Assembly (NCBI RefSeq): GCF_004345735.1
Contig: NZ_SLXL01000002.1
Coordinates: 124,001-188,000 of the forward strand
From: Rhodovulum adriaticum
Lineage (GTDB): Bacteria; Pseudomonadota; Alphaproteobacteria; Rhodobacterales; Rhodobacteraceae
Direction of reading: 5' to 3'
Length of the DNA: 64,000 nucleotides
A program made the position numbers and the translations under genes. The notes under the pieces are model-generated. The model searched no databases and was not told the DNA's origin. It saw only the letters and a list, made by a program, of their open reading frames with translations. This document shows, piece after piece, positions 1 to 64,000 of the stretch; within the stretch, counting starts at the first letter, position 1; each line of letters begins with the position of its first letter.

Positions 1-714
1 GCCGAGTGGTGGGCCCAGATCGAGGAATGGCGCAAGGTGGAATGCCTGCGCTACCGGAATTCCGACAAGATCATCAAGCCGCAATATGCGTTGCAGCGGC
101 TGGAGGCACTGACCAAGGACCGCAAGGATCGCTACATCTGCACCGAGGTCGGGCAGCACCAGATGTGGGCCGCGCAGTTCCTGGGCTTCGAGGCGCCGAA
201 CCGCTGGATGACCTCCGGCGGGTTGGGCACGATGGGCTATGGCTTCCCGGCCTCTATCGGGGTGCAGATCGCCCACCCGGACGCGCTGGTCATCAACGTG
301 GCGGGCGAAGGGTCGTGGCTGATGAACATGCAGGAAATGGGAACCGCGGTGCAGTATTCCCTGCCGGTCAAGCAGTTCATCCTGAACAACGAACGCCTGG
401 GCATGGTGCGCCAGTGGCAATCCCTGCTGCACGGCAACCGCTATTCGCATTCCTGGTCCGAGGCGCTGCCCGATTTCGTCAAGCTGGCAGAGGCCTTTGG
501 CGCCAAGGGCATCCAGTGTTCCGACCCCGCCGATCTGGACGACGCAATCGCCGAGATGCTGGCCCATGACGGGCCGGTGATCTTTGACTGCCTCGTCGAA
601 AAGCACGAAAACTGCTACCCGATGATCCCGTCGGGCGAGCCGCATCACAAGATGCTGCTGGGCGAGGACACGGGCGAGGACGCGATCAAGGCCGGCGGCG
701 CGGTGCTGGTTTAG
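1..714 (+). CDS. ilvI: Acetolactate synthase large subunit, C-terminal part (5' end outside window)
   Basis: The open frame runs from the first base to a TAG at 714 and encodes 237 residues of the ThDP-binding C-terminal domain of acetohydroxyacid synthase, the first common enzyme of valine, leucine and isoleucine synthesis. Recognisable blocks are GYGFPASIG, then GEGSWLMNMQE and FILNNERLGMVRQWQ, the ThDP/Mg pocket. The family normally has GDG or GDA at the start of this pocket; here the metal-ligand Asp is Glu (codon 307-309), which is seen directly and is odd. The gene for the small subunit follows after 85 bp, so the two subunits are probably co-expressed. Identity is secure; the N-terminal two thirds is not in the window. 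Confidence 0.95.
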   Translation, partial: AEWWAQIEEWRKVECLRYRNSDKIIKPQYALQRLEALTKDRKDRYICTEVGQHQMWAAQFLGFEAPNRWMTSGGLGTMGYGFPASIGVQIAHPDALVINVAGEGSWLMNMQEMGTAVQYSLPVKQFILNNERLGMVRQWQSLLHGNRYSHSWSEALPDFVKLAEAFGAKGIQCSDPADLDDAIAEMLAHDGPVIFDCLVEKHENCYPMIPSGEPHHKMLLGEDTGEDAIKAGGAVLV

Positions 715-723
715 ACTGGGAGC

Positions 724-764
724 GGGGGGCTGTCTGCCCCCCGTCCCCGGCCAGGGCCGGGGAC
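724..764 (+). terminator. Two consecutive GC hairpins between ilvI and ilvN
   Basis: The first stem pairs GGGGGGC (724-730) with GCCCCCC (736-742). The second pairs GTCCCCGGCC (743-752) with GGCCGGGGAC (755-764). No T-run follows directly; a TATTTT stretch begins 13 bases later inside the repeated element. It may be an attenuator or RNA-stability structure between the two subunit genes rather than a full terminator. Confidence 0.5.
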
Positions 765-773
765 TCCCCCCGA

Positions 774-795
774 GGGTATTTTGACCAAGAAGAAG
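774..795 (+). repeat. 22-bp intergenic repeat, copy A
   Basis: Core GGGTATTT, two bases (TG), then ACCAAGAAGAAG. The same core occurs at 3774-3795 (minus strand), 32231-32252, 50153-50174 and 61287-61308, always between genes. Here the purine-rich 3' end lies 4 bases before the ilvN start codon at 800, so it probably also supplies the ribosome-binding site. It is preceded by two GC hairpins. Confidence 0.8.
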
Positions 796-799
796 AGAC

Positions 800-1363
800 A
801 TGGCAGCAGCACTCAACATCCAGAAGGGCACGTCGAAGCATTCCGCCTACGACCTGCGCGACCCCAATGCCGAGGCCGTGGAGCGTCATACGCTGGCGGT
901 CATCGTCGACAACGAGGCCGGTGTCCTGGCCCGCGTGATCGGGCTGTTCTCTGGCCGGGGCTACAACATCGACAGCCTGACCGTGGCCGAGGTCGATCAC
1001 GAGGGGCACCGTTCGCGCATCACCATCGTCACCACCGGCACGCCCGCGGTGATCGACCAGATCAAGGCGCAACTGGGCCGGATCGTGCCCGTGCACGAGG
1101 TGCACGACCTGACCGTCGAGGGCCCCTCGGTCGAGCGGGAACTGGCGCTGTTCAAGGTGGTCAGCGGCGGCGACAAGCGGGTAGAAGCGCTGCGCCTGGC
1201 GGATATCTTCCGTGCGAACGTGGTGGATTCCACGCTGGAAAGCTTCGTCTTCGAAATCACCGGCACCCCGCAGAAGGTGGATGCCTTCGGCGAGCTGATG
1301 CGCCCGCTGGGCCTGACGGAAATGGCGCGCACGGGCATCGCGGCGTTGTCGCGCGGAAGCTGA
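800..1363 (+). CDS. ilvN: Acetolactate synthase small (regulatory) subunit
   Basis: This 187-residue protein is the regulatory subunit that activates the catalytic subunit and gives valine feedback inhibition. The N-terminal ACT domain is clear from about residue 29 (HTLAVIVDNEAGVLARVIGL then FSGRGYNIDSLTVAEV), followed by the second, C-terminal ACT-like half with FRANVVDSTLESFVFEITGT. Length is normal for alphaproteobacterial IlvN (about 186). It follows ilvI on the same strand. The start ATG at 800 is preceded by the AAGAAGAAGAGA tract that forms the end of repeat copy A, which is an unusual source of a Shine-Dalgarno sequence. Confidence 0.96.
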   Translation: MAAALNIQKGTSKHSAYDLRDPNAEAVERHTLAVIVDNEAGVLARVIGLFSGRGYNIDSLTVAEVDHEGHRSRITIVTTGTPAVIDQIKAQLGRIVPVHEVHDLTVEGPSVERELALFKVVSGGDKRVEALRLADIFRANVVDSTLESFVFEITGTPQKVDAFGELMRPLGLTEMARTGIAALSRGS

Positions 1364-1366
1364 TCC

Positions 1367-1906
1367 CTAGCGGGCCAACACCGCCAGGTCATCGGCGCCC
1401 AGCACCAGCCGTTCGCCATAGGCAAAGCGGCAGGCCCAGTCCGGATCGCGCCCCAGCAGGTGCACCGCGGCCCGCATCTGCCCGGCATGGGTGACGGCCA
1501 GCCATCCGTCCGCCGCGCTGCATTCGGCCAGGAAACCGGCCGCGCGCGCGGCGAACTGGGCCACGCTCTCGCCGCCATGGGGGCGCGCGTGCCAGAAATC
1601 GGCGGCCCAGGTGTCCAGTTCGGCGCGCGGCACCGCGTCCCAGGCTAAGCCTTCCCACGATCCGAAATCGATCTCGGTCAAAGCCGGGGCAACCTCTGCC
1701 GCGATGCCCTGGGCCTGCCCGATCCGCTCTGCCAGCAGGCGGCAGCGCTGCAACGGGCTGGTCAGCAGGCGCGTCACGGGGGGCAAGCCGGCGATCAGCG
1801 CGCGGGCCTCGGCCTCGAAATCCGGGCCCGGTGGCAGGTCGAGTCGCCCGTAACAGGTGCCCGGCGCCACCTCGGGCGCGGTATGGCGCAGCAGGGTCAG
1901 GCCCAT
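1367..1906 (-). CDS. cobC: Histidine phosphatase family protein, probable alpha-ribazole phosphatase
   Basis: The 179-residue protein starts with LTLLRHT, the phosphoglycerate-mutase-like RHG-type catalytic motif with the phospho-accepting His, and has a second catalytic His in VTHAGQMRA near the C-terminus plus SPLQRCRLLAERI and EIDFGSWEGL, all typical of CobC-type phosphatases. In cobalamin synthesis CobC removes the phosphate from alpha-ribazole 5'-phosphate or adenosylcobalamin 5'-phosphate. I chose the ATG at 1906 rather than a longer frame because the 35 residues before it are low-complexity and would sit inside cobS; with this start it overlaps the cobS stop by 10 bp. The cobT-cobS-cobC order supports the role; a general phosphatase is the alternative. 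Confidence 0.85.
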   Translation of the reverse strand: MGLTLLRHTAPEVAPGTCYGRLDLPPGPDFEAEARALIAGLPPVTRLLTSPLQRCRLLAERIGQAQGIAAEVAPALTEIDFGSWEGLAWDAVPRAELDTWAADFWHARPHGGESVAQFAARAAGFLAECSAADGWLAVTHAGQMRAAVHLLGRDPDWACRFAYGERLVLGADDLAVLAR

Positions 1907-2664
1907 GCCAGCAGCTCCAGCAGGATTGCCGTTTCCCCCAGTTGCTGCGCCGCGCCCAGCCCGTCGCCGGTCTGCCCGCCCAGGCGCCGGCGCATCATCC
2001 GGCCCAGCCACAGCGTGACCAGGACCGCCGCAATCAACGCGGTCACGGCTGCCACGATCCCGGCGGTCGCCATCAGCACCAGCAGGGCCGCAGCGCCCCC
2101 CGCCAAGGCAATCGGCCAGCCCATGGGCCCCAGCCCGACACTGGCAAACACCGCCTTGCCCTCGGCCCGCGCATAGGGCAACGCGGCCGACAGCGCCAGC
2201 GTGGACAACCGGCTGAGGCCATGCGCCCCCACCAGCGCGCCGGCCGCCGCAGCCCCCAACCCCGCCAGTGCCGCGACCTTCAGCGCCAGCACCAGTCCCA
2301 GCGTGACCGCGCCGTAGCTGCCGATGCGGCTGTCGCGCATGATCTCCAGCGCGCGTTCGCGCGTCGCCCCGCCGCCCAGACCATCGGCCATGTCAGCCAA
2401 ACCGTCCTCGTGCAGGGCACCGGTTAGACGCACCCCCGCCGCCACCGCCAGCAACGCGGCGACGACAGGCGGAAAGACCAGCGCCGACAGCGCGTAGACG
2501 GCGGCCAAGCCGCCGCCGATCGCCAGGCCGACAAGGGGGAAATACCGCATGGCATGCCCCATGCGTTCCGGCGTGTAGCCGGGGGCAAAGGGCAGCGGCA
2601 GGCGCGTCAGGAACTGCACCGCCAACAGGACAAGGCGCCCCTCTTCGGCCAGCCGCCCGGTCAT
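1897..2664 (-). CDS. cobS: Adenosylcobinamide-GDP ribazoletransferase (cobalamin synthase)
   Basis: This 255-residue polytopic membrane protein joins adenosylcobinamide-GDP to alpha-ribazole, the last assembly step of cobalamin. The N-terminal VQFLTRLPLP, the GALHEDGLADMADGLGGG block with acidic metal-binding residues, and the MRDSRIGSYGAVTLGL motif are diagnostic. Several hydrophobic, alanine-leucine-rich segments follow. The start ATG overlaps the cobT stop by four bases (ATGA at 2661-2664), so the two are translationally coupled. Confidence 0.95.
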   Translation of the reverse strand: MTGRLAEEGRLVLLAVQFLTRLPLPFAPGYTPERMGHAMRYFPLVGLAIGGGLAAVYALSALVFPPVVAALLAVAAGVRLTGALHEDGLADMADGLGGGATRERALEIMRDSRIGSYGAVTLGLVLALKVAALAGLGAAAAGALVGAHGLSRLSTLALSAALPYARAEGKAVFASVGLGPMGWPIALAGGAAALLVLMATAGIVAAVTALIAAVLVTLWLGRMMRRRLGGQTGDGLGAAQQLGETAILLELLAWA

Positions 2665-3668
2665 GCCGGCCCCGTCACGCCCGCATCGTCGAAACTGGCC
2701 ATTTCGTTCAGCATCGCCGTGGCGGCCTTCAGCAACGGCCAGGCCAGCAGCGCGCCGGTCCCCTCGCCCAGCCGCAGGTTCAGCGACAACAGGGGCTTGG
2801 CCTCCAGCGCCTCAAGCAGCGCGCCGTGGCCCTGTTCCTCGGAATGGTGGGCAAAAACCATGGCGCCGCGACATTCCGGGGCCAGCCGCACGGCGGCCAG
2901 CGCGGCAGAGGTGGCGATGAAGCCGTCCACGATCACCACCTTGCCTGCGGCGGCGGCGCCCTGCATCGCGCCCGCCATCATCGCGATCTCGAACCCGCCA
3001 TATTCGGCCAGCGCCTGCGCCGGGGACAGATCGCCCGTGCGCGCCGCGGCCCGTTCCAGCACCGCGCGCTTGTGCGACAGGCCCGCATCGTCCAGCCCGG
3101 TGCCACGGCCCACCAGCACGTCCAGCCCAACGCCGGTCAGCTTGTGCCCCAACGCGGCGGCCGTGGCGGTATTACCGATCCCCATCTCGCCAAAGGCCAC
3201 TGCGTCCCAGTCGCCCTCGCCCCCCAGGGCGCGGCCGGTTTCCAGCGCCTGGTCGCATTGCGCCGCACTCATCGCCGGGCCAGTCAGGAAACTGGCCGTG
3301 CCCGCGCCCACGCGCCGGTCGATCAGCCCTTCGGCGCCCATCGGATCGCCCGCAATCCCCGCATCGACCACCCGCAGTTCGACGCCGGCGCTGCGCGCAA
3401 AGGCATTCGCCGCCGCGCCGCCGGCCAGGTAGTTCAGCACCATCTGCTGCGTCACCTCCTGCGGGAAAGCCGACACGCCCTCGGCCGCGATGCCGTGATC
3501 CGCAGCAAAAATCGTCATCTGACAGCGCTGCATGCGCGGGCTCAGGCTGTTCTGCACCGTGGCGATCTGCGCGGCCAGCGCCTCGATCCGGCCGAGCGAG
3601 CCGACGGGCTTGGTCTTGAGGTCGATCTTGCGTTGCAGGGCTTCGGCAAATGGTGTCTCTAGGGTCAT
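2661..3668 (-). CDS. cobT: Nicotinate-nucleotide--dimethylbenzimidazole phosphoribosyltransferase
   Basis: A 335-residue cytosolic enzyme that makes alpha-ribazole 5'-phosphate from dimethylbenzimidazole and nicotinate mononucleotide, the activated lower ligand of B12. Visible family blocks are [13 protein letters not shown] near the N-terminus, [20 protein letters not shown] (about residue 55-75), [15 protein letters not shown] in the middle, and [10 protein letters not shown] with [10 protein letters not shown]-like [17 protein letters not shown] at the end. First gene of the leftward cobT-cobS-cobC set and divergent from cobQ. The 158-bp gap to cobQ has no recognisable cobalamin riboswitch. 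Confidence 0.96.
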
Positions 3669-3773
3669 GCTCGCTCCAAGATATGGTGTGCGCGCTTTCT
3701 ATGCCGCCCGCCCCCGGGCATCAATCGCCAAGCCATCAAATCAGAGGCCCGCCGCGTGCAACGCCCCGTCCCC

Positions 3774-3795
3774 CTTCTTCTTGGTCAAAATACCC
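3774..3795 (-). repeat. 22-bp intergenic repeat, copy B
   Basis: Minus-strand copy of the element (GGGTATTT, TG, ACCAAGAAGAAG) in the cobT-cobQ divergent gap, pointing toward cobT. Upstream of it on the same strand is a GTGCC/GGCAC dyad (3811-3824 on the plus strand), so the hairpin-then-element order is kept. This is the only copy located between divergent genes. Confidence 0.8.
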
Positions 3796-3826
3796 ATGGC
3801 CGATCCGTGCCACCGGGCACGCGGCC

Positions 3827-5281
3827 ATGACACGGGCGCTGATGATCCAGGGCACCGGCTCCAACGTCGGGAAATCGGTACTGGTGGCGGGCCTGTGCCG
3901 GGTGGCGCTGCGGCGCGGGCTGTCGGTGGCGCCGTTCAAGCCGCAGAACATGTCCAACAACGCCGCCGTCACCGCCGATGGCGGCGAGATCGGGCGCGCA
4001 CAGGCGTTGCAGGCCCGCGCCTGCGGGCGCGACCTGCACAGCGACATGAACCCGGTGCTGCTAAAACCCGAAACCGACACCGGCGCGCAGGTGGTGGTGC
4101 AGGGGCGCGCACGCGGGGCGTTGAACGCCCGTGATTTCGGGGCCCGCAAGCGGGATCTGATGCCGGCGGTTCTGGACAGTTTCACCCGGCTGGCGCGCAG
4201 CGCCGATCTGGTCCTGGTCGAGGGGGCGGGCAGCCCGGCCGAGGTCAACCTGCGCGCGGGCGACATCGCCAACATGGGCTTTGCCCGGGCCGCTTGCGTG
4301 CCCGTGGTACTGGTCGGCGATATCGACCGGGGCGGGGTGATCGCGCAGATCGTCGGCACGCAGGCGGTGCTGGACCCGGCCGATGCGGCCATGATCCGCG
4401 GCTTTGCCATCAACAAGTTCCGGGGCGAGCCGCGCCTCTTCGACGAGGGGTACCGTTTCATCGCGCAGCGCACCGGCTGGCCCGGCCTGGGCGTCGTGCC
4501 GTGGTTCGACGGGGCCGCCCGCCTGCCAGCCGAGGACGCGGTGGATCTGGGCGGCCCCGCACGGCACGACGGCTTTCACATCGTCTGCCCGATGCTGTCG
4601 CGCATTGCCAATTTCGATGACCTCGACCCGCTGAAACTGGAACCGGGCGTGCGGCTGCGCATGATACCCCCCGGCCAGCCCCTGCCCGCCGATGCGGATC
4701 TGGTGATCCTGCCCGGCACCAAATCCACACGCGGCGATCTGGCCTTCCTGCGCGCGCAGGGCTGGGACGTGGACATCGCCGCCCATGTGCGCCGCGGCGG
4801 GCATGTGCTGGGGCTATGCGGCGGCTACCAGATGCTTGGCCAGCGCATCCTGGACCCGGAGGGGCTGGAGGGGCCGGCCGGCGCAACCGACGGTCTGGGC
4901 CTGCTGGACATCGAAACGGTGATGCAGCCCGACAAGACCCTGACGCGTGTCGCCGCCATCCATGCGGAAACGGGCGCGGCGTTCTCGGGCTATGAAATCC
5001 ACATCGGCGCGACCGAGGGGCCCGACCGCGCCCGCCCCTTTGCCCATGTTGCGGGCGTGCCCGAGGGGGCCGTGTCGATAGACGGCCGCGTGGCGGGCAG
5101 CTATCTGCACGGCCTGTTTTCCGAGGACGGGTTCCGCCGCGCGTGGTTGGCCCGGCTGGGCGTCGCTGCGGGCGCGCAGGGCTATGACGCGGCGATCGAC
5201 GACACGCTGGATGCCCTGGCCGCGCATCTGGAACGCCATATGGATCTGGACACGCTGTTCGCGGCGGCGGCCCCGGTCTGA
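3827..5281 (+). CDS. cobQ: Cobyric acid synthase
   Basis: The 484-residue glutamine amidotransferase adds four amide groups to adenosyl-cobyrinic acid a,c-diamide to give cobyric acid. The N-terminal dethiobiotin-synthetase-like domain shows [20 protein letters not shown] (P-loop) and [12 protein letters not shown]. The class-I amidotransferase domain has the Cys nucleophile in [12 protein letters not shown] and the catalytic His in GSYLHGLF. The longest frame begins at 3650 but passes through the cobT promoter side and repeat copy B; the ATG at 3827, giving the normal start [12 protein letters not shown] and normal length, is preferred. An ATG at 3796 is in another frame. Confidence 0.95.
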
Positions 5282-5291
5282 CGACGACCGC

Positions 5292-8200
5292 CTAGTAATC
5301 GCGTTCGTAGAACACGCCCAGGCCGGTCTCTCCCTCGGCACCGACCCGCCCCCGGACGGTCACGCTGGGGGTCACGTCCAGGTTCAACTCGATGGTGCTG
5401 CTGCCGGACTCGTCCACGGTGACCTCGGAATAGACATTTTCGGACAGGTACTTGCCGACACGCAGCTCTGTTCCGCCCTCTTCGGTCCGGGTGACATCCA
5501 GATCGTCCAGCCCGGTGCCCTCGCGCAGGCGCGACAGCAGGCCCCCGCCCCCGCCACCGGCCAGGGTTGCCACCGCCGCGGCCAGTTCGGCCGCCTGAAG
5601 GGCCGAGAGGTTTTCCAATCCCTGCCCGAACAGCAGGCGGGCCAACACCTCTTCCTCGGGCAGTTCCGGGTCCGAGGTGAACCCGATCTCGGGCGCGGTC
5701 GCCACCCCCTCCAACACCACCGACGCGGTGATATCGGCGGTCTCGCTGCTGGCGACGAAGCGGATGTAGGGTTCCAGCGCGCCTTGCAGCACGATCCTGC
5801 CTTCGTCCAGGGCAAAGCGCTTTGACAGGATGTCCAACCGGCCGCGCACCAGGTCGAACCGGCCTTCGGGGATGACATCGGCGCTGGTGCCCCGCAAACG
5901 CACCCGCCCGCCCAGCTCTGCGTCCAGCCCGCGCCCCCGCACGAACAGGCGGCCCGGTGCCTCTATCACCAGGTCCAGCGGCCAGGGTCGGCCGGGTCCG
6001 GCAGTGCCGCCGTGCCCGATCAGCCCGGCGCGGGCGCGGGTCGCCTGGATCGCCGCGCTGGCCCCGCGATGGGCGATCTGCGGGATCGGACCGTTGCCCC
6101 CGACCGCCCCCGAAGGCACAGAGACCTCAGTCGTGCCCAGCAGGATGCGCCCGCCGACCGCAGCCCCGCCGGTGAGCGGTCCGCTGACCGTCAGCCGCCC
6201 GTCCAGCCTGGTGTCGTAAAGCGTCGGGTCGCGCAGTTCCGCCCCGTCCATGGTCAGCACAAGATCGCCCGGAAAGGCCCCCGCCAGCCCGACCGTGCCC
6301 GCAAGGGCGACACGGCCCCCGCCCAGCCTACCCGACAGATCGGCACGCGCCTGCCCGCCGCCCAAGCGCACCTGACCGGACAGATCGGTAACCTTTGCCC
6401 AGTAGGACGGCAGGGCCAGCCGCGCGCCGCTGGTGGAGATGTTCCCGCTCAGCGCCGCCAGCGATGGCTGGCCGCTTACCCCAAGGTCGAACCGCGCCAA
6501 CCCGTCCAGACTGCGCGGGGCGATCATGCCGTTTATCAGCGCCAGCGGTGCCTGCCCCGACAGGCGCAGATCGGCATCGCGGCCCAGGGTGCCGCGCACC
6601 GCGGCGGCCATCCCGCCCGGCCCGCGCAGATCCAGGTTCACTGTCGCCGCGCCATCGCCCGGAACCAGATCGCCGGACAGGTCCAGCGCGCCCGACAGGT
6701 CCGGCACCAGCAACGCCAGATCGGCGAGGCGGGCATTCAACGCAACCGCCGCGCCCTCGCCCTGACGGGCCCCGACGCGCACCCCGTTTCCGTCCAGCGC
6801 AAGGGTGTTCAGGACCAACTGTCCCCCAACGCGCGCCGCGTCCAGGCGCAGAGTACTCTCGCCCCGCAACAGCGTATCGGCCGCGCCCAGCCTAAGGCCG
6901 AGATCGCGCGCATCCACAGACAGGCGCAGCGCGGCATCGCCGGTCCCGCGCAAGGTGCCCTCGCCCTCGGCCCGCAGGTCCAGCGCGCCCGACAGCGCCC
7001 GCCCGGCCAACCCGGAAAAACGCGCCAGATCCTCGGCCCGCAGCGTCAGCCAGCCATCGACGGGCAGCGACGTATCCTCGGGGGAAAGACGGCCCTCGGC
7101 CGAGAGGCTGGCCCCCGCCGCATTGGCCTGCAGCCGGGACAGTTGCACCTGCCCGCCCGCCTGCCAGGTCATTTCGGCGTGCAATTCGCCCGGCCCATCC
7201 AATGCCGGATCAAGCGGGCGCAGATCGGGCACCCGCGCGGCCAGCGTCATGTCGCCCGCCGCCGTCGACAGATCGCCCGCAAGGGACACCTCGGCCCCCT
7301 CGGTGCGCAGATCGAATGCGCTGATCTGCGTCCCCTCTGGCCCGCGCTGCGCGGATAGGTTCAAACGGCCAGTGCCCCGCAGCAGCGGATCCAGGCGCGG
7401 CGTGCCCGTGACCAGATCCTGCGTGCGCCCCGACAGCACCAGTTCGCCCGCACCGCCCAGCAGGGCATAGCGCCCATTCACGCCCAGTTCGGCGCTGCCG
7501 CCCAGTTCGCGGCCGGCCAGCGCTGCAAACCGGGCCAGATCGTCGGCGACCACCCGCGCGTTGCCCTCGACCGGAACCCCCTCTGCCAGCGGGCCGAAAC
7601 TGGCCTGCCCGCTGAGCCGGGTATCGCCCGAGACCAGTTCCAGCCGATCCACCCGTGGCGATGCGCCCCGCATCCAGCCAAGCTGGGCGGTGCCCGAAAC
7701 CGTGCGGCCCATGGCCCGCGCCAGATCGGGATCGGAATGCGCCAGGCCATCCAGCGCCAGATCCAGGTCGGCCGCCAATGCGCCGGGCGTGACAGTCCCC
7801 GTACCGCCAAGCTGGACCTGCCCCAGCACCAGCCCGTCGCGGGACAGATCCGACAGGTCCAGATCCGCGTTCCAGCGCGGGCTTTCGGCGGTGTCCAGGC
7901 GAACCTTAACCTCTGCCCCGCCCAGACGCGTTTCGGCCCCCGGCACCGGCAAGGCAACCGGCCCGCTCACCTGCCCGTCCAGCGCAACCCGCGCGGGCCA
8001 GCCCTGCGCATCCAGCGCCAGGCTGCCATCCAGCGTCATCGCCCCGGTCCGCAACGCCAGCCGGTCGATGGCCACCGCCCCCTCGGGATCGCGCAGCCCG
8101 GACAGCACCAGCCGGGTCGCATCGCCAAAGAACGGGCGCAGCCGTGGCGCCACCAATGCGCCGGGATCGCCGGCCACATTCAGCACGAACTGCCGTGCAT

Positions 8201-8990
8201 CGGGCGCGTCGGGCGGTGCTGCCAGGGTGAAATCGCCGGTCAGACGTTCGATCCCCTGCGTGGCCAGCGCCAATTCGGCGGCGAAATCAGACAAGGGACC
8301 GGCGCCGCGCAGCGTCAGGTCCAGCGGCGGTTCGCCCGGCAGGCCAAGGCGTCCGGACAGCAGGCCGCCCGCCTCTTCGCCAACCTCAAGATCAATCGAC
8401 AGGGTTCTGGTTTCGTTGGAGAAAGCAGCATCGACGGCAAAGCGCCCCTCGGCATCCTGGCGCAGGGCGCGCAGCCGGGTTTCGCCTGCGCCCTCGGCCA
8501 GGGAAAGCCCGCCCTCGATCGACAGGACCGCCGCCTGGCCCAGGACCGGCGCACCCAGCACCAGACGCTCGGTGCCGATCTGCCCGATTTCGATGGCCAC
8601 CGGCAGATCGGGCAACGCAAAGCGGCGCGCCTCGCTGCGCTCGACACCGGCCGGGCCGCTTTCGGGCAGGCGATCCAGACGGATTTCGCCTGCTGACAGT
8701 TCCGCCACTTGCAGCCGCCCGCGCAGCAACGCCGCCCGCGACCAGTCCAACGCCACGTCCGACAGGGTGATCCAGGTGCCCTCGGCATCGGCGATGGTCA
8801 GTTCCGACAGGCGCGCCTGCCCGGACAGCGCGCCCTCGAACCCGGTGACCTGAACCGCGCGGCCTGCACCGGACAACCGGGTTTCCAGGAAACGCTCCAG
8901 CACCCCGCCCTCATCCGCGGGTGCGGTGTCTTGCGCGGCCAGCGGTGCGGCGATCAGGACGCACAGGAAAAGGACTGTCAGTTTCCGCAT
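5292..8990 (-). CDS. tamB: Translocation and assembly module protein TamB (DUF490)
   Basis: A 1232-residue protein with an N-terminal signal anchor (RKLTVLFLCVLIAAPLAAQ), a very long series of beta-strand repeats with SG/LDL-rich periodicity, and the C-terminal TamB domain (FDLVRGRLDILSKRFALDEG then GFTSDPELPEEEVLARLLFG and a terminal YERDY). TamB spans the periplasm as a hydrophobic groove and works with outer-membrane TamA in outer-membrane biogenesis or phospholipid transport. The ATG at 8990 shares its A with the TGA stop of tamA, so the two are coupled; a TTG three bases... one codon earlier is less likely. The convergent neighbour cobQ ends 10 bp away. Confidence 0.93.
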   Translation of the reverse strand: MRKLTVLFLCVLIAAPLAAQDTAPADEGGVLERFLETRLSGAGRAVQVTGFEGALSGQARLSELTIADAEGTWITLSDVALDWSRAALLRGRLQVAELSAGEIRLDRLPESGPAGVERSEARRFALPDLPVAIEIGQIGTERLVLGAPVLGQAAVLSIEGGLSLAEGAGETRLRALRQDAEGRFAVDAAFSNETRTLSIDLEVGEEAGGLLSGRLGLPGEPPLDLTLRGAGPLSDFAAELALATQGIERLTGDFTLAAPPDAPDARQFVLNVAGDPGALVAPRLRPFFGDATRLVLSGLRDPEGAVAIDRLALRTGAMTLDGSLALDAQGWPARVALDGQVSGPVALPVPGAETRLGGAEVKVRLDTAESPRWNADLDLSDLSRDGLVLGQVQLGGTGTVTPGALAADLDLALDGLAHSDPDLARAMGRTVSGTAQLGWMRGASPRVDRLELVSGDTRLSGQASFGPLAEGVPVEGNARVVADDLARFAALAGRELGGSAELGVNGRYALLGGAGELVLSGRTQDLVTGTPRLDPLLRGTGRLNLSAQRGPEGTQISAFDLRTEGAEVSLAGDLSTAAGDMTLAARVPDLRPLDPALDGPGELHAEMTWQAGGQVQLSRLQANAAGASLSAEGRLSPEDTSLPVDGWLTLRAEDLARFSGLAGRALSGALDLRAEGEGTLRGTGDAALRLSVDARDLGLRLGAADTLLRGESTLRLDAARVGGQLVLNTLALDGNGVRVGARQGEGAAVALNARLADLALLVPDLSGALDLSGDLVPGDGAATVNLDLRGPGGMAAAVRGTLGRDADLRLSGQAPLALINGMIAPRSLDGLARFDLGVSGQPSLAALSGNISTSGARLALPSYWAKVTDLSGQVRLGGGQARADLSGRLGGGRVALAGTVGLAGAFPGDLVLTMDGAELRDPTLYDTRLDGRLTVSGPLTGGAAVGGRILLGTTEVSVPSGAVGGNGPIPQIAHRGASAAIQATRARAGLIGHGGTAGPGRPWPLDLVIEAPGRLFVRGRGLDAELGGRVRLRGTSADVIPEGRFDLVRGRLDILSKRFALDEGRIVLQGALEPYIRFVASSETADITASVVLEGVATAPEIGFTSDPELPEEEVLARLLFGQGLENLSALQAAELAAAVATLAGGGGGGLLSRLREGTGLDDLDVTRTEEGGTELRVGKYLSENVYSEVTVDESGSSTIELNLDVTPSVTVRGRVGAEGETGLGVFYERDY

Positions 8991-10786
8991 CAAAAGGCCT
9001 GCCCAATCCCGATGTAAAGCTGCACGCCATCCCCGGTGCCACCGCCGGTCGGCGCGGCCACGTCCAGGCGGATCGGGCCAAAGCCGGTGTTATAGCGCAC
9101 GCCCAGGCCCGCGCCCGAATGCCAGTCGCCCGGCCCGTCGATATCGGCCGCGACATAGCCCGCATCGGCAAAGGCGACCACCCCGATCGGACCGCTGAGC
9201 GCCAGCCGCGCCTCGGCCGAAAGGGCGGCAAAGGCACGCCCGCCCACCCGGTTGCCGCCGCCCAGATCGACGGCCAGCGATTGGTAGGGCTGCCCGCGCA
9301 CGGTGCCCCCGCCCCCCGAGAAGAACAGCAGATCCGGCGGCACCCCGGCCGTCGTCGCCCCCGTGATCGCGCCGAACTGCAACCGCGCGGCCAGAACCGT
9401 GCGTTCCCCCAGCCCCTGGTAGATCCGCGCATCCCCCGTCAGCCGAAACCCGTTTTCCGCAGCACCACCCAACGCCAGCAACGGCATGGCCCCGGCCTGC
9501 AAAAAGAACCCCTCGCCCGGGTTCAACTGATCGTCGCGCCGGTCCCAGGTCAACGCGGCCGGCACCAGCAGATGCGTCATGTCGCGCCGCCCCAGGTCGT
9601 CACGCACGGCGGAATGGCGCAGGGTCAGGCCCGCCTCGCCACTGAGCAGCCGGGAAAAGACATGGGTCAACCCCGCCCCCAGACTGACCGATTCCTCTCG
9701 AAAATCAGGCTCATCCAGGGTTTCCAGTTCCGCGGTCAGGTAGCCGCCCGTATCGGGCCCGGTAATCGCGGGACGCTCCAGCCGCGTGCTCAGCCGATAG
9801 TCGACACCGTCCCCGGCCCCGGCGCCGATCCCCTCAATCGCACCGTCAAAGCGCAGACGCTCGGCCCCGCCCAGCAGGTTGCGGTGCAGCCAGAACCCCG
9901 TCAGCGTCATCCCTTCGAGCGAGGACAGCTCCGCCCCCAGCCCAAGGCGCCGCGGCCGGGAATCCGTGACGGTCAGGACGACATCCATGTTGTCGCCCGG
10001 CCCCAGCGTTTCGGCCTCGGACAGGCGGACAGATCGGAACGCCCCGGTGCGCCGCAACCGGTCGGCGCTGCGTTCCAGCGCCTCGGGGGTGAACCGTGCG
10101 CCCTCGGGCAGGCCCGCGATGGCGCGCAGGCGTTCGGGCCGCACGGCGCTTTCGCCCTCGATCCGCAGCCGGCCAAAGGTGACCGCAGGCCCGGGCGCCA
10201 GCCGCAATCGGGCGTCAAGGCGTTGCCGGCGGTGGTCGGCGGACAGGTCTTGCGCCCCGATCCGGGCCTTGGCGTGGCCGGCCGACCGCCAACCCGCCAC
10301 CCCTGCCGCGGCCGCCTGCCGGATGACGCCGGTTTGCGCGGGGCGGCCTGGGGCGAATCCCTCTGGCAACTCGGTGCGCGGGGCCAGCGGCCCGATCTCT
10401 GCCCGGCCCAGGGTAAAGGCGGGGCCGGGATCTACGGTGATTTCCAACCGCGCGGGGCGGCCCGACAGCGCCAGCGGCGCCAGGTCCGCGGCCTCGCGCC
10501 CGTCCAGACGGATATGAATGACAGGCCCGAACCGTCCCCGGTCGTACAGCACCCCGACCAGCCGCCCGTAATCGGCCCGCGCGGCGGCCAGGATTTCCTG
10601 CGCGCTGGCCTCGGCGCGGCGCGCGGCAGCAAGGCTGAGCGAGGCATCCTTCAGCGCGCGCTTCAACGCCTGCCCGGCACCAGGTGCGGACAGGCGGGCC
10701 TCGGTCGCCCAGCTGGGGGCGGCCATCCCCGCCAAGACAAGGATCAAGACCAGGGCCGCGGCCCGTCTAAGGATGGATTCGGTCAA
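8990..10786 (-). CDS. tamA: BamA/TamA family outer-membrane protein, TamA
   Basis: A 598-residue Omp85-superfamily protein. It has a signal peptide ending near PSWA-TEARL, three POTRA-like domains in the first ~270 residues (for example ITVDPGPAFTLGRAEIG and RLAPGPAVTFGRLRIEG), then a 16-strand barrel with the loop-6 motif in the form VRGQPYQSL and a terminal aromatic residue (GIGQAF) that is the outer-membrane insertion signal. Coupled to tamB by a 1-bp stop/start overlap, the standard TamA-TamB arrangement. It lies 75 bp downstream of pucC on the same strand, so read-through from the puc operon is possible though a hairpin intervenes. Confidence 0.93.
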   Translation of the reverse strand: MTESILRRAAALVLILVLAGMAAPSWATEARLSAPGAGQALKRALKDASLSLAAARRAEASAQEILAAARADYGRLVGVLYDRGRFGPVIHIRLDGREAADLAPLALSGRPARLEITVDPGPAFTLGRAEIGPLAPRTELPEGFAPGRPAQTGVIRQAAAAGVAGWRSAGHAKARIGAQDLSADHRRQRLDARLRLAPGPAVTFGRLRIEGESAVRPERLRAIAGLPEGARFTPEALERSADRLRRTGAFRSVRLSEAETLGPGDNMDVVLTVTDSRPRRLGLGAELSSLEGMTLTGFWLHRNLLGGAERLRFDGAIEGIGAGAGDGVDYRLSTRLERPAITGPDTGGYLTAELETLDEPDFREESVSLGAGLTHVFSRLLSGEAGLTLRHSAVRDDLGRRDMTHLLVPAALTWDRRDDQLNPGEGFFLQAGAMPLLALGGAAENGFRLTGDARIYQGLGERTVLAARLQFGAITGATTAGVPPDLLFFSGGGGTVRGQPYQSLAVDLGGGNRVGGRAFAALSAEARLALSGPIGVVAFADAGYVAADIDGPGDWHSGAGLGVRYNTGFGPIRLDVAAPTGGGTGDGVQLYIGIGQAF

Positions 10787-10818
10787 ATCGGCGCTCCGTT
10801 TGCGCCATGATGCGCCAC

Positions 10819-10843
10819 GGGACGCCCGTTTGAAAGGCGTCCC
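10819..10843 (-). terminator. Hairpin between pucC and tamA
   Basis: GGGACGCC (10819-10826) pairs with GGCGTCCC (10836-10843). There is no T-run on the minus strand, so it could be a weak or Rho-assisted terminator of the puc operon or an mRNA 3'-end stabiliser. Confidence 0.5.
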
Positions 10844-10861
10844 GGCAAAGATGTGACCGGA

Positions 10862-12274
10862 TCAGGTCGTGCCGCTGCGGGCCGCGCCGTAGACCTTGGC
10901 CGCGATCAGCGGATAGGCCACCACCAGCGTCGCGGCAAGGAACAGGAATTCGGCCCCGTAGACAAAGAAATAGGGCGTCGCCGGGCCAAACAGGGTCGAG
11001 AGCGGCGACGCCAGGATCAGGTCGCGCGCCACCCCGCCAAGGGCAATGGCAATCCCGGCAGAGGTCGCCTGCACCGCGCCCCAGGCCCCCAGGGCCAGCC
11101 CTACCTGCTCGGCAGGCGCCGACCGCATCGTCGCGGTCAGCGTGCCATGGCCGAACAGGCCCGCGCCGAACCCGGCCAGAAGCGTGCCGAGAATGAACAC
11201 CTCGGGCGACTGCAGCGTCGCCGAAAAGGTAATCAGCGCAAAGGCCGGCAGGCCCACCAGCGCCCCGCCCGCGGCCATCACCGCCGGATCGGCCCCACGG
11301 CTGAGCACTCGGGACGCCCAGGCAAAGCCGACCAGGCTGCCGCCGGCCAGGGTCGCGGTCAGCTTGGTCGTGGCGGCGACGGACATGCCCAGCACCTGGC
11401 CGCCATAGGGTTCCAGCAGCACCTCAGCCAGGCCGAAACCGACGGTGCCTAGGCCGATCACCCACAGCAGCCGCTTGGGATTGGCCCCACGCATGAACAG
11501 CGCCCAGGCCTCGGCAAAGCTGGGGTCGTCGTCCGGCTCCAGTCGCTTGCGCGCACGGTCGCGGTCGCGGGCCTCCATCTTCCAGATGGCGATGACGTTC
11601 AGGATCAGCGTCATCACCGCCGCGCCCTGCACCACCTTGATCAGCTTGGCGTGATAGAAATCCTCCAGCATGTAGCCAAAGGCCAACGCGCTGATAATCA
11701 TGCCGACCAGCAGCATGACATACATCAGGCCCACGACGTTGGGCTGATCCTCGCGCGGGGAAATGTCGGTGGCCAATGCCAGGCCCACGGTCTGCACGAT
11801 ATGCATGCCCGCGCCCACCAGCAGAAAGGCCACAGCCGCACTGAACAGCCCCAGCCAGACCGGCGCCTCGGCGGCGTATTCCTGCCGCGACAGAACGATC
11901 AGCGCAAAGGGCATCACGCAGAATCCGCCCCATTGCAGCAGCGTCCCCTTCCAGATGAAGGGCACCCGGCGCCACCCCAAGGCGGATTTGTGGGTATCGG
12001 AACGATGGCCGATAAACGCCCGGAACGGGGCAAAGACCAACGGCAGGGCGATCATCACCGCGACGAGCGAGGCAGGCACCTCAAGCTCGACGATCATCAC
12101 CCGGTTCAGCGTGCCGACCAGCAGAACCATCGCCATGCCGACCGACAACTGGAAAAAGGCAAGCCGCAGCAGGCGGCTGAGGGGAACGTTTTCGCTGGCA
12201 GCCTCGGCAAAGGGCATGTAGCGCATGCCAGCCTGTGCCAGGCTGTTGATCGCAATCTTGCTAAAGCGGTTCAT
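10862..12274 (-). CDS. pucC: PucC, bacteriochlorophyll-delivery (BCD) family MFS protein of the LH2 operon
   Basis: A 470-residue, roughly twelve-helix protein of the PucC/LhaA branch of the major facilitator superfamily, needed for assembly or accumulation of LH2. Family signatures include LLRLAFFQLSVGMAMVLLVG, LNRVMIVELEVPASLVA, APFRAFIGHRSDTHKSALGW, GAGMHIVQTVGLALATDISP and GLFGHGTLTATM. The frame is open further upstream to 12382, but the ATG at 12274 has a GGAGAC ribosome-binding site and yields the usual N-terminus. It follows pucA after 185 bp that contain an intercistronic hairpin, the layout known from Rhodobacter pucBAC. No pucD or pucE follows; the next gene is tamA. Confidence 0.94.
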   Translation of the reverse strand: MNRFSKIAINSLAQAGMRYMPFAEAASENVPLSRLLRLAFFQLSVGMAMVLLVGTLNRVMIVELEVPASLVAVMIALPLVFAPFRAFIGHRSDTHKSALGWRRVPFIWKGTLLQWGGFCVMPFALIVLSRQEYAAEAPVWLGLFSAAVAFLLVGAGMHIVQTVGLALATDISPREDQPNVVGLMYVMLLVGMIISALAFGYMLEDFYHAKLIKVVQGAAVMTLILNVIAIWKMEARDRDRARKRLEPDDDPSFAEAWALFMRGANPKRLLWVIGLGTVGFGLAEVLLEPYGGQVLGMSVAATTKLTATLAGGSLVGFAWASRVLSRGADPAVMAAGGALVGLPAFALITFSATLQSPEVFILGTLLAGFGAGLFGHGTLTATMRSAPAEQVGLALGAWGAVQATSAGIAIALGGVARDLILASPLSTLFGPATPYFFVYGAEFLFLAATLVVAYPLIAAKVYGAARSGTT

Positions 12275-12369
12275 TACGACGTCTCCACACGGCGCAGGAT
12301 GCACCGCGTTCTGTCTGCCCGAACGGGGGACGCGTTTCCAGACCCGGAGATCATCCGGCCCAACATGCA

Positions 12370-12395
12370 AAGGCCGAGGCAAATGCCCCGGCCTT
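12370..12395 (-). terminator. Intercistronic hairpin between pucA and pucC
   Basis: AAGGCCG (12370-12376) pairs with CGGCCTT (12389-12395), one A/C mismatch, then GGCA/TGCC-type pairing inside, with a very short loop. In the minus-strand RNA it falls between pucA and pucC. By analogy with Rhodobacter puc operons it probably stabilises or terminates the abundant pucBA message; a second smaller dyad (CCCCTG 12423-12428 with CAGGGG 12451-12456) lies next to the pucA stop. Confidence 0.65.
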
Positions 12396-12459
12396 CGCCG
12401 GACCCTTCACCCGAGGCATCCACCCCTGGCGAAAGTGTCTCGTCTTACCACAGGGGCGA

Positions 12460-12618
12460 TTACTCGGCCGAGGCCGCGCCGTTGTGGTAGTCGTACATCC
12501 AGCTGGTGTTCATCACCAGGCCGACGTGCACCAGGAACGAGCTGATGGCAACGGCCGACAGGAAGAGCGGGATACCGACGGTCGGCTTAACGACCAGCCA
12601 CATTTTCGCGTTGTTCAT
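12460..12618 (-). CDS. pucA: LH2 (B800-850) antenna alpha subunit PucA
   Basis: A 52-residue antenna polypeptide. N-terminal NNAKMWLVVKPTVGIPLFLS matches the LH2-alpha family nearly residue for residue; one membrane helix follows with the B850-ligating His31 (SFLVHVGL), then SWMYDYHNG and a short AASAE tail. Aligned with Rhodobacter sphaeroides PucA, Trp40 and Tyr44 are kept but position 45, normally Tyr or Trp and an H-bond donor to the B850 acetyl group, is His. Ribosome-binding site AAGGAG lies 10 bases before the ATG. The gene is 23 bp downstream of pucB. Confidence 0.95.
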   Translation of the reverse strand: MNNAKMWLVVKPTVGIPLFLSAVAISSFLVHVGLVMNTSWMYDYHNGAASAE

Positions 12619-12641
12619 AACCTAGTCTCCTTATTCTTGGA

Positions 12642-12797
12642 TTAGCCGAGCCACGGGGTGGCAACGGCGGCCAGGAAGTGAGCGAACAGCGCGATCGCGC
12701 CGAACACACGGGTGCCGTCGATCAGCTGCTTTTGCACTTCTTCAGCTTCGGCGAGCGTCAGGCCGGTCGGCCAGACTTTGTCCATATCGTCAGTCAT
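12642..12797 (-). CDS. pucB: LH2 (B800-850) antenna beta subunit PucB
   Basis: A 51-residue antenna polypeptide, first gene of pucBAC. The sequence [20 protein letters not shown], then [20 protein letters not shown] and ATPWLG, is a close match to Rhodobacter PucB. His40 is the B850 ligand and Arg30 the expected B800 contact. The conserved His 18 residues before the ligand (EEVHKQ in R. sphaeroides) is Gln22 here (codon CAA), a clear departure from the family. The ribosome-binding site GGGGAGA precedes the ATG. Expression is probably under PpsR/CrtJ control from the site about 165-180 bp upstream. Confidence 0.95.
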
Positions 12798-12935
12798 ATT
12801 GTCGTCTCCCCAATATGGTTTTCGACTGCGTTACGTGCAGAAACCTGCACTCGATGTCGACAAATGCCCGGTCGGAAGCGGTTCTCCCTGAACTCGTCCA
12901 AGGCGCGTCCACCCCGGCATCGTCACGGAAAAAGA

Positions 12936-12953
12936 TGTCACATTAGGTTGACG
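12936..12953. promoter_or_regulatory. PpsR/CrtJ-type site 1 (one mismatch)
   Basis: TGTCACATTAGGTTGACG fits TGT-N12-ACA except for the last base. It lies 7 bp from the perfect site, a tandem layout typical of PpsR/CrtJ-repressed photosynthesis promoters. Confidence 0.6.
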
Positions 12954-12960
12954 ATGGCAA

Positions 12961-12978
12961 TGTCAACGCAGGCTGACA
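12961..12978. promoter_or_regulatory. PpsR/CrtJ-type site 2 (perfect TGT-N12-ACA)
   Basis: TGTCAACGCAGGCTGACA has perfect TGTC/GACA half-sites. It overlaps the putative -35 of the pucB promoter, as expected for aerobic/light repression of LH2 genes by PpsR. Confidence 0.75.
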
Positions 12979-13197
12979 AAGGCCTCAAATCGTGCGACAT
13001 ATCGATCCAAACCCAGGCAATGCGACGCGGCGGCGCAACATGTGCGACCCAGCGCCTGCGACGGTCGGCACCATTGAAATTGCTGCGATTTGGTGGGGTA
13101 ATGGCGCGCACTGACTATGACCGTGCCGCCCCTGGCGGCCCCGAAATGCACTCCGCTCGACCTGCTACGACGCGCGTGCAAGACCCTGGAGGAAACA

Positions 13198-13523
13198 TGA
13201 CCAACTACATCTGGGATGCCTGGCTGCCGAAGCTGTCCAGCAAGGATCGCATGACCGACGTCAAGTTCGACGCCGATGCCAGCAGCACCCCCTTTTCCGA
13301 CATGCTGGGCTTCGACTGCCTGTCGAAAAACACCCGCGAAGTCGACCTGATGACCACCAACCCCACGCCGTTCTCGACCTCTATGAACTGGCCGGTGCTG
13401 GGCGGTACGGGCGAAGGGCATGTCGAGCTGACCACGGACAACCCGACCCCGCTGTCCAACTGGATGGGCTGGAAGCTGCTGTCCAAGCGCGCCTATTACG
13501 GCATCGCCGCGCACCTGCAATAA
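13198..13523 (+). CDS. Unrecognised 108-residue protein with three TPxS repeats, divergent from puc
   Basis: Strong start: GGAGGAAAC directly before the ATG, and a perfect terminator 22 bp after the stop. The protein has no signal peptide or membrane helix. It is built of three repeats of 26-27 residues (about 21-46, 47-74, 75-102), each carrying a TPFS or TPLS core at residues 31, 57 and 84, followed by a hydrophobic M/L-G/N-F/W-x-x-L stretch (SDMLGFDCLSK, STSMNWPVLGG, SNWMGWKLLSK). The second and third also begin NPTP. I do not recognise the family. Divergence from pucBAC over a PpsR-type site suggests, but does not prove, a photosynthesis role such as an LH2 assembly factor or a peripheral LH2 protein; comparison with R. 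capsulatus PucE would be the first test. Confidence 0.85.
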
Positions 13524-13544
13524 GCGGCGGATCGACCACAGACA

Positions 13545-13578
13545 CCCGCGCGGCCCGCAAGGTCCGCGCGGGTTTTTT
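13545..13578 (+). terminator. Rho-independent terminator of the repeat-protein gene
   Basis: CCCGCGCGG (13545-13553) pairs with CCGCGCGGG (13564-13572), followed by TTTTTT (13573-13578). A textbook intrinsic terminator, which supports the 13198-13523 gene being transcribed alone. Confidence 0.92.
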
Positions 13579-13728
13579 GTTGCGCGGCCCGCATTTCCTG
13601 TTGCCGCCGGGCCACGTCTCCTTTCCGCCACCTGCGCGCCAGCCTTGCGCCTGCTTTGCCAGGCTAACTGACAGGGTGTCGCGGTGCGGCCGCAGGCCGC
13701 GCCCGCAGAAGGCTAAAGGAGAGCAGAA

Positions 13729-13842
13729 ATGCCCCAGGCACCGACCCGCAAAACCCCGCCCAAAGGTGGCCGTTCCGACTCGGCCCGGCCCCGTCCGACC
13801 CCGAAAAAGGGCCAAATCTTTACCGACTGGGCCAGTATCTGA
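13729..13842 (+). CDS. 37-residue basic, proline-rich small protein
   Basis: The ATG is preceded by AAAGGAGAGCAGAA, an excellent ribosome-binding site at the right distance, and the frame ends in TGA just before a hairpin. The product is rich in Pro, Lys and Arg (RKTPPKGGRSDSARPRPTPK) and closes with the hydrophobic tail GQIFTDWASI. No domain is recognised and no function is proposed. Good translation signals plus a terminator make it a likely real small gene; it is too short for routine gene callers. Confidence 0.6.
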   Translation: MPQAPTRKTPPKGGRSDSARPRPTPKKGQIFTDWASI

Positions 13843-13847
13843 GCAGA

Positions 13848-13882
13848 AAAAGGGGCCGTCCCCAGCTGGAACGACCCCTTTT
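13848..13882. terminator. Bidirectional terminator between small ORF and ndk
   Basis: AAAAGGGG (13848-13855) pairs with CCCCTTTT (13875-13882), extended by CGT/ACG after one mismatch. Its A and T flanks let it end transcription from both the rightward small gene and leftward ndk. Confidence 0.75.
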
Positions 13883-13933
13883 CGAATCACTCTAAGTCCA
13901 GAATCGCCCCTTTGGCGATCCTGAAGCCCGGAC

Positions 13934-14356
13934 TCAGCCGACCAGTTCGAGACCGGAGAAGAAGTAGGCGATCTCTTCCTTGGCGGTGTCTTCGCCATCG
14001 GACCCGTGAACCGAGTTCTCGCCGATCGACAGGGCGAATTCCTTGCGAATGGTGCCCTCGGCGGCCTCGGCCGGGTTGGTGGCGCCCATCACTTCGCGAT
14101 TCTTGGCAATCGCGTCCTCGCCTTCCAGCACCTGCACGACGATCGGGCCGGAGGCCATGAATTCGCACAGTTCGCCATAGAAGGGGCGTTCCTTGTGGAC
14201 CGCGTAGAACACGCCGGCCTGCGCCTCGGTCAGGTGGATTCGCTTCTGCGCGATGATGCGCAGGCCCGCGGCCTCCAGCTTGGCGTTGATCGCGCCGGTC
14301 AGGTTCCGCTTGGTCGCGTCGGGCTTGATGATGGAAAAGGTGCGTTGAATCGCCAT
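13934..14356 (-). CDS. ndk: Nucleoside diphosphate kinase
   Basis: The 140-residue enzyme balances NTP and dNTP pools by phosphate transfer through a phospho-His. The N-terminus [20 protein letters not shown] and the active-site block [20 protein letters not shown], with the catalytic His in VHGSD, are diagnostic. The ATG at 14356 has AGGAGG nine bases upstream; nine extra codons upstream in the open frame are not used. It stands alone, with the divergent ABC-F gene on the other side. Confidence 0.97.
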
Positions 14357-14478
14357 TTTTCGTCCTCCTGCGCGCCGCGTCACCTGCGGCGGTGATAAAT
14401 CGCGGCCCTGCTAGCATGGGGTCTGCCCCTTGAAAAGCCGCGATTGACGCAGGGGTTCGGCTGCGGCACACCCGCCCC

Positions 14479-16329
14479 ATGCTACGCATCAGCGATATCA
14501 GTTACGCGGTAGAGGGCCGCCCGTTGTTCGACGGCGCCTCTGCGGTGATTCCCGACGGGCACAAAGTGGGCCTGGTCGGCCGCAACGGCGCGGGCAAGAC
14601 CACGCTCTTTCGCCTGATCCGCGGGGAATTGTCCCTGGAATCGGGAGAGATCACCCTGCCCGCGCGCGCGCGCATCGGCGGCGTCGCGCAAGAGGCGCCC
14701 GCGTCAGACGATTCCCTGTTGGACACGGTGTTGGCGGCAGATACCGAACGCGCCGCGCTGCTGGCCGAATCCGAAACCGCGACCGACCCGCACCGGATCG
14801 CCGAGGTTCAAACCCGGCTGGCCGATATAGACGCCTGGGGCGCGCCGGGCCGTGCGGCGGCGATTCTCAAGGGCCTGGGCTTTACCGAGGCTGAACAGGC
14901 GATGCCCTGCCGTGCCTTTTCGGGGGGCTGGCGAATGCGCGTGGCACTGGCCGGCGTCCTGTTCGCCCGGCCCGACCTGCTGCTGCTGGACGAACCGACC
15001 AACTATCTGGACCTGGAGGGCGCGCTGTGGCTGGAGGGGTATCTTGCCCGCTACCCGCACACAGTGATCCTGATTTCCCATGACCGCGAATTGCTGAACC
15101 GCGCCGTGGGCCACATCCTGCATCTGGAAAACCGCAAACTGACGCTTTACGCGGGCGGCTATGACGCCTTTGCCCGCGCCCGCGCCGCGAACCGCGCCGT
15201 TCAGGCCGCCGAGGCGAAAAAGCAAGAGGCCCGCCGCGCCCATCTGCAAAGCTTCGTCGATCGCTTCCGTGCCAAGGCCACCAAGGCGAAACAGGCGCAG
15301 TCCCGGCTGAAGATGCTGGAAAAGATGGCCCCGATCACCGCCCCCGAAGATGCCGCGCGCACCGTGTTCACCTTTCCCCAGCCCGACGAGATGTCGCCGC
15401 CCATCGTGGCACTGGAAAGTGCCAGCGTGGGATATGGCGACCAGCCTGTTCTGTCGCGCCTGAACCTGCGGATCGACCAGGACGACCGGATCGCCCTGCT
15501 GGGCCGCAATGGCGAGGGCAAATCGACCCTGTCGAAACTGTTGTCGGGCCGGCTGGCCGCGATGGGCGGGCGGCTGACCCGGTCCAGCAAGCTGCGGATC
15601 GGCTATTTCGCCCAGCACCAGGTGGACGAATTGCATCTGGACGAAACGCCGCTGGATCATATCCGACGCGAACGCCCCGAAGAGGCGCCCGCGAAACTGC
15701 GCGCGCGGCTGGCCGGGTTCGGGCTGGGCGCCGATCAGGCCGAAACGCAGGTTGCGAAACTGTCGGGCGGGCAAAAGGCGCGGCTGTCGCTGCTGCTGGC
15801 CACACTGGACGCGCCGCACATGCTGATCCTGGACGAGCCGACCAACCACCTGGACATCGAGAGCCGCGAAGCGTTGGCCGAGGCGTTGAACGATTACAGC
15901 GGCGCGGTGATCCTGGTCAGCCACGACATGCATTTGCTGTCGCTGGTCGCCGACCGGCTGTGGCTGGTCAAGGACGGTCGCGTCGGCCCCTATGACGAGG
16001 ATCTGGACGCCTATCGCCGGATGCTGCTGTCCGGCGATGCCCCCGCCAAGCCGCAGACCGCGAAACCCGCCGCCCCGAAACGCCCGGGGCGCGAACAGAT
16101 GCTGGCCCTGCGCGCCGAGGTCCGCAAATGCGAGGCCCGCGTCGAGAAGCTGACCGAGATGCGCGAAAAGCTGTCGGAAAAGCTGGCCGACCCCGACATC
16201 TACGACACCAGCCGCGAGGATGAACGCCTGCTGTGGCAGCGCAAGTTCGCCGAGGTCGAAGAGGCCATGGAACGGGCCGAGGGGTTGTGGATGGCCGCCC
16301 TCGAAAACCTAGAAGAAGCAGAGGTTTAG
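14479..16329 (+). CDS. ABC-F family ATP-binding protein (Uup/YheS type)
   Basis: A 616-residue soluble protein with two ABC domains and no membrane segment. First Walker A GRNGAGKTT near residue 36, signature FSGGW, Walker B LLLLDEPTNYLD; second Walker A GRNGEGKST near 337, LSGGQ, LILDEPTNHLDIES. The linker between them (about 235-300) is a charged helical P-site-tRNA-interacting motif, and the C-terminus (about 545-610) is a coiled coil as in Uup/YheS. ABC-F proteins act on stalled ribosomes. No clear Shine-Dalgarno precedes the ATG at 14479, so the message may be leaderless or the site weak. Confidence 0.92.
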   Translation: MLRISDISYAVEGRPLFDGASAVIPDGHKVGLVGRNGAGKTTLFRLIRGELSLESGEITLPARARIGGVAQEAPASDDSLLDTVLAADTERAALLAESETATDPHRIAEVQTRLADIDAWGAPGRAAAILKGLGFTEAEQAMPCRAFSGGWRMRVALAGVLFARPDLLLLDEPTNYLDLEGALWLEGYLARYPHTVILISHDRELLNRAVGHILHLENRKLTLYAGGYDAFARARAANRAVQAAEAKKQEARRAHLQSFVDRFRAKATKAKQAQSRLKMLEKMAPITAPEDAARTVFTFPQPDEMSPPIVALESASVGYGDQPVLSRLNLRIDQDDRIALLGRNGEGKSTLSKLLSGRLAAMGGRLTRSSKLRIGYFAQHQVDELHLDETPLDHIRRERPEEAPAKLRARLAGFGLGADQAETQVAKLSGGQKARLSLLLATLDAPHMLILDEPTNHLDIESREALAEALNDYSGAVILVSHDMHLLSLVADRLWLVKDGRVGPYDEDLDAYRRMLLSGDAPAKPQTAKPAAPKRPGREQMLALRAEVRKCEARVEKLTEMREKLSEKLADPDIYDTSREDERLLWQRKFAEVEEAMERAEGLWMAALENLEEAEV

Positions 16330-16332
16330 GGA

Positions 16333-16953
16333 ATGGACCTCACCTTCTATATCAGCGCCTTCGTCACCCTCTTCGTCATCATCGACCCGATCGGGCTGGC
16401 GCCGCTTTTCGTGGCGATCACGGCGGGCATGCCCAGCGCGGAACGCCGCGCCATCGCTTTTCGCGCCGCGGCGATCGGCGTGGGGTTGCTGACCCTCTTC
16501 GGTGTCTTCGGAGAGGCGGTTCTGGGCTTTGTAGGTATCTCCATGCCTGCCTTCCGCATCGCGGGCGGCATCCTGCTGTTCCTGACCGCGCTGGAAATGC
16601 TGTTCGAACGACGCACCAAGCGGCGCGAGGACCAGACCCATGACGACCGCCCCGATCCGTCGGTCTTTCCGCTGGCCACGCCCCTGATTGCCGGGCCCGG
16701 CGCGATGGCGACCATGATCCTGCTGAACGGCGAGGTAGAGCGCGCGCCGCTGGCCATGCTGGGCGTGCATCTGGTGATGATTTCGGTGATCGGGCTGATG
16801 GTACTGCTGTTCCTGGCTGCCGGGTTGCTGGAACGCGCCCTTGGGCGCACCGGGATCAATGTCGTCACCCGCCTGCTGGGCATGCTGCTGGCCGCGCTGT
16901 CAGTGCAGTTCGTGCTGGACGGGCTGGCCGATTTCGGCCTGGCGCCGACCTGA
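16333..16953 (+). CDS. MarC family integral membrane protein
   Basis: A 206-residue protein with about six membrane helices. Family hallmarks are FVTLFVIIDPIGLAPLFVAI at the N-terminus, FRIAGGILLFLTALEML, and PLATPLIAGPGAMATMILL in the middle. The substrate of MarC (UPF0056) proteins is unknown; the old antibiotic-resistance link for E. coli MarC was not upheld. It begins 4 bases after the ABC-F stop, so the two genes probably share a transcript. Confidence 0.9.
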   Translation: MDLTFYISAFVTLFVIIDPIGLAPLFVAITAGMPSAERRAIAFRAAAIGVGLLTLFGVFGEAVLGFVGISMPAFRIAGGILLFLTALEMLFERRTKRREDQTHDDRPDPSVFPLATPLIAGPGAMATMILLNGEVERAPLAMLGVHLVMISVIGLMVLLFLAAGLLERALGRTGINVVTRLLGMLLAALSVQFVLDGLADFGLAPT

Positions 16954-17011
16954 CCCCTGACGCCGGGGACGATGCATCCTATATATCGGTCAAGACCGTG
17001 AAAGGACCGAC

Positions 17012-17593
17012 ATGACCGGCGACGATTTCGGAAGTCTGATCTACCTTGTCCTGCTTGGGGCGGCCATCGGGGGTTATTTCCTGATGGAAAACCGCAACCG
17101 GCTGGGCAAGGTCGCGCAACAGGCGGCGGTCTGGGGCCTGATCTTTGTCGGTGTGATCGCGGGCGTCGGGCTGTGGTCCGACATCCGCCAGACGGTCGCC
17201 CCGCGCCAGGCGATCTTTGCGGATCAACAGCGGGTCGAGGTGCCGCGCGCCCCGGACGGGCATTATTACCTGACCATCCTCGTGAACGATGTGCCGGTGC
17301 GCTTTGTCGTCGATACCGGGGCGACGGATGTGGTGCTGACACGCGAAGATGCCGCCCGCGTGGGCCTGAACCCCGACGATCTGCCCTATCTGGGCGAGGC
17401 GCGCACCGCCAATGGCCGGGTGTCCACCGCGCGGGTGCGGCTGGAGGAAATGCGCCTGGGCCCCATCGTGGACAGCCGCGTGCGGGCCTTTGTGAATGGC
17501 GGGGTGATGGACGATTCCCTGCTGGGCATGGCCTATCTCAACCGCTTCGACCGGATCGAATTTGCCGGCGACCGAATGATCCTGACGCGCTGA
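17012..17593 (+). CDS. Membrane-anchored retropepsin-like aspartic protease (TIGR02281 type)
   Basis: The 193-residue protein has two N-terminal membrane helices (about 8-24 and 38-54) followed by a single retropepsin-like domain facing the periplasm by inference. The active-site triad is in FVVDTGATDVVLT (Asp101-Thr-Gly), and the second conserved part is GVMDDSLLGMAYLNRFDRIEF. Such clan-AA proteases act as dimers because each chain gives one aspartate. AAAGGA precedes the ATG. Substrate unknown. Confidence 0.85.
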   Translation: MTGDDFGSLIYLVLLGAAIGGYFLMENRNRLGKVAQQAAVWGLIFVGVIAGVGLWSDIRQTVAPRQAIFADQQRVEVPRAPDGHYYLTILVNDVPVRFVVDTGATDVVLTREDAARVGLNPDDLPYLGEARTANGRVSTARVRLEEMRLGPIVDSRVRAFVNGGVMDDSLLGMAYLNRFDRIEFAGDRMILTR

Positions 17594-17679
17594 AACGCCG
17601 GCGCCACCTCTGCCCTTGCCGCGTTCGGACGGCTCTGCTTTGCTGAGCCCGAAAGAACAGCCAGGCGGGAGGGACAGGG

Positions 17680-18810
17680 ATGACCGAAGCGCCCGAATTC
17701 ACCATCGGGATCGAGGAGGAATACCTCCTGGTCGACCGCGAAACCTGCGCGCTGGCCAACGCCCCCACGGAAATGATGGAGGCCTGCATCGCCGAACTGG
17801 GCGATCAGGTCACCCCGGAATTCCTGCAATGCCAGGTCGAGGTCGGCACGCGCGTCTGCAAAACGGTGCCCGAAGCCCGCGAAGAGCTGAAGCACCTGCG
17901 CGCCACCGTAGCCAAGCATGCCGCAACGCACGGGCTGGCCCCGATCGCGGTGTCCTGTCATCCACTGGCCGACTGGAAAAAGCAGCACCACACCGACAAG
18001 GACCGCTATAACGATCTGGAAAAGGCGCTGGCGGGCGTGGCCCGGCGAATGCTGATCTGCGGAATGCATGTCCATGTCGGCGTGCCGGACAAGGACCAGC
18101 GCATCGACCTGATGGCGCAACTAAGCTATTTTCTGCCGCATCTGCTGGCGATGTCCACCTCTTCGCCCTTCTGGCAGGGGGTGGATACGGGGCTGGCATC
18201 CTATCGGCTGACGGTGTTCGACAACCTGCCCCGCACGGGCCTGCCACCGCGCTTTGAAAGCTGGTCGGATTACGAACGTTCGGTCGGCGCGCTGGTCAGC
18301 CTGGGCCTGATCGAGGACGCGACCAAAATCTGGTGGGATCTGCGCCCCTCTGCCCGGTTCCCGACGCTGGAATCGCGTATCTGCGATGTCTCGCCCCGGC
18401 TGGAACACACCCTGTCGATCGCCGCCCTGACCCAGTGCATCACCCGGATGCTATGGCGGCTGGCCGGGCTGAACCAGCGTTGGCGGGTCTATGAACGCTT
18501 TCTGGTCGGTGAAAACCGCTGGCGCGCGCAGCGTTACGGGGTAAACGAGGGGCTGGTCGATTTCGGGCGAAAGGAACTGGTGCCCTTCGCCGAACTGCTG
18601 GACGAGTTGATCGCGCTGGTCGAATCCGATGCCGCCGCCCTGGGCTGCCTGGACGAGGTGAACGCAGCCCGCGCGGTCATCGCCAATGGCACCAGCGCCG
18701 ACCGGCAACGCCGGGTGCATGCGGCCGCCCTACAGGCCGGGGCCACGCCTGATGACGCGATGCGCGCGGTCGTGCATGCCCTGATCGAGGAATACAGCGC
18801 CGACCTTTAG
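17680..18810 (+). CDS. YbdK family carboxylate-amine ligase (glutamate-cysteine ligase type 2)
   Basis: A 376-residue ATP-grasp-like enzyme of the GCS2 family. The N-terminus [13 protein letters not shown] is the ATP/Mg-binding block, followed by [38 protein letters not shown] and a conserved [21 protein letters not shown]. The E. coli homologue YbdK has only weak gamma-glutamylcysteine ligase activity, so the true substrate is open. Starts after a GGGAGGGACAGGGG purine-rich ribosome-binding region. Confidence 0.9.
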
Positions 18811-18844
18811 CGGCGCTTGCAATCCCGGCAGCGCCCCTGTCAAA

Positions 18845-18858
18845 TGAACGCGCGTTCA
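18845..18858. promoter_or_regulatory. 14-bp perfect palindrome upstream of the valine-degradation genes
   Basis: TGAACGCGCGTTCA is a perfect dyad 37 bp before the acyl-CoA dehydrogenase start. The form is typical of TetR-family operators controlling acyl-CoA metabolism. The regulator gene is not nearby. Confidence 0.6.
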
Positions 18859-18895
18859 ATAACGCGGGGCCAACGATGCCAGGGAGGAGACACAA

Positions 18896-20041
18896 ATGGA
18901 TTTCGCACTGAGCGAGGAACAGGGCGCGATTTTCGACATGGCGCGCGCCTTTGGGGCCGAGCAGATCGCACCCCACGCGCTGAAATGGGAACAGGACGGC
19001 ACGATCCCGAAAGAGCTGTGGCCCAAGTTGGCCGAACTGGGCTTTGCCGGGCTTTACGTGCGCGAGGAATCGGGCGGATCTGGCCTGTCGCGGCTGGATG
19101 CGACGCTGGTCTTTGAGGCGCTGTCGATGGCCTGCCCGTCGGTCGCGGCCTTTTTGTCGATTCACAACATGTGCGCCAAGATGCTGGACAGCTTTGGCAG
19201 CGACGACATCAAGGACCGCTTCCTTGCGCCAGCGCTGACCATGGAAACGGTGTTTTCCTACTGCCTGACCGAACCGGGATCGGGGTCTGACGCCGCCGCG
19301 CTGAAAACCCGCGCCGAACGCACCGATGACGGCTACGCCCTGACCGGGACCAAGGCGTTCATCTCGGGCGGGGGCTATTCGGACGCCTATATCGTGATGG
19401 CCCGCACGGGCGAGGACGGGCCGCGCGGGATTTCCGCGATGATCGTGGAGGATGGGGCCGAGGGCCTGTCCTTTGGCGGGCTGGAATCCAAGATGGGCTG
19501 GCGGTCCCAACCCACACGGCAGGTGCAGTTCGACGGCTGCCCCGTGCCCACCGCCAATCTGTTGGGCGAGGAAGGCAAAGGCTTCAAATACGCGATGATG
19601 GGGCTGGATGGCGGACGGCTGAACATCGCGGCCTGCAGCTTGGGCGCCGCGCAGGCCGCGCTGGACGCGACCCTGACCTATATGGGCGAGCGCAAGGCCT
19701 TTGGCCGCCCCATCGACCAGTTCCAGGCGCTGCAATTCCGTCTGGCCGATTGCGAGATCGAGTTGCAGGCCGCCCGCACCTTCCTGCGGCAGGCAGCGTG
19801 GAAGCTGGACCACGGCACACCGGACGCGACGAAATTCTGCGCGATGGCCAAGAAATTCGTGACCGAGGCCGGCAGCCGCGTCGCCGATCAGTGCCTGCAA
19901 CTGCATGGCGGCTATGGCTATCTGGCCGATTACGGGATCGAAAAGATCGTGCGCGACCTGCGTGTGCACCAGATCCTGGAGGGCACGAACGAGATCATGC
20001 GCCTGATTACCGCCCGCCAGATGCTGGAGGCGCGCGGATGA
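18896..20041 (+). CDS. Acyl-CoA dehydrogenase, probable isobutyryl-CoA dehydrogenase
   Basis: The 381-residue flavoenzyme shows the ACAD signatures FSYCLTEPGSGSDAAALKT (FAD/substrate), WITGTKAFISGGG-like LTGTKAFISGGGYSDAYIVM and QLHGGYGYLADYGIEKIVRD near the C-terminus. Together with the two following genes it forms the valine path isobutyryl-CoA to methacrylyl-CoA, then 3-hydroxyisobutyryl-CoA, free acid and semialdehyde; context and closest family (ACAD8-like) favour isobutyryl-CoA as substrate. GGGAGGAGAC precedes the ATG. Its stop overlaps the next start by 4 bp (ATGA, 20038-20041). The enoyl-CoA hydratase and mmsA steps are not encoded here. Confidence 0.88.
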   Translation: MDFALSEEQGAIFDMARAFGAEQIAPHALKWEQDGTIPKELWPKLAELGFAGLYVREESGGSGLSRLDATLVFEALSMACPSVAAFLSIHNMCAKMLDSFGSDDIKDRFLAPALTMETVFSYCLTEPGSGSDAAALKTRAERTDDGYALTGTKAFISGGGYSDAYIVMARTGEDGPRGISAMIVEDGAEGLSFGGLESKMGWRSQPTRQVQFDGCPVPTANLLGEEGKGFKYAMMGLDGGRLNIAACSLGAAQAALDATLTYMGERKAFGRPIDQFQALQFRLADCEIELQAARTFLRQAAWKLDHGTPDATKFCAMAKKFVTEAGSRVADQCLQLHGGYGYLADYGIEKIVRDLRVHQILEGTNEIMRLITARQMLEARG

Positions 20042-21084
20042 GCGATATCGAAATCAGGCAAGAGGGGCGCGCGGGCCGGATCACCCTGAACCGGCCCAAG
20101 GCGCTGAACGCGCTGACCTATGAGATGTGCCTGGAAATCGAGGCCGCGCTGGACGCTTGGCGCGGGAACGATGCCGTGGCGCTGGTGCTGATCGACGCGG
20201 CGGGCGACCGGGCGTTCTGCGCGGGCGGCGACATCGCGGTGATGTACGAAACGGGCACCAAGGGCGATTACACCTATGGCCAGAAATTCTGGCGCGACGA
20301 ATACCGCATGAACGCCAAGATCGCCGAATACCCCAAACCCGTGGTCAGCCTGTTGCAGGGCTTTACCATGGGCGGGGGCGTCGGCGTGGGCTGCCATGGA
20401 TCGCACCGGGTGGTGGGCGAAACCGCGCAGGTCGCGATGCCCGAATGCGGCATCGGGCTGGTGCCGGATGTCGGCGGCTCGGGCCTGCTGGCGCATGCGC
20501 CGGGGCGATTGGGGGTCTATCTGGGCACCACGGGCCGCCGTATGGGGCCGGGTGATGCGATCTACGCCGGGTTCGCCGACCATTTCGTGCCCCAGGCCGA
20601 TTGGCCCGCGCTGAGCGCCGAACTGGTCGAAACCGGGGATGCGGGCGCCGTGCAGCGCGCCGCGACCAGTGCCCCACAGGGCGATCTGCCCGCAATGCAG
20701 GCCGAGGTGGACCGCCTGTTCGCCCCCCGCACGCTGGCCGGGATCATAACCGCCCTGCAGGCGGACGGATCCGATTTTGCCACCGATACGCTGAAACGCC
20801 TGGGCCGCGGCAGCCCGCTGGCCATCGCCTGCGCGATCGAGATGCAGAACCGGCTGGGCCCGAACAGCAGTATCCGCGACGCCCTGACGCTGGAGTTCCG
20901 CTTCACCCATCGCGCGCCGGAACATTCGGACTTTCTGGAGGGGATCCGGGCCACCATCATCGACAAGGACAAAAGCCCGAAATGGCGCCATGACGGCCTG
21001 ACCAACGTCCCGGCAGAGGACGTGGCCAGAATGCTGGCGCCATTAGGGAAAGACGGGCTGAAGCTGGAGGAGGAGTTGACATGA
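20038..21084 (+). CDS. 3-hydroxyisobutyryl-CoA hydrolase (enoyl-CoA hydratase/isomerase superfamily)
   Basis: The 348-residue crotonase-fold enzyme hydrolyses 3-hydroxyisobutyryl-CoA in valine breakdown. Distinguishing features over ordinary hydratases are FCAGGDIAVMY, PKPVVSLLQGFTMGGGVGVG, the AMPECGIGLVPDVGGS block with catalytic Glu and Asp, and the HIBCH-type C-terminal extension with DFLEGIRATIIDKDKSPKW. An open frame runs back to 19750 but lies inside the dehydrogenase; the ATG at 20038 overlapping its stop is the start. Its own stop overlaps mmsB by 4 bp. Confidence 0.92.
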   Translation: MSDIEIRQEGRAGRITLNRPKALNALTYEMCLEIEAALDAWRGNDAVALVLIDAAGDRAFCAGGDIAVMYETGTKGDYTYGQKFWRDEYRMNAKIAEYPKPVVSLLQGFTMGGGVGVGCHGSHRVVGETAQVAMPECGIGLVPDVGGSGLLAHAPGRLGVYLGTTGRRMGPGDAIYAGFADHFVPQADWPALSAELVETGDAGAVQRAATSAPQGDLPAMQAEVDRLFAPRTLAGIITALQADGSDFATDTLKRLGRGSPLAIACAIEMQNRLGPNSSIRDALTLEFRFTHRAPEHSDFLEGIRATIIDKDKSPKWRHDGLTNVPAEDVARMLAPLGKDGLKLEEELT

Positions 21085-21953
21085 AGATCGGGTTTATCGG
21101 GTTGGGCAACATGGGCGCGCCGATGGCCGCCAACCTTGCCAAGGCAGGGCATGCGGTGACGGGCTTTGACCTGGCCGCCCCCTGCCCCGAGGGCGTGACC
21201 ATGGCGGACAGCGCGGCAGCGGCCGCCAAGGGCCAGGACGTGGTCATCACCATGCTGCCCAACGGCGCAATCCTGCAAAAGGTGGCGGGTGAGATCCTGC
21301 CCGCGATGGACAATGGCGCGGTGCATCTGGATTGTTCCACCGTTGACGTGGACAGCGCCCGCGCGGTGGCCGAACAGGCGGCGGGGCTGGGCATTGGCGC
21401 CGTGGACGCGCCGGTTTCGGGCGGCGTCGGCGGCGCCACGGCCGGAACCCTGACCTTCATGGCCGGCGGCAGCGAAGAGGCGTTCGCCAAGGTCAAGCCG
21501 CTGTTCGACATCATGGGGCAAAAGGCGGTGCATTGCGGTGCGGCGGGCGCCGGTCAAGCAGCCAAGATCTGCAACAACATGATCCTGGGCGCCACGATGA
21601 TCGTGACATGCGAGGCATTTGCCCTGGCCGACAAGCTGGGGCTGGACCGGGAAAAGATGTTCGATGTGGTTTCCACCTCTTCGGGCTATAGCTGGAGCAT
21701 GAACGCCTATTGCCCCGCCCCCGGCGTCGGCCCGCAAAGCCCGGCCGACAACGACTACAAACCCGGCTTTGCCGCCGACCTGATGCTAAAGGATCTGCGC
21801 CTGGCCCAACAGGCGGCAGAGGCGGTGGATGCCGACACGCCCATGGGCACCCGCGCGGCCGAGCTTTACGCCGCCTTCGTCGAGCATGAGGACGGCGCAG
21901 GCCGCGACTTTTCCGCCATGCTGCCGCGGTTGGCAAAGCGCGGCCGCGCATGA
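21081..21953 (+). CDS. mmsB: 3-hydroxyisobutyrate dehydrogenase
   Basis: The 290-residue NAD-dependent enzyme oxidises 3-hydroxyisobutyrate to methylmalonate semialdehyde. It starts with the Rossmann motif IGFIGLGNMGAPMAANLAKAG, has the substrate-binding DAPVSGGVGGATAGTLTFMAGG and the catalytic Lys in GAAGAGQAAKICNNMILG. Length matches MmsB. GGAGGAG precedes the ATG. Coupled at both ends by 4-bp ATGA overlaps, to the HIBYL-CoA hydrolase and to a Crp/Fnr regulator. Confidence 0.95.
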   Translation: MKIGFIGLGNMGAPMAANLAKAGHAVTGFDLAAPCPEGVTMADSAAAAAKGQDVVITMLPNGAILQKVAGEILPAMDNGAVHLDCSTVDVDSARAVAEQAAGLGIGAVDAPVSGGVGGATAGTLTFMAGGSEEAFAKVKPLFDIMGQKAVHCGAAGAGQAAKICNNMILGATMIVTCEAFALADKLGLDREKMFDVVSTSSGYSWSMNAYCPAPGVGPQSPADNDYKPGFAADLMLKDLRLAQQAAEAVDADTPMGTRAAELYAAFVEHEDGAGRDFSAMLPRLAKRGRA

Positions 21954-22609
21954 GCTGGATCGCGCGCGCCACCGGGTTGCAGGGGCTGGAGCCGGGCATC
22001 GCCGCCCGGCTGGAAAACCTGCCCATCCTGCGCCTGCCCAAGGGCAAGGTGCTGTTTTGCCCCGGCGAGGCCGCGCGCGGCTTTACCATCATCCTGTCGG
22101 GCCGGGTCGAGGTGTTCCTGATCGGCCCGACAGGGCGCGAGATCCTGCTGTATGGAATCGAGCCGGGGCAATCCTGCGTGCAATCCACGCTGGGTCTGCT
22201 GGGGGGCGAGGACTATACCGGCGAGGCCGTCACCGTCACCGACTGCGAGGCGGTCCTGGTCCCGCGCGAGATGTTCACGACCCTGATGGACCGCTCACCG
22301 ACGTTCCGGCGTTTCGTTTTCGGGGCCTTCGCGCAGCGCCTGCAATCGGTCATGGCCCTGCTGGAACGGGTCGCATTCCAGAAGGTCGAAAGCCGCCTGG
22401 CCGCCGACCTGCTGGAGCGCGCCGAAAACGGCGCGGTCCACGCCACCCACCAGGAACTGGCCACCCGGATCGGCACCGCGCGCGAGGTTGTCTCGCGCCG
22501 GTTGGATGCGCTGGCCAAGGGCGGGCTGGTGCGGCTGGACCGGGGCGTGGTCACCCTGACCGACCCGGCCGGGCTGGAACGGCTTGCAATGACCGGCGCC
22601 CCTTCGTGA
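21950..22609 (+). CDS. Crp/Fnr family transcriptional regulator
   Basis: The 219-residue protein has an N-terminal cyclic-nucleotide-type beta-roll (KGKVLFCPGEAARGFTIILS, GRVEVFLIGPTGREILLYGI), a dimer helix and a C-terminal winged HTH near residues 165-195 (ATHQELATRIGTAREVVSRR). The E-x-x-SR recognition helix is the Crp/Fnr kind. It lacks the N-terminal cysteine cluster of oxygen-sensing Fnr, having only scattered Cys, so the signal is unknown. Translation is coupled to mmsB by a 4-bp overlap; the two following genes are DUF2892 proteins, a frequent partner of Crp/Fnr regulators, with shared dyads upstream. Confidence 0.9.
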   Translation: MSWIARATGLQGLEPGIAARLENLPILRLPKGKVLFCPGEAARGFTIILSGRVEVFLIGPTGREILLYGIEPGQSCVQSTLGLLGGEDYTGEAVTVTDCEAVLVPREMFTTLMDRSPTFRRFVFGAFAQRLQSVMALLERVAFQKVESRLAADLLERAENGAVHATHQELATRIGTAREVVSRRLDALAKGGLVRLDRGVVTLTDPAGLERLAMTGAPS

Positions 22610-22618
22610 CAGAGTCAC
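22606..22618. promoter_or_regulatory. Dyad GTGAC-N3-GTCAC upstream of first DUF2892 gene
   Basis: GTGACAGAGTCAC overlaps the stop codon of the Crp/Fnr gene and lies 88 bp before the 22707 gene. The same half-sites with the same spacing occur at 22956-22968, 80 bp before the second DUF2892 gene. Confidence 0.55.
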
Positions 22619-22648
22619 AGACGCCACCGCTGTCCTGACCCATAGTGC

Positions 22649-22680
22649 GTCGTGCAAGCCCGAACGAGTCGGGCGACGAC
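22649..22680. other. Hairpin in the leader of the first DUF2892 gene
   Basis: GTCGT (22649-22653) pairs with ACGAC (22676-22680) and inside it GCCCGA (22658-22663) with TCGGGC (22669-22674). No T-run, so a 5'-leader structure or regulator site. Confidence 0.45.
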
Positions 22681-22706
22681 CCATTCCGAACAGTTGGAGA
22701 CACCTC

Positions 22707-22901
22707 ATGTTCAAACAGAACGTTGGCGGCATGGACCGCACCGCCCGTATCGTCCTTGGCGCCGTGATGCTGCTGATGTGGGCCTTCCTGACCGATCCCA
22801 GCTGGATCTGGCTGCTGGGCATCGTGCCGCTGGCCACCGGCCTGATGAAAAGCTGCCCGCTTTACAACGTCATCGGCCTGAACACCTGCCCGAAAGACTG
22901 A
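22707..22901 (+). CDS. DUF2892 (YgaP-like) small membrane protein, copy 1
   Basis: A 64-residue protein of two membrane helices (about 11-28 and 32-50) with the family pattern: N-terminal NVGGMDRTARIVLGAVM and C-terminal GIVPLATGLMKSCPLYNVIG with a paired-Cys tail (SCPLYN, NTCPKD). The domain forms the membrane anchor of YgaP rhodaneses; stand-alone copies are often controlled by Crp/Fnr or redox regulators and their role is unsettled. GGAG sits upstream of the ATG. Confidence 0.88.
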   Translation: MFKQNVGGMDRTARIVLGAVMLLMWAFLTDPSWIWLLGIVPLATGLMKSCPLYNVIGLNTCPKD

Positions 22902-22946
22902 CCGGGCGCATCGCGCCTGTCCGGGCGCGGAACGCACAGAACATCG

Positions 22947-22977
22947 CATGGCGTCGTGACCCGGTCACGGCGCCATG
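22947..22977. promoter_or_regulatory. 31-bp near-perfect palindrome upstream of second DUF2892 gene
   Basis: Arms of 15 bases (22947-22961 and 22963-22977) match with one mismatch around a single central base. The core GTGAC-N3-GTCAC (22956-22968) repeats the dyad before the first DUF2892 gene. No T-run follows, so an operator is more likely than a terminator. Confidence 0.6.
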
Positions 22978-23048
22978 TCATATTGGGGCTATCGTCAACG
23001 CCCGGGTCCGGCCGCGACCGGCCGCCCGTGGCAACAAGAGGGATCGCA

Positions 23049-23252
23049 ATGTTTGAAAAGAACGTGGGCGGCGTGGACCGCATTTCCCGCATCATCGTCG
23101 GCGCCGGCCTGATCGCGGGCTTCTACCTCAACGACAGCGAGTCGGCCCTGCGCTATGCCTACTGGCTGGGGATCATCCCGCTGGTCACCGGCATCTTCTC
23201 GACCTGCCCGCTTTATTCGCTGGTAGGTATCAAGACCTGCAAGCCGGACTAA
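23049..23252 (+). CDS. DUF2892 (YgaP-like) small membrane protein, copy 2
   Basis: A 67-residue paralogue of the preceding gene: NVGGVDRISRIIVGAGLIAG at the N-terminus and LGIIPLVTGIFSTCPLYSLV with KTCKPD at the end, two membrane helices. The frame is open from 22956 but the ATG at 23049 has AGAGG upstream, gives the normal MFxxNVGG start and leaves the 31-bp palindrome non-coding. Tandem duplication with independent divergence is inferred. Confidence 0.88.
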   Translation: MFEKNVGGVDRISRIIVGAGLIAGFYLNDSESALRYAYWLGIIPLVTGIFSTCPLYSLVGIKTCKPD

Positions 23253-23269
23253 GCCCTATCCACAGCCCC

Positions 23270-23296
23270 GCCCGGGCCCCTTTTCGGGGCCTGGGC
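23270..23296 (+). terminator. Hairpin after the second DUF2892 gene
   Basis: GCCCGGGCCCC (23270-23280) pairs with GGGGCCTGGGC (23286-23296) around TTTTC, one G-T pair. It has no T-run but is the only strong stem before the Hint gene. Confidence 0.5.
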
Positions 23297-23401
23297 CCGG
23301 CGGTGCCCCATTTCCGCCACATTTTCACCAGAAGTTGACACCGACCGAGCAGAAAACGACCGACCCGGGCAAACCGGGCGGCACCAAAGGCAAAAACAGG
23401 C

Positions 23402-24970
23402 ATGGCAATCGCGCAGGAACTGCCGATTGATCGGCGCGCCAGCGCCGACGAAATGGCAGAAGAAATCTTCGGCGACGGCGTCACCGTCGTCGACGCGACC
23501 TATTACGGCGACCGGAACGCCTCGGGTCTTTACAGCAACGCGGACACGGTCACCCCGGGCGTTGCCCCCGCCGACAGCGGCGTGATCCTGTCCACCGGCG
23601 ATGTCCGGGATTTCACCAACGACTCGGGCAGCACGAATACCAATACCGCCACCGGCACCTCGACCGATAACCGGAGGGGCATAGACAACGACTCGTTGTT
23701 CAACAGCCTTGCCGGGACGAACACCTATGACGCGGCCTATCTGGAGGTCGACTTCATCCCCGAAGGGGATACGCTGACGCTGGATTTCGTCATCGCGTCG
23801 GAAGAATACCCCGAATGGGTGGGCAGCCAGTACAACGACATCATCGGCGCCTGGATCAACGGGGTGCAGGCCACCGTGACAATCGGCGACGGCACCGCCT
23901 CGATCGGCAACATCAACGGCGACGACACCGCCAACCTGTACATTGACAACAGTTCTGACCAGTACAACACGGAAATGGACGGGTTCACGGTCACCCTGTC
24001 CTTTACCGCGCCGGTCAATGTCGGCGAGGTCAACACGCTGATCATCGGCGTGGCCGATCTGGTCGACAGCCAATACGATACCTCGATCCTGATCGCCGGC
24101 GGCAGCGCGCAAACCGCCATCATCGCCCAGGACGACGAGGTCAACCTGGGCATGAACGGATCGCGCACGCTGGACGTGCTGGACAACGATACCGGCCAGG
24201 GCACGCTGACCGTCACCCATATCAACGGCAATGCGGTCAGCGCGGGCGACAGCGTCAGCCTGACCACGGGGCAGACGGTGGTGCTGAACGCCAACGGCAC
24301 CTTCACGATTCAGGGCGACGGGGACGAGGAAAGCGTCACCTTCAACTACACGATCGAGGACAGCAGCGGACAAACCGACAGCGGCATCGTCACGGTCAAC
24401 CAGATGCCCTGTTTCGTCGCAGGCACATTGATCGAAACGCCCGACGGCCCCCGCCCCATCGAAGATCTGCGCCCCGGCGATCTGGTCCTGACCCGGGACG
24501 AGGGGCCGCAACCGATCCGCTGGATCGGCGGGTCCGCGGTGCAGGCGCAGGGGCGGCACGCGCCCGTGCGCATCCGCAAGGGCCATCTGGGCGCAACCCG
24601 CGATCTGTGGGTGTCCCAGCAACACCGCCTGCTGATCCAGGATGCCCGGGCCGAACTACTGTTCGGCGAGGCTGAGGTTCTGGCCGCCGCCAAACACCTG
24701 GCAGACGACCGCGCCGTGCGCATCGTCGAACGCCCCGGCGAGGTGACGTATTTTCATATGCTCTTTGCCCGGCATCAGGTCGTCCGCGCCCACGGCATCT
24801 GGAGTGAAAGCTATCACCCAGGCCCGATGACCATGGCAGAATTCGACGAAGACGTGCAGGCCGAGATCCTGGAGCTGTTCCCGGAACTCGACCCCGAGAC
24901 CTGGCAGGGCTACGGCCCGTCGGCCCGGCTCAGCCTGCGCGGGTTCGAAACGCGCATTCTGGCCGCCTGA
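23402..24970 (+). CDS. Secreted-type protein with choice-of-anchor-L-like domain and C-terminal Hint domain
   Basis: The 522-residue acidic protein has an N-terminal half (about 20-235) rich in Asp, Asn and Thr with the block LDFVIASEEYPEWVGSQYND typical of choice-of-anchor L domains, then a cadherin/VCBS-like segment (about 240-330), then a Hint_2 (hedgehog/intein-type) domain from Cys337: CFVAGTLIETPDGPRPIEDL, with a conserved His408 in SQQHRLLI. Hint domains of this class self-cleave before the Cys. There is no Sec signal; export by a type I system is likely by analogy with calcium-binding repeat proteins but no exporter is nearby. Codon use is like its neighbours. Confidence 0.82.
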   Translation: MAIAQELPIDRRASADEMAEEIFGDGVTVVDATYYGDRNASGLYSNADTVTPGVAPADSGVILSTGDVRDFTNDSGSTNTNTATGTSTDNRRGIDNDSLFNSLAGTNTYDAAYLEVDFIPEGDTLTLDFVIASEEYPEWVGSQYNDIIGAWINGVQATVTIGDGTASIGNINGDDTANLYIDNSSDQYNTEMDGFTVTLSFTAPVNVGEVNTLIIGVADLVDSQYDTSILIAGGSAQTAIIAQDDEVNLGMNGSRTLDVLDNDTGQGTLTVTHINGNAVSAGDSVSLTTGQTVVLNANGTFTIQGDGDEESVTFNYTIEDSSGQTDSGIVTVNQMPCFVAGTLIETPDGPRPIEDLRPGDLVLTRDEGPQPIRWIGGSAVQAQGRHAPVRIRKGHLGATRDLWVSQQHRLLIQDARAELLFGEAEVLAAAKHLADDRAVRIVERPGEVTYFHMLFARHQVVRAHGIWSESYHPGPMTMAEFDEDVQAEILELFPELDPETWQGYGPSARLSLRGFETRILAA

Positions 24971-24975
24971 CGGCG

Positions 24976-25878
24976 CTATCCGGCCCCCTCGATCAGGTCG
25001 CGCAGGTGTTCGGCCTGCCGTTCCACCATGCGCCGCCCCTCGTCTATGGCTACGGGGGCGCGGTGCAGGTCCAGAACCGACATCTCGCCCAAATCGGCGT
25101 TCAACAGCACATGCGGCGGCTCGCCCGCCAGGCGGCTGCGGCGGATCTGCTCGGTCATCACGTCGATGGCGATCGACACGACCTCCAGGTAATTCGGGGC
25201 GCGCGGCCCGTCCTCGGGGGTGGGCAACAGCGCGGATAGCTGGTCCTGCACCGCATCGGGCAGCGCGTCGGCCAGCCCTTGCCAGATCGCTGGTTCGGGG
25301 TCGGGCGCGCGCCACAGGCGGCCATGGCGCTTGGCGTTCGGGTTGGCGGCGATGATGATATCCGCCCCCAATGCCCGCGCTGCCGACACCGGCACCGGGT
25401 TGGTCAACCCGCCATCCAGCAGCCAACGCCCCTGATGCCGGTAGGGGCTGATGATCCCCGGCAACGCGGCCGAGGCGCGCACCGCCGCGCCCAGATCGCC
25501 GCTTTGCAGCCAGATCTCGCGCCCGGTCTCCAGGTCGGTGGCCACGGCGACGAAGGGCATGTCCAGCGCGTCGAAACTGTCGGGCAGGCCCAGTTCGGCC
25601 AGAACCTCGGTGATATGGCGCCCCTCGACCAGCCCGCCGCTGGACAGGCGCACATCCAGCAATCGCACCAGCCGCGCGCGGGTCATCTCGCGCGTCCAGT
25701 CCTCCAGCGCGTCCAGACGGCCAGCGGCATAGGCCGCGCCCACGACCGCCCCCATGGAACAGCCCGCGATCACGTCCGGTCGCAGGCCCAATCCCTCAAG
25801 CCCGCGCAGCACGCCGATATGGCACCACCCGCGCGCCCCGCCCGAGCCAAGCACAAGGCCGATCCGGGGGCGCGCCAC
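24976..25878 (-). CDS. Patatin-like phospholipase family protein (RssA type)
   Basis: A 300-residue serine hydrolase with the patatin oxyanion loop GSGGARGW at residues 11-18, nucleophile Ser41 in the elbow GCSMGA, and the catalytic Asp in WLLDGGLTNPVPV. The length and lack of signal peptide fit cytosolic RssA-like proteins. It lies head to tail behind uvrA with a 5-bp gap on the same strand, and is convergent with the Hint gene. The lipid substrate is not known. Confidence 0.9.
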   Translation of the reverse strand: MARPRIGLVLGSGGARGWCHIGVLRGLEGLGLRPDVIAGCSMGAVVGAAYAAGRLDALEDWTREMTRARLVRLLDVRLSSGGLVEGRHITEVLAELGLPDSFDALDMPFVAVATDLETGREIWLQSGDLGAAVRASAALPGIISPYRHQGRWLLDGGLTNPVPVSAARALGADIIIAANPNAKRHGRLWRAPDPEPAIWQGLADALPDAVQDQLSALLPTPEDGPRAPNYLEVVSIAIDVMTEQIRRSRLAGEPPHVLLNADLGEMSVLDLHRAPVAIDEGRRMVERQAEHLRDLIEGAG

Positions 25879-25883
25879 GCCCC

Positions 25884-28742
<2,859 letters not shown>

Positions 28743-28808
28743 GGCTGCCCCCGGGACTGACCTGTGAAGAAATAGTTGACGCAGCCCCGATTCCCAACCG
28801 GAAACTGA

Positions 28809-28823
28809 GAACAAGTGACGAAC
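28809..28823. promoter_or_regulatory. LexA (SOS) box of uvrA
   Basis: GAACAAGTGACGAAC is a perfect GAAC-N7-GAAC, the alphaproteobacterial LexA direct repeat (GTTC-N7-GTTC on the uvrA strand). It is in the uvrA-rhodanese divergent gap. Confidence 0.85.
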
Positions 28824-28920
28824 ACCCGCCCCTGCGGCGCCCTGTCAGCCGATTGCCGCTTAACAATCGGGCGCGGCCTCTTATAGTCGCGGACACGAAG
28901 CCGCAACAGGAGGACGCGCC

Positions 28921-29295
28921 ATGTTCAGTTGGGTCGAACTCTTCGGCAAGGTCTACCCTTATGTCGAGGAAATCCGCGCGCGCGAGGCCGCCGAATTCGC
29001 CGAGAAAGGCCAGATCGTGCTGATCGACGTACGCGCGGACCATGAAATCCGCCGCTTCGGCAAGTGCAAGGGCGCGATTCATATCCCCATGCACATGGTC
29101 CGCCATGCGGCGAACACCGCCAGCCCGCACCACCACCCGGCGCTGGACCCCGAAAAGACCTTTGCCCTCTATTGCGAGACTGGCAACGACGCCCTGGTCG
29201 CCGCGCGCATCATGCTGAAATCCGGTTACAAGGACGTCTATAACATGGGCGCCTTCCGCGAATGGATGAACGCCAAGCTGCCGCTGGAAAAATAG
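28921..29295 (+). CDS. Rhodanese-like domain protein
   Basis: A 124-residue single-domain sulfurtransferase-like protein, with VLIDVRADHEIRRFGKCKGA and the active-site loop starting at Cys85 (YCETGNDALVAARIM). Persulfide chemistry is expected but the acceptor is unknown. The ATG follows AGGAGGACGCGCC. Divergent from uvrA. It lacks a signal peptide. Confidence 0.88.
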   Translation: MFSWVELFGKVYPYVEEIRAREAAEFAEKGQIVLIDVRADHEIRRFGKCKGAIHIPMHMVRHAANTASPHHHPALDPEKTFALYCETGNDALVAARIMLKSGYKDVYNMGAFREWMNAKLPLEK

Positions 29296-29343
29296 CGCCC
29301 GCGGGGTTGGGCCTGGCTCTGGACATCGGGGCCGTTCCGCGCC

Positions 29344-29958
29344 ATGCCCGGCGCCATGGAAACCACACCGCGCCATAGCCTGCTAGAGGATATCCAGGGC
29401 CTGTTCGTCGGCACCCTGCTGGTCGCGCTGTCGGTGCAACTGCTGCAAAGCGCGGGACTGGTCACGGGCCAGATTGCCGGTCTGTCGCTGGTGACGGCCT
29501 ATGCCAGCGGGATCGGCTTTGGCCCGGTGTTCTTTGCGTTCAATCTGCCCTTCTACTGGCTGGCACTGCGCCGCGTGGGGCTGGCCTTCACGCTGAAGAC
29601 ATTCGGGGCCGTGGCGTTGCTGTCGCTGTTCACCGAGTTGCTGCCAAACCTGTTGCGCATCGAGGCGATGCACCCGCTGGCCGGCGCGATCCTGGCCGGG
29701 GCAACCGCAGGCGCCGGGCTGCTGGCGCTGTTCCGTCACGGGGCGTCCCTGGGCGGCGTGGGTATCCTGGCATTCTGGTTGCAGGACACCCGCGGGATCA
29801 AGGCGGGCTGGGTGCAACTGGGATTCGACGCGGTGGTCTTTGCCCTGGCCTTTGCGGTGATCCCGCCAGTGACGGTGCTCTATTCGCTGATCGGCGCGGG
29901 CCTGCTGAACGTGATCATCGCCACCAATCACCGCCGCGACCGCTATATCGCGCGCTGA
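29344..29958 (+). CDS. YitT family integral membrane protein
   Basis: The 204-residue protein has about five hydrophobic helices and the YitT/DUF161 pattern: [56 protein letters not shown] and [20 protein letters not shown]. No function is established for the family in this group. The start could be the ATG at 29344 or the in-frame Met four codons later. The SMR gene follows after 8 bp. Confidence 0.85.
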
Positions 29959-29966
29959 GGATCCCC

Positions 29967-30302
29967 ATGCCGAAATCCTATCTTTTCCTGCTTGCTGCCA
30001 TCCTGTGCGAAACCGTCGGCACATCCGCGCTGCAGGCCAGCCAGCAATTCACGCGCCTGCTGCCCAGCGTGATCGTGGTCGTCGGTTATGCGCTGTCCTT
30101 CTACTTTCTGTCCTTCGCGCTGCGCACCATCCCGGTGGGCGTGGCCTATGCGATCTGGTCGGGGCTGGGCATCGTTCTGATCGCGGCGATCGGCTGGGCG
30201 GTGTTCGGCCAGCGCATCGATCTGGCCGGGGCCGCGGGCATGGGAATGATCGTGGCCGGGATCGCGGTGATACACCTGTTTTCGAAAACCGGCGCGCACT
30301 GA
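29967..30302 (+). CDS. Small multidrug resistance (SMR) family efflux protein
   Basis: A 111-residue, four-helix membrane protein. Glu15 in the first helix ([10 protein letters not shown]) corresponds to the essential proton/substrate-binding Glu14 of EmrE, and [20 protein letters not shown] is the SMR signature. Such proteins work as antiparallel dimers exporting cations, or as guanidinium exporters; the sequence alone does not separate these. Probably in one transcript with the YitT gene. Confidence 0.92.
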
Positions 30303-30369
30303 GCATTCTCTCTGGCTTTTCGGGACGAAACCGCCTATCGGCAGGGCAACCCCAAAAAGGCAAAATGAT

Positions 30370-32190
30370 ATGGACCTTCGCAACATCGCGATCATCGCGC
30401 ATGTGGACCACGGCAAGACAACGCTGGTGGACCAGCTTTTGAAACAATCGGGCGCCTTCCGCGAGAACCAGGCGGTGGCCGAGCGCGCGATGGACAGCAA
30501 CGACCTGGAACGCGAGCGCGGGATCACGATCCTGGCCAAGGCGACATCGGTCGAATGGGACGGCCACCGGGTGAACATCGTCGACACCCCCGGCCACGCC
30601 GATTTCGGTGGCGAGGTGGAACGCATCCTGTCCATGGTCGATGGCGTGGTGCTGCTGGTGGACGCAGCCGAAGGCCCGATGCCCCAGACCAAGTTCGTAA
30701 CCTCCAAGGCGCTGGCCCTGGGCCTGCGGCCTATCGTGGTTCTGAACAAGGTGGACAAGCCCGACGCCGAACCCGACCGCGCCCTGGACGAGGTGTTCGA
30801 CCTTTTCGCCAACCTGGGCGCCACGGACGAACAGCTGGATTTCCCGCATATGTATGCCTCGGGCCGGTCGGGCTGGGCGGATGCCACGCTGGACGGGCCG
30901 CGCAAGGATCTGCACGCGCTCTTCGATCTGATCCTGGATCACGTGCCTGCCCCGCGGCAGTTGGCCCATGTGGACGAACCCTTCCGCATGCTGGCCACGA
31001 CGCTGGGTGCGGACCCGTTCATCGGGCGCATCCTGACCGGCCGGATCGAAAGCGGCCGGGTGAAACCGGGCGACCAGGTCAAGGCGCTGTCGCGCACCGG
31101 CGACCTGATCGAAAACTTCCGCGTGACCAAGGTGCTGGCCTTCCGCGGCCTGGGCCAGCAGCCCATCGACGAGGGCGAGGCCGGCGATATCGTGACGCTG
31201 GCGGGCATGTCCAAGGCGACCGTGGCCGACACCCTGTGCGCACCGGCGGTGGATACCCCCCTGCCCGCCCAGCCGATCGACCCGCCGACCATCACCGTCA
31301 CCTTCGGCATCAACGACAGCCCGCTGGCAGGCCGCGACGGCAAGAAGGTGCAATCGCGCGTGATCCGCGAGCGGCTGATGAAAGAGGCCGAATCGAACGT
31401 GGCAATCCGTGTCACCGACACCCCCGGCGGCGAGGCGTTCGAGGTCGCGGGCCGCGGCGAATTGCAGATGGGCGTGCTGATCGAAAACATGCGCCGCGAA
31501 GGGTTCGAGCTGTCGATTTCCCGCCCGCAAGTTTTGATGCGCGAAGAAGACGGCCAGAAGCTGGAGCCAATCGAGGAAGTCACCATCGACGTGGATGACG
31601 AATACTCGGGCGTCGTGATCGAGAAACTGACCGGCGCGCGCCGCGGCGAGATGGTCGAAATGCGACCCGCTGGCGCGGGCAAGACGCGGATCGTGGCCCA
31701 TGTCCCCTCGCGCGGGCTGATCGGCTATCACGGTGAGTTCCTGACCGACACCCGCGGCAGCGGGGTGCTGAACCGCGTGTTCCACGAATGGGCCCCCTAC
31801 AAGGGGTCGATCCCGGGCCGGCGCGCGGGTGTGCTGATCTCGATGGAGGATGGCACCTCGGTCGCCTACGCGCTGTGGAACCTCGAAGAGCGCGGTCGCC
31901 TGTTCATCGGCGCGCAGGCGCCCGTCTACCAGGGCATGATCATCGGCGAGCATTCGCGCGACAACGACCTGGAAGTGAACCCGCTGAAGGGCAAGAAGCT
32001 GACCAACGTGCGCGCCTCTGGCACTGACGACGCGGTGCGGCTGACCACGCCGGTGACGATGAGCCTGGAAGAGGCCATCGCCTATATCGACGACGACGAA
32101 CTGGTCGAGGTCACGCCCAACGCGGTCCGCCTGCGCAAGCGGTTCCTGGATCCGCATGAACGCAAACGCGCGGCGCGGGCGGCGAGCTGA
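30370..32190 (+). CDS. typA: Ribosome-associated GTPase TypA/BipA
   Basis: A 606-residue translational GTPase with G1 [15 protein letters not shown] at residue 10, switch [13 protein letters not shown]3 [15 protein letters not shown] and G4 [14 protein letters not shown], then the EF-G-like domains and the BipA-specific C-terminal domain ([20 protein letters not shown]). It acts in 50S subunit maturation and stress adaptation. AAAGGC precedes the ATG. A strong hairpin and repeat copy C follow the gene. Confidence 0.97.
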
Positions 32191-32211
32191 CGATTTTTCA
32201 GTGAAAAATCG
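32191..32211 (+). terminator. Hairpin immediately after typA
   Basis: CGATTTTTC (32191-32199) pairs perfectly with GAAAAATCG (32203-32211) around AGT, starting at the base after the typA stop. A GGGCC/GGCCC stem follows (32213-32225) and then repeat copy C with a TATTT run. Confidence 0.65.
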
Positions 32212-32230
32212 CGGGCCTGCGGCCCGGTTT

Positions 32231-32252
32231 GGGTATTTGGACCAAGAAGAAG
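32231..32252 (+). repeat. 22-bp intergenic repeat, copy C
   Basis: GGGTATTT, GG, ACCAAGAAGAAG, between the convergent ends of typA and the DUF1330 gene. It follows two stems and is followed by another dyad, GGCGCCCC (32256-32263) with GGGGCGCC (32270-32277). Confidence 0.8.
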
Positions 32253-32377
32253 ACAGGCGCCCCGAACAGGGGGCGCCGTCACACTAACCTGTTATTTTTT
32301 GGGGCATGCGGCCATGGCTGCGCGCAGTCGGCAAGCGGATCGCGGGCGGGCCACCTTTCGGCTAGCCTTGGCACGGG

Positions 32378-32665
32378 CTATTCCGAGGTCTCGACGATCA
32401 GCAATTCGCGTTCCGAGGCGCCGCGGGCGTGATCTAGCGCCTGCTGGTATTCGGGCGAGTGATAACAGGCCTCTGCCGCCTCGACCGAGGGGAATTGCGC
32501 GACCACGTTGCGCGGCCGTTCCTTGCCCTCTAGCTGTACGAACCGGCCGCCGCGCGCGATAAAGCGGCCGCCGTGTGTCGCGATGGCCGGTCCCGCCAGT
32601 TCCGCGTAGCGGGCATAGGCCGCGGGATCGGTGACGGTTACATGGGCGATCCAAAGGGCTGGCAT
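32378..32665 (-). CDS. DUF1330 family protein
   Basis: A 95-residue ferredoxin-fold dimeric alpha/beta-barrel-type protein. The pattern ALWIAHVTVTDPAAYARYAE, GGRFIARGGRFVQLEGKERP, then NVVAQFPSVEAAEACYHSPE and YQQALDHARGASERELLIVE is typical of DUF1330. The biochemical role is unknown. The open frame extends into alaS, but the ATG at 32665, 4 bp after the alaS stop, gives the family start. Confidence 0.88.
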   Translation of the reverse strand: MPALWIAHVTVTDPAAYARYAELAGPAIATHGGRFIARGGRFVQLEGKERPRNVVAQFPSVEAAEACYHSPEYQQALDHARGASERELLIVETSE

Positions 32666-32669
32666 CGAC

Positions 32670-35327
<2,658 letters not shown>

Positions 35328-35405
35328 GTGCGGCTGACCTTTCGGACCTGTGGGGCGTTTGTCGCCCCGATGTATCGCCGCGCGCGGGGCCTGTCCATGC
35401 CCAAG

Positions 35406-35431
35406 AAAAAGGCCGGGCCAAAGGCCCGGCC
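35406..35431 (-). terminator. Rho-independent terminator of recA
   Basis: GGCCGGGCC (35411-35419) pairs with GGCCCGGCC (35423-35431) around three bases; on the minus strand the stem is followed by TTTTT (complement of 35406-35410). It lies 20 bp after the recA stop. Confidence 0.9.
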
Positions 35432-35451
35432 GATCGGTCATCTGTCTTGCC

Positions 35452-36516
35452 TCAGGCCTCGACCAGGTCGTCGTCGGGGCCGCTGCCGAAATCCAGCCCA
35501 TGCGCGGCGCGGATCTTGTCCTCGATCGCGTGCGCGATATCCGGGTTTTCGCGCAAGAAGGTCTTGGCGTTCTCGCGCCCCTGGCCGATGCGTTCGTCCC
35601 CGTAGGAATACCAGGCGCCGGACTTGTCCACGACGCCGGCCTTTACGCCCAGGTCGATCAATTCGCCGGTCTTGGAAATGCCCTCGCCGTACATGATGTC
35701 GAATTCCACCTGCTTGAACGGCGGCGCGACCTTGTTCTTGACGACCTTCACCCGGGTCGCATTGCCCACGACCTCGTCCCGGTCCTTGATCGCGCCGATG
35801 CGGCGGATGTCCAGCCGGACGGACGAATAGAATTTCAGCGCGTTGCCGCCCGTGGTGGTTTCGGGGCTGCCGAACATGACGCCGATCTTCATGCGGATCT
35901 GGTTGATGAAGATCACCATGCAGTTGGACCGCGAGATGGAACCGGTCAGCTTGCGCATGGCCTGGCTCATCAGGCGGGCCTGCACCCCGACCGAGCTGTC
36001 GCCCATGTCGCCCTCAAGCTCGGACTTGGGGGTCAGCGCGGCGACCGAGTCGACCACGACCATGCTGACGGCGCCGGACCGGACCAGCGTATCGGTGATC
36101 TCCAGCGCCTGTTCGCCGGTATCGGGTTGCGAAATCAGCAATTCGTCCAGGTCCACGCCCAGCTTGCGCGCGTATTGCGGGTCCAGCGCGTGTTCGGCAT
36201 CCACAAAGGCGCAGACGCCCCCCTTTTTCTGTTCCTCGGCCACGCAATGCAGGGTCAGCGTGGTCTTGCCGGAACTTTCGGGGCCGTAGATCTCGATGAT
36301 GCGGCCCTTGGGCAGCCCGCCGATCCCCAACGCGATGTCCAGCCCCAGAGAGCCGGTCGAGGTGGCCTCGATCTCTGCCACGGGGTTGTCGGCGCCCAGC
36401 TTCATGATGGAGCCTTTGCCGAATTGACGTTCGATCTGCGCCAGCGCGGAATCGAGCGCCTTCTGTTTGTCGGGATTACGCTTGTCTGCCATGTCGAGAA
36501 GGGTCGCTGAGGCCAT
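35452..36516 (-). CDS. recA: Recombinase RecA
   Basis: A 354-residue recombinase and LexA co-protease, with [20 protein letters not shown], Walker [34 protein letters not shown] and the L2 loop [20 protein letters not shown]-like region. Among several in-frame Met codons I chose 36516 ([19 protein letters not shown]): it has AAGGATG upstream and matches the N-terminus of Rhodobacter RecA. A perfect LexA box lies 51-65 bp upstream and a strong terminator follows the gene, so it is a monocistronic SOS gene. Confidence 0.97.
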
Positions 36517-36566
36517 GAGTTGCATCCTTATTCCACACCCAGTGCCGGGCGGCAATCGTTGCGCTT

Positions 36567-36581
36567 GTTCACTATGTGTTC
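36567..36581. promoter_or_regulatory. LexA (SOS) box of recA
   Basis: GTTCACTATGTGTTC is a perfect GTTC-N7-GTTC, 51-65 bp upstream of the chosen recA start, in the 143-bp gap between recA and cckA. Confidence 0.88.
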
Positions 36582-36659
36582 CCACCGTTATGGGGTTAAA
36601 ACGGGAACATTTCAACAGGTTTCTCCACAGCACCCTCGCAGAACAGGGTTAACGCCGTC

Positions 36660-38954
36660 TTACCGCGGCCCGGACCCGATCGCGCGCTGGACGGTGGCGG
36701 CCAGGCTGTCCAGCGAAAACGGTTTTTGCAGGAACTCCGCCCCCTCGATTCGCGCTCGCGCCTCGCCCGCGGCCTCCTCCGCATGGCCCGAGATGAACAG
36801 GACGGGCAGGCCCGGGCGACGGAACCGCACCTCGGCGGCCAGCGTGGGGCCGTCGATTTCCGGCATCACCATGTCGGTGATCAGCAGGTCGGGCTGCAGA
36901 TCATCCTCTTCCAGCAGGTCCAGCGCATCCTGCCCGCAGGCAGCCTCTAACACGGTGTGGCCCTTCAGGCGCAGGGCGCGCGCGGCGAAGGCCCGCACCG
37001 GGGCCTCGTCCTCGACCAGCAGGACGACGCCGCCTGCGGCGGGCTCTTCGGGGGCGGGGGCGGCGGGCGCAGGTGGCGCGGCTGCCTCGCCCGCATGGGC
37101 GGGCAGGTAGATCGAAAAACAACTGCCCTCGCCGACGGCGCTTTCTGCGAAGATGAAACCGCCGGTCTGCTTGACGATCCCATAGGCGGTGGACAGGCCC
37201 AGCCCGGTCCCCTCTCCAGGGCGCTTGGTGGTAAAGAACGGCTCGAATATCTTGGGCAGCTTGTCGGGCGGTATGCCCGCCCCCTCATCCCGGACATGGA
37301 TCACCGCATAGCGCCCCGGGGGCACCACAGCCTTGTCACGGCGCCAGGGCGCCGGCACGGTCAGCAACGCGCATTCGATCAGAATTTCGCCCCCCGCCGG
37401 CATCGCGTCGCGGGCATTGACGACAAGATTCATCACCACCTGTTCCAGTTGCCGCTTGTCGGCGCGCACCGGGGGCAGGCCGGGCGCGTGGCGCATGCGC
37501 AGCCGCACCTTGTCACCGACCAGCCGGTCCAGCAGGTGGCCCAGTTCGGCCAGAACATCGGGCAGGTCCAGCACCTGCGGGCGCAAGGTCTGCTTGCGCG
37601 AAAAGGCCAGCAGTTGCGCCACCAGGCTGGCGGCGCGGTTGGCGTTCTGGTGGATCTGAACAAGATCGCCATAATCGGGGTCACCGGCATCGTGGCGCAG
37701 CATCAACAGGTCGCAATGGCCCGAGATCGCCGTCAGCAGGTTGTTGAAATCATGCGCAACCCCACCGGCAAGCTGGCCGATCGCCTGCATCTTCTGGCTT
37801 TGGGCGAATTGCGCCTCCAGCGTCTTCATCTCGGTCACGTCGTCCAGGACCGCGACCAGCCCGCCCCCGCGATGCGGGGTCAGCGTGACCCGCAGATAGG
37901 TCTCGCAGGTGGGACGGGCGGCGCGCAGAACCTCTGCGGGATGAGCGGTTCGCCCCTCGGCGGCGGCGGCCAGCCAGTCGCGGACCGGCCGCCCCAATCC
38001 CTCCAGCAAGTCGCAGAGATTGCCGGCCTCGCCCGAGGCCAACCCCAACAGCGCCCGCGCCCGGGCGTTGGCCAGGTGGATCGCGCCATCCCGCCCCAGT
38101 TGCACCAGGGCCACCGGCAAAGCATCCAGCAGCGCGGTCACCGCGTCGGGCGCGCCCTGCGCGGCACTGTCCGGCGGCTCCGGAGGCAGCAGGTAGATTT
38201 CCTCGGTCTCGGGATCCACGGCCAAGCGCAGGATGCGGCGCAGAATCGGCCCCACCGGCGTGGCGATTTCGACGGTTATGTCGCAACCGGCGGGCAGGTC
38301 GCCCAGCCCCAGATCGGCCAGGGTGCGTGGCATCCGCGCGAACAGCGCCCGCGTTGCAGGGTTGGCCGACAGGACCATCCCGCCGCGCGTGACACGCAGC
38401 ATGGGCAGGGCCGTTGGGGCGCCTTCGGCCTCCCCTCCCTCGAACCGCCACAGATAGGCACGCAGCGCCGCCCGGGTCACGGTCACCCGCACGGCCCCGG
38501 CAGGACCGTGAGCCAGACGCTGGGCCGCACTGTCGCGTGCCGCGTCGTCCAACAGGTCTGCCACCGCGCGCGCGGGATCCGCGAAGAGGGCGGTCAACCC
38601 GAACTGCAGCGGCTGGCCGCGGGCCAAAGGCCAGCGGTGGCGGGCCGCCCCCGTCGCCAGCAGCACCCGCCCGATCGGATCGGTGACGACCGCAGCCCCG
38701 GTTTCATCCGCGATCAGCCGCGCCATGGCCCGCTGCCCAAACGGCCCCCCGCGCCGAAACAGGGCCCAGGCGACCAGCGCCAGCGCGGCCAGCGCCCCGC
38801 CGGCCGACAGCAAGAGCAAGGCCATCGCGGGCCCCGGCGCCAGCATCGCCAACCCGCCCAACCCGCCAGCACCGCCCAGCAACCAGACGGGCGCGTCTGG
38901 CCGGGCAAGGGGATCGCGGGCAAGGACCGCAAAGGCAGGGGCGGGGCGGGACAA
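36660..38954 (-). CDS. cckA: Hybrid histidine kinase CckA
   Basis: The kinase at the top of the CckA-ChpT-CtrA phosphorelay. Order: two N-terminal membrane helices, two PAS-like segments, the DHp helix with phospho-His in QLAGGVAHDFNNLLTAISG, HATPase (VMNLVVNARDAMPAGG, DEGAGIPPDKLPKIFEPFFT, GTGLGLSTAYGIVKQTGG) and a C-terminal receiver with phospho-Asp in LLITDMVMPEIDGP. Sequence over DHp and ATPase is close to Caulobacter CckA. I propose a TTG start at 38954 (764 residues) because GGAG lies 6 bases before it; the longest frame starts at a GTG at 38999 without such a site. A CtrA box is 47 bp upstream. Confidence 0.88.
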   Translation of the reverse strand: MSRPAPAFAVLARDPLARPDAPVWLLGGAGGLGGLAMLAPGPAMALLLLSAGGALAALALVAWALFRRGGPFGQRAMARLIADETGAAVVTDPIGRVLLATGAARHRWPLARGQPLQFGLTALFADPARAVADLLDDAARDSAAQRLAHGPAGAVRVTVTRAALRAYLWRFEGGEAEGAPTALPMLRVTRGGMVLSANPATRALFARMPRTLADLGLGDLPAGCDITVEIATPVGPILRRILRLAVDPETEEIYLLPPEPPDSAAQGAPDAVTALLDALPVALVQLGRDGAIHLANARARALLGLASGEAGNLCDLLEGLGRPVRDWLAAAAEGRTAHPAEVLRAARPTCETYLRVTLTPHRGGGLVAVLDDVTEMKTLEAQFAQSQKMQAIGQLAGGVAHDFNNLLTAISGHCDLLMLRHDAGDPDYGDLVQIHQNANRAASLVAQLLAFSRKQTLRPQVLDLPDVLAELGHLLDRLVGDKVRLRMRHAPGLPPVRADKRQLEQVVMNLVVNARDAMPAGGEILIECALLTVPAPWRRDKAVVPPGRYAVIHVRDEGAGIPPDKLPKIFEPFFTTKRPGEGTGLGLSTAYGIVKQTGGFIFAESAVGEGSCFSIYLPAHAGEAAAPPAPAAPAPEEPAAGGVVLLVEDEAPVRAFAARALRLKGHTVLEAACGQDALDLLEEDDLQPDLLITDMVMPEIDGPTLAAEVRFRRPGLPVLFISGHAEEAAGEARARIEGAEFLQKPFSLDSLAATVQRAIGSGPR

Positions 38955-39000
38955 GGCAGACTCCGGTCGTGACGGGCAGGCGCAGTGTTCCCGACACACG

Positions 39001-39015
39001 TTAACCGTGGGTTAA
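39001..39015. promoter_or_regulatory. CtrA box upstream of cckA
   Basis: TTAACCGTGGGTTAA is a perfect TTAA-N7-TTAA. It overlaps the rsmB-type gene's TAA stop (39012-39014) and sits just before the cckA frame, suggesting direct CtrA feedback on its own kinase. Confidence 0.72.
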
Positions 39016-40190
39016 CATCCCCCACCCCGACGGCGCAGCACCGCGGCATAGAACCCGTCCCCGCCCTGCAGCGGGGTCAACCGGCGCTCGGCCTCCAGGT
39101 GCCAGCCGTCGTGACGGGCCAGGAACGCGGCCACCTGATCGCCATTCTCCGCCCGGATCAGGGAACAGGTCGCATAGCCCAGCGCACCGCCCGGCGCGAC
39201 CAGCGGCGCGGCCCGGTCCAGGATTCCGGCCTGCACCTGTGTCAGGCGGGCCAGGTCCGCCGGTGTGGTCCGCCACTTGGCCTCGGGGCTGCGCCGCCAT
39301 GCCCCCGACCCGGTACAGGGCACATCGCAAATGACAAGGTCATAAGGCGCCCCGGCAGCGGGATCCTGAACGCATGTCACCCGCGCCCCGGCCCGCGCCG
39401 CCCGCGCGGGCAGATCGCGCATCCGTGCGGGGGCCGCATCATGGGCGGCATAGGTCGCCCCGACCCGCGCCGCCAGCGCCAAGGTCTTGCCCCCGCCGCC
39501 GGCACAGTAATCCAGTACCTTGCCGCCCTCGGGCACGGGCATGATGTCGGCAACGGCCTGAGAGGCGGCATCCTGCACCTCGACCAGCCCCTTTGCAAAG
39601 GCCTGGCTGCCGCGCACGCGACGGGCACCTTCGGTGACCTCCAGTGCTGTGGGCGACAGCGGGTGGGGGCGCGTGGCGATTCCCTCTTCCGCCAGGGCCG
39701 CGCGCACCTGTGCAACGGTTGACCGCGCGGCGTTGATCCGCAGGAACACCGGCGCACGCAGCCGCAACGCCTGCATCACCGACAGAAAATCCGCGCCGAG
39801 GCTGTCGCGCAAGTCCGGGGCCAGGCCATCCGGGCAATCGCAGGCGACCAGTTCGGGCAGATCGGCGGGGGGCAGCCCGCCCCCCTGCTCGGACGCGGTC
39901 AGCGGCGCCGGGGCGTACCCCTCGCCGGTAAAAAGCGTCTGCGGATCCTCGCCCCGTGCGCGCAGCAATCCGATCATCATGCAGCGCCCGGTGTCCCCCC
40001 CACCCAAAGCCTCGACAGAGCGGCGACAGCGCAGCGCATCAAACACAAGATCACGGATGGCGGCCCGGTCGCCTGACCCGGCATAGCGGTTGGCCCGCGA
40101 CCAGTTGGTCAACAACTGTTCTGCCGCGCCGCCGGCCAACCAGCCGTCCAGCAGGCCGATCGCCGCCGCGATGCGCGCCGCGGGGGTCAT
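39012..40190 (-). CDS. RsmB/NOP family RNA (cytosine-5) methyltransferase
   Basis: The 392-residue SAM-dependent enzyme has the Rossmann motif GGKVLDYCAGGGGKTLALAA, the motif IV Cys292 in ICDVPCTGSGAWRR and the catalytic motif VI Cys in GYATCSLIRAENGDQVAAFL, as in rRNA m5C methyltransferases. The N-terminal NusB-like part of RsmB is shortened. Exact rRNA position is unknown. Its stop codon lies within the CtrA box of cckA. Confidence 0.88.
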   Translation of the reverse strand: MTPAARIAAAIGLLDGWLAGGAAEQLLTNWSRANRYAGSGDRAAIRDLVFDALRCRRSVEALGGGDTGRCMMIGLLRARGEDPQTLFTGEGYAPAPLTASEQGGGLPPADLPELVACDCPDGLAPDLRDSLGADFLSVMQALRLRAPVFLRINAARSTVAQVRAALAEEGIATRPHPLSPTALEVTEGARRVRGSQAFAKGLVEVQDAASQAVADIMPVPEGGKVLDYCAGGGGKTLALAARVGATYAAHDAAPARMRDLPARAARAGARVTCVQDPAAGAPYDLVICDVPCTGSGAWRRSPEAKWRTTPADLARLTQVQAGILDRAAPLVAPGGALGYATCSLIRAENGDQVAAFLARHDGWHLEAERRLTPLQGGDGFYAAVLRRRGGGC

Positions 40191-40305
40191 GCCGCACCCC
40201 TCAGAATGCGGTGCAAGCCAAAACCGGCCCCCGGCAAAACCGCCCGACCCGGCCCCGCAAATGTCAGGTGTCGCATCGCCCTGCCCTCCAACGGCGCGGG
40301 GCGCC

Positions 40306-40572
40306 TCAACTCATCCCCAACGCTTCCTTGTAGAGGGCGATCACCGCCTCCTGCTCGGCGATGTCGTCCTTGTCGCGCTTGCGCAGCGAGATGATCGAGC
40401 GCATCGCCTTGGTGTCGTAACCGCGGCCCTTGGCCTCGGCATAGACCTCCTTGATCTGCTCGGCGATGTCCTTCTTTTCCTGCTCCAGCCGCTCGATCCG
40501 CTCCACGAACTGGCGCAATTCACCGGCGGTGACCTTGTAGCTGTCCGGCGCGGCGGTCTCGTCGTCCTGCAT
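40306..40572 (-). CDS. gapR: GapR-like nucleoid protein (DUF2312)
   Basis: The 88-residue coiled-coil protein matches the DUF2312 family throughout: ELRQFVERIERLEQEKKDIA, EQIKEVYAEAKGRGYDTKAM and RSIISLRKRDKDDIAEQEAV. Caulobacter GapR clamps over-twisted DNA ahead of replication forks and polymerases and stimulates topoisomerases. The ATG at 40572 has AGGGGC upstream; the longer frame is not used. It is close to cckA and a methylase on the same strand. Confidence 0.92.
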   Translation of the reverse strand: MQDDETAAPDSYKVTAGELRQFVERIERLEQEKKDIAEQIKEVYAEAKGRGYDTKAMRSIISLRKRDKDDIAEQEAVIALYKEALGMS

Positions 40573-40718
40573 CCTGCCCCTCCTGGTCTGGTGCCCGCCC
40601 GCCAGGCGCGGCGGGGGCGGCATCTGACCTAGCGCCCCGCCCGCGCGCCCGCAAGCCCCGCCTTGCGCGCCCTGCCCCGATCGACTAGGCCCCGGGAAAC
40701 ACCGCCACGGAGTGTACA

Positions 40719-40934
40719 ATGGAAATGCTGATCTGGGCCGGTGCGGCCATCTCGCTGCTGGGGCTGGTATGGCTGGTCCGCTGTATCCTGCAAATCCTCG
40801 CCGCCCGCCGGGCCAACCTGGCAGAGGACGCCTTGCGCGCCCGCCTGCAAAGCGCTGTGACCCAGAACATGGCCGCCCTGGGGCTGTCGGCCCTGGGGCT
40901 GATGATGGTCGTGATCGGCATCATGCTGGGCTGA
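40719..40934 (+). CDS. 71-residue two-helix membrane protein
   Basis: The protein has membrane helices at about residues 2-26 (MLIWAGAAISLLGLVWLVRC) and 50-70 (MAALGLSALGLMMVVIGIML) joined by a charged loop (RRANLAEDALRARLQ). GGAG lies 8 bases before the ATG. It is divergent from gapR and convergent with the next gene. Similar small proteins are common in the group and uncharacterised; no function is proposed. Confidence 0.75.
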   Translation: MEMLIWAGAAISLLGLVWLVRCILQILAARRANLAEDALRARLQSAVTQNMAALGLSALGLMMVVIGIMLG

Positions 40935-40971
40935 GCGGTCCCACCCGCCGAAACGGGCGGCGGTCGCGCCC

Positions 40972-41184
40972 TCAGACCGGCATGTTGTCGTACAGATCGT
41001 CCGAGTCGTCATCCTCAAGCTGCTTTTCCAGCTTCAGGATGTCCTCGGGCACCGGCATGCCCAGACCGCGCAGCTCGGCGATTTTCTCGCGCAGCTCTTC
41101 CCGCAGGACGTGGCGATCCTCTGGCCGTTTCTCGATCTCTTCCAGGATCAGCGCGATCCCTGCCTTGAGTTGTTCGAACGCCAT
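40972..41184 (-). CDS. Conserved-type hypothetical protein, 70 residues, helical
   Basis: AFEQLKAGIALILEEIEKRP, then VLREELREKIAELRGLGMPV and LKLEKQLEDDDSDDLYDNMP: an all-helical, highly charged protein with an acidic C-terminus and no cysteine or membrane segment. GGGAGGG precedes the ATG at 41184, which I prefer over the longer frame. I do not recognise a characterised family. It lies downstream of the DksA-like gene on the same strand. Confidence 0.72.
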   Translation of the reverse strand: MAFEQLKAGIALILEEIEKRPEDRHVLREELREKIAELRGLGMPVPEDILKLEKQLEDDDSDDLYDNMPV

Positions 41185-41213
41185 CGCGCCCTCCCTTTCC
41201 ATCGGCCTTTTTT

Positions 41214-41444
41214 CTAGCGGCGTGTGCCCGCCCCGCGATTGGGGCGGTCGGCAGCGGCAACAGGCGTTTCCGCCCATGGGCTGCCGGCCTTGGCGCGGCG
41301 GCTCAGGCCCTGATTGACTTGCGATACAACGGTTCCAGAGGACAGCAAGGCCTCAATCCGGGCGCGGATGGCCTCCCGGCTCTCTGCCGGCGCGGCATGT
41401 CCTCGACCTATCAGGCCGGAACGGGATCGGCTCGACTCCATCAT
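41214..41444 (-). CDS. Doubtful 76-residue ORF between DksA-like gene and the 70-residue gene
   Basis: The frame starts with two Met codons (MESSRSRSGLIGRGHAAPAE) and ends 29 bp before the next gene's start. Residues 27-45 (REAIRARIEALLSSGTVVSQ) could form a helix. Third-position GC is lower than in neighbours and no good ribosome-binding site is visible; it may be a decayed gene or non-coding. Confidence 0.35.
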   Translation of the reverse strand: MMESSRSRSGLIGRGHAAPAESREAIRARIEALLSSGTVVSQVNQGLSRRAKAGSPWAETPVAAADRPNRGAGTRR

Positions 41445-41468
41445 GGCAGCGAATCCATACAGCACGCG

Positions 41469-41786
41469 TCAGCCGGCGCAATTGCGGCAAAATGGCGTGG
41501 CCGGCACGATATCCAGCCGGTCCTGCGCGATTTCCGCCCCACAACGCATGCAATAACCGTAGCTGCCATCCTCGATTCGCGCCAGCGCAGAGCGAATCTG
41601 CTGCACCTCGGCCAGGCCCGACTGGCCCATGCCCTCCAGCACCTCGTCTTCCTCGCGCTCGGTGGCCAATTCCTGCCAGTCGCGGGACTGGTGCGTGTCC
41701 AGTTCGTCGCCGATCGCTTGCAGCCGCGTATCCAGTTCCGACAGCCGCTTGAGAAGCTGTCGTTTCCTGTCTTCCACCGACGCCAT
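41469..41786 (-). CDS. TraR/DksA family zinc-finger protein
   Basis: A 105-residue protein with an N-terminal coiled coil (about 5-70) and a four-cysteine zinc finger: Cys79 and Cys82 (YCMRCGAEI), Cys100 and Cys103 (FCRNCAG). These proteins enter the RNA polymerase secondary channel; short DksA-like forms may act without ppGpp. The coiled-coil tip residues differ from E. coli DksA so potentiation of ppGpp is uncertain. Start at 41786 chosen for GGAGG upstream. Confidence 0.87.
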   Translation of the reverse strand: MASVEDRKRQLLKRLSELDTRLQAIGDELDTHQSRDWQELATEREEDEVLEGMGQSGLAEVQQIRSALARIEDGSYGYCMRCGAEIAQDRLDIVPATPFCRNCAG

Positions 41787-41959
41787 TGCAGCCTCCATCC
41801 AGACGATCTGGCCAGACTTGCATGCGCGCGCTTGCGCCGCCTTGACCCACATCAACCCCCTGTAAACGTTGCCATTGCAACAAGCCTGGCTTTGCGCCTA
41901 TCGTGGCATCGCCCGGTCGGCCCGACCGGGAGTGTTCCCATCCCAAACACGGACCCGTG

Positions 41960-42406
41960 ATGACACCCGACACCGCCCTGCCGCCCATGGCGCACCTGAC
42001 CGAGGATTTCGCCACCGGGCCGCAACCGGCCGCCGAAGAGCTGGCAGCCCTTGCCGCCGCCGGGTTCCGCACGGTGATCTGCAACCGCCCCGATGACGAG
42101 GTCCCCCCGGGCGAGCGCGCCGCCGACATGGCGGCGGCTGCCCGCGCCGCAGGGCTGGAATTCGCCCAGGCAATCGTGCCGCACGGCCCCATTCCCCACA
42201 CCGCGCTGGAGGCCGAGAAAGGCGCCCTCACCCTGCCGGGGCCGCATTTCGCCTATTGCGCCGCAGGGGTGCGCGCCGCCCTGATCTGGGCCTTTGCCGA
42301 GGCCGGGCGCCGCCCCACCGGCGAAATCGTGGCCGCACTGTCCAATGCCGGGCTGCACATGCCCGGGCTGCGCCGCCAGATAGAGGCGCTGGCCGAACAA
42401 GGCTGA
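41960..42406 (+). CDS. TIGR01244/DUF442 family phosphatase-like protein
   Basis: The 148-residue protein resembles the dual-specificity-phosphatase-like domain found alone or fused to sulfide-related beta-lactamase-fold hydrolases. Seen: LTEDFATGPQPAAEELAALA, FRTVICNRPDDEVPPGER and the active-site loop YCAAGVRAALIW, a C-x4-R loop (commonly CRSGTR in the family). The role in sulfur or phosphate chemistry is not settled. The start is uncertain: Met at 41960 or nine codons later (MAHLTED). Confidence 0.8.
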   Translation: MTPDTALPPMAHLTEDFATGPQPAAEELAALAAAGFRTVICNRPDDEVPPGERAADMAAAARAAGLEFAQAIVPHGPIPHTALEAEKGALTLPGPHFAYCAAGVRAALIWAFAEAGRRPTGEIVAALSNAGLHMPGLRRQIEALAEQG

Positions 42407-42458
42407 CCCGCCCCCAACGCGCGCTTGCGACCCGCGCGCGGCTGGGGCAACAAGGGGC

Positions 42459-43826
42459 ATGGCCAAACCCACCGCCACCTTTACCTGCACCGCCTGCGGC
42501 GCGCGTCACAAGAAATGGGCCGGCCAGTGCGAGGCCTGCGGCGCCTGGAACACCATCCAGGAAGAGGCGCCGCTTGCTGCCGGACCCTCAGCGAAAAGCC
42601 TTGGGGGGGCACGCGGGCGGATGATCCCGCTGGCAGACCTCGGCACGGCCGAACCCGAACCGCCCCGCGCCGCCAGCGGCTTGGCCGAACTCGACCGGGT
42701 GCTGGGCGGCGGGTTGGTCCCGGCCTCGGCGATCCTGGTTGGCGGCGACCCCGGCATCGGCAAGTCCACGCTGCTGTTGCAGGCGGCGGCCAGTTTCGCC
42801 CGCAAGGGGCTGAAATGCCTCTATATTTCTGGCGAAGAGGCCAGCGCCCAGGTGCGCATGCGCGCGCATCGGCTGGGGCTGGCTGATGCGCCGGTCAAGC
42901 TGGCCACCGAAACCAGCCTGCGCGACATCCTGACCACGCTGGATGCCGAACGCCCCGATTTGGCAATCATCGACTCGATCCAGACGATGTGGGCCGACAC
43001 GGTGGACAGCGCCCCCGGCTCCGTGTCGCAGGTGCGCGCCGCCGCGCATGAACTGACCAGCTTTGCCAAGCGGCGCGGCAGCGCGGTCATGCTGGTGGGC
43101 CATGTCACCAAGGAGGGCCAGATCGCCGGCCCCCGCGTGGTGGAACACATGGTCGACACGGTGCTGTATTTCGAGGGCGAGCGCGGCCACCAGTTTCGCA
43201 TCCTGCGCGCGGTCAAGAACCGCTTCGGCCCGGCCGACGAAATCGGCGTTTTCGAAATGACCGGCGCCGGGCTGGCCGAAGTTGCAAACCCCTCGGCGCT
43301 GTTCCTGTCCGAACGGGACAACCCCGCCCCCGGTGCCGCGGTCTTTGCCGGAATCGAGGGCACCCGCCCGGTTCTGACCGAAATCCAGGCCTTGGTCGCG
43401 CCCTCGCCCCTGGCCACGCCGCGGCGTACGGTGGTTGGGCTGGACGCCGGGCGGCTGGCCACCACCCTCGCCGTGCTTGAGGCCCGCTGCGGCATTCCCT
43501 TCGCGGGCTTCGATGTCTTCTTGAATGTGGCTGGCGGCATGAAGGTCACAGAACCCGCCGCCGACCTGGCGGTGGCCGCCGCCCTGCTCAGCGCGCGCGA
43601 AGATGCCGCGCTGCCCGCCGATTGCGTGGTTTTTGGGGAAATATCGCTGTCCGGCGCGCTTCGCCCTGTCGGACAGACCGAAAACCGGTTGAAAGAGGCC
43701 CGGAAACTTGGTTTTTCATCCGCGATCGCACCCGCGCGCAGCAAGCCGGGCGCGCCCGCGGGCATGACGGTCCGGCAAATCGCCGACCTGACCGCCTTTG
43801 TGGGTGAAATGTTCGGCGCCGGCTAG
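42459..43826 (+). CDS. radA: DNA repair protein RadA
   Basis: A 455-residue RecA-like branch-migration helicase. The N-terminal C4 zinc finger (Cys10, 13, 24, 27 in FTCTACGARHKKW and CEACGAW), Walker A GGDPGIGKSTLL near 96-107, the RadA-specific KNRFG motif (VKNRFGPADEIGVFE) and the C-terminal Lon-protease-like domain (GGMKVTEPAADLAVAAALLS) are all present. Normal length. Confidence 0.96.
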   Translation: MAKPTATFTCTACGARHKKWAGQCEACGAWNTIQEEAPLAAGPSAKSLGGARGRMIPLADLGTAEPEPPRAASGLAELDRVLGGGLVPASAILVGGDPGIGKSTLLLQAAASFARKGLKCLYISGEEASAQVRMRAHRLGLADAPVKLATETSLRDILTTLDAERPDLAIIDSIQTMWADTVDSAPGSVSQVRAAAHELTSFAKRRGSAVMLVGHVTKEGQIAGPRVVEHMVDTVLYFEGERGHQFRILRAVKNRFGPADEIGVFEMTGAGLAEVANPSALFLSERDNPAPGAAVFAGIEGTRPVLTEIQALVAPSPLATPRRTVVGLDAGRLATTLAVLEARCGIPFAGFDVFLNVAGGMKVTEPAADLAVAAALLSAREDAALPADCVVFGEISLSGALRPVGQTENRLKEARKLGFSSAIAPARSKPGAPAGMTVRQIADLTAFVGEMFGAG

Positions 43827-43847
43827 CAAACCCCGGAGGGACCAGCC

Positions 43848-44408
43848 ATGGAAGGATTCACCGCCATCGACGGGATCGTGGCCGCGGTCATCGTGGTTTC
43901 GGGCATATTGGCCTATTCCCGCGGTTTCGTGCGCGAGGCCATGGCCATCCTGGGATGGATCGTCGCCGCGGTGGTCGCCTTCACCTTTGCCGCGCAGGCG
44001 GAACCGTTGATGCAGGAAATCCCGATGCTGGGCGATTTCCTGGCCGATTCCTGTCAGTTGTCGATCATCGCGGCCTTTGCGGCGGTGTTCGCGCTGGCGC
44101 TGGTGGTGATGTCGATCTTTACCCCGCTGATGTCGAGCATCGTGCAGGGCACGCTGCTGCGCGGGCTGGACCAGGGCGCGGGTTTCCTGTTCGGCGCGCT
44201 GCGCGGGCTGGCGCTGGTGGCGCTGGCCTTCTTTGTCTACGACACGGTGAACCCGACCCAGGACATCCCGATGGTCGATAATTCGCAATCGGCCGCCATC
44301 TTTGAACGGGTCACCGAGCGGATCCGCGAACAGGACCCGGACAAGGCCTGGGGCTGGCTGACGGGATACTACGAAAAGCTAGTGGGCCATTGCGACGCGC
44401 CCGAGTGA
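43848..44408 (+). CDS. CvpA family membrane protein
   Basis: A 186-residue protein with four membrane helices, AIDGIVAAVIVVSGILAYSR at the N-terminus, GFVREAMAILGWIVAAVVAF next, and GLDQGAGFLFGALRGLALVA, all typical of CvpA. In many bacteria cvpA sits next to purF, as here (purF starts 94 bp later); the family is linked to envelope homeostasis and colicin V production. GGAGGG precedes the ATG. Confidence 0.92.
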   Translation: MEGFTAIDGIVAAVIVVSGILAYSRGFVREAMAILGWIVAAVVAFTFAAQAEPLMQEIPMLGDFLADSCQLSIIAAFAAVFALALVVMSIFTPLMSSIVQGTLLRGLDQGAGFLFGALRGLALVALAFFVYDTVNPTQDIPMVDNSQSAAIFERVTERIREQDPDKAWGWLTGYYEKLVGHCDAPE

Positions 44409-44502
44409 CGGCACCCTCTTTGTGATCCTTTCGTGACAGCCCCGCCGCAAGGCACTAGAGAGGGGCCAAACCCGACAATCTGGATTCGGAGTGCCGCGGC
44501 CC

Positions 44503-45969
44503 ATGCCCCAGATGCCCCTCGCCCATCCCTTTGACGATGACAAGCTGCGCGAAGAGTGCGGCGTATTCGGCGTAATCGGTGTGACCGATGCCGCCAATTT
44601 CGTGGCCCTCGGGCTGCACGCATTGCAACATCGCGGGCAAGAGGCCGGCGGCATCGTCAGCTACGATCCCGCGACCGGCTTCAACTCGGCCCGGCGCTTC
44701 GGCTATGTGCGCGACAACTTTACCAAGGCCAGCCTGATGGAAACCCTGCCCGGCCAGTTGGCCATCGGGCATGTGCGCTATTCGACTGCCGGGTCCAAGG
44801 GCCAGACCGCCATCCGCGACGTGCAGCCCTTCTTTGGCGAGTTTTCCATGGGGGGCGCGGCGCTGGCCCATAACGGCAACATCACCAATGCCGAGGCCCT
44901 GCGGCGCGAGTTGATCGACCACGGCTCGATCTTCCAAAGCTCATCCGACAGCGAATGCATCATTCACCTGATGGCGCGCTCCTTCCAGAAGACCATTCCC
45001 GAACGGATGAAGGACGCCCTGCGCCGGGTCGAGGGGGCCTTTTCCGTCGTGGCCATGACCCGCACCAAACTGATCGGCGTGCGCGACCCGCTGGGCGTGC
45101 GCCCGCTGGTGCTGGGCCGGGCGGGCGACGGCTGGGCGCTGAGTTCGGAAACCTGCGCGCTGGACATCATCGGCGCCGAGTTCGAGCGCGAGATCGAGCC
45201 GGGCGAGATGGTGGTCATCTCCGCCGAGAACGGGGTGGAAAGCTTTCGCCCCTTCCGCCAGGCCGCCTCGCGCTTCTGCATCTTCGAGCATGTCTATTTC
45301 TCGCGCCCCGATTCCATTCTGCATGGCCGCTCGGTCTATGAAACCCGCCGCCAGATCGGCGTGGAACTGGCCCGCGAGGCCCCGGTAGAGGCCGACCTGG
45401 TCTGCCCGGTGCCCGACAGCGGCACGCCTGCGGCGATCGGCTTTTCCCATGAAAGCGGCATTCCCTACGGCATGGGGATCATCCGCAACCAGTATGTCGG
45501 GCGCACCTTCATCGAACCGACCGAACAGATCCGCAACATGGGCGTCCGGCTGAAACTGAACGTCAACCGCGCCCTGATCGCGGGCAAGCGGGTGGTGCTG
45601 GTCGATGACAGCGTGGTGCGCGGCACCACCAGCCAGAAGATCCGCGAGATGATCCTGGATGCCGGCGCCAAGGAGGTGCATTTCCGCATCGCCAGCCCGC
45701 CCACCGCCTGGCCCTGTTTTTACGGGGTGGACACGCCCGAGCGGGAAAAGCTGCTGGCCAGCCGCATGTCCGAGGAAGAGATGCGCGACCACCTGGAGGT
45801 GGACTCGCTCAGCTTCATTTCGCTCGACGGCCTGTACCGCGCCGTGGGCGAGGCCGCAGGCCGCAACCCCGGCTGCCCGCAATACTGCGACGCCTGCTTC
45901 TCTGGCGATTACCCGGTGGCGCCCAGCGACATGATCGAAAAGGGATTCGCGCTGAAGGCGGCAGGCTGA
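44503..45969 (+). CDS. purF: Amidophosphoribosyltransferase
   Basis: The 488-residue enzyme makes phosphoribosylamine from PRPP and glutamine, the first step of purine synthesis. A short propeptide precedes the N-terminal nucleophile Cys19 (EECGVFGVIG), followed by the Ntn glutaminase (GHVRYSTAGSKGQTAIRDVQ) and the PRPP-binding loop KRVVLVDDSVVRGTTSQKI. C-terminal cysteines (CPQYCDACFSGDYP) fit the Fe-S-containing type. The frame begins with GTG at 44491, but the ATG at 44503 has a GGAG at suitable distance. Confidence 0.96.
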   Translation: MPQMPLAHPFDDDKLREECGVFGVIGVTDAANFVALGLHALQHRGQEAGGIVSYDPATGFNSARRFGYVRDNFTKASLMETLPGQLAIGHVRYSTAGSKGQTAIRDVQPFFGEFSMGGAALAHNGNITNAEALRRELIDHGSIFQSSSDSECIIHLMARSFQKTIPERMKDALRRVEGAFSVVAMTRTKLIGVRDPLGVRPLVLGRAGDGWALSSETCALDIIGAEFEREIEPGEMVVISAENGVESFRPFRQAASRFCIFEHVYFSRPDSILHGRSVYETRRQIGVELAREAPVEADLVCPVPDSGTPAAIGFSHESGIPYGMGIIRNQYVGRTFIEPTEQIRNMGVRLKLNVNRALIAGKRVVLVDDSVVRGTTSQKIREMILDAGAKEVHFRIASPPTAWPCFYGVDTPEREKLLASRMSEEEMRDHLEVDSLSFISLDGLYRAVGEAAGRNPGCPQYCDACFSGDYPVAPSDMIEKGFALKAAG

Positions 45970-45972
45970 TCG

Positions 45973-46542
45973 TCAGCGCATCGGCAGGTTTCCCCATTCG
46001 AAATTGACGCCAAAGGCGTTCAGGCAGGTATCTTGGTATTTCGTGCCGGGATAGACATCCAGGATCGTCATCGTAACCCAACGCCGCGCCGGGGGCCCCG
46101 GGATCAGGATGTCGATTTCCGCAGGCGAATCCGGCAACGTCATGACATGCCGCGCACCGGCATCATTGGCGAATTCCACCGTGCGGGGACGTGCATTCGA
46201 ATAGTAGGACGTGGTCGACTTGCCATAGCCGTTCTTCAGGTAGACCATGGAAAACGGCGGCCCGCCAAAGACCTCGACCGACAGCCGCTGGCCGATGCCC
46301 AGGCCCGCCGCCCCTTCGCACCATGCGGTTCGGTCGTTGCCGTCGATCAGGTTGTCCGGCCCGTAATCGTTGCCCGCCTGCGGCCCCAGAACCGAGGACA
46401 CGCAGATCCGTTGCCCGTCGATGAACTGGGTGGCGCCCAAGCTGATGCAGCTGTCCGCCCGCACCGCCGGTGCCAGCGTCAGCGTCAGCGTCAAGACCAT
46501 GGCCGTCGCCATGCCCCACATGTGATGTGCTTGCCGTGTCAT
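45973..46542 (-). CDS. Secreted protein with discoidin-like, NADase-type glycan-binding domain
   Basis: A 189-residue protein with a signal peptide (ATAMVLTLTLTLAPAVRA-DSC). The mature part has YGPDNLIDGNDRTAWCEGAA, then RLSVEVFGGPPFSMVYLKNG and VTMTILDVYPGTKYQDTCLN, a galactose-binding-like beta-sandwich of the type annotated as NADase-type glycan-binding. Four cysteines could form two disulfides. Ligand unknown. It is convergent with purF, with only 3 bp between stops. Confidence 0.75.
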   Translation of the reverse strand: MTRQAHHMWGMATAMVLTLTLTLAPAVRADSCISLGATQFIDGQRICVSSVLGPQAGNDYGPDNLIDGNDRTAWCEGAAGLGIGQRLSVEVFGGPPFSMVYLKNGYGKSTTSYYSNARPRTVEFANDAGARHVMTLPDSPAEIDILIPGPPARRWVTMTILDVYPGTKYQDTCLNAFGVNFEWGNLPMR

Positions 46543-46680
46543 CTCAAGCCTCTCTCAGATGCGCCCGGCCCGGGCGCAATCCCAGCCTAGGACCATTTCG
46601 GCACCCGTCCCCTGACCTGCATCAATCTGCCCATCGGGACGGCCCTTGACCTTGCCCCGGTTTCGGCGCAAATCCCGCCC

Positions 46681-47346
46681 ATGACCGATCAGAAAATCGC
46701 CCTTGTGACAGGGGCCTCGCGCGGCTTTGGCGCCGCCGTGGCCGAGGAACTGGCCGCCCGCGGCTATCACGTCATCGCCGTCGCCCGCACCGAGGGCGGG
46801 CTGGAGGAGCTGGACGACCGCATCACCGCGGCCGGCGGCACCGCCACGCTGGCCCCCATGGACATCGCCGAGACTGAGGCGATGCGCCAACTGTGCCGGG
46901 GGATCTACGACCGCTGGGGCAAGCTGGACCTGTGGGTGCATACCGCGATCCAGACCATGCCCTTCAGCCCGGCCGAGCAGACCGACCTGACCTACTGGGA
47001 AAAGGCGGTTTCGGTGAACGTTCATGCAACCGGCATCCTGATCAATTTCGTGGCGCCGCTGTTGCGCGCAGCAGCGGGGGGCGGTCATGCCGTCTTTGTC
47101 GATGACGCCATGAAGGATACGCCCTTCCTGGGGACCTATTCCGCCTGCAAGGCCGCGCAGCGCGCGCTGTTCGCCGGCTGGCAGGCAGAACAGGAACGGC
47201 TGCAGGACGTGCATGTGCACAGCTTCGTGCCCGCCCCGATGCCCACCGCGCATCGCAACCGCTTCTACCCCGGCGAGGACACCAGTACGCTCGCCCGTCC
47301 CCGCGACGAGGCAGGGCGCATGGTGGATACGCTCTCACTGGGTTGA
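46681..47346 (+). CDS. SDR family oxidoreductase with incomplete catalytic tetrad
   Basis: A 221-residue Rossmann protein with the cofactor motif TGASRGFG (residues 10-17) and YSACK (Tyr153, Lys157). The usual Ser about 13 residues before the Tyr is replaced by VDD (140-142), and the NNAG motif reads VHTA. The enzyme may therefore be inactive or use another mechanism. No operon partner; it precedes surE by 74 bp on the same strand. Substrate unknown. Confidence 0.82.
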   Translation: MTDQKIALVTGASRGFGAAVAEELAARGYHVIAVARTEGGLEELDDRITAAGGTATLAPMDIAETEAMRQLCRGIYDRWGKLDLWVHTAIQTMPFSPAEQTDLTYWEKAVSVNVHATGILINFVAPLLRAAAGGGHAVFVDDAMKDTPFLGTYSACKAAQRALFAGWQAEQERLQDVHVHSFVPAPMPTAHRNRFYPGEDTSTLARPRDEAGRMVDTLSLG

Positions 47347-47420
47347 CCGCTGCGCCTGACGTGCTTTACGGCCCGCCGCCGCTCCACTATTGAGGGCGGG
47401 AACAAGGGCGGCGGGCAAGC

Positions 47421-48206
47421 ATGCGCATTCTCATCACCAATGACGACGGGATCAACGCACCGGGGCTGAAGGTGCTGGAGGCCATCGCGACCGAGGTCGC
47501 AGGCCCGGACGGCGAGGTCTGGGTCGTCGCCCCCGCCTTTGAGCAATCGGGCGTGGCGCACAAGATTTCCTACACCCACCCGATGATGATCGCGGAACTG
47601 GGGCCGCGCCGCTTTGCCGCCGAAGGCTCGCCCGCCGATTGCGTGCTGGCCGCGCTGCACGATGTCATGGGCGATACCCGGCCCGATCTGGTCCTGTCCG
47701 GCGTCAACCGGGGCAACAACGCCGCGGAAAACGTGCTGTATTCGGGCACAATCGGCGGCGCGATGGAGGCCGCCCTGCAAGGCCTGCCCGCGATCGCGCT
47801 GTCGCAATATCTGGGACCGCTGAATTTCGACGAACCCCTGCAATTCGAGGCCGCGCGCACCCACGGCGCTGCCACCGTCAAGGCGCTTTGGGATAACGGC
47901 CATTGGGACAGCGCCGATTACCGGCTGTTCTACAATGTCAATTTCCCGCCCCTGCCCGCCGACAAGGTCAAGGGGCTGCGGGTCGGCCCGCAGGGCTATC
48001 GCCGGGATGCCTCCTTCGGGGTGGAACCGCACCGCTCGCCCTCGGGGCGGAAATTCCTGTGGATCAAGGGCGGGCCGCAGAACCTGCCCACGGCGCCGGG
48101 ATCGGACGCGGCGCTGAACCTGGATGGCCATATCGCCGTGACGCCGATGCGCGCGGACCTGACCGCCCATGACCGGCTGGACGATCTGCGCATGAGGCTG
48201 GAATGA
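47421..48206 (+). CDS. surE: 5'/3'-nucleotidase SurE
   Basis: The 261-residue metal-dependent nucleotidase has the N-terminal [19 protein letters not shown] with the metal-binding Asp pair, [20 protein letters not shown] and [20 protein letters not shown]. Coupled by a 4-bp overlap (48203-48206) to pcm. The surE-pcm-LytM lipoprotein order matches surE-pcm-nlpD of other proteobacteria. Confidence 0.97.
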
Positions 48207-48847
48207 CCGACAAGGCCGCCGAGCGGAAGATGCAGTTCCTCTTCGCGCTGCGCTCCAAGGGGGTGACGGACAGCCGCGTTCTGCACGCGATGGAGGAAAT
48301 CGACCGCGGCGCCTTTGTTACCGGGCTGTTCGCCGAGCGCGCCTACGAAGATATGCCGCTGCCCATCCCCTGCGGCCAGACGATCAGCCAGCCCTCTGTC
48401 GTGGGGATCATGACCCAGGCGCTGAACCCCCAGCCCCGCGACAAGGTGCTGGAGGTGGGGACCGGCTCGGGCTACCAGGCCGCCATCCTGTCGCGACTGG
48501 CGCGCCGCGTCTACACCGTGGAACGCCACCGCCGCCTGGCACAAGAGGCGCAGAAACGGTTCGAGGCCCTGGGGCTGACCAATGTCACCGCCATTGCGGC
48601 GGACGGCTCGCACGGGTTGCCGGAACAGGCCCCCTTTGATCGCATTCTTGTCACCGCCGCGGCCGAGGACCCGCCCGGACCGCTCTTGGCGCAAATGCGC
48701 ACAGGCGGTATCATGGTGCTGCCGGTCGGGCAGTCGGACGCCGTGCAAAGCCTGATCAAGGTGACACGCACCGAGACCGGGTTCGACTACGAAGAGTTGC
48801 GCCTCGTGCGCTTCGTCCCGCTGGTCGAGGGACTGGGACAGGACTGA
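48203..48847 (+). CDS. pcm: Protein-L-isoaspartate O-methyltransferase
   Basis: The 214-residue enzyme starts repair of isoaspartyl residues in aged proteins. It has [38 protein letters not shown], and the SAM motif [19 protein letters not shown]. Normal length. Part of the surE-pcm-LytM unit. Confidence 0.97.
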
Positions 48848-48893
48848 ACGAGAGGGGCCGCGCAACGGTCCCCGAAACGCGAGGTATCGAGCC

Positions 48894-50069
48894 ATGGTCA
48901 CCCTGCACCGCCCCCTTCGCCGGCCCGTCCGGGCGCTGATGCTTGGACTGTCGCTGATGGCCGTTGCCAGTTGCGGCAGCGGTTGGGATTACGACTTTCG
49001 CAACCTGGCGGGAGGTGGGGGCAGCGATTCCCTGCGGATGGAAACCGCACCCCGGCCGGAGCCCGACAATCGCGGCGTGATCTCTTACCCCAACTACCAG
49101 GTGGCGGTGGCCCGCGCCGGGGACACGGTCGGCGACATCGCCGCGCGGGTCGGCTTGCCCGAGGCCGAATTGGCCGGCTATAACGGCCTGCCCCCCGACG
49201 CCCAGCTGCGCCACGGCGAAATCGTCGCGCTGCCCCGCCGGGTGGCCGAACCCTCGCCGGCGACGGGGGCCACGACCACCGGCCCGATCCGCCCCGGCGA
49301 CGACATCGACATCACCCGCCTGGCGGGCGATGCCATCGACCGGGCCGAGCCCGGCAACCAACCCGCGCGCGGCACCGCCGCTGCCCCCGTGGGCACCGAG
49401 CCGATCCGGCACAAGGTGGAACGCGGCGAGACAGTCTATTCCATCGCGCGGCTTTACAATGTCACGGTGCGCGCGCTGGCGGACTGGAACGGGCTGGGCG
49501 CCGACCTGATGGTGCGCGAAGGGCAATACCTGCTGATCCCCGTGCCTGCGCGACAGACCGCCGCCGCGCCGGCCCCGCGCCTGGCAGAAGAGGTGCCCGG
49601 CGCCCACTCGACCGTCACAACGCCCCCCAGCGCCGCGCAGCCCCTGCCCCGCGAAGAGAGCGCCGCCCCGGCACAGACCCCGCCCTCGCCCAACATGGCC
49701 GAGGACAGCAGCGCGCGCGCGCGCTTTGCCATGCCGGTGACGGGCAGCATCATCCGCGAATACGAAAAGGGCCGCAACGACGGGCTGGACATCTCTGGAA
49801 GCGCCGGCAGCCCGGTGCGCGCCGCCGCCGACGGCACCGTTGCCGCGATCACCCGCGATACCGGACAAGTGCCGATCCTGGTGCTGCGCCACGCGGACAA
49901 CATGCTGTCGGTCTATGCCAATATCGAGAACATCTCGGTGGAAAAGGGCGACCGCGTCAGCCGCGGCCAGCAGGTCGCCGACCTGCGCGCGGGCGATCCC
50001 GCCTTCCTGCATTTCGAGCTGCGCAAGGGGTTCGAAAGCGTGGATCCGATGCCGTATCTCACGCCGTAA
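48894..50069 (+). CDS. Lipoprotein with two LysM domains and a degenerate LytM (M23) domain
   Basis: The 391-residue protein has a lipoprotein signal (LMLGLSLMAVASC, lipobox VASC), LysM repeats at about 66-115 and 167-215, and an M23 peptidase fold at about 280-385. Zinc ligands are not intact: the HxGxD position is GRNDGLDI, and the HxH position is AFLHFELR; LRHADNMLSVYANI also lacks the usual catalytic His. It therefore resembles NlpD/EnvC/DipM-type activators of amidases rather than an active endopeptidase. Position after surE-pcm fits nlpD. Confidence 0.88.
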   Translation: MVTLHRPLRRPVRALMLGLSLMAVASCGSGWDYDFRNLAGGGGSDSLRMETAPRPEPDNRGVISYPNYQVAVARAGDTVGDIAARVGLPEAELAGYNGLPPDAQLRHGEIVALPRRVAEPSPATGATTTGPIRPGDDIDITRLAGDAIDRAEPGNQPARGTAAAPVGTEPIRHKVERGETVYSIARLYNVTVRALADWNGLGADLMVREGQYLLIPVPARQTAAAPAPRLAEEVPGAHSTVTTPPSAAQPLPREESAAPAQTPPSPNMAEDSSARARFAMPVTGSIIREYEKGRNDGLDISGSAGSPVRAAADGTVAAITRDTGQVPILVLRHADNMLSVYANIENISVEKGDRVSRGQQVADLRAGDPAFLHFELRKGFESVDPMPYLTP

Positions 50070-50074
50070 CAGAT

Positions 50075-50129
50075 CGAAGGATTTTCACGAAAATCCTTCG
50101 GGATGAAAAATCTTAGGAAAGATTTTTCA
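50075..50129 (+). terminator. Two AT-containing hairpins after the LytM lipoprotein gene
   Basis: CGAAGGATTTTC (50075-50086) pairs with GAAAATCCTTCG (50089-50100); then TGAAAAATCTT (50104-50114) pairs with AAGATTTTTCA (50119-50129). Both lie in the convergent gap before repeat copy D and probably act as a bidirectional terminator. Confidence 0.75.
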
Positions 50130-50152
50130 CCGGACGCTGCGCGCCCGGATTT

Positions 50153-50174
50153 GGGTATTTTCACCAAGAAGAAG
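50153..50174 (+). repeat. 22-bp intergenic repeat, copy D
   Basis: GGGTATTT, TC, ACCAAGAAGAAG, in the convergent gap between the LytM lipoprotein gene and the DUF815 gene, again directly after hairpins. Confidence 0.8.
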
Positions 50175-50185
50175 CATAAGGCGCG

Positions 50186-51031
50186 TCAGAGCCGAACGCC
50201 GCGCCGCGCGGCAAGGTCGGTAAAGAATTGCCATGCCACCCGCCCCGAGCGCGCGCCGCGCGTGGCCTGCCATTCGATAGCCTCGGCGCGCAGGGTGTCG
50301 GGGTCGATCTCGACCCCGTAGGCGCTGCAATAGCCCGCGATCATGGACAGGTATTCGTCCTGACTGCACGGATGGAACCCCAGCCACAGGCCGAAACGGT
50401 CCGAGAGCGAGACCTTTTCCTCGACCGCCTCGGAGGGGTTGATGGCGGAACTGCGCTCATTCTCGATCATGTCGCGGGGCATCAGGTGGCGCCGGTTGGA
50501 CGTGGCGTAGAAGACCACGTTGTCCGGCCGCCCCTCGATCCCGCCATCCAGCACCGCCTTGAGCGATTTATAATGCTGGTCGTCATGGGAAAAGGACAGG
50601 TCGTCGCAGAACAGCACGAAACGGTGCGGGGCGTCGCGCAAGAGGGTCAGCAGGCGCGCGATCGACGGCAGATCCTCGCGCTGGACCTCGACGATCTTGA
50701 GGGCGTGCCCCTCGGCCAGAACGGCGGCGTGCACCGCCTTGACCAGGCTGGATTTTCCCATGCCGCGCGCGCCCCACAGCAGGGCGTTGTTCGCGGGCAG
50801 GCCCCGGGCGAAATGGCGCGTGTTGTCCAGCAGCGTGTCGCGGGCACGGTCGATCCCCTGAAGCAGGGTCAGATCCACCCGGTTCACCCGTGCAACAGGC
50901 GCCAGCCGGTCGGGCGCGACATGCCAGACAAAGGCGTCCGCGGTATCGAAATCGGGGGCTGCGGCCGGGGCGGGCTGCATCCGCTCCAGCGCATCGGCGA
51001 TCCGGCTCAGCTGCTGGGTCTCGGGGGTCAC
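50186..51031 (-). CDS. DUF815 family AAA-type ATPase
   Basis: A 281-residue protein with Walker [19 protein letters not shown], Walker B-like [16 protein letters not shown] and sensor-like [17 protein letters not shown], ending in the winged region [18 protein letters not shown]. The family is widespread in proteobacteria and uncharacterised. It overlaps the tatC stop by 4 bp and is likely translated with the tat operon. Confidence 0.88.
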
Positions 51032-51927
51032 GGGCGCTGGCCCTCGCCCCCGTCCTCATCGAACTCGCGCATCAGGGGGTCGTCCTCGGGATCGTCGGCG
51101 TCATCCTCAAACCACAGGCCCTGTTCGCGCAGCTCGGCCTCGCGCTTCTTTTCGACGCGGCGCACCAGCAGGATCGACACCTCGTACAGGCCATAGACCA
51201 CCACGAAGAGGATCACCTGCGTGATGACATCGGGCGGCGTAACCAGGGCGGCCAGCACCAGGATGCCGACCACGGCGTATTTGCGCATGGTGCCCAACCC
51301 CTCGGCCGAAACCAGACCGGCCTTGCCCATCAGGGTCAGCAGCACCGGCAACTGAAAGCACAGGCCGAAGGCGACAATAAACTTGATCGTCAGCGCCAGG
51401 TATTCCTGCACCGACCCGTGGAAGGTGATGCCTGCGGTTTCAGACTGAACCTCGCCCTCGGCCCCCAGGGTGCCGACCTGCTGGAAGCCCAGGAAGAAAT
51501 CGAAGGCCAGCGGCGTGACGACATAGAAGGCGAAAGCCGCGCCGAGGAAAAACATGAAGGGCGAGGCGATCAGGAACGGCAGGAACGCGGTCTTTTCCGA
51601 GCGATACAGACCCGGCGCCACGAAGCGCCACATCTGGAACGCGATGAAGGGGAAGGACAGCGCCAGACCACCGACCAGCGAAATCTGGATCGCGACGAAG
51701 AAACCCTCTTGCAGCTTGATGAGGTACAGGCCGCAATCCTGCCCGCGCTCGGCCAGGGCGCCGCAGATCGGGCTGGTCAGGAAGTTGAAGATCGGGTTCC
51801 AGACCATGAAGCACAGCACCATCGCCACCACGAAGGCGGCCAGCGCGTAGATCAGCCGCGTGCGCAGCTCGGCCAGGTGCTCGATCAGGGGGGCGCTGCT
51901 GTCGTCGATATCCGGGCCGGTGGTCAT
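51028..51927 (-). CDS. tatC: Twin-arginine translocase subunit TatC
   Basis: The 299-residue membrane protein carries the signal-peptide receptor of the Tat system. N-terminal [20 protein letters not shown], six membrane helices, [20 protein letters not shown] and [20 protein letters not shown] are family features; a charged C-terminal tail (about 265-299) is longer than in E. coli. The start overlaps the tatB stop by 4 bp. Confidence 0.96.
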
Positions 51928-52391
51928 GCGTCGCTCTTGTTCTCGGGCACCGGCGCGGTTTCATCGGCGGTGCCGGCGGCCATCTTCTCGGCGGTTTCTG
52001 CGGCGCGCCGGGCGGCGGCCTTTTCCTCGACGGCCTTGTGCATCGCTTCCGTCCGGGCGGCGCGGTCCTCGGTCATCTCTGCGGTGGCGGGGGCAGGTTT
52101 CGCATTGGGCCGGGCCGGATCCCACTTTTCAAAACTGTCGGCGACCCCGTCCAGAGCATCCAGGCCCATCTTGCGCGGGTTGGCGACATCGCGCAGGTCG
52201 TTCACCGTGTCCTTGACCCCGGCCTGATCGGCGGCATCGTCCATCGCGCGCTGGAATTCGCGCGCCATGTTGCGCGCCTTGGCGGTAAAGCGGCCCAGCG
52301 TGCGGAACATGCCCGGCAAATCCTTGGGGCCTACCACGATCAAGGCAACGATGCCGATCAGCAGAAGTTCGGTCCAGCCGAGGTCAAACAT
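51924..52391 (-). CDS. tatB: Twin-arginine translocase subunit TatB
   Basis: A 155-residue protein with a single N-terminal helix ([20 protein letters not shown]), the [20 protein letters not shown] amphipathic helix with the Glu/Pro-Gly hinge, and a long charged, Ala/Glu-rich tail. It forms the substrate-docking complex with TatC. tatA lies 30 bp upstream. Confidence 0.94.
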
Positions 52392-52421
52392 GTGCAGGCG
52401 CCCCTGATGGCGGACAGGCGG

Positions 52422-52634
52422 TTATGCCTTGTCCTTCTCTTCTTCGGGGGTCACGTCGCGGGCGGATTCAAGGCTTTTGCTGGCCTCTTCCGTTTCCTCC
52501 TTGACGCCTTTCTTGAAGGCGGTGATCCCCTTGCCCACCTCGCCCATCAGCGAGGAAATCTTGCCGCGCCCGAAGAGCACCAGCACGACGACGGCGATGA
52601 GCAGCAGGCCGGGAAGGCCGATATTGTTCAGCAT
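52422..52634 (-). CDS. tatA: Twin-arginine translocase subunit TatA
   Basis: The 70-residue pore-forming subunit: [20 protein letters not shown] membrane helix, [20 protein letters not shown] amphipathic helix and an acidic tail. The longer frame to 52979 is not used; the ATG at 52634 has GGGAGAA upstream and gives the family length. First gene of tatA-tatB-tatC-DUF815. Confidence 0.95.
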
Positions 52635-52848
52635 GGTCTTCTCCCTTGGGGCCGGTTCGTTGCGCCCCCGCTTCATATTCCGTCTGCAACATCTATTGGG
52701 TCTTGCAGACAGATCAAAGCCCCTTCCGCCGCGAATCCGCGAATATTTGCCCATCGCAGGCCCGCCACGCCGCGCTTGCACTGTCACCTGCGTTTCACCC
52801 AAACTCGTCACAGATGAAACGAGAATCTGGAAGGATGAGGAGTTTCCG

Positions 52849-53229
52849 ATGCATACCGAGGACGTGAACGGCAAGACGCTGGAACACTGGGATTGCGACG
52901 ACCTGCAGCAGGGCTTGAAGGACGGCAAGGTCGTGCTGATCGACGTGCGCACCCCGCAGGAATACATGTTCGAGAACATCCACGGCGCGCTGCTGTTCCC
53001 GCTGGCCGGGTTCGAGGCGGCCTATCTGCCCGAAGAGGGGGGCAAGCGGATCGTGTTCCATTGCGGGTCTGGCGTGCGCTCGCGCAAGGTGGCCGAGGCC
53101 TACCTGGCCGCAGGGCACGAACGCGCGGCGCATCTGCAGGGCGGGTTCGCGGCGTGGAAGACCGCGCACAAGCCCTATATCGGCACCGACATGGCCTCTG
53201 GCGCGCCGGTCGAGGTGCATAACAGTTGA
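52849..53229 (+). CDS. Rhodanese-like domain protein
   Basis: A 126-residue single-domain rhodanese, [20 protein letters not shown] and active-site loop Cys72 in [34 protein letters not shown] at the end. The ATG at 52849 follows GAGGAG; the open frame extends far upstream but over the tat promoter. Divergent from tatA, convergent with the ABC ATPase gene. Confidence 0.9.
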
Positions 53230-53237
53230 ACGATCTA

Positions 53238-53268
53238 GGCCGAACCGGGGGATGCCCCCGGTTCGGCC
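53238..53268. terminator. Perfect 14-bp stem between convergent genes
   Basis: GGCCGAACCGGGGG (53238-53251) pairs completely with CCCCCGGTTCGGCC (53255-53268) around ATG. It ends transcription from the rhodanese gene and the ABC ATPase gene, by position; it has no T-run. Confidence 0.75.
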
Positions 53269-53305
53269 CGAGGCTGTCCCATCGGCGACCGGACAGGGGC
53301 CGCCG

Positions 53306-54406
53306 CTAGGCCGCGCGCCCCGATCCGTCGGTGGGGAACACGAAACAGCGGTCGCGGCGGATCATCAGCCACATCGGGGTGCCCGGTTTGGGCAGGAAAA
53401 CCGCCGGAACGGTCGCCTTCAGGATGGAATCGTCATAGTCCATCCTGAATTCGACCAGGCTTTCGGACCCCATGAAACGCGCGCGCTGAACGAAGGCCCG
53501 GGCCGGCACGCCATCCTCGGGCGTGGGTCCGGGGCCGCGCCCGTTGCGGTCGAAGTCGATCTTGACGTGCTGGGGGCGGATGATGATGTCCACCTCTGCC
53601 CCGTCTGGCATCGCCGGGGTCAGGAATTGGCCAAAGGGCGTTTCCGTCAGCAAGTTCCGAACCTTACCCCGGATCACGTTGATATCGCTGAAAAACGCTG
53701 CCGCCGCACGGTCTACCGGGGCGTTGTAGATGTTGTAGGGCGCGCCGCGCTGAACGATCTGGCCGCCACGCATCAGGGCGATCTCGTCGGCCATGCGCAT
53801 CGCCTCGTCCGGCTCATGGGTGACCAGCAGAACGGCGGTGCCCTCATCCTTCAGAACGCCCAGCGTCTGGTCGCGGATCTCGTCCCGCAGGCGGTTGTCC
53901 AGGCCCGAAAACGGTTCATCCATCAGCATGATCCGGGGACGCGGCGCCAGTGCACGGGCCAGGGCCACGCGCTGTTGTTCGCCGCCCGACAGCTGATGCG
54001 GGTAGTCGTCGATGAAGCGGCGCAGGTTCACGCGATCCAGCAGATCCTCGACCCTGGCGCGTTTCTCGGCCTTGGACCCCGACAGGCCAAAGGCCACGTT
54101 CTGCCCGACGCTGAGATGCGGGAACAGGGCGAAATCCTGAAACATCAGCCCGATCGAGCGGCGCTCGGGCGGGATACGAAAGACGGTGTCGCAGATCAGC
54201 TTGCCGTCAATGTAGATTTCGCCCGCATCCTGCATGTCGACGCCCGCGATGATGCGCAGCGTCGTTGATTTGCCACAGCCCGAGGGGCCAAGCAGGCAGG
54301 TCACCTGCCCCGGCATCACCTTGAGCGAGACATCGTCCACCACCCGCCGCCCATCGAAGACGCGGGTGATGTTTCGGATCTCCAGCCGGGGAATTGGGGC
54401 GGTCAC
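53306..54406 (-). CDS. ABC transporter ATP-binding protein of the FbpC/PotA/UgpC type
   Basis: A 366-residue ATPase with Walker A GPSGCGKSTTLRIIAGVD, signature QLSGGEQQRVALARALA, Walker B RIMLMDEPFSGLDNRLRDEI and a C-terminal TOBE-like domain (about 240-360). Domain structure fits Fe3+, polyamine or sugar importers, and FbpC-like is closest. No permease or binding-protein gene is adjacent, so it is an orphan ATPase. I chose the GTG at 54406 because AAAGG lies seven bases before it; the frame opens at 54469. Confidence 0.85.
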   Translation of the reverse strand: MTAPIPRLEIRNITRVFDGRRVVDDVSLKVMPGQVTCLLGPSGCGKSTTLRIIAGVDMQDAGEIYIDGKLICDTVFRIPPERRSIGLMFQDFALFPHLSVGQNVAFGLSGSKAEKRARVEDLLDRVNLRRFIDDYPHQLSGGEQQRVALARALAPRPRIMLMDEPFSGLDNRLRDEIRDQTLGVLKDEGTAVLLVTHEPDEAMRMADEIALMRGGQIVQRGAPYNIYNAPVDRAAAAFFSDINVIRGKVRNLLTETPFGQFLTPAMPDGAEVDIIIRPQHVKIDFDRNGRGPGPTPEDGVPARAFVQRARFMGSESLVEFRMDYDDSILKATVPAVFLPKPGTPMWLMIRRDRCFVFPTDGSGRAA

Positions 54407-54502
54407 GGTCAGCCTTTCGCACGATGTCCGAGAAAAACAATCGGATTTTCCCGTGACATAGCAACGCACCCGCCGGACGGCAAGCCGCCGGTTGCTGCAC
54501 GG

Positions 54503-55282
54503 CTAGAGCGTGGCATTCACCGCACCGCCATCCAGCAGGATGTTCTGCCCCACAACGAAGCCCGCATGCTGCGAACACAGAAAGGCGCACATCGCCCCGA
54601 ATTCCTGTGCCGTTCCATAGCGGCGCGCGGGAATCGTTGCGGCGCGGCGCGCGCGTGCCTCGTCCAGGGTGATGCCCTCTGCCTGGACCACGCCGCGGTC
54701 CAGCGCATCGGCCCGGTCGGTGGCATGGATGCCCGGCAGTAGGTTGTTGATCGTCACGCCATGGGGGGCGACCTGCCGCGCGGTGCCCGCGACATAGCCG
54801 GTCAGGCCCGCACGGGCGGAATTGGACAGACCCAGCACCGGGATCGGCGCCTTGACCGACTGGCTGGTGATGTTGACCACCCTTCCCCAGCCGCGATCCA
54901 TCATCCCCGGCAGCAGCGCGGTCATCAGCGCGATGGGCGCCAGCATGTTGGCATCCAGGGCCGCGATGAAATCATCGCGATCCCAGTCCGACCACAGGCC
55001 CGGCGGCGGCCCGCCCGCATTGGTCACCAGAATGTCCACATCCCCCGCGGCGGCCAGAACCTCGGCCCGGCCGGCGGGATCGGTAATGTCCGCGGCGATG
55101 GTCGTCACCTGTACGCCATGGGCGGCCCGGATCACACCGGCGGCATCCTCCAGCGCCTCGGCCCCACGCGCATTCATTACCAGTTCAACACCGGCGGCGG
55201 CCAGCGCCTCGGCACAGCCCCGCCCCAGCCCCTTTGACGAGGCGCAGACCAACGCCCGCTTGCCCCCGATCCCCAGATCCAT
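54503..55282 (-). CDS. Atypical SDR family protein (BKR-like, lacking YxxxK)
   Basis: The 259-residue Rossmann protein has NAD motif CASSKGLG in place of TGxxxGxG, NAG at 88-90 and Ser140, but the catalytic Tyr/Lys of YxxxK are replaced (SNSAR at 153-157). This combination defines a known SDR-like subgroup whose activity is unclear. C-terminus FLCSQHAGFVVGQNILLDGG is typical FabG-like. Start at 55282 (GGGAGA upstream) is favoured. Confidence 0.85.
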   Translation of the reverse strand: MDLGIGGKRALVCASSKGLGRGCAEALAAAGVELVMNARGAEALEDAAGVIRAAHGVQVTTIAADITDPAGRAEVLAAAGDVDILVTNAGGPPPGLWSDWDRDDFIAALDANMLAPIALMTALLPGMMDRGWGRVVNITSQSVKAPIPVLGLSNSARAGLTGYVAGTARQVAPHGVTINNLLPGIHATDRADALDRGVVQAEGITLDEARARRAATIPARRYGTAQEFGAMCAFLCSQHAGFVVGQNILLDGGAVNATL

Positions 55283-55529
55283 CGCGGTTCTCCCGTTTCC
55301 CATTTACCCTGTCCCTTGCGATAGCAGCCCCAGCCCCCATGCGAAAGGGCGGCGAGACGCGAGGGTGATTGTTCCGCAATTTGAAACAGTTCTGCGGAAA
55401 CGTTTACACAGTGGCGCGCCCGCGATCATTGACCCACCCCCTTCCGGGGCGTAAACTTGGCGTGTGAAGCGGGACATCGGTGGCGGGGGTTGTCCGATAT
55501 CCTGTAGCGTCACGATGCGAGAGATTGAT

Positions 55530-56567
55530 ATGCCTGCCCCCCACTCCAACCGCGCCAGTTACGGCTGCCACGTCTTTTCCGCCTCCGACCTGATGGTCGT
55601 TTCCGGGGCGAATCTGGGCGATGCGCTTGGCCCGCTGGACGAACAGTGCCCCGGCGATGTCTATGCCCTGCACCCCGGGGCAGAGGCCGTGCACCTGCTG
55701 GTCAGCGACCCCGGCGGGCGGCGCGGGGAATTCATGGGCGCCGGGCCAGAGGCCCCGACCGTTGCCCCCGGTTCGGAACTGGGCGCGGCGGGCAACACCC
55801 TGACGCTGGAGGGGCGGCTGACCTTCATGGGGGCGGACGGGGCGCAGGTGGGCGTTCTGCTGATCTCGGTCGGCGGCGACCGCGATCGGCCGGTCTTCTT
55901 GCCGCTGGATCCGATGGAACCCAAGGCCCGCTATACCCTTATCAACACAGAGGCCGCCCCCGGCCCGGTTCGGCTGGCCGACATCACATCAGTTGCCTTT
56001 ACCCGCGGCACCATGATCGCGCTGGCCGGCGGCGCCCCCCGCGCGGTAGAGGATTTGCGCCCCGGCGACCGGGTCATGACCCGCGATCACGGCGCACAGC
56101 CCCTGCGCTGGATCGGCCGTCGGACGGTACGCGCCATCGGCCCCTATGCGCCGGTGGTCATCACCCGCAATACCTTCGGCAACGACGCAGACCTGATCGT
56201 CAGCCAGCATCAGCGCCTGTTCCTGTATCGGCGCGGGCGCGACAGGCTGGCCGAAACCTCGGAGGTGCTGATCAAGGCCGTCCATCTGGTGGAGGGCGAG
56301 CGCGTCTTTATCCGCAAGGGTGGCTTTGTCGAGTATTTCCATCTGGTCTTCGACAACCACGAAATCGTCTATGCCGAAGGCGTGCCCACCGAAAGCCTGC
56401 TGGTCAACGAATCGATGCTGGGCCTACTGCCCGAGGATCTGGCCCGCGAGGTGTCGGACCGCCTGCCCCACCTGACCCAGCAGCCCCATTACGGCACAGA
56501 GGCCGACATGCGCCTGGTGCAGGAACGCGGCCCCGAAACCCTGTACCGCACGCCGCGCCGGGCCTGA
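55530..56567 (+). CDS. Hint-domain protein lacking the catalytic Cys
   Basis: The 345-residue protein has an N-terminal region with SASDLMVVSGANLGDALGPL typical of Rhodobacteraceae Hint proteins, then a Hint_2 domain: VAFTRGTMIALAGGAPRAVE, LRPGDRVMTRDHGAQPLRWI and VSQHQRLFLYRRG. Aligned to the 23402 protein (PCFVAGTLI), the nucleophile Cys is Ala, so self-splicing is not expected. No signal peptide. The frame opens at 55464; the ATG at 55530 has a GAGAG upstream. Confidence 0.83.
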   Translation: MPAPHSNRASYGCHVFSASDLMVVSGANLGDALGPLDEQCPGDVYALHPGAEAVHLLVSDPGGRRGEFMGAGPEAPTVAPGSELGAAGNTLTLEGRLTFMGADGAQVGVLLISVGGDRDRPVFLPLDPMEPKARYTLINTEAAPGPVRLADITSVAFTRGTMIALAGGAPRAVEDLRPGDRVMTRDHGAQPLRWIGRRTVRAIGPYAPVVITRNTFGNDADLIVSQHQRLFLYRRGRDRLAETSEVLIKAVHLVEGERVFIRKGGFVEYFHLVFDNHEIVYAEGVPTESLLVNESMLGLLPEDLAREVSDRLPHLTQQPHYGTEADMRLVQERGPETLYRTPRRA

Positions 56568-56573
56568 CCCGCG

Positions 56574-57200
56574 CTAGGTCGTCAGGGCCGACAGCAGCGG
56601 CGTCCATTGCGCGCGCATCGGCGCATAGGCTTTCTGCGGCTTGTCGAACACGGTCAGCCCGATCTCGGCCAGATCGCCATAGGCCACGCGGTCGGCAAGT
56701 TCCGCCACCGGGGCCTGGCCGATCTTGTCCGCAAAGGCCGCCAGCCGCGCCCGGTCGCGCCCGCGCGGGCGCACGCGATTGGCCACCACCTCGACGCTGA
56801 CCTTGCCCTTGCGGATGCGTTTGATCTCGGCGATCTCCTTCAGGAAACGCCGCGTCGCATCCGCATCGAAGAACGAAGGCAGAACCGGCACGATCACCGC
56901 CTTGGCCTCTGCCACCAGGTCGCGCGTGGCCTCCTCGTACAATGACCCGGGCGCATCCACGATCACCCAATCGGTATTCTTGGGCGCCTTCCCGTAGGCG
57001 CCCAGCAATGTCCAGTCCAACGCCTGGATCGACGGTACGCCCTCGGGGCGGCGTTTCAGCCAACGCCAGGACGATTTCTGAGGGTCGGCATCGGCTAGCG
57101 CCACCTTCCAGCCGCCATCGGCCAGGGCGGCGGCCAAGGTTACGGCGATCGTGGTCTTGCCACATCCGCCCTTGCGGTTGGCGATCAGCACGGTCTTCAC
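56574..57200 (-). CDS. ParA-like ATPase
   Basis: A 208-residue P-loop ATPase with the deviant Walker A NRKGGCGKTTIAVTLAAALA, DADPQKSSWRWLKRRP and DWVIVDAPGSL (switch). It is short and lacks ParB, so it is not the chromosome-segregation ParA; it resembles stand-alone cellular ParA proteins. A GTG start at 57200 is chosen: AAAGGAG precedes it. A 14-bp palindrome lies 56 bp upstream. Role unknown. Confidence 0.85.
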   Translation of the reverse strand: MKTVLIANRKGGCGKTTIAVTLAAALADGGWKVALADADPQKSSWRWLKRRPEGVPSIQALDWTLLGAYGKAPKNTDWVIVDAPGSLYEEATRDLVAEAKAVIVPVLPSFFDADATRRFLKEIAEIKRIRKGKVSVEVVANRVRPRGRDRARLAAFADKIGQAPVAELADRVAYGDLAEIGLTVFDKPQKAYAPMRAQWTPLLSALTT

Positions 57201-57256
57201 GGGCACTCCTTTCGGTCCGGGGTCGGGGGCAGGATAACGCCTGCTGCGGGCTATGC

Positions 57257-57270
57257 AATGTATATACATT
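57257..57270. promoter_or_regulatory. AT-rich 14-bp palindrome between parA-like gene and prfC
   Basis: AATGTATATACATT is a perfect dyad in an otherwise GC-rich gap of 133 bp between two divergent genes. It may be an operator or part of a promoter; the binding protein is unknown. Confidence 0.55.
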
Positions 57271-57333
57271 ACAAAATGCCGCCCCACGCCATGACGATTG
57301 CGCCGCCGCGCGCCCTCGCCTATATCCGCCCCC

Positions 57334-58941
57334 ATGCTGGACGCCGCTACCAACCGCCCCGAATTGCCGCCGGAAATCGCCCGGCGCCGCACCTTTGCCA
57401 TCATCAGCCACCCCGATGCGGGCAAGACCACGCTGACCGAAAAGTTCCTGCTTTACGGCGGCGCGATCCAGATGGCCGGCCAGGTCCGCGCCAAGGGCGA
57501 GGCGCGGCGCACGCGCTCGGACTTCATGCAGATGGAAAAGGACCGCGGCATTTCCGTCTCGGCCTCGGCCATGTCCTTCGATTTCGGGAACTTCCGCTTC
57601 AACCTGGTGGACACGCCCGGCCACAGCGATTTCAGCGAGGATACCTATCGCACACTGACCGCGGTGGATGCGGCGATCATGGTGATCGACGGCGCGAAAG
57701 GCGTGGAAAGCCAGACCCGCAAGCTGTTCGAGGTCTGCCGCCTGCGCGATCTGCCGATCCTGACCTTCTGCAACAAGATGGACCGCGAAAGCCGGGACAC
57801 TTTCGACATCATCGACGAGATCCAGGAAAACCTGGCCATCGACGTGACGCCCGCATCCTGGCCCATCGGCGTGGGCCGCGATTTCCTGGGCTGCTACGAC
57901 ATGCTGAACAACCGGCTGGAACTGATGGACCGCGCCGACCGCAACCGCGTGGCAGAATCGATCCGGATCGAGGGGCTGGACGACCCCAGGCTGGCCGAAC
58001 ATGTCCCCGACGACCTGCGCGAAAAACTGGTCGAAGAGGTCGAGATGGCGCGCGAACTGCTGCCCGCGCTGGACCCCCAGGCCGTGCTGGAGGGGCACAT
58101 GACCCCCATCTGGTTCGGCTCTGCGATCAACTCGTTCGGGGTCAAGGAACTGATGGACGGCATCGGCGCCTACGCCCCGGAACCGCAGGTACAGGCTGCC
58201 GAACCCCGCCAGGTCGCGCCCGAGGAAACCAAGGTCGCGGGCTTCGTCTTCAAGGTGCAGGCCAACATGGACCCCAAGCACCGCGACCGCGTGGCCTTCG
58301 TCCGGCTGGCCTCGGGCCATTTCAAGCGCGGGATGAAACTGACCCATGTCCGCACCAAGAAACCGATGGCGGTCTCAAACCCCGTGCTGTTCCTGGCCAG
58401 CGACCGGGAACTGGCCGAAGAGGCCTGGGCCGGCGACATCATCGGCATTCCGAACCACGGGCAATTGCGCATCGGCGACACCCTGACCGAGGGCGAGGCG
58501 ATCCGCGTGACCGGCATCCCCAGCTTTGCGCCCGAATTGCTGAAGGTCTGCCGCGCGGGCGACCCGATGAAGGCCAAGCACCTGGACAAGGCCCTGATGC
58601 AATTCGCCGAGGAAGGTGCCGCCAAGGTGTTCAAGCCGATGATGGGCGCGGGCTTTATCGTGGGCGTGGTGGGCGCGCTGCAATTCGAGGTGCTGGCCAG
58701 CCGGATCGAGATGGAATACGGCCTGCCCGTGCGGTTCGAGCCGTCGCAGTTCACCTCGGCCCGCTGGGTGCATGGTGACAAGGCGGCGGTGGAGGCCTTC
58801 GTCAACAAGAACAAGCAGCACATGGCGACCGACAACGACGGCGACGTGGTCTATATGACGCGCCTGCAATGGGACATCGACCGCGTGGCCCGCGATCACC
58901 CCGACCTGACGCTGTCGGCGACCAAAGAGATGCAGGTCTGA
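57334..58941 (+). CDS. prfC: Peptide chain release factor 3
   Basis: The 535-residue GTPase recycles RF1/RF2. G1 SHPDAGKTTLTEKFLLYGG at residue 25, FMQMEKDRGISVSASAMSFD, G3 DTPGHSDFSEDTYRTLTAVD, G4 CNKMDRESRDTFDIIDEIQE. The frame opens at 57298; MLDAATNRPELPPEIARRRT at 57334 is the preferred start. Normal RF3 length. Confidence 0.96.
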   Translation: MLDAATNRPELPPEIARRRTFAIISHPDAGKTTLTEKFLLYGGAIQMAGQVRAKGEARRTRSDFMQMEKDRGISVSASAMSFDFGNFRFNLVDTPGHSDFSEDTYRTLTAVDAAIMVIDGAKGVESQTRKLFEVCRLRDLPILTFCNKMDRESRDTFDIIDEIQENLAIDVTPASWPIGVGRDFLGCYDMLNNRLELMDRADRNRVAESIRIEGLDDPRLAEHVPDDLREKLVEEVEMARELLPALDPQAVLEGHMTPIWFGSAINSFGVKELMDGIGAYAPEPQVQAAEPRQVAPEETKVAGFVFKVQANMDPKHRDRVAFVRLASGHFKRGMKLTHVRTKKPMAVSNPVLFLASDRELAEEAWAGDIIGIPNHGQLRIGDTLTEGEAIRVTGIPSFAPELLKVCRAGDPMKAKHLDKALMQFAEEGAAKVFKPMMGAGFIVGVVGALQFEVLASRIEMEYGLPVRFEPSQFTSARWVHGDKAAVEAFVNKNKQHMATDNDGDVVYMTRLQWDIDRVARDHPDLTLSATKEMQV

Positions 58942-59065
58942 GCGCCGCAGGCCTGCGCCAGCCCAAGCCCGGCCCCTTGATTTCGCGCCATGGCGCCGCG
59001 ACATGAAAGGCATGCCGCACAGCAATCGCCGGACGGGCCGGCAAAAGGCGGGATGACCGCACGCA

Positions 59066-59659
59066 ATGAGCCGGGACCACGACGACTGGATATTGTCGAG
59101 CTTGCTGGACGACCTGGCACGGCTTGCGCTGGCCCGCGACAAGATCCGCGTCGCCGACGTGATCGATACGATCGGCGCGCGGGGATTCGGCCCGCTGCTG
59201 GTCATGCTGTCGGCCTTTATGATTCTGCCCATCGGCATGGTGCCGGGCATTCCCGGCGTGGCGGCGGTGCTGATGATCCTGATCGGCGGGCGGATGATGA
59301 CCGGGGAAACCCGGCTGTGGATCCCCGCCCGCCTGGGCCGGGTGGAGTTCACCGGCCACCTGCTGGCGGTTTCGGTCGCCCGCGCCCAGCCCGTCGCGCT
59401 GTGGCTGCGGCCCTTTCTGGCGCCGCGCCTGCCCCTCTTGATCGACAGCCTGGTGATGAGCCGGGTCGTCGCCCTGATCCTGATGGTCACCGGGGCGGTG
59501 ATCTTTCTGGCGGGGTTCATCCCGGGCCTGCCCTTCGTGCTGTCGCTGCATGTGCTGGTGCTGGGGATGGCGCTGTCCACCCGCGACGGGCTGGCCGCAC
59601 TGGTCGGCTATATCTTGCTGATGCCCGAGATTTTGCTGATCTGGCACCTGTTTCTGTGA
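59066..59659 (+). CDS. ExoD family membrane protein
   Basis: The 197-residue protein has about four to five helices and the ExoD pattern RVADVIDTIGARGFGPLLVM, LSAFMILPIGMVPGIPGVAA, VLMILIGGRMMTGETRLWIP and FLAGFIPGLPFVLSLHVLVL. ExoD was linked to exopolysaccharide production in Rhizobium but its function is unclear. It follows prfC by 124 bp. Confidence 0.87.
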   Translation: MSRDHDDWILSSLLDDLARLALARDKIRVADVIDTIGARGFGPLLVMLSAFMILPIGMVPGIPGVAAVLMILIGGRMMTGETRLWIPARLGRVEFTGHLLAVSVARAQPVALWLRPFLAPRLPLLIDSLVMSRVVALILMVTGAVIFLAGFIPGLPFVLSLHVLVLGMALSTRDGLAALVGYILLMPEILLIWHLFL

Positions 59660-59813
59660 AACCGCGCCGTTCGGTCGCCGGGTCGCTTGCTTGACGAACC
59701 GCGCCCCATCGCCTAATGCAAACGCGGTGACACACATGACTGGCAATCCGGCCGGTCGGGCCGCGCGGATGACAGCGGCCAAAACATGAGCCGCAACCAC
59801 GCCAAGGACCTTT

Positions 59814-61220
59814 ATGACAACATTTGCCGATCTGGGGCTCGACCCCAAGGTGCTCTCTGCCGTAGTCGACGCCGGCTACACCAGCCCCACCCCGATTCAG
59901 GCCGGGGCCATTCCCCCCGCCCTGCAGGGCCGCGACGTGCTGGGGATTGCCCAGACGGGCACCGGCAAGACCGCCGGTTTCGTGCTGCCGATGATTACCC
60001 TGCTGGGCCGCGGCCGGGCCCGCGCGCGCATGCCGCGCAGCCTGGTGCTGGCGCCCACGCGTGAACTGGCCGCCCAGGTGGCCGAGAATTTCGACATCTA
60101 CGCCAAGAACACCAAGTTGACCAAGGCGCTGTTGATCGGCGGGGTCAGCTTCAAGGAACAGGACGCGCTGATCGACAAGGGCGTGGACGTTCTGATCGCC
60201 ACCCCGGGCCGCCTGCTGGATCATTTCGAGCGTGGCAAGCTGCTGCTGACCGGCGTGCAGATCATGGTGGTGGACGAGGCCGACCGCATGCTGGACATGG
60301 GCTTCATCCCCGATATCGAGCGGATCTTCCAGCTGACGCCCTTTACCCGGCAGACCCTGTTCTTCAGTGCGACCATGGCGCCCGAGATCGAGCGGGTGAC
60401 CAACACCTTCCTGTCGGCCCCGGAAAAGATCGAGGTCGCCCGCGCCGCGACCACCGCCGAAAGCATTGAACAGGGCGTGGTGCGCTATACCGCCAGCCGC
60501 AAGGACCGCCAGGCCAAGGAAAAGCGCGAGTTGCTGCGCGCGATCATCGACGCCGAGGGCGAGCGCTGCACCAATGCCATCATTTTCTGCAACCGCAAGA
60601 CAGAGGTCGACATCGTCGCCAAGTCGCTGAAGACCCATGGCTACGACGCGGCGCCGATCCATGGCGACCTAGACCAGAGCCAGCGGATGCGCACCCTGGA
60701 CGCCTTCCGCGAGGGCAAGCTGCGTTTCCTGGTGGCCTCAGACGTGGCCGCGCGGGGGTTGGACGTGCCCGCGGTCAGCCATGTGTTCAACTACGACGTG
60801 CCGAGCCACGCCGAGGATTACGTGCACCGCATCGGTCGTACCGGCCGGGCCGGTCGCGAGGGCAAGGCCCTGACGATCTGCGTACCCCATGACGAGAAAT
60901 GGCTGACCGCGATCGAAGACCTGGTGAAGAAAGAAATCCCGCGGGTCGAGAGCCCGCTGAAAGCGCCCGCGGCGCAAGAGCGGAGCAAGAGCGACCAGAC
61001 CGGCCGCAAACCCGCCGAAGACCGCAGCCCCGCAGCCCATGTCGAGGAAAAACCCGCGACCGGCAGCAGCAGTTCGCGCCGGTCGGGATCCAGCCGTAGC
61101 AAACGCGGCGGGGGCCGTGGCCGGGACGAACCCGTGGTGGGTATGGGCGATCATGTGCCGGCCTTCCTGACGCGCTCGTTCAAGCCGCAGGCCGACCGCG
61201 CCGAGGAAACGGCAGAATAA
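59814..61220 (+). CDS. DEAD-box RNA helicase
   Basis: A 468-residue helicase with motif Q (YTSPTPIQAGAIPPALQGRD), Walker A AQTGTGKTAGF, PTRELAAQ, DEAD in VVDEADRMLDMGF, SAT, and C-terminal ARGLDVP and HRIGRTGR. The tail (about 390-468) is basic and Ser/Arg/Gly-rich, RNA-binding by analogy with RhlE-like proteins. AAGGA precedes the ATG. Confidence 0.94.
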   Translation: MTTFADLGLDPKVLSAVVDAGYTSPTPIQAGAIPPALQGRDVLGIAQTGTGKTAGFVLPMITLLGRGRARARMPRSLVLAPTRELAAQVAENFDIYAKNTKLTKALLIGGVSFKEQDALIDKGVDVLIATPGRLLDHFERGKLLLTGVQIMVVDEADRMLDMGFIPDIERIFQLTPFTRQTLFFSATMAPEIERVTNTFLSAPEKIEVARAATTAESIEQGVVRYTASRKDRQAKEKRELLRAIIDAEGERCTNAIIFCNRKTEVDIVAKSLKTHGYDAAPIHGDLDQSQRMRTLDAFREGKLRFLVASDVAARGLDVPAVSHVFNYDVPSHAEDYVHRIGRTGRAGREGKALTICVPHDEKWLTAIEDLVKKEIPRVESPLKAPAAQERSKSDQTGRKPAEDRSPAAHVEEKPATGSSSSRRSGSSRSKRGGGRGRDEPVVGMGDHVPAFLTRSFKPQADRAEETAE

Positions 61221-61259
61221 CACCCGAACCGTTTCGGCTTAGCGCGCCAAGCCGATCTG

Positions 61260-61279
61260 TCGGGGGCGCTGCCCCCCGA
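61260..61279 (+). terminator. Hairpin between helicase gene and rnj, before repeat copy E
   Basis: TCGGGGG (61260-61266) pairs with CCCCCGA (61273-61279) around a six-base loop. It precedes repeat copy E in the convergent gap. Confidence 0.6.
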
Positions 61280-61286
61280 ACCCCCG

Positions 61287-61308
61287 GGGTATTTTGACCA
61301 AGAAGAAG
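61287..61308 (+). repeat. 22-bp intergenic repeat, copy E
   Basis: GGGTATTT, TG, ACCAAGAAGAAG, identical to copy A, in the convergent gap between the DEAD-box gene and rnj. Confidence 0.8.
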
Positions 61309-61342
61309 AACAGCGGGCGCGCCTTGCGTCCGCTGTATCTGT

Positions 61343-63016
61343 TTATGCGCTGAGCCGGCTGACGATCACCTTTACCTCGGGGCGTTTGCCGATCTCGGCC
61401 TGGGCGCTCTGGCGGACGATGCGGCGCAGGCCCTCTTCCAGCTTGTCGTCATCGGCCAGCGTCTTGTCGGACGCGCGCCCCATGAACTGGTCAAGGTCCG
61501 CCTCCAGGACATCGCTGAGCGCAGCACCCGACGCGCCCGTTTCGGGCAGGCCCATCAGCTCGACCCAGGGTTCGCCCATCGGCTCATCCTCTTCGTCGAT
61601 CAGGACCGACACCACCACCTGGCCGTTCAGCGCCATGCGGATGCGGTCGCGCACCACGCCGTCCAGCGCGCCAATCTGCACCGTGCCGTCCAGATAGGTC
61701 CGGCCGGTATCCACGTACCCCGCGATCTGCGCGGTGACGCCGGTCAGGTCCAGCATCGTGCCATTGGGCGCCAGAACGCCCGTGCGTCCGCTTTCGGCGG
61801 CCAGTTTGACATGTTCGCGCAAGTGCCGGTGTTCGCCATGCATCGGCACGATGATCTGCGGGTTCATCAACTGGTGAATCCGGGCCAGGTCCGGGCGGTT
61901 GGCATGGCCCGAGACGTGGTAGAGGTCGGCGTCATCATCGACCACGTCCACCCCCATTTCCGAGAAGGCGTTGACGATCTGCAGCACGCCGCGTTCATTG
62001 CCGGGAATCGTCTTGGAGGAAAACAGGAACAGGTCGCCCTCTCTCAGGCTCAGCCCCATGTATTTCCCGCGAGACAGCTGGGCCGAGGCTGCGCGGCGTT
62101 CGCCCTGGCTGCCGGTGACAATCAGCATCAGGTTCTCGCGCGGCAGGTTGCCGGCCTCTTCGGGGCTGATGGTCTTGGGGAAATCGGTCAGAACGCCGGT
62201 TTCGACCCCGGCCTCGACCATCCGGCGCATCGCCCGGCCCAGCAGGCAGACCGAGCGGCCGGCGGCCTGCCCGGCCTCGGCTAGGGTTTTCAGGCGCGCG
62301 ATGTTGGAGGCGAATGTGGTAGCCACGACCATGCCATCGGCCCGTTCGACCAGTTGCCGGATCGCGGGGCCAACGCTGGTTTCCGACCGCCCCGGGTTGG
62401 GCGAAAAGACGTTGGTGGAGTCGCAGGTCAGCACCTTGACCCCATCGCCCGCCACCTCGGCCCAGAGGTCGCGGTCGAACGGGTCGCCCAGAACCGGGGT
62501 CACGTCCAGCTTGAAATCGCCCGTGTGCACGATGCGCCCCGCGGGGGTGTCGATGACCAGTCCCGAGCTTTCGGGGATCGAGTGCGAGACCGGCAGGAAG
62601 GACACCTGGAAGGGGCCGGCCTGCACCTTGTTCGGCCACGGATCGGTGACGATCACCTGGGCGGGGTCCTGGCCCTGCTCTTCCATCTTGCGGGACGCGT
62701 GGCTGGCGGTGAAGGGGCGGGCATAGACCGGCGCGCGCAGGCGCGACCACAGATGCCCCACCGCGCCGACGTGATCCTCATGCGCGTGGGTGATGAAGAT
62801 CGCCTCCAGCCGGTCGCGGCGTTCCTCCAGCCAACTGATATCGGCAAAGATGAGGTCCACGCCGGGCGTGGTGTCCATGTTGGGGAAGGTCACGCCCAGG
62901 TCGACCAGGATCAGCCGCTCGGCATCCTGGGGGCCGTAGCCGTAGACATAGGCGTTCATCCCGATCTCGCCGGCGCCGCCGAGAGGAAGGTAGATCAGTC
63001 TGTCGGGTCTGCTCAT
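61343..63016 (-). CDS. rnj: Ribonuclease J
   Basis: The 557-residue metallo-beta-lactamase/beta-CASP nuclease has HAHEDH at residues 77-82, GGAGEIGMNAYVYGYGPQDA, DSTNVFSPNPGRSETSVGPA and the beta-CASP HVSGHANRPDLARIHQLMNP plus HGEHRHLREH. It replaces part of RNase E functions in RNA turnover. It overlaps the coaX stop by 4 bp (63013-63016). Confidence 0.96.
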   Translation of the reverse strand: MSRPDRLIYLPLGGAGEIGMNAYVYGYGPQDAERLILVDLGVTFPNMDTTPGVDLIFADISWLEERRDRLEAIFITHAHEDHVGAVGHLWSRLRAPVYARPFTASHASRKMEEQGQDPAQVIVTDPWPNKVQAGPFQVSFLPVSHSIPESSGLVIDTPAGRIVHTGDFKLDVTPVLGDPFDRDLWAEVAGDGVKVLTCDSTNVFSPNPGRSETSVGPAIRQLVERADGMVVATTFASNIARLKTLAEAGQAAGRSVCLLGRAMRRMVEAGVETGVLTDFPKTISPEEAGNLPRENLMLIVTGSQGERRAASAQLSRGKYMGLSLREGDLFLFSSKTIPGNERGVLQIVNAFSEMGVDVVDDDADLYHVSGHANRPDLARIHQLMNPQIIVPMHGEHRHLREHVKLAAESGRTGVLAPNGTMLDLTGVTAQIAGYVDTGRTYLDGTVQIGALDGVVRDRIRMALNGQVVVSVLIDEEDEPMGEPWVELMGLPETGASGAALSDVLEADLDQFMGRASDKTLADDDKLEEGLRRIVRQSAQAEIGKRPEVKVIVSRLSA

Positions 63017-63792
63017 TGCGCCTTATGGTCCTTGTTATAGGCGTGGATCACGGTCAGGCCGTGCATTGTCAGGTCGTCTTCGACGGTGTCAAATAGCATA
63101 TCGCCCTGCGCGAACAACGAGGCAAGCCCGCCTGTGCCCACGATCCGCATCGGGCGTTCGTATTCGGCGCGGATGCGTTCGGTGATGCCGCGCACCAGCC
63201 CGACATAGCCCCAGAACACGCCCGATTGCATGCAGGCGACCGTGTTGGTGCCGATCACCGCCTGGGGTTTCGTCACATCCACATGGGGCAGCGCGGCGGC
63301 AGAGGCGTGCAGCGCCTCAAGGCTGAGGTTCACGCCGGGCGCGATCACCCCGCCGACATAGGCCCCGTCATGGGCCACCACGTCAAAGGTCGTGGCCGTG
63401 CCGAAATCGACCACGATCAGGTCGCCCCCATGCCGGTCATAGGCCCCCGCTGTGTTCACCAGCCGGTCGGGGCCGATACTCGTACCGACATCGACGCGCG
63501 GCGCGTGTGGCAGCAGGCATTCCGGCTTGCCCACGACCAGGGGGCGCGTGTTGAAGAAACGATCGGCAAAGACACGCAGGTTGAACACCACCCGCGGCAC
63601 CGTGGACGAGATGATGACATCGGTGATCACCGCATCGATCCGGTAATGTTCGATCAGTTGCGAATACCAGACGTAGTACTGGTCGGCGGTGCGTTGATGT
63701 TCGGTCGCGGTGCGCAGCGTGCACAGAAAGCGCGTGCCATCCCAGATGGAAAACACGGTGTTGGTGTTGCCGCAATCGATGCACAGAAGCAT
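63013..63792 (-). CDS. coaX: Type III pantothenate kinase
   Basis: The 259-residue enzyme phosphorylates pantothenate in coenzyme A synthesis without the feedback of type I kinases. N-terminal LLCIDCGNTNTVFSIWDGTR (phosphate loop), GPDRLVNTAGAYDRHGGDLI, VDFGTATTFDVVAHDG and GGVIAPGVNLSLEALHASAA are typical. The start at 63792 matches the family; the frame is open to 63828. The order birA-coaX-rnj is the usual one in the family. Confidence 0.96.
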   Translation of the reverse strand: MLLCIDCGNTNTVFSIWDGTRFLCTLRTATEHQRTADQYYVWYSQLIEHYRIDAVITDVIISSTVPRVVFNLRVFADRFFNTRPLVVGKPECLLPHAPRVDVGTSIGPDRLVNTAGAYDRHGGDLIVVDFGTATTFDVVAHDGAYVGGVIAPGVNLSLEALHASAAALPHVDVTKPQAVIGTNTVACMQSGVFWGYVGLVRGITERIRAEYERPMRIVGTGGLASLFAQGDMLFDTVEDDLTMHGLTVIHAYNKDHKAQ

Positions 63793-63802
63793 GGGATCGC
63801 CC

Positions 63803-64000
63803 TTAGAAGAACACGTCGGCGGCGGCAATAGCGCGCCGGCCGCTGGCCGTCTCTAGGACAAGCTGGCCCTCTTCGTCTACCGTGTCGAAGCGGCCGATGA
63901 TCTCTTCGCGGCCCGTGCGGGCGGTAATCGTCTGGCCCAGCCGTGCGGCATGTTCCAGCCAGGCCGCGCGCAAGGGGCCGAACCCGTGTTCCACGAAGAA
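63803..64000 (-). CDS. birA: Biotin--[acetyl-CoA-carboxylase] ligase, C-terminal part (5' end outside window)
   Basis: The frame runs in from the right edge and stops at 63803. The visible 65 residues include EHGFGPLRAAWLEHAARLGQ, then GRFDTVDEEGQLVLETASGR with the SH3-like C-terminal domain ending AAADVFF, as in BirA. It biotinylates BCCP. It is upstream of coaX by 10 bp on the same strand. Identity rests on a short part and the operon order. Confidence 0.85.
   Translation of the reverse strand, partial: FFVEHGFGPLRAAWLEHAARLGQTITARTGREEIIGRFDTVDEEGQLVLETASGRRAIAAADVFF

Follow-up and report, generated by a model that had tools for sequence, protein, structure and literature searches.

A repeat protein encoded beside the LH2 genes of Rhodovulum is probably an overlooked partner of the LH2 antenna

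Introduction

LH2 is the textbook antenna of two polypeptides, and R. sphaeroides is a usual structural model for it. In R. capsulatus, the puc operon carries extra genes after pucC, pucD and pucE, which are associated with the B800-850 gamma polypeptide. The best known analogue of the protein analysed here is the LH2 gamma of R. palustris (RPA1495; PDB 7zcu chain S). Gamma is described as an extended ribbon of six repeats that runs around six of the nine alpha-beta units, with serines that ligand extra bacteriochlorophyll (BChl), and is said to occur only in Rhodopseudomonas (PMC9618040). The literature that we searched, mostly openly readable, yielded no paper describing the repeat protein presented below.

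Results

The window, meaning the whole stretch of 64,000 nucleotides analysed here (positions 124,001 to 188,000 of contig NZ_SLXL01000002.1, Rhodovulum adriaticum assembly GCF_004345735.1), encodes on its forward strand a 108-aa protein in a gene divergent from pucBAC. The coding sequence occupies 13197..13523; the first-pass annotation had started it at 13198, one base after the true ATG at 13197. Orthologues of this type A, the puc-linked Rhodovulum form, are present in all 16 Rhodovulum genomes searched. Three tandem units of 26-27 residues had been described in the product, and self-comparison bears them out: they begin at residues 29, 55 and 82, with spacings of 26 and 27, and their three-way BLOSUM62 self-score of 103 was reached in none of 200 shuffles, the maximum of which was 50. 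The units follow an N-terminal segment (13197..13280, +) for which the alignment of 16 orthologues gives the motif YIWD.W.PKLSSK..(L)TDV, with P11, L13, T20 and D21 invariant. Repeat 1 (residues 29-54; 13281..13358, +; STPFSDMLGFDCLSK) contains the invariant Ser34, repeat 2 (residues 55-81; 13359..13439, +; NPTPFSTSMNWPVLGG) the invariant Ser60 and Trp65, and the core of repeat 3 (residues 82-97; 13440..13487, +; NPTPLSNWMGWKLLSK) the invariant Ser87, Gly91 and Trp92, so that each repeat has one serine that is invariant in 16/16 orthologues. The dN/dS ratio of 0.13-0.28 in five orthologue pairs indicates that the gene is under purifying selection.

The AlphaFold model of the protein, computed from an alignment of 11 rows, has a pLDDT of 48 and short helical turns only, which suggests that the protein is probably unfolded. 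Searches against Pfam and NCBIfam returned no match up to E 1, and comparison with PF00556 (LH alpha/beta) gave none for the repeat protein; pucA and pucB both match this family. PDB sequence searches with family queries produced nothing convincing, and the de novo TIM-barrel entries matched by profile A8 were rejected, as each sums four very weak hits. An Rfam scan of window positions 10000-15000 gave no match.

The gene carries the strong ribosome-binding site previously ascribed to it, GGAGG at 13188..13192 (+), and GGAG precedes the start codon in 16/16 Rhodovulum orthologues. The claim that it has its own perfect terminator also holds: an intrinsic terminator at 13544..13578 (+) combines a 10-bp stem, an inner 2 bp and a T run, with a folding energy of -27.7 kcal/mol (z -4.86). 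A simple terminator scanner reported none, its loop limit being 8 and the loop here 10. A nucleoside diphosphate kinase gene lies beyond the 108-aa gene. On the opposite side, and all on the reverse strand, are pucB for LH2 beta (12642..12797) and pucA for LH2 alpha (12460..12618), both identified by PF00556 matches, and pucC of the PUCC family (MFS; 10862..12274; PUCC match). Downstream of pucC come genes for Omp85/POTRA and then TamB, so pucD and pucE are absent from this puc operon, as had been stated.

The ATG of the repeat gene is 399 bp from that of pucB, in agreement with the proposed common control region of about 400 bp. Between the divergent genes lies one perfect TGT-N12-ACA (TGTCAACGCAGGCTGACA; 12961..12978, +), a pattern that we take to be a PpsR/CrtJ-type site, with PpsR presumably its reader. 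The window contains five such patterns against 4.65 expected, and a single site is not significant by itself; TGT-N12-ACA is nevertheless found in 15/15 intergenic regions of puc-linked Rhodovulum loci, as is GATGTCACA, and this conservation sustains the earlier suggestion of a PpsR-type site common with pucBAC. Conservation also points to a candidate promoter, TTGAAA-17-GGTAAT (13074-13079 and 13097-13102; 13074..13102, +): the pair TTGA...GTAAT occurs on the repeat-gene side in 14/15 puc-linked Rhodovulum loci, the exception being G011. A promoter scanner reported none for the 108-aa gene.

At E 0.001, no orthologue of the protein was found in 85 other relatives, and in the order sample profile A1 matched 4 of 390 genomes, all four of them Rhodovulum. 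Within the genus, the gene adjoins pucBAC in 15 of the 16 genomes. In R. imhoffii (G010, L060), the repeat gene and pucBAC are on separate contigs, and the protein has neither the N-terminal WD.W nor the C-terminal YYG. Each of the 16 genomes has four LHC matches, which correspond to an LH1 pair and an LH2 pair, and three PUCC matches.

Paralogous copies, each with two to five repeats, occur in Rhodovulum at sites that are not linked to puc. Type B has mostly three repeats and type C mostly four to five, and both end in a conserved F.KF.R.I.TGEVQK or a close variant; the third class is the short type D. Paralogues of the window genome lie at G000:C6, C1 and C3. Ten neighbours of paralogues were scanned, eight of which had a Pfam match at E 1e-4 (PG-binding, Tad, DnaG, acyl-CoA dehydrogenase, CoA-transferase, CAP and two M20 peptidases) and two had none; no photosynthesis family appeared among the ten. 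A PpsR-type site was found in 0 of 16 upstream 400-bp stretches of paralogues (8 B, 7 C, 1 D). Because the paralogues are located away from puc and are without PpsR-type sites, not every copy need serve LH2, and their placement is evidence against the Rhodovulum family as a whole serving LH2 alone.

The paralogues show some features of their own. The start of type B is preceded by a leader, GAAGCCAA....TTGGTGGA..(A)GGATCAA..AGGTGGAYC (L031, L034, L027, L028, L018, L019, L022, L067), whose GGATCAA occurs in 7/8 genomes compared; this leader suggests common regulation of some kind. Two type B paralogues have extra tandem TFTNPQVETK repeats at the N-terminus (L030:1393-1797 and L078 at about 6929-7348). 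Type D adjoins M20 peptidase genes in L040:4594-7511 (checked with Pfam), in L038 and L044 (homologous neighbours) and in L073 (by eye); in the window genome (L074), it adjoins instead a gene that we presume to be AnmK-like.

Relatives beyond the genus were sought with profiles A2 and A3, built solely from the puc-unlinked Rhodovulum paralogues (types B and C) and run on about 392-394 family and 384-385 class genomes, two samples that may overlap by a few. Outside Rhodovulum they matched G680 (5.0e-5), G664 (1.9e-4), G721 (1.7e-4) and G994 (5.0e-4), E-values that apply to one genome each and are modest by themselves. Each of the four matches is a protein of 220-233 aa in which an N-terminal domain is combined with a repeat array, and 4/4 are encoded at pucBA(C) loci. 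This is strong evidence, since position played no part in the choice of the query. In the reverse direction, a profile of non-Rhodovulum members recovered types B (8.2e-10), C (1.2e-9) and A (1.0e-6) of the window genome.

Direct reading of LH2 loci revealed the same linkage in both samples. In the class sample, 26 of 372 genomes have LHC proteins, and 11 of the 25 non-own LHC genomes were judged LH2-type, ten with at least four matches, plus G755. In 10 of these 11 Alphaproteobacteria (G087, G721, G747, G752, G755, G779, G804, G902, G981, G994), a gene for a repeat protein neighbours pucBA or pucC, and none was found in the fetched LH2 stretch of G784. Often the gene separates pucA from pucC or one pucBA pair from another. 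In L094 it is divergent from pucB, the arrangement seen in Rhodovulum, and in L100 its neighbour is pucBA, the short contig offering no more than a distant PucC-like match (28%). Among Rhodobacteraceae, LHC proteins occur in 53 of 133 genomes, and 17 of the 52 non-own LHC genomes, judged LH2-type from their LHC hits, were read in 19 stretches. The repeat protein is present in 12 of the 15 determinable genomes, directly after pucC in 12/12; G037, whose contig ends in pucC, and G498, whose locus is not LH2-like, were left out of this count. No repeat gene was seen in the LH2 stretches of G192 and G417, with two pucBA loci each, or of G381. The four absence calls (G784, G192, G417, G381) refer to the fetched stretch, which was read directly. 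Both samples together give a puc-locus repeat protein in 22 of 26 LH2 genomes. As there are LH2 loci without the gene, LH2 may do without the repeat protein; the two such genomes with two pucBA loci each look R. sphaeroides-like.

A tblastn search of plasmids with the L082 protein, the L092 protein and pucB gave no match; pucC matched 11 plasmid records, the single one examined being a bchM-puhA neighbourhood. The loci that were read also contain unusual LH2 alpha proteins. At second pucBA loci, L123:6593-7384 and L132:7784-8764 encode an alpha with a very long C-terminal tail rich in Ala/Glu/Pro, and L094:7281-7634, L096:7352-7585 and L089 (about 2944-3291) encode an alpha whose C-terminal extension runs past the usual length.

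The puc-linked relatives are proteins of 183-349 aa that join a YflT-like N-terminal domain of about 100 aa to an array of about two to at least 11 repeats, counted by eye. This family gave no Pfam/NCBIfam match at E 0.001. The N-terminal domain weakly resembles YflT (PF11181), matched by 3 of 24 members at E <=0.1 with a best E of 0.0014, and the one of these matches that was inspected falls below the Pfam cut-off. In the Rhodovulum protein the domain is absent, its place being taken by the short YIWD.W.PKL segment. Repeat periods are 15-16, 25-26 or 32: several class members score best at 16 or 32, most Rhodobacteraceae at 25-26 and one protein at 15, and 16 or 32 ranks among the two best periods in L090, L093, L095, L098 and L100, with 32 in L092. 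When sequences were selected on a P-L core, the comparison gave a common repeat core of Ser/Met, hydrophobic residues and then P-L-(L/I)-S, with basic residues frequently coming next. The first repeat reads DPSPLSDLLGIPTL in a class relative and STPFSDMLGFDCLS in the window protein; several class arrays start with.PSPLSD.LGIPTL, to which the Rhodovulum first repeat STPFSDMLGF..LS is close, and a S.TEL stretch after the first repeat is common to class arrays and Rhodovulum. Together with the profile searches in both directions, these comparisons show, at the level of sequence, that the repeats of the window protein are related to those of its puc-linked relatives.

The longest array seen by eye is that of L133:4861-5796, a puc-linked gene with repeats of about 15 residues (PGHKFMANFPFGHLI) that counts about eleven units and runs into the contig end. 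A ring size read from two arrays of about nine units (L127 and L130, by eye) was dropped in view of these eleven.

Homologues common in genomes lacking LH2 would weigh against the link to the antenna that the first-pass annotation had proposed. Profile A7, made from non-Rhodovulum members, matched 12 of 190 Alphaproteobacteria genomes, namely eight LH2 genomes with repeats and four others without. All repeat-containing matches (8/8) thus fall in LH2 genomes, seven of them being rows of A7 and the eighth the window's own genome. The four matches outside the LH2 list (G701, G710, G778, G803) were rejected as family members, none having a repeat array. Two of them, L110 and L111, are stress-protein-like sequences that carry the relatives' YflT-like domain, split by a Gly-rich insert, and no repeats; L109 carries part of the domain, and L112 appears to be an enzyme hit by chance.

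Discussion

The window protein resembles R. palustris gamma in several respects. Both are small repeat proteins of LH2 context, gamma being an extended chain and the window protein one that is predicted to be unfolded; both have one conserved Ser per repeat, which in gamma binds pigment and in the window protein may do so; and both use a motif of the kind G.PL(I/L). The two differ in period, which is 16 in gamma (chain 7zcu_S) and 26-27 in the window protein, with 16 in some puc-linked relatives, and the relatives' N-terminal domain is without counterpart in gamma. Profile comparison with hhalign gave no match to gamma for A1 and A3 and a weak one for A7 (P 0.0017, probability 15%), whose alignment sets gamma's ligand Ser opposite a different residue. 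A PDB search listed gamma at E 2.2 with A7 and did not list it with A8. None of 5000 full shuffles of gamma reached its A7 score; among 5000 repeat-preserving shuffles, gamma's score was equalled by 36-87 with A7, A8 and a unit profile, by 230 with A2, by 1108 with A1 and by 1141 with the Rhodovulum units. The window protein shares a design with gamma without significant sequence homology, and by this analogy it probably works like gamma. There is a likeness of position to PucD/PucE of R. capsulatus, the place after pucC being filled by the repeat protein in 12 Rhodobacteraceae loci. The earlier proposal of an LH2 accessory or gamma-type component finds good support in the linkage to LH2 loci; the puc-unlinked paralogues speak in part against it, and no significant homology to gamma was found.

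These genomic patterns indicate that the repeat protein is probably an overlooked partner of the LH2 antenna. The account that we favour, by a modest margin of belief, is that the 108-aa protein represents the Rhodovulum branch of an unrecognised family encoded at LH2 loci and would itself act as a peripheral, extended LH2 subunit. It would be made together with LH2 under PpsR-type control and would stay largely extended or disordered, following the LH2 ring on its cytoplasmic edge. Each repeat, with the Ser of TPLS followed by a Met/Phe-Gly-Trp..Leu-Leu core, could dock on one alpha-beta unit, much as the gamma ribbon does in R. palustris, and so make the ring more stable or bring in a peripheral BChl. 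Ser34, Ser60 and Ser87 would be the candidate pigment or docking residues, and three repeats may cover about a third of one ring. Against the subunit reading, repeat numbers range between about 2 and at least 11, a spread that fits no fixed ring size.

That variability would suit a multivalent gatherer, and the main rival, which we consider rather unlikely, is a role in LH2 assembly. The protein would then be a disordered chaperone with several binding sites, acting with PucC to gather alpha-beta units at ring closure and leaving afterwards. The position of the gene directly after pucC in all 12 Rhodobacteraceae loci that have it agrees with this role, and the relatives' separate N-terminal domain might provide the attachment to PucC or the membrane. 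Against it stand the placement often seen in the class sample, where the gene precedes pucC or is flanked by pucBA pairs, and the L100 gene, found next to pucBA with no closer PucC than the distant match on its short contig; one invariant Ser per repeat suits a fixed contact.

An array that matches no single ring size might also belong to a scaffold by which the photosynthetic membrane or LH2 arrays are organised; the Rhodovulum paralogues would then do similarly for other membrane partners. The multi-copy Rhodovulum family of two to five repeats, and the shared F.KF.R.I.TGEVQK end of types B and C, would fit such a protein, yet the linkage found outside Rhodovulum is to puc and not to general membrane genes, and we regard this possibility as improbable. 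It is very improbable that the repeat protein is peculiar to Rhodovulum, has an unrelated function and sits beside puc by chance. Close homologues were indeed confined to Rhodovulum within the samples searched, and the named neighbours of paralogues are dnaG/Tad, acyl-CoA dehydrogenase, CoA-transferase, M20 peptidase and similar genes; but the distant relatives, found without regard to position, are all at puc loci, and the linkage to puc is kept in 15/16 Rhodovulum genomes. A chance neighbourhood is thus already disfavoured.

Extending the peripheral-subunit account to the class is more tentative, and we put it forward as a possibility that we doubt more than we believe. In most LH2-bearing Alphaproteobacteria, LH2 may include a third polypeptide, a disordered and fast-evolving repeat ribbon whose gene lies at the puc locus and which would wind around the ring. 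Each repeat would contribute one peripheral bacteriochlorophyll or one contact, and repeat number would tune the antenna; Rhodovulum would have duplicated the ribbon for further partners, perhaps LH1. Small size, an unfolded state and fast evolution could explain why such a component was overlooked. If the repeat protein found in 22 of 26 LH2 genomes holds as a third LH2 component, such a component would be common in Alphaproteobacteria, and not only in Rhodopseudomonas.
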